Assembly (NCBI GenBank): GCA_903970355.1
Contig: CAJCIF010000517.1
Location: 1 to 13,801, forward strand
Direction of reading: 5' to 3'
Origin: Actinomycetota bacterium
Lineage (GTDB): Bacteria; Cyanobacteriota; Vampirovibrionia; Obscuribacterales; Obscuribacteraceae
DNA length: 13,801 nt
The translations under genes were made by a program, and so were the position numbers. Shown here piece by piece: positions 1 to 13,801 of this stretch (positions within the stretch are counted from its first letter, which is position 1; the number at the start of each line of letters is the position of its first letter). Below the pieces are notes generated by a model. That model was not told where the DNA came from, searched no databases, and was given only the letters and a program-made list of their open reading frames with translations.

Positions 1-1
1 T

Positions 2-577
2 GTTAACCAGCAAGCGTTGGATCGTGCCGAATCATATTCCCGCAAAACCTTTGACTCCAAGAAATCTGCTTTTATAAGTTCCGCTTCTCCGGGAGTTTCT
101 CTCTATACAGCCGGCTCATTTTTGGGTGGAATGCAAAGCTCATTGAAATCATTTGATATGAGAAGAGCTGATCTGGAGAAAAAATCGACCAGCACTACCA
201 TTTCAAAGCCTGAGCAAGATAAGGCAGCGAAAACGCTTCGAAATTACCAGGAAGAAGCGAAGGAACAGGATGCCGCATTGGAAGCCGTTGGAAAACAGCT
301 CAATGACAAAGGTTTCGTGCAAGGTTTCGGCTGCAATGGTGGCGAAGAGTTCTTGAGCTATTATCAAATTTCTCAAACACTTGTAGCAAGACATAGTAAG
401 GACTGGAAAGAGTGGGACAAGAATATAACCGCTAATCTAGACCATGTTCAGAATAAAGATGGCAGCTGGATGGGACAACATTGCATTACAAGCCGGACAT
501 TTTGTACAGCAGCGGCAGTACTTGTTATGACGGCTGATCGAGCTCCCAATGCAAAGGCAATTGCAAGCGCGAAATAG
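2..577 (+). CDS. squalene-cyclase/prenyltransferase-like alpha/alpha-toroid protein, C-terminal part (5' partial)
   Basis: The frame is open to the left edge with no convincing start; a TTG at 17 has no reason to be preferred. The gene therefore begins outside the window and only its last ~190 residues are seen. The C-terminal half reads GFGCNGGEEFLSYY, then a DWKEWDKNI helix, then QNKDGSWMGQHCITSRTFCT and AAAVLVM. The Q-x-x-DGSW...T-A-x-x-L pattern is the QW-like repeat of squalene cyclases and prenyltransferases. In many environmental bacteria, non-enzymatic proteins of unknown role carry it, often annotated as 'prenyltransferase/squalene oxidase repeat'. The preceding ~90 residues are polar, Lys/Glu-rich and probably helical or coiled coil. 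No catalytic DxDD is visible in this part. The TAG stop lies 9 bp from the stop of the converging peptidase gene, with no room for a separate terminator. Family confidence is good; function is unknown. Confidence 0.75.
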   Translation, partial: VNQQALDRAESYSRKTFDSKKSAFISSASPGVSLYTAGSFLGGMQSSLKSFDMRRADLEKKSTSTTISKPEQDKAAKTLRNYQEEAKEQDAALEAVGKQLNDKGFVQGFGCNGGEEFLSYYQISQTLVARHSKDWKEWDKNITANLDHVQNKDGSWMGQHCITSRTFCTAAAVLVMTADRAPNAKAIASAK

Positions 578-586
578 TTTCCGCAA

Positions 587-2986
587 TTAATGATTATTTG
601 AATGCGCGACGTTGTAGTCCAAGCTGAATTGAACATCTACTGCTTCAGAATCTATCGCAGGTAATGGAGGTAATGGAGAACTTCTTAGAACTGCATCGAT
701 GCCTGCTTGATCCATTATTTCATCGCCGCTTGATTGGTAAGTTCGAACATTCGAAATCTGTCCGGCAGGGGAGATTTTGAATGTGACCACGGTGCGGCAC
801 GACTGCTTCATTCTTGGAGGGTGCCAGTTGAGTCTGATCGCATGTTGAATCGCACGCATGTATTCTTCGTTGTTATCGTAACGCGCCTGTTGGTATCGAT
901 TTGAAGGTCTATTGTTCGCGGATTGGTGGGAAGACAATGTTCCACACAAAAGCGCTAAAAATACCGCAATTACAATAAGGAGAATTACATTTGTGTAGTT
1001 GATAGCTAATGGCGCCGGCTTAAAAGCACCCTTAGCCTTGTGCTTAGAAATTGCGTCGTTATAACCGAAAGAGTCGAGATTGGCATGAAAAGACTTTCTT
1101 TCATAAATATGAGCACCATCTATTATTTGAACAGATTGTGCAAGATTCGTTTTAACGCTAACCCAAGAGACGACATAACATCCAGCTAGCCCTTGATATC
1201 GAAGAACTTCGCCGATAACCTTTTTGCCAAACTCTAAATCGTTGAAGGCCCAGAATGGCTTATCCAGTTTTAGAACTAAAACGGTTTGAGAACCGCCGAT
1301 GATATCATCGACAACTTTTGAAACAAGAAAAGCTTCTTTTATGGATGGATTCGCATAGAGTGTGTTGCAGATTTCTTCAACTTTTTCGGGAGTTTCTCGA
1401 TGTTCCTCGAATTTATCCTCAAGGGTTAGTTTGCTTGCAACCGCCAGGGCTTTCTGAGCTCGAATCGCTAATTCTTCGGCCAACTGAGCATACTTTTCAG
1501 CGTCTTCTGTTTTGCCGCGGCTGTAAAGAAAGTGGGCAATCAATCCATATCCTTCTGGTCCGAAGCCCGGCTTTTCCTTTACTACCTTTTCAATAATTGA
1601 AATGCCTTCCGGAGATTTAGCTCGTATAAGTGCCACTCCATAGTAAAAAGCTATCTCGGAATTATCTGGATGTAGCCTGACGATTTGGACTATGAAATTG
1701 GCGGCATCTGCTGCTTCCATAGTTGCAAGCGATAGTCTTGCCAAATCCACACCTTGAGGTACCGTTGGTCCGCTACTGGGAATTTTATTTCGCAGCTCAG
1801 TAAATGCGTTCTTGTTTTTTGTAAAAACCTCATGTTCCATCGTCCATCGTGGCAGCGCAGCTTTTTGCCATTCGCTGCTTAGTTCATCAGTTATGGTGCG
1901 CAGATGATCTCCAAGTAAAGCTTCTGCGGCATTTGGTTTTTCATCTACTTCCAAAGCGAGTTCATTTGCAAGAGCATTTAAATCAGACCAGTCTCTCCGC
2001 GGTTGCAAAACTGCTACACGTTCCGATAAAGATGGGTGCGAATCAAGCAGATTGTGCTTTCTCCACTTGGATTGCAGAATTTCCAAAACCGTAGTAGGTG
2101 CAATTGCTTCCCGTGCGGCACTGCGCAAATGGAAAAAGACACCACTAATAGGTTCTGCATTTGTCCTTATCTCTTTCGAGACCGACGGCCAATATTCTTT
2201 GTCTAGAAATCCGCTTTTCACTTCAACTTTTATGAGTGCGTTAGCGGCGATTTGACCTCCGCAAATTTCTCTGGATATTCGATCTGCTGCCAATTCTTGC
2301 TCTCTGCAAAGAGCTAGTGATTGCACTTCGAATTTCGGAACAAACCAATCTGCAAACTTTTTGATTGGAGAGAATCCAAGCTTATTAACCGACATGTTGA
2401 CATATGTCTGTAGCCAGGACCTTTTGACGTGATAAATCCAGCTGCCAAACTTGCCGTGTTGTGCCGATAAGTGTCCCATTTCATGAGCCAATATCGATTT
2501 GAACTCCTGCACTGAAAGTGAGTCAAGTAAAGGTAGCCCAAGAATTACGTAGTTTTCGTAAAGACCTAAAATTCCCAGACGAGGGAACTGACTGACTGCA
2601 CAATTGAAGTTGGAATCAAGAAGGATTTTATGGATATGTGGACCACCTGACTTTTGCTGAACTTCATCAACTAGTTCGAACAACTTTGGAACTTCAGCAC
2701 GTTTGAGTTCATAGCCTTCAGGTCGGGTGTATTTTACCCACATAGACTTGAGAATGATGCCAACTGCTCCAAGCAGCAGAATTGCGAACTTGATTAAAAC
2801 ATAGGCGTGCGATATGTACAGCAAACCGAGTACCAGGGCTGTTCCGAACAAGAGCCCAAATACGACAAGAGCTACGTAACAGTAACCTAGTAAGGCGAGA
2901 AAGAAGAGTTCTCGTTTGTAGGCAGCCGGATTTACCTGGGCCTGTCTTTCAAGCCGCTCAATTGTTGCTTCGTCGAATTCCGGCAT
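587..2986 (-). CDS. M48-family zinc metallopeptidase with TPR-like region and C-terminal TonB-type domain
   Basis: 799 residues. Two membrane segments (about 30-57 and 60-80) precede an M48 peptidase domain. That domain has the zinc motif HEMGH (His168, Glu169, His172) and a downstream RxQELAADR stretch whose Glu231 fits the third zinc ligand. All catalytic residues are therefore present, and an active membrane-anchored endopeptidase of the HtpX/Oma1 type is expected. Residues ~415-510 look like two or three TPR helical repeats (DNSEIAFYYGVALIRAK, GYGLIAHFLYSRGKTEDAEKYA). A third membrane segment (about 667-684) is followed by ~110 residues resembling a TonB C-terminal domain: W-x-P-P, a VTFKISPAGQISN strand, then D-x-A-x-x-A-V and PLPPLP. 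Most M48 proteins are 250-500 residues; this one has an added C-terminal module. The ATG at 2986 has only a weak A-rich ribosome site. A perfect TATAAT lies ~245 bp upstream. The gene converges on the toroid protein gene. Substrate unknown. Confidence 0.88.
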   Translation of the reverse strand: MPEFDEATIERLERQAQVNPAAYKRELFFLALLGYCYVALVVFGLLFGTALVLGLLYISHAYVLIKFAILLLGAVGIILKSMWVKYTRPEGYELKRAEVPKLFELVDEVQQKSGGPHIHKILLDSNFNCAVSQFPRLGILGLYENYVILGLPLLDSLSVQEFKSILAHEMGHLSAQHGKFGSWIYHVKRSWLQTYVNMSVNKLGFSPIKKFADWFVPKFEVQSLALCREQELAADRISREICGGQIAANALIKVEVKSGFLDKEYWPSVSKEIRTNAEPISGVFFHLRSAAREAIAPTTVLEILQSKWRKHNLLDSHPSLSERVAVLQPRRDWSDLNALANELALEVDEKPNAAEALLGDHLRTITDELSSEWQKAALPRWTMEHEVFTKNKNAFTELRNKIPSSGPTVPQGVDLARLSLATMEAADAANFIVQIVRLHPDNSEIAFYYGVALIRAKSPEGISIIEKVVKEKPGFGPEGYGLIAHFLYSRGKTEDAEKYAQLAEELAIRAQKALAVASKLTLEDKFEEHRETPEKVEEICNTLYANPSIKEAFLVSKVVDDIIGGSQTVLVLKLDKPFWAFNDLEFGKKVIGEVLRYQGLAGCYVVSWVSVKTNLAQSVQIIDGAHIYERKSFHANLDSFGYNDAISKHKAKGAFKPAPLAINYTNVILLIVIAVFLALLCGTLSSHQSANNRPSNRYQQARYDNNEEYMRAIQHAIRLNWHPPRMKQSCRTVVTFKISPAGQISNVRTYQSSGDEIMDQAGIDAVLRSSPLPPLPAIDSEAVDVQFSLDYNVAHSNNH

Positions 2987-3076
2987 ATATCTTTTTCGGG
3001 GGATACGAGACTAGGGCTTTTTACCCGTTTAACGCGGGAGCATAGCACTGAATTGCTCTCTAATTTTATACGGGCG

Positions 3077-3203
3077 GCTTTGCCGTTTCACGTGGGCTTA
3101 CCCGCTTTGCCGTTTAACGCGGGCATACCGGCTTTGCCGTTTAACGCGGGCACACCGGCTTTGCCGTTTAACGCGGGCATTGCGATTTCGTCGTTTAACG
3201 TAG
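3077..3203. repeat. 27-bp tandem repeat array, about four and a half copies
   Basis: Four consecutive 27-bp units start at 3077, 3104, 3131 and 3158, followed by a decayed partial unit from 3185. The core is GCTTTGCCGTTTAACGCGGG. Units 2-4 are identical over the first 22 bases and vary in the last few; unit 1 has TTTCACGTGGG instead. Units 3 and 4 are preceded by CCG, giving a small CGGC-TTT-GCCG hairpin, and each full unit carries the odd palindrome CGTT-T-AACG. An isolated partial copy of the core (CCGTTTAACGCGGG) lies at 3025-3038. The repeats abut with no unique spacers, so this is not CRISPR. It lies between divergent genes and, if the minus-strand promoter is right, inside the peptidase 5' leader. 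Confidence 0.85.
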
Positions 3204-3224
3204 GGGCATGGCACTGCCATGCCC
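3204..3224. repeat. perfect 10-bp inverted repeat (hairpin) closing the repeat array
   Basis: GGGCATGGCA at 3204-3213 and TGCCATGCCC at 3215-3224 are exact reverse complements separated by one base, so a stable hairpin forms on either strand. No T-tract follows on either side, which argues against an intrinsic terminator. The sequence just left of it (CGTTTAACG...GCATGGCACTG, 3192-3216) is a 21/25 match to 3026-3050, where a weaker GAGCA/TGCTC stem occurs, so related elements bracket the tandem array. Confidence 0.7.
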
Positions 3225-3228
3225 ACTA

Positions 3229-3255
3229 ATTATAAAGACGTACAACTTACGTTAA
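3229..3255 (-). promoter_or_regulatory. candidate promoter of the M48 peptidase gene
   Basis: On the minus strand a perfect -10 TATAAT occupies 3234-3229. The best -35 is TTAACG (3255-3250), 4 of 6 matches at a short 15-bp spacing, so the call rests mainly on the -10. Transcription would start near 3222, giving a ~235-nt leader that contains the hairpin and the 27-bp repeats. It is divergent from the SPFH promoter candidate ~50 bp away. Confidence 0.45.
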
Positions 3256-3279
3256 CACATTAAATCTCACCCTTTGACA

Positions 3280-3308
3280 TTCACAATTACTCGCATGAGT
3301 GCTACTAT
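3280..3308 (+). promoter_or_regulatory. candidate sigma70-type extended -10 promoter of the SPFH/NAD-kinase-like operon
   Basis: -35 TTCACA (3280-3285, 5 of 6), 17-bp spacer, and extended -10 TGCTACTAT (3300-3308; TACTAT is 5 of 6). The start would be near 3315, leaving a ~90-nt GC-rich leader before the ATG at 3405. In the leader, GCCC (3360-3363) can pair with GGGC (3386-3389). Confidence 0.6.
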
Positions 3309-3404
3309 AGTAAACGTAAAACATACGATAACTAATTAAACAAATTCAGCGACTAAGGTGCCCCCGCGAAGGTGGAGGCTCTGACGGGCCGCAGGGAGGG
3401 ACTT

Positions 3405-4370
3405 ATGTTCGGAATTCAATACAAGAAGTCACCACCAACGGTGTACACGATGCACTTCGTAAATGGAGCCCTTAAGAAGGGAGGAGCTGGTCTCTCGTTC
3501 TTCTATTTCGCACCAACATCTACATTGGTACAAATTCCAGTTAACAGTGTTGACGTGCCATTCATTTTTCAAGAAGTCACACAAGACTTCCAAGCCCTGG
3601 CGTTGCAGGGGCAACTCACATATAGGGTTCTTGAGCCGGAAAAGCTCGCTCGCCTTATCGACTTTTCTATAAATACAAAAGGCGCGTACTCCAGTGTCAA
3701 AGACCCTCGGGATCTGGTTGCGACACGACTTGTAAACAGAACTCAAGCTCTTACCAAAGTCTTCGCACAGCAATTGACCTTGCACGAAGCACTTGGTGCA
3801 GCAGATAGAATTGCTGCTGGTTTGATTACGAGATTGCGCGTTGATGAAGCGGTCCAATTGTTAGGGTTGGAAATTCTATCCTTATCTATACAATCCATAA
3901 AGCCAACTCCGGAAACAGCTAAAGCTCTAGAAGCCGAGGCCCGAGAAGCGTTATTGCTACGAGCCGATCAAGCCATATACCTGCGTAGGAATTCTGCAGT
4001 GCAAGAAGAACGTCGCATTAGAGAGAGCGAACTGCAAACAGAAATTACCGTAGAAACTAAACGTCGAGAGATTCGCGAAACAAAGATGAAAGCAGATATC
4101 GCTCTAGAAGAAGAACGGGCTGCTCTGATCGAAAAGACGGTCGAAAACGAACGCAAAGAAGCAGACAGCAAAGCCTACGCTTTGCGTGCCACGTTGCAGC
4201 CGCTTAAAACAGCAAATTGGAAAACGTTGATGGCAATATCCGCCAGCGGTGACCCACGACTGGCAATTTCCCTGGCATTTGAAGAACTAGCATCCAATGC
4301 AGGTAAAATTGGTCAACTGAATGTCACTCCGGATCTGCTCAGCACTCTTCTAGCCGCACCAGGAAAATGA
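3405..4370 (+). CDS. SPFH/band-7 (prohibitin/stomatin-like) domain protein
   Basis: 321 residues from the ATG at 3405, chosen because AGGGAGGG (3393-3400) sits five bases upstream. An in-frame GTG at 3372 would add 11 residues without such a site. The N-terminal ~175 residues have SPFH pattern: short beta strands (TVYTMHFVNGALKKGG, TLVQIPVNSVDVPF), then LQGQLTYRVLEPEKLARLIDF, then helices ending in a strand IQSIKPTPETAKALEAEARE. A highly charged helix (~170-258, many Glu/Arg/Lys) should form the oligomerising coiled coil typical of flotillin/stomatin scaffolds. The C-terminal 60 residues look globular. No N-terminal membrane segment or signal peptide is visible, unlike classic stomatins, so membrane contact would be peripheral or absent. 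The stop overlaps the next ATG (ATGA), implying coupled translation with the NAD-kinase-like protein. Role inferred: oligomeric scaffold for that partner. Confidence 0.85.
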   Translation: MFGIQYKKSPPTVYTMHFVNGALKKGGAGLSFFYFAPTSTLVQIPVNSVDVPFIFQEVTQDFQALALQGQLTYRVLEPEKLARLIDFSINTKGAYSSVKDPRDLVATRLVNRTQALTKVFAQQLTLHEALGAADRIAAGLITRLRVDEAVQLLGLEILSLSIQSIKPTPETAKALEAEAREALLLRADQAIYLRRNSAVQEERRIRESELQTEITVETKRREIRETKMKADIALEEERAALIEKTVENERKEADSKAYALRATLQPLKTANWKTLMAISASGDPRLAISLAFEELASNAGKIGQLNVTPDLLSTLLAAPGK

Positions 4371-5314
4371 TCATGTACGAGAAGATAGTGGTAGTCAAAA
4401 GAAAAACACGACTGGAGGAATTGATCGAAAGATTCAGTACGCGCGAACAAGCAAAGTTTTACATCAATCATTCGGGTGGAAACTTTGAAGAATATGTGCA
4501 AGAGCACGATGCTTTCATGAGATCTTTCGACATCCTTCGCAGCACAGTAGACCTTGGACTGAAACTCCATGTAATAGATCGAGAATTCCTGCCCACATTT
4601 TTGTTCAGTCCAACTGATGTGGTGATTGTATTTGGGCAGGACGGTCTGGTGGCAAATACCGCAAAATATATAGGTGAGCAGCCGATTCTAGGAGTTAATC
4701 CGGATCCGACTCGCTACGATGGCATTCTGGTGCCGATTCTAGTACAAGCGCTGAAACAATGTTTGGAAGCTGTTCTTGCAAAAAAGGCAACGTGCAAAGC
4801 CGTAACGCTCGCCGAAGTTATCCTGAATGACGAACAAAAACTACTCGCCTTCAATGATCTTTTTATCGGTGCTAAAAGCCATATTTCGGCACGGTATCGC
4901 CTGCGTTATGAAGAGAAAGCAGAAGATCAATCTTCTAGCGGGTTGATTGTTTCCACCGGTGCGGGATCTACCGGCTGGCTTTCATCTCTCTTCAACATGG
5001 CTTCGCATGTAAATCGCCTGGTAGGGGCACCGGACATTCATGGAGTCACACTAGCCTGGGATTCCCCCGATCTCATGTTTGTAGTAAGAGAGCCTTTTAT
5101 AAGCAAGCATTCAACGGCTAATGTTGGCTCCGGCATAATACACTCCGGACAAGAGCTAATACTTGAATCACTCATGCCTTCCGAAGGCACTATATTCAGT
5201 GACGGCATTGAAAACGACTATCTTGCCTTCAACTCCGGCTCCACCGCTACCATCCGTGCTGCTAAGCAGAAAGCTCAGCTGATACTGCCAATACACAAAA
5301 ATGGAACCGCTTGA
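4367..5314 (+). CDS. NAD-kinase-like (PpnK superfamily) protein
   Basis: 315 residues. The ATG at 4367 overlaps the SPFH stop as ATGA; an ATG two codons later (4373) is possible. The order of family landmarks is kept. A VVIVFGQDG strand-loop (85-93) sits at the GGDG nucleotide-binding loop, with Gln for the second Gly. GVNPDPTRYDGIL (109-121) follows, then FNDLFIG (162-168) at the usual NE/ND position. GLIVSTGAGSTGW (192-204) matches the family's GLIVSTPTGSTAY-type loop, and SDG is at 278-280. The catalytic-loop Asp92 is kept. NAD kinases phosphorylate the 2'-OH of NAD using ATP or polyphosphate. The changed GGDG loop and the substituted PTGSTAY loop make the true substrate uncertain, and such members are sometimes annotated 'sugar kinase'. 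Soluble. Operon partner of the SPFH protein; a tRNA gene follows on the same strand. Confidence 0.75.
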   Translation: MIMYEKIVVVKRKTRLEELIERFSTREQAKFYINHSGGNFEEYVQEHDAFMRSFDILRSTVDLGLKLHVIDREFLPTFLFSPTDVVIVFGQDGLVANTAKYIGEQPILGVNPDPTRYDGILVPILVQALKQCLEAVLAKKATCKAVTLAEVILNDEQKLLAFNDLFIGAKSHISARYRLRYEEKAEDQSSSGLIVSTGAGSTGWLSSLFNMASHVNRLVGAPDIHGVTLAWDSPDLMFVVREPFISKHSTANVGSGIIHSGQELILESLMPSEGTIFSDGIENDYLAFNSGSTATIRAAKQKAQLILPIHKNGTA

Positions 5315-5338
5315 CATTGGTTTTCCCTGCTTTATTCT
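5311..5338 (+). promoter_or_regulatory. candidate promoter for tRNA-Val
   Basis: A consensus -35 TTGACA (5311-5316) overlaps the stop codon of the NAD-kinase-like gene. A 16-bp spacer leads to TATTCT (5333-5338, 4 of 6). Transcription would start near 5345, giving a ~50-nt 5' leader. An alternative -10 TAAAAT (5382-5387) lacks a good -35 but would start almost exactly at the mature tRNA 5' end. Confidence 0.45.
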
Positions 5339-5395
5339 AAAGAAAAGCTGGCCCGACCAGGCCACTCTCTTCCACATAGGCTAAAATCAGCCAAG

Positions 5396-5467
5396 GGGCG
5401 GTTAGCTCAATGGTGGAGCACTTCGTTTACACCGAAGGGGTTAGGAGTTCGAGTCTCTTACCGCCCA
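5396..5467 (+). tRNA. tRNA-Val (anticodon UAC)
   Basis: All arms fold. The acceptor GGGCGGT (5396-5402) pairs perfectly with ACCGCCC (5460-5466), with discriminator A5467. The D stem is GCTC/GAGC (5405-5408/5416-5419). The anticodon stem CTTCG/CGAAG (5421-5425/5433-5437) closes the loop TTTACAC, with anticodon TAC at 5428-5430 reading GUA/GUN valine codons. The variable loop is GGGTT. The T arm is AGGAG-TTCGAGT-CTCTT (5443-5459) with one G-U pair. CCA is not encoded. A run of six T at 5470-5475 follows directly and may help end transcription. Confidence 0.95.
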
Positions 5468-5512
5468 AGTTTTTTGTTGAAACCTACTGATGGTCAAATA
5501 AAGTCTTCATTC

Positions 5513-6478
5513 CTAAGCAACTTGCGAGGGACTCTGCAAACGCGTAACTCCCTGTGAAAAAAGCTCTTCTACGCGTCTCACCAAATGTCTGATGTCGCTG
5601 GCTGGCATGAAGAGCACGTAAAACACTGGGCAAATGAAGAATTGCGGAATTTGCATGAATAGCCAAATTCCTGTGTGAAATAAGATGCCGCCCAGGAAGA
5701 AATAGTACTGAACTCGCCTAAGCTGTATGGTCGTTTGAAAGAACGCCAATTTGATGCTCAAGTCTCGAATGAGAAAACCAATCGGGCATAGTAATTCAAA
5801 GACGATCACCGAGGCCGCCATAATGTCGTAAAGGAATGATGGCAATTTTAGACTGACCACTGCAAATGACAGATCGCTGCTGTATAAGGAGCTCATGACA
5901 CCCTTCAAGATCTCGCCTGTATGCCAATCCGGGGACAGCAATTTATAAAGGCCAGTCGATAGGTAGAAAAGGCAGATATGCAACGCCAGAAGTTTTGCAG
6001 GCCACGCCGATACCGTGGGCTCGGTCGCAGTCTCTCGCTTGCGTGCCGTAACTGAAAGAACTTGATCCGAAGGTGCAAGGCACAGAATAATGAGAGCCAT
6101 CACAATCAAACGATCGAAAGAGCAGGCTCGGACCCATATGTTGAGGCAAAAATGATAAAAGTAGAAAATGAGAACGAGTGGTCCAACGATACGAACTCGA
6201 TAACCGGCTATCAGTGCCATGATAAGCACAACCGTGATGGAATACAAAATCACAGCTGCAGCCGGACTTGGCGCTACATCAGGAATGAGCATAGGGCAAT
6301 AAACACCTATGTTGGAATAGAATAGCGAAATGTGATTCAGTCCGCCGAGGAAATAAACCAAGAGGTAACATCCGAAAAGCAAACGAAACAACGCCATCGG
6401 ATACGCAGACATCTCGCTAAACCAGAAGGTTATCCAACATTTGACTAAATGATCGAAGAAGTTGTGAAAATGCTTCAC
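5513..6478 (-). CDS. HTTM-domain (vitamin K-dependent gamma-carboxylase-like) multipass membrane protein
   Basis: 321 residues from a GTG at 6478, chosen because GGGGGAGGAG lies seven bases upstream and the preceding gene stops five bases away. The open frame runs further upstream (to 6565) but would overlap that gene by ~80 bp. Several membrane helices are clear (about 28-48, 74-95, 98-118, 124-136, 160-180, 215-238, 258-292). HTTM landmarks are visible: CSFDRLIVMALIILCLAPSDQ (119-139), YLSTGLYKLLSPDWHTG (172-188, matching the family's Y-x-x-x-G-x-x-K...P-x-W-x-x-G), and FHTGIWLFMQIPQFF (267-281) with His268. The superfamily includes gamma-carboxylases and SdpB-type toxin-maturation proteins, but most bacterial members have no known reaction. 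It is probably co-transcribed with the upstream one-pass membrane protein, a common arrangement for this family. Confidence 0.85.
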   Translation of the reverse strand: MKHFHNFFDHLVKCWITFWFSEMSAYPMALFRLLFGCYLLVYFLGGLNHISLFYSNIGVYCPMLIPDVAPSPAAAVILYSITVVLIMALIAGYRVRIVGPLVLIFYFYHFCLNIWVRACSFDRLIVMALIILCLAPSDQVLSVTARKRETATEPTVSAWPAKLLALHICLFYLSTGLYKLLSPDWHTGEILKGVMSSLYSSDLSFAVVSLKLPSFLYDIMAASVIVFELLCPIGFLIRDLSIKLAFFQTTIQLRRVQYYFFLGGILFHTGIWLFMQIPQFFICPVFYVLFMPASDIRHLVRRVEELFSQGVTRLQSPSQVA

Positions 6479-6483
6479 CCGAT

Positions 6484-7125
6484 TTACTCCTCCCCCAGAA
6501 GCTGAAAGTGTGTGGTTTCTGGCTGTTTCAGCTTGTAAAAGCCATATTCGCTGCGCGGCCACCACACAATGTAAATTGCAATCTTGTCCACGGGATTTTG
6601 AGGGTGCTCGCGATTATATTTGTCCTTGATTTTGGCGAGTAGATCATTCATGGCAGTCGAATAAGACGTCTGGCCAAGAATGTTTTGCCAGGAGAAATCC
6701 AACCTGGTATTAATTTCACCCCGACAATCGTACGGGAAGCAATTTTTGATAAAACTCAGATCTTCCCACGGCTTGGTAGGGTCTGCATTCACATGCCTGC
6801 CGTAAAGGGCGTATTCGATATTGTTATCTGGAATTTTGTTAAAGACGCCACCGGCATTGAAAAATGTGAATAGCAATTTCGGCAGGCTTAATTTGAGGTC
6901 ACCAACAATTACGCTGCTATCTTTATCTGTCTCGACATATTTCATGACTGCATTGTTCGTTAGAATAGGAAACTCAGACAGGATGCCTAGCCCATCGCCG
7001 TAGAGCACAAATACAATAAAAATGGAGCAGGCGATCATACTCAGCACGGACATTTTTGGAACCTGAGTATGGTCGGGTACGAACTCTGTGTTGGAGCTGC
7101 CGGGTTTAAATGCGGTGTAGTTCAT
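6484..7125 (-). CDS. one-pass membrane protein, partner of the HTTM protein; family not recognised
   Basis: 213 residues starting at the ATG at 7125, with a weak ribosome site. A short polar N-terminus precedes one membrane helix (about 25-42, SVLSMIACSIFIVFVLY). The remaining ~170 residues should be extracytoplasmic and contain two cysteines five apart (NCFPYDC, C129 and C134). They also hold aromatic-rich strands (KIAIYIVWWP, YGFYKLK). It ends five bases before the HTTM start, and its own last codons supply that gene's GGGGGAGGAG site, so the two are translationally linked. HTTM genes are often paired with small single-pass proteins (SdpA beside SdpB is the known example). I see the arrangement but no motif that identifies this as SdpA. 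Confidence 0.75.
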   Translation of the reverse strand: MNYTAFKPGSSNTEFVPDHTQVPKMSVLSMIACSIFIVFVLYGDGLGILSEFPILTNNAVMKYVETDKDSSVIVGDLKLSLPKLLFTFFNAGGVFNKIPDNNIEYALYGRHVNADPTKPWEDLSFIKNCFPYDCRGEINTRLDFSWQNILGQTSYSTAMNDLLAKIKDKYNREHPQNPVDKIAIYIVWWPRSEYGFYKLKQPETTHFQLLGEE

Positions 7126-7355
7126 CTGCTCACTTGCTTGCGTGCCCTGCTACCGAAGCCCGAAAATTTTGGCTGCAGGCAATTTAAAAGATACATCTTA
7201 CGCTAATAATAAGACGACTTCAGCTATGGAGACTTAGTTCCGCAGCGGTAATCCCTTAAAGCCTTAAAATTCGTAAATGATCAATACAAGTTCGCTCTAT
7301 AACCGGAGTCGAATCATTCATCTGCTTGTTTGAATCAAGCTTGCTCTCATATAAT

Positions 7356-8318
7356 CTAGTCTTTTGCGGAGTTAGTTAAACCCGTACTTCTAACAGCAGC
7401 TTCTAGATCATCTCCTCTTAGATCGATACCACGGACAATGCCGTCAGGCCCGATTAAAGCTAGACCATAACCGTCTAAATTGAAACGCTCTTGAGTATCG
7501 CGAAAGCCGTTCGGCAAAAGAATGTTGGTCCATGCAACGCCTCTTTTGTTGAGCACCTTTGAATTTCCCTGCAATACTTCTTCTTTAGGCATACCGTATT
7601 CGAGATCCACACTTAGCATAAGCACTTCCAACTTTTCCGCACCGATCCTTTGCTGTATCCCCTTCACGAGGGGCATTTCTTCGATGCAGCTGTGTCACGT
7701 CATGCTCCAGACATCGAGTAAAAGAGATTTGCCCTTATAGTCCTCGAGCTTGATTTGTTTTCCGTCCGCCATGGTGAATGTGAATGGTGGGCAAGGTTTG
7801 CCCACTACCAAACCACTTAGTGGTGCGGAAGATTTGGACAGTAGAACCCAAGTAGAACCTGGATCAATTTTCTTTACCTCAAACATCTTGTCACCGAACC
7901 GAATAGGCATCGAAGAGAACCAGAGCTCAGTCCTTTCCAATTCGGAATTGTTGTTTGAATCTACACTTATAGCGGTGCTTGTATTCTCAAACGAATGGCT
8001 CTTCTTTGAGTTGACGGAGTAAGGACCGTATGCCGGCAAGTAGAAGATCACATCTTCACCGTCCGTATTCAATTCTCCTTTAACCATTTTTACGGGCTTG
8101 GGCTCTATAAAACTCGGATGACCGTTGGCATCGAACGTTATGTTAATGGTTCCAGGGCGCTCAATTTTGGTTGGTGACAGGTTGACTACAACTTCATTTT
8201 TGCCGGCTTTAGGCTGCGGTTGCGGAGGAACATAAACTTGTTTCTCTTGTTGTGCGCATGCAGTAGTGGCAAATATGTAAAAGGCGATGCAAGCTAGACG
8301 GTGCACTTTCATATTCAT
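7356..8318 (-). CDS. TlpA/ResA-like thioredoxin-fold lipoprotein; candidate selenoprotein with UGA-encoded Sec in a UxxC motif
   Basis: One reading frame of 320 residues is interrupted only by a TGA at 7697-7695 (codon 208). The N-terminus is a lipoprotein signal (hydrophobic CIAFYIFATTA, then Cys21). The start is 8318 or the second ATG at 8312, whose spacing to AGGGG is better (8 bases against 2). A ~150-residue beta-rich domain follows. Then comes the TlpA entry GKPCPPFTFTMADGKQIKLE and YKGKSLLLDVW, then S-M-T-[UGA]-H-S-C-I-E-E-M-P. TlpA proteins have W-x-x-W-C-x-x-C-x-x-E-M-P here, so the UGA sits exactly on the first redox Cys and Cys211 is the second. The fold continues in frame (EVLMLSVDLEYG, FNLDGYGLALIGPDG) to the end. 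The usual cis-Pro near GYG is missing. Expected role: extracytoplasmic thiol/selenol redox. A split call would give 7695-8318 and 7356-7676. The alternative is a single nonsense mutation in a recent pseudogene. Confidence 0.7.
7659..7673 (-). promoter_or_regulatory. SECIS-like hairpin downstream of the in-frame UGA
   Basis: In mRNA sense, CCCCU (7673-7669) pairs with AGGGG (7663-7659) around the loop CGUGA (7668-7664). The stem begins 21 nt after the UGA and the loop ~26 nt after it. Bacterial SECIS elements are in-frame hairpins just 3' of the UGA with a short apical loop bearing G (often GU) near its start, and this one agrees. A possible lower stem is GCUG with CAGC (7691-7688 and 7655-7652), across an unequal internal loop. 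Confidence 0.5.
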
Positions 8319-8340
8319 GGCCCCTTTTTAAACTCGGCTA

Positions 8341-8359
8341 ACTGCTCTTCGACTGCTCT
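8341..8359. repeat. 8-bp direct repeat with 11-bp period ahead of the TlpA-like gene
   Basis: ACTGCTCT occurs at 8341-8348 and again at 8352-8359, separated by TCG (AGAGCAGT-CGA-AGAGCAGT in gene sense). The 11-bp period places both halves on one DNA face, as for dimeric OmpR-type regulators. It lies 23-41 bp upstream of the start codon, between this gene and the response regulator gene end. No convincing -10/-35 was found nearby. Confidence 0.4.
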
Positions 8360-8422
8360 ACAAATATGATCGCATATCCTAAATTTCTGAGAAGTACTTA
8401 AAATTCTTCGGACTATCGACCA

Positions 8423-9100
8423 CTAAGTTCCAGGATCGAGTTGATAACCAACGCGGTGGACTGTTTTAATTACCGATGGATAGTCGGTGCTTTCCAACTT
8501 ACTGCGCAGTCGTGTAATGCAAACTCGTACTGTTTCTGGTGAGGCATCGGAATCGGAAGGCCAGAGGCGACCTAATAATGTATCGAGGCTGTAAATCTCT
8601 TTGGGATTGCGCAAAAAAAATTCGAATACCGCGAACTCCTGCGGCTGAAGTTTTATCTCTGCACCATTCCTGGTGACAAGCCGTGTAGTGGCATCAAGTT
8701 CTATATCTCTAATTTTGAGTACGCCACCATAGACGCGGCTTTGCCGGCGAACTATTGCTGCGACCCTGGCGGCAAGTTCCCTCAGGTGAAATGGCTTGGT
8801 GAGATAGTCATCTGCACCAATTCCTAATCCTGATTCTTTGTCTGTGATACTGTCCCTGGTTGTTAGCATTATTACCGGAGTTGTGCCGCCTGCATTGCGA
8901 AATTCAGTGAGAATTTCAATGCCATTGCGCTCTGGTAGGTTCCAATCAAGAAGAACCAGATCGAATTGAAAGAACTTGAGACGCTCTATGGCATCGAGAC
9001 CGCGCCCAGAAACTTCTACTTGATGATGCTCCAGTTCAAGCCAATCCTTTACTTGTTTGGCTAGCGTTGGATCATCTTCGACCAGCAGAATCTTTGCCAC
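8423..9100 (-). CDS. OmpR/PhoB-family two-component response regulator
   Basis: 225 residues from a GTG at 9100, giving the canonical start MAKILLVEDDP. The frame is open to a TTG at 9184, but that would overlap the upstream gene and add an unusual tail; the GTG leaves a 13-bp gap. Receiver domain (1-~118): acidic pocket Glu8-Asp9-Asp10, phospho-acceptor Asp52 (LVLLDWNLPE), Thr80 and Lys102 (YLTKPF), all intact. The C-terminal winged helix (about 128-225) has the family signatures LQPQEFAVFEFFLRNP, TLLGRLWP, ETVRVCITRLRSKL and IKTVHRVGYQL. It should bind DNA as a dimer at direct repeats. It is the last gene of the locus that starts with the two histidine kinases, and is their likely target. 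Its start has only a poor ribosome site, so translation may depend on the gene upstream. Confidence 0.93.
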   Translation of the reverse strand: MAKILLVEDDPTLAKQVKDWLELEHHQVEVSGRGLDAIERLKFFQFDLVLLDWNLPERNGIEILTEFRNAGGTTPVIMLTTRDSITDKESGLGIGADDYLTKPFHLRELAARVAAIVRRQSRVYGGVLKIRDIELDATTRLVTRNGAEIKLQPQEFAVFEFFLRNPKEIYSLDTLLGRLWPSDSDASPETVRVCITRLRSKLESTDYPSVIKTVHRVGYQLDPGT

Positions 9101-9113
9101 CTTACAACCGATA

Positions 9114-9440
9114 CTATTGAAACAAGCAGTCTGAGCTGTCGATGATAGCACGGCGTAAAAGCTTGTCCCTTGTAATTTCCCCAAAGAAGGATGCAGCGCA
9201 TCGAAGTTTTGCTGTCCACGCCTCTTGCTCGGACATGCTCATCTGATGCCATCCGGGGGGCACTGCTTCTTCATGTTTTGCTGTCCAAGCCTCTTGCTCA
9301 GACGAGGTCATAGTATGCCATCCGGGCGGCATGCAACCGGCGACTTGAACAGCGTCTAAATGATTCAGCCAATCTGGTTGTTCTTCGGACCGATGGTGGG
9401 TAGCCTCTGCTTGCGCATCGACTCGATTAATTTCTCTCAT
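9114..9440 (-). CDS. small protein with two tandem PPGWH...SEQEAWTAK repeats, function unknown
   Basis: 108 residues from the ATG at 9440, preceded by GGAGAGG at a 10-base spacing. An earlier in-frame TTG start (9467) is less likely. Two 19-residue copies at 37-55 and 60-78 share PPGWH-x-M-x-x-SEQEAWTAK with a 23-residue period; at DNA level this is a 69-bp imperfect direct repeat (about 9207-9264 and 9276-9333). The N-terminus is polar; the C-terminal ~28 residues (FFGEITRDKLLRRAIIDSS) look helical. No signal peptide or membrane segment. It lies 43 bp after the preceding small gene and 13 bp before the response regulator gene, so it is almost certainly in the same mRNA. Not recognised. Confidence 0.7.
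   Translation of the reverse strand: MREINRVDAQAEATHHRSEEQPDWLNHLDAVQVAGCMPPGWHTMTSSEQEAWTAKHEEAVPPGWHQMSMSEQEAWTAKLRCAASFFGEITRDKLLRRAIIDSSDCLFQ
9207..9333. repeat. 69-bp imperfect direct repeat inside the small PPGWH gene
   Basis: The ~58-bp blocks starting TTTTGCTGTCC at 9207 and 9276 are nearly the same and end in GCCATCCGGG-x-GGCA. The period of 69 bp equals 23 codons, so the duplication keeps the frame. The two copies differ at several positions, so the duplication is not very recent. Confidence 0.75.
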
Positions 9441-9483
9441 GCATCTTGATCCTCTCCGCAGTACCAATTGAAATGACCTTTCT

Positions 9484-9801
9484 CTAGGATGACTGAGACG
9501 GCTGTTGAATCGCAGTCGGCGGCAAATTGTCCCAATCGGCTAGCAATGTTGGAACACCTGGACCGATCGGTTTCATTGTGCCGTTCCACTTCTGCTGTTG
9601 CAGTGCTAAGCATTCATCCCAGTCATCTGGGCCTGGCAGGTCGGCGATTGGTACGAACACGTAATTGCAAGACCGCACGCACTTTTTGTATTCTGCAAAA
9701 TCATTGCCATCGGCTGAAAGTGCTCTGTTTCGAATGCGCTCAGCCTGTTCTATTAGTCTAAGAGATCGCTCTATTGTGTTTTGCTTGGAAAATGATGGCA
9801 T
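9484..9801 (-). CDS. small soluble protein, function unknown
   Basis: 105 residues. The ATG at 9801 shares its A with the TAA stop of the preceding gene (TAATG), so translation is coupled by termination-reinitiation. The first 30 residues form a charged helix (NTIERSLRLIEQAERIRNRAL). A middle CVRSC motif (two Cys four apart) is followed by NYVFVPIADLPGPDDWDECLALQQQKW, and the last 30 residues are Pro-rich and probably extended. No membrane segment or signal peptide. I recognise no family. Its place between two kinases and their regulator suggests an accessory signalling role, which is inference only. Confidence 0.7.
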   Translation of the reverse strand: MPSFSKQNTIERSLRLIEQAERIRNRALSADGNDFAEYKKCVRSCNYVFVPIADLPGPDDWDECLALQQQKWNGTMKPIGPGVPTLLADWDNLPPTAIQQPSQSS

Positions 9802-10322
9802 TATTCGACTCCCATAGCTTGGAGATGGTGACGAAGTAAGCGCTTTGATATTGGGTTTTGTGCTTCCGCCAGGGCCATAAGCTTGTTGGCGTCATCCATG
9901 TTGTTGGGATCGAGAGTCATTGAAGTTGCAATAGCCTTTACCGCTTCCGTTGTGGCCCTGTTTCCTCGCGGGCCCCATGATGCTGAAAGAACCAATGACA
10001 ATAGTGCGAAATCGCGATTTAATTTTGCAAGCCCTTTATCACCATAGGAGGTTAGTGCACCATCATCGGTGATCAGCTTCTCAAGCTTTCTTGATTCTTT
10101 ATACAACTCACCAATATTGCTGTCTGCAAACTTCTTTAGTCTGCGGTAGGCGCGAATGATGTCGTGTGATCCGAATATTCTGAAGGGATCACCATCGATA
10201 AGTTCTAGAATTTGCACGAAGTCTGATGATTTTCCGCATTCTTCCGCTTCAACTTTAACGAGCCTATAATTTGCGGAATACGACCAGGCACCATTTTCCC
10301 TGATTTCTGCTGTAATTCCCAT
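9801..10322 (-). CDS. soluble helical protein, function unknown; first gene of the small-gene/regulator unit
   Basis: 173 residues from the ATG at 10322, with GGGAGG nine bases upstream. The N-terminal ~50 residues look beta-rich (ITAEIRENGAWSYSANYRLVKVEA). The rest is mostly helical (IIRAYRRLKKFADSNIGELYKESRKLEKLI, DANKLMALAEA, ISKRLLRHHLQAMG). No signal peptide, membrane segment or familiar motif. The ribosome site sits in the loop of a hairpin whose stem includes the start codon. The stop overlaps the next start by one base. It follows the second kinase gene after a 153-bp gap with a promoter candidate. Confidence 0.75.
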   Translation of the reverse strand: MGITAEIRENGAWSYSANYRLVKVEAEECGKSSDFVQILELIDGDPFRIFGSHDIIRAYRRLKKFADSNIGELYKESRKLEKLITDDGALTSYGDKGLAKLNRDFALLSLVLSASWGPRGNRATTEAVKAIATSMTLDPNNMDDANKLMALAEAQNPISKRLLRHHLQAMGVE

Positions 10323-10344
10323 GGTCTAATACCTCCCAGACCAT
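10321..10344 (-). promoter_or_regulatory. hairpin presenting the ribosome site and pairing the start codon of the 173-residue gene
   Basis: In mRNA sense, AUGGUCU (10344-10338) pairs perfectly with AGACCAU (10327-10321). The 10-nt loop GGGAGGUAUU contains the Shine-Dalgarno, and the 3' arm ends in the first two bases of the AUG start codon. Such a fold could limit initiation and be opened by a ligand, protein or temperature. The pairing is seen; regulation is inferred. Confidence 0.5.
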
Positions 10345-10439
10345 CAGGCGATCAATTTACGTTGTTCGTGAATTTTGAGGCTTTAGTAAATTTCGCCCGA
10401 CAGATAGTAACGCCAGTAAGCTAGGGCTTCCTTCTTGTC

Positions 10440-10474
10440 ATACTAGGGACAAAACATTACCAAGTTATTACCAA
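10440..10474 (-). promoter_or_regulatory. candidate OmpR/PhoB-type promoter box: 11-bp direct repeat upstream of a -10
   Basis: TTGGTAAT occurs twice in minus-strand sense (10474-10467 and 10463-10456), separated by AAC, an exact 11-bp period. A -10-like TAGTAT (10445-10440) begins 10 bases after the second copy, and no good -35 is present. This is the geometry of PhoB-class activated promoters, where a direct repeat replaces the -35. Transcription would start near 10433, ~110 nt before the 173-residue gene, in the unit that ends with the response regulator. Confidence 0.5.
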
Positions 10475-10475
10475 A

Positions 10476-12269
10476 TCAACTTTTCTTTTGCTTCTGATCG
10501 AATGGAAGGCGAAACCAGAAGGTAGTACCTTTTTCCGTTCCATTCTTAATCCCGATGGTACCGTGGTGGGCTTGCACAATCATCCGGCAAATCGAGAGTC
10601 CCAGACCACTGCCTGCCAGTTTTGATGACTCAGTAAAAGATGATTGATCGAAGGCGGCAAATATCCTTTCTCGATCTTCTTCCGGTATGCCGGCGCCTTC
10701 ATCGGTAACTTCGATCTCCACCGCATCTTTGTCTTGCTTGCAACATACTGCCAGCTTGCTGTTATCCGGAGAAAACTTAATTCCGTTGGAGAGCAAGTTG
10801 ATGATTACCTGCCTTATTTTTGCTGCGTCACATTGAATAAATGCATCCTCTTCTCCAACTTCAATTGTAATTCCGTGACGCTTTGCGAACCCATCTACCA
10901 TTTGAGCTGATTCGGCTATCAAGTTTTTTACACGGCATTCAGTGAATTTCAAATTGAGCTTGCCACCCTGGATTTTTTCGAAATCCAGTAAATCGTCCAC
11001 CAAGAAAATGAGGCGATTACAGTTTTGCTCGGCACTCGATAGTTCCTGCAAGGCGGCTTCTGAAATATCATCATGAGCAGTCTCGGTCAAAAGTTTTATT
11101 TGATCCAGAATGGCTGTAAGAGGACTGCGTAAGTCGCTGCTGATCATGCTTATAAATTGTTCTTTGAGTCTGTCAAGGTTTTTCTGCTGGGTAACATCGT
11201 GAATGACACAGAAAACTTTCTGATCTCGTTCGGACCAATATGCGGAACAACGAACATCAACGCAGTGTCCATTCTTGGCAATGAGCTGAGTCTCAAAGTT
11301 TTGAGTGGCCCCATCCAAATTAAAGTGGATTTCACCCTTTGCAATTTCGGAAATGGACTTACCAACAAGCTCCTCTTCTTTATATCCAAGAAGGTTTTCC
11401 GAAAACGGATTGATCTTTTCGATTCTACCTTCGCGATTGAGAGAACAGATAACATCCGCTGCATTGTTCACCAGGGCAACTTGGCTGGCAAGAGCTTGTC
11501 CGACAGATTGGTCTACTTCGTGAAAATGTCTGTCCAAATTTGCAAACTCATCATCTCCATCCAACTCCGGCAAGAGCGGCTGACGATTTGACAGACGCCG
11601 GGCATTTTCCGCAAGACGAGACATGGGAACGCTAATATTCGCCCCGTAAAGTTTCGCCAAACCAAGAGCTAATGCACAACTAAAAATGAGAGCGAAAAGA
11701 AGAACCGCTTTCATAGAATTGCGCCATTCTTCTTTTCCAAATGGGCTAGCGTTCACTTTTCGCATTTCTATATCAGCAATTTTTTCGGCCTCCACCATGT
11801 ACTTTTGCCCTATAAGAGCGCCTTTGTACTGAATGAGAACGCGACCGGGGTTGGGCACATCCTGAAGACGAGCTTCTACTCCTTGTTTAATCACCTCGCA
11901 GAATTCCGTCGAGTAATCAACCAACTTGTCTGCAGATTTCTTTACCTGAGAATCGTTCTCTTGCGAAGCTAGTTCCTGCACTTCTCGCGCTTCCCCGATA
12001 AATTTGTCGAGCGATTGTTGGAGCGCTTCGCCTTGCGGAAATTCATGGGGACGAGTAGGTTTTATGATGTCGGAGAGCGCATTTCCGCACATGGCGGTAA
12101 GATCCTGAGACAGGCCAATTATGTTTTTGGTTCGTTCTTCCTTTACGGATTCATCATTTTCCGATCTCAGGAGGAAAGTAAGCGAGGCCATAAGGATAAG
12201 CTGGCAGACCAGAGGTAGCGCTACAAGGATGATTCCTCTCGTTTGCAAATTTAGATGTCTGGCAATCAT
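10476..12269 (-). CDS. PAS-domain sensor histidine kinase with intact ATPase domain but Ser in place of the phospho-acceptor His
   Basis: 597 residues. The ATG at 12269 overlaps the upstream kinase stop as ATGA, with AAGGA nine bases upstream. Order: membrane helix (12-34), extracytoplasmic sensor (~35-185), membrane helix (~187-207), HAMP linker (~208-256), PAS domain (~260-360, with CSLNREGRIEKINP and VFCVIHDVTQQK), HisKA (~366-435) and HATPase (~475-595). The ATPase boxes are complete: N box NLLSNGIKFS (491-500), G1 DEGAGI (523-528), F box IFAAFDQ and G2 GSGLGLSI (553-560). In HisKA the normal S-H-D-L-R-x-P-L reads S-S-D-L-R-S-P-L: Ser378 (codon AGC) stands where His should be, so it cannot autophosphorylate on His. 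The adjacent kinase has the opposite defect, suggesting heterodimer action in trans. Confidence 0.9.
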   Translation of the reverse strand: MIARHLNLQTRGIILVALPLVCQLILMASLTFLLRSENDESVKEERTKNIIGLSQDLTAMCGNALSDIIKPTRPHEFPQGEALQQSLDKFIGEAREVQELASQENDSQVKKSADKLVDYSTEFCEVIKQGVEARLQDVPNPGRVLIQYKGALIGQKYMVEAEKIADIEMRKVNASPFGKEEWRNSMKAVLLFALIFSCALALGLAKLYGANISVPMSRLAENARRLSNRQPLLPELDGDDEFANLDRHFHEVDQSVGQALASQVALVNNAADVICSLNREGRIEKINPFSENLLGYKEEELVGKSISEIAKGEIHFNLDGATQNFETQLIAKNGHCVDVRCSAYWSERDQKVFCVIHDVTQQKNLDRLKEQFISMISSDLRSPLTAILDQIKLLTETAHDDISEAALQELSSAEQNCNRLIFLVDDLLDFEKIQGGKLNLKFTECRVKNLIAESAQMVDGFAKRHGITIEVGEEDAFIQCDAAKIRQVIINLLSNGIKFSPDNSKLAVCCKQDKDAVEIEVTDEGAGIPEEDRERIFAAFDQSSFTESSKLAGSGLGLSICRMIVQAHHGTIGIKNGTEKGTTFWFRLPFDQKQKKS

Positions 12270-13744
12270 GCGCTTTTATCCTTGTCTTCGAAAACAGGGA
12301 TACTCATCCAGAATGCACTGCCATCATTCATTTCACTGGTTTCGCCAATGGTGCCACCATGTGCTTCTGCAATTGCATTTACGAATGCCATACTTAAGCT
12401 TGCACCGTCGGCAGATTCAGACACGGCAGATCCCTGCTTTCGAATTTTGATTTCAACCATCTGTCCGAGAGATTTGATAGACATTTCTACAGAGGAATTT
12501 TCTCTGGAAGTAATTATGGCTTTGGAAAGCAGATGGGTCATTGCTTGAATAAGGCGCTCTTCATCACCACGGATTAGTGCATCTCCCGATGGCTTCTTGA
12601 CTGTAACTTTAGATTTTGCCGCCAATGCTTCAAGTGAATCGGCGGCAGCAGAGCAGACGTCCAGCGCGCTGACACCTGAGAATTTCAAGGTAATACTGCC
12701 TGATTCGAGCTTTTCAAGATCCAATAGCTCACGGATAAGATCCATTAGTCTGTTCACATTGCCTTCCGCTTCCGCAAGAATATCCTCAGTATTTTTCTGA
12801 AGAGCACCACGTGCTCCGGAATGAAGCAACGACAAGCTACTGGAAATAGAGGTGAGTGGCGTTCTGATATCGTGTCCTGCAACAGCGACAAACCGTTGTT
12901 TCATGCGGTCCAAGCTGCGCTGCTGCGTTATATCGTGTGCTACGCAGTAAAATGCTTGATTTTCCGTCGACCAACGAACAGACCAGAGGGTGTCTTTTGC
13001 ATCTCCTGTCTTGCTTTTGACAGTGTTTTCTATTTCTGCTGACTCGCCTGACTTCATAAGTTTTTCCAAACTGCTTCGTGTTTCATCAAGCGTTCGACGG
13101 TCTACCAGGAATGAGATTGGCTGTCCCAATAGTTCTTCCGGCGAATAATTCCAAAGCTTGTGCGTAGCTTGATTGAGAGCAACGAATCGCATTCGTTTAT
13201 CGATAGAAGCGACTACATCTGCAACATTGTCGACCACTGCTAATTCTTTTCTGCGGGTGTCCGCAAGAATCTCGGCAGATTCATGAAGAACCGAGTCCAG
13301 TGCTGAAAATTCATCATTGCCGGCAAGCTGTGGTGGTAATGGTTTTTCAAGAGCCATGAGATCGAATTTGTTTTCTATTGACTTAAGCCGATCTACAAAC
13401 TCACGTGTGAAGAAACGGACGAGAACGAAAGAGAACAAAATTCCGAGTGATACTAATACGGACATTAAGATCTCAATTCGTCTCGTGAGGCTTTCGCGCT
13501 CTTTTGGTGCAAGAGCTCTTACATCATTCGCTACCTTTAGAACTTTCCGCTCGAGTTGAGCAAGTTCCATAAAAATCAAGTAAGCGTCCCCGCGAATATA
13601 CATGACGCGCTTTCTGGGGAGGATATTAGGATTTGCGTATATTTCATCTATTTTGAAAGTCAGTCTGTTGCAACGTTCATAGAGGTCTTGCCCAAGCAGA
13701 GCGCATTCGTTTAAGTCAGCCCAATTGCCTGAGTAGCCGCGCAA
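12266..13744 (-). CDS. PAS-domain histidine kinase with intact phospho-acceptor His but degenerate ATPase domain; 5' end unresolved
   Basis: 492 residues are readable from a TTG at 13744, just after an in-frame TGA (13753-13751). The first sensor helix is absent, so the true start is upstream and a frameshift or sequence error is likely (another frame is open from the window edge to 13714). Order: sensor remnant, membrane helix (~92-110), HAMP-like linker, PAS (~168-275), HisKA with AGHDIRTPLTSI (His291 intact), then a HATPase-like domain. The latter is degenerate: the N box reads HLLSKAIITS (Lys408 for the metal-binding Asn), G1 reads RKQGSA (Asp replaced by Lys), G2 reads GASLSM (two Gly replaced by Ser), and ~20 lid residues are missing. 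ATP binding is improbable. The end of the domain (AHGGTIGETS...GSAFWMSIP) is preserved. It can be a phospho-acceptor but not a donor, complementing the overlapping downstream kinase. Confidence 0.82.
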   Translation of the reverse strand: MRGYSGNWADLNECALLGQDLYERCNRLTFKIDEIYANPNILPRKRVMYIRGDAYLIFMELAQLERKVLKVANDVRALAPKERESLTRRIEILMSVLVSLGILFSFVLVRFFTREFVDRLKSIENKFDLMALEKPLPPQLAGNDEFSALDSVLHESAEILADTRRKELAVVDNVADVVASIDKRMRFVALNQATHKLWNYSPEELLGQPISFLVDRRTLDETRSSLEKLMKSGESAEIENTVKSKTGDAKDTLWSVRWSTENQAFYCVAHDITQQRSLDRMKQRFVAVAGHDIRTPLTSISSSLSLLHSGARGALQKNTEDILAEAEGNVNRLMDLIRELLDLEKLESGSITLKFSGVSALDVCSAAADSLEALAAKSKVTVKKPSGDALIRGDEERLIQAMTHLLSKAIITSRENSSVEMSIKSLGQMVEIKIRKQGSAVSESADGASLSMAFVNAIAEAHGGTIGETSEMNDGSAFWMSIPVFEDKDKSA

Positions 13745-13801
13745 ATGGTATCAATGATCACAATCAGCTCGCTATTTCGGCAATTTCGAAGAAAGTTAGA
13801 A

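Follow-up and report, generated by a model that had tools for sequence, protein, structure and literature searches.

A tandem pair of sensor histidine kinases with complementary catalytic defects, probably one kinase split over two subunits

The two overlapping sensor kinase genes in the 13,801-nucleotide stretch of DNA analysed here (the window) very probably encode, as judged from their sequences, a single histidine kinase that is split over two subunits and active only as a heterodimer. Neither the upstream kinase (U) nor the downstream kinase (D) holds the phospho-acceptor His and all of the ATP-binding boxes in one chain. Only both proteins jointly do so, with the His on U and the ATPase on D. 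Histidine kinases are usually regarded as homodimers, and the question of cis or trans phosphorylation has been settled kinase by kinase at the bench.

Table 1. Features of the tandem kinase pair and of the neighbouring regulator gene in the window.
Feature	Position	Strand	Description
OmpR-type response regulator (Response_reg + Trans_reg_C)	8423..9184	-	candidate target; Pfam
Kinase D	10476..12269	-	two membrane segments (by eye), PAS, HisKA without His, complete HATPase_c
D G2 box GSGLGLSI	10590..10613	-	intact
D F box IFAAF	10650..10664	-	intact
D G1 box DEGAGIP	10683..10703	-	intact
D N box NLLSNGIKFS	10770..10799	-	intact
D Ser378 codon (ISSDLRSPL)	11136..11138	-	at the phospho-acceptor His position
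ATGA overlap	12266..12269	-	U stop / D start; 4 bases; gap -4 in 40/52 U-D pairs
Kinase U	12266..13744	-	membrane segment (by eye), PAS, HisKA with His291, degenerate HATPase_c; N-terminus unreliable at contig end
U G2 box GASLSM (residue 447)	12389..12406	-	degenerate; F box and most of ATP lid missing directly before
U G1 box RKQGSA (residue 435)	12425..12442	-	degenerate; Asp -> Lys, second Gly gone
U N box HLLSKAIITS (residue 404)	12506..12535	-	degenerate; Asn -> Lys
U His291 codon (AGHDIRTPL)	12872..12874	-	phospho-acceptor

Both proteins pass the curated Pfam cut-offs for HisKA and HATPase_c, the domains of class I sensor histidine kinases. U scores 54.7 bits for HisKA (cut-off 26.9) and just 30.4 bits for HATPase_c (cut-off 26.4), and D scores 42.9 and 102.2 bits, respectively, against the same cut-offs. 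A sequence-only reading of this DNA had described U as keeping its His motif beside degenerate N, G1 and G2 boxes, D as carrying Ser for His beside complete N, G1, F and G2 boxes, and the two genes as overlapping by ATGA. All of this was confirmed on checking (Table 1). The shortening of the U lid, previously put at about five residues, also stands; the lid is 4 residues long versus 13 in most aligned relatives, and the F box was found to be deleted in addition. The predicted structure of U (pLDDT 84, pTM 0.50) retains the GHKL elements and lacks the lid. The extent proposed earlier for U holds for its coordinates and strand but not for its TTG start at 13744, which we do not trust because most aligned relatives are longer (about 600 residues, starting with a hydrophobic segment near the N-terminus) and about the first 95 residues are missing from U. 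The terminal 57 bases of the contig hold three stops upstream of the TTG in its frame, and another frame is open there; no overlap with this end was found among the other contigs of the genome. The unreliable N-terminus leaves the catalytic part unaffected.

The window pair belongs to a family of tandem pairs whose cores fall within sister clades of U cores and D cores and whose genes overlap or abut. Among 52 homologous pairs from 15 genomes (both cores readable, near-copies of >97% identity removed), 39 were intact in both partners, 5 combined a U that keeps His and has lost the ATPase with a D of the converse state, 8 had the opposite polarity and none showed any other combination. The anticipated co-occurrence of His loss in one partner with ATPase loss in the other was thus observed in 13/13 defective pairs (Fisher tests, 3.8e-7 and 1.3e-9, with kinship ignored and related sequences counted). 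The sister clades and this comparison support the earlier proposal that one kinase was duplicated and reciprocal loss followed. That proposal was to be given up if orthologues had both functions in each partner, the changes being sequence errors. Such pairs do exist (39/52), but they resemble the ancestral intact background, and the losses recur in several genomes, as sequencing errors would not. Both polarities occur even within one genome, in the window pair and, reversed, in locus L050 on contig C50. The D protein of L050 terminates downstream of its HisKA domain, and the sequence beyond showed no trace of an ATPase domain. Cross-complementation between one pair of the genome and another was weighed and set aside as unnecessary, since each pair complements itself.

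The ATPase was scored as lost when at least one of four features was missing (N-box Asn, G1 Asp, G1 GxG and G2 GxG). This call hangs on one feature, the second Gly of G1, for U of L155, and for the D proteins of L077, L157, L167, L175 and L183 it hangs on G2, together with the F box. Scoring used an HMM derived from 70 of these kinases, which more strongly decayed cores would escape. The pair count leaves out 40 adjacent pairs truncated at the edge of their locus and 10 D-to-U adjacencies between neighbouring pairs; it includes four U proteins truncated at the end of a locus or contig whose cores could still be read (L127, L137, the first pair of L180, and L181), and the window's own U is also shortened. 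A contig scan with the U alignment kept 80 of 530 loci and was the source of L212 and the controls, and a scan with the U sequence alone gave no match.

In the wider census of 649 unique full cores, 66 were His-less, all of them with four of four ATP features, and no core had lost both functions. The family genomes contain 49 solitary kinases; 48 were intact, and the one exception, L179, is separated from its partner by a contig break. No case in these genomes was concealed by the full-core filter. Where a chain is His-less its own ATPase stays and that of its partner goes, with few exceptions. An unrelated adjacent pair, L231, has an ATPase defect on one side only. His-less cores with no visible partner are L173, P0109, P0146, P0290 and P0309; ATPase-poor cores with none are P0058, P0070, P0121, P0128, P0178, P0198, L194, L223 and L248, and P0039 and P0084 have HisKA, lack the full ATPase domain and likewise have no visible partner. 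The intact U of L117 and the His-less D of L173, from one genome, were tried as partners and rejected, as their contig ends do not overlap. A search of 50 family genomes for the context of P0146, P0178 and P0113 gave no match at the thresholds used, and that for P0128 gave only 35-38% relatives.

The same division was found within single chains. We scored 68 fused double kinases, of which 22 were intact (7 of these being distant kinases outside this group), 45 were reciprocal and 1 was half-way; these proportions are not a population frequency, because the query (P0113) is itself reciprocal. In all 45 reciprocal proteins the first half is His-less with an intact ATPase and the second half keeps His and has lost the ATPase. 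P0249 (reciprocal, in three HMM pieces) was excluded from the 68. The second ATPase domain, scored as lost, was unaligned by the HMM in L284, L294 and L295, and aligned only in pieces in L282. Two half-way proteins, P0224 (matching L286) and L277, break strict reciprocity and fit as intermediates. Conservation of the complementary domains is relaxed in the fused proteins. Across 59 reciprocal pairs, Thr or Ser stands four residues after the His position in 57/59 His-bearing halves versus 22/59 His-less halves; the acidic +1 residue does not discriminate between halves, being kept in 50/59 His-less ones. In the model of P0113 (pLDDT 79.5, pTM 0.56) one chain of 4i5s aligned across residues 259 to 1006 at 2.7 A, a weak hint, to which we give no weight, that domains of the two halves may pack like one kinase.

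On the best tree (trait columns removed) the U-D pairs require 5 state changes. Starred branches force 3 changes for the polarity with a His-less first partner and at least 4 once the opposite polarity is included, assuming that lost functions are never regained. These counts are soft because the window row and L137 are long branches, the former grouping with another long branch, and on this quick tree starred branches are less safe where rows are long. A test on independent contrasts was not significant; starred branches supplied a single contrast for each polarity, and all branches 2 and 3.

Taken together, the complementary defects in 13/13 pairs, the opposite polarity and the fusions point far more strongly to an obligate heterodimer in which D phosphorylates His291 of U than to any other reading. 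In this scheme the DHp helices of U and D would mediate pairing, His291 of U would be phosphorylated in trans by the ATPase domain of D, and a response regulator would then take the phosphoryl group from U, which would probably act as its phosphatase too. Homodimers of either protein are predicted to be dead, so that activity would require both. Such a system probably arose by duplication, giving an intact heterodimer, followed by loss of one His; the ATPase of the partner, now useless, would then have decayed (or the order was the reverse). A His-less chain that retains its ATPase beside a partner whose ATPase decays is the pattern expected of trans-autophosphorylation in a heterodimer, and it is opposite to the cis expectation. 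Two input modules are present in the pair, and they may act as an AND gate.

DivL of Caulobacter is a HisKA-HATPase protein without a phospho-acceptor His, a feature shared by D with its Ser378. One partner could accordingly be a pseudokinase that tunes the other allosterically without a shared active site, and action on other kinases has been described for DivL and RetS (PMC12189002; for DivL also PMC9491836). The U model also matches DivL (4q20) and RetS/GacS (7n0e), but it matches many ordinary kinases as well. DivL acts on another kinase, CckA. Neither U nor D is complete, and the pair offers nothing whole to tune, though D might conceivably act on a further kinase of the cell; DivL does not need its own ATPase domain (PMC9491836), and all 66 His-less cores here have complete ATP features and the partner defect is complementary in every defective pair. 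We therefore regard allosteric tuning as very unlikely. A marginally smaller probability goes to the view that the genes are mere neighbours, the His-bearing partner being a phosphotransfer protein fed by other kinases and the ATPase-bearing partner phosphorylating another kinase. The genome, 66% complete, has 48 matches to U (U included), and in so kinase-rich a genome cross-talk is possible; against mere neighbourhood stand the partner-wise complementarity, the 4-base overlap in 40/52 pairs and the fused versions, which link both defects.

Least probable of all is sequencing error, assembly artefact or pseudogene decay, a reading that we dismissed where the catalytic parts are concerned. Neither the contig end nor the start of U is reliable, and in the fused proteins and the L155 group the degenerate ATPase domain evolves faster than the intact one (dN 0.38 and 0.36 vs 0.10 for L269-L270 and L269-L271); in the L077 group it is no faster. 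The catalytic parts are nevertheless open in frame throughout, the same states recur across several assemblies and metagenome proteins, and replacement motifs such as SLLK[YFL]SICK are common to several species. Although dN/dS is mostly uninformative because synonymous sites are saturated, the three comparisons of degenerate domains with an estimable dS gave 0.08 to 0.18.

Split kinases are known. The Mycobacterium pair Rv0600c/Rv0601c was considered as a candidate, but the account consulted describes the two kinases only as cooperating with TcrA, and the pair was not used as a comparison. In Rhodobacter sphaeroides, as far as described, neither CheA3 nor CheA4 autophosphorylates alone, their mixture labels CheA3, and CheA3 is also the phosphatase (PMC3591291). 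Like U and D they place phospho-acceptor and ATPase on two proteins, but they have the CheA architecture, with CheA3 lacking P3 and P4 and CheA4 lacking P1. U and D, in contrast, are full-size HisKA-type membrane sensor kinases, with PAS, HisKA and HATPase_c and no Hpt, CheA dimerisation or CheW-like domain detected by Pfam up to E 10. Their family mostly keeps both domains in each partner with one degenerate, and its split is recurrent, of both polarities and also found inside single chains. Hik36-Hik43 (PilL-N/PilL-C) of Synechocystis, which interact in two-hybrid assays, are likewise described as a split kinase, in a cyanobacterial host (PMC7656254). They represent, however, a split cheA homologue at distant loci (an Hpt part and a DIM/CA/CheW-interaction/REC part) and not duplicated sensors. 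In SMART, 1556 of 42417 HisKA proteins have no recognisable HATPase domain and have been named as possible split kinases (PMC3591291), a class to which D of L050 would belong; as presented there it is a domain count, with no partners, reciprocity or His point losses. In the ChrS pseudokinase/HrrS and RetS-GacS systems related kinases also interact, one being impaired or inhibitory, but the other stays a complete kinase and the accounts available describe no reciprocal loss (PMC9491836, PMC12189002). A literature search, mostly outside subscription journals, found no reciprocal HisKA-type pair, nor the recurrent, both-polarity and single-chain versions.

We lean slightly towards a broader proposal, that HisKA kinases duplicated in this lineage are already obligate partners in a heterodimer while both copies are intact. 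A ratchet would then repeatedly split them into His and ATPase subunits in either direction, a fused chain would be its own pseudo-dimer, and the direction of decay would record trans-autophosphorylation. If this is true, sequence would reveal whether a kinase works in cis or in trans. Evolution seems to have run the complementation experiment several times. The system offers a clear case of complementary loss after duplication raising complexity, and two-input sensors for engineering. Small, well-defined pairs and single-chain fusions allow a direct test of both trans phosphorylation and obligate pairing.

The OmpR-type regulator of the window, 1.3 kb downstream of the pair, is a possible target. 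Such a regulator abuts the pair in 6/51 pairs with surroundings inspected, many of whose flanks are short, and lies directly upstream of it in L050, L160 and L171. Among the fused kinases, whose flanks were covered to about 1.5 kb, L277 and L286 alone had a regulator-like neighbour.

Kinase U, the upstream kinase of the window, and kinase D, its downstream neighbour, are encoded by genes that overlap by ATGA. U retains the phospho-acceptor His291; Asn of its N box and Asp of its G1 box are each replaced by Lys, the GxG of its G2 box is absent, and the F box and most of the lid are deleted. Judged from these residues, U appears to have no functional ATP site. In the predicted fold of U the DHp hairpin and the GHKL elements are retained, and the lid position is a gap of low confidence. 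D has a complete ATP site and Ser378 where the His is expected. The window spans the whole of contig C517; the genome it comes from (G000) is 65.7% complete, and the start assigned to U, at the contig end, is provisional.

Genes of the window, with positions and strands
Feature	Position	Strand	Remarks
Kinase U	12266-13744	minus	PAS, HisKA, HATPase_c
Kinase D	10476-12269	minus	PAS, HisKA, HATPase_c
OmpR-type regulator	8423-9184	minus	same strand as U and D; 1.3 kb downstream
Thioredoxin/TlpA-like gene	7356-8318	minus	in-frame TGA at 7695-7697
Band-7/SPFH protein and adjoining gene	3372-5314	plus	4-base overlap

Genome searches and the stretches drawn from them yielded many tandem kinases with ATGA-type overlaps in related genomes. 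The relatives that carry names are Candidatus Obscuribacterales, Obscuribacter and Melainabacteria assemblies and 'Cyanobacteria bacterium' SZAS-4 and PR.3.49, which suggests that the window, too, comes from a non-photosynthetic cyanobacterium. At E 1e-60, U matched nothing in any of the 24 genomes that the relatives search covered outside the one family from which the pairs counted below come. Because upstream and downstream partners formed sister clades in a FastTree phylogeny of the catalytic cores from the first 41 loci (rooted at the midpoint, no support values shown), the U-D pair seems to descend from a single duplication.

We scored each core for the His and for four ATP features (Asn of the N box, Asp and GxG of G1, GxG of G2), loss of the ATPase meaning that at least one was missing. 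With near-copies, pairs cut by a locus end and between-pair adjacencies excluded, 52 U-D pairs were counted in 15 genomes of one family. Both partners were intact in 39; five had the window's polarity (U with His but no ATPase, D the reverse), eight had the opposite polarity, and no other combination of states was found among the 52. Both polarities occur within the window's own genome, where the U of a pair on contig C50 (L050) has VGSDLKSSL and a full ATP site. Its D has ISHDLKAPL and ends thereafter, and no ATPase remnant was found in the 1,400 bases behind it (best E 0.17). In one clade of seven pairs (L077, L157, L167, two pairs of L172, L175, L179+L183), the His of U is changed to Asp, Glu or Gln and the G2 position of D is a degenerate SLLK[YFL]SICK. 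A second clade, from three genomes (L155, L187, L188), combines ISDELRSPL in D with a broken G1 in U, and two of these pairs have a broken G2 in U as well. L137 completes the five pairs of the window's polarity; it lies on a long branch and its placement in the family is less sure.

Two U-D pairs follow in succession at L071 and L072 (G030:C18, G012:C1), L158 and L172, and L158 has five kinases side by side in the order D-U-D-U-D. Such arrays make partner exchange between adjoining pairs possible.

Among 649 unique full cores, the His was absent in 66, all of which had four of four ATP features; 68 had the His and lacked at least one ATP feature, and none lacked both. Of 49 solitary kinases in family genomes, 48 were intact, and the remaining one (L179) has its partner across a contig break; the full-core requirement hid none here. 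At the genome_contigs loci, 66 of 68 solitary full-core kinases were intact, two lacked one feature and none was His-less; the requirement hid five more, one without a recognisable ATPase domain. Some defective cores had no visible partner.

The metagenome protein P0113 joins two kinase cores in a single chain: the first is His-less but has a full ATP site, and the second has the His but no ATP site. A search with P0113, of which the best 120 of 785 matches were taken, gave 68 double-core proteins: 45 were reciprocal with the first half His-less, 22 had two intact halves (7 of them forming a distant clade of other kinases), and the last, P0224, had lost the first His alone. Searching 50 family genomes with P0228 gave 27 places in 9 genomes, a set that overlaps the metagenome set and is not independent of it; one was cut by a contig end, and the 26 with two cores comprised 19 reciprocal, 5 intact and 2 half-way forms. 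The second half-way fusion, L277 (G015:C290), has a damaged first ATP site; its second half keeps the His with Gly in place of the adjoining acidic residue (VSHGMRTPL), perhaps another route to silencing a His. The same split occurs in separate genes at L212, near the P0113 lineage. A run of three consecutive fused double kinases, all intact, 1250-1314 residues long and nearly abutting or overlapping, lies at L084 (G020:C2:17000-36000) and gives six kinase cores within about 11.4 kb.

If each chain phosphorylated itself, the ATPase of a His-less chain would be useless and expected to decay. Instead, the His-less chain retains its ATP features and those of the partner decay. This pattern would follow if, in a U-D dimer, the ATPase of each chain acted on the His of its partner. 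A first loss on one side could then leave an idle domain to decay, and the half-way forms P0224 and L277 fit the first step of such a route. The residue four after the His is part of a phosphatase motif, according to PMC3591291. In 59 reciprocal pairs this residue was Thr or Ser in 57/59 His-bearing halves versus 22/59 His-less halves (131/148 in intact halves); the acidic +1 residue was retained in 59/59 and 50/59, respectively. In the reciprocal fusions, the His half shows the stronger conservation of the H box and following helix, the ATP half that of the N, G1, F and G2 boxes. Going by the His+4 residue and this contrast in conservation, it is probably the His subunit that now contacts the regulator. 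In the fused proteins and the L155 group, the degenerate ATPase domain evolves faster than the intact one; this was not seen in the L077 group. It is mostly retained, as in the window's U, and completely lost in L050.

The number of origins was estimated from quick trees with the trait columns removed. On the best U-D tree, where the window's row sits on a long branch next to another long branch, five state changes are needed. A second tree, covering fused and other pairs plus five U-D rows, requires three changes for the polarity with the first partner His-less, forced by starred branches. Provided that lost functions were never regained, state changes equal origins, giving at least four once the opposite polarity is counted, or roughly seven when the best trees are used. 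An independent-contrast test was not significant, the events being too few.

Split kinases are already known. CheA3/CheA4 is an established case (PMC3591291) and Hik36-Hik43 a proposed one (PMC7656254), and interactions are described between HisKA kinases of which one is impaired or inhibitory (PMC9491836, PMC12189002). The first two are CheA-type, whereas the window pair consists of tandem HisKA kinases. In the literature searched there was no account of tandem HisKA kinases undergoing reciprocal loss, of the occurrence of both polarities, or of the split within a single chain.

An OmpR-type regulator lay within the searched stretch for 10/51 U-D pairs, touching the pair in 6, although many stretches have short flanks, so that absence carries little meaning. 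The regulator overlaps the start of U at L050 (order regulator-U-D), lies 5 bases upstream of the pair at L160 and L171, and is convergent at the D end at L082, L161 and L163.

Elsewhere in the window, the gene overlapping the band-7/SPFH gene has a sub-threshold NAD kinase match (13.6 bits, cut-off 25.5). The in-frame TGA of the thioredoxin/TlpA-like gene (VWSMT*HSCIEEMP) stands, by register, at what we take to be the expected first Cys of CxxC. A 51% identical relative from another genus (L312, G006) carries a TGA at this position too, and a SelA match is present in the window's own genome; the gene is likely to encode a selenoprotein with a UxxC motif.
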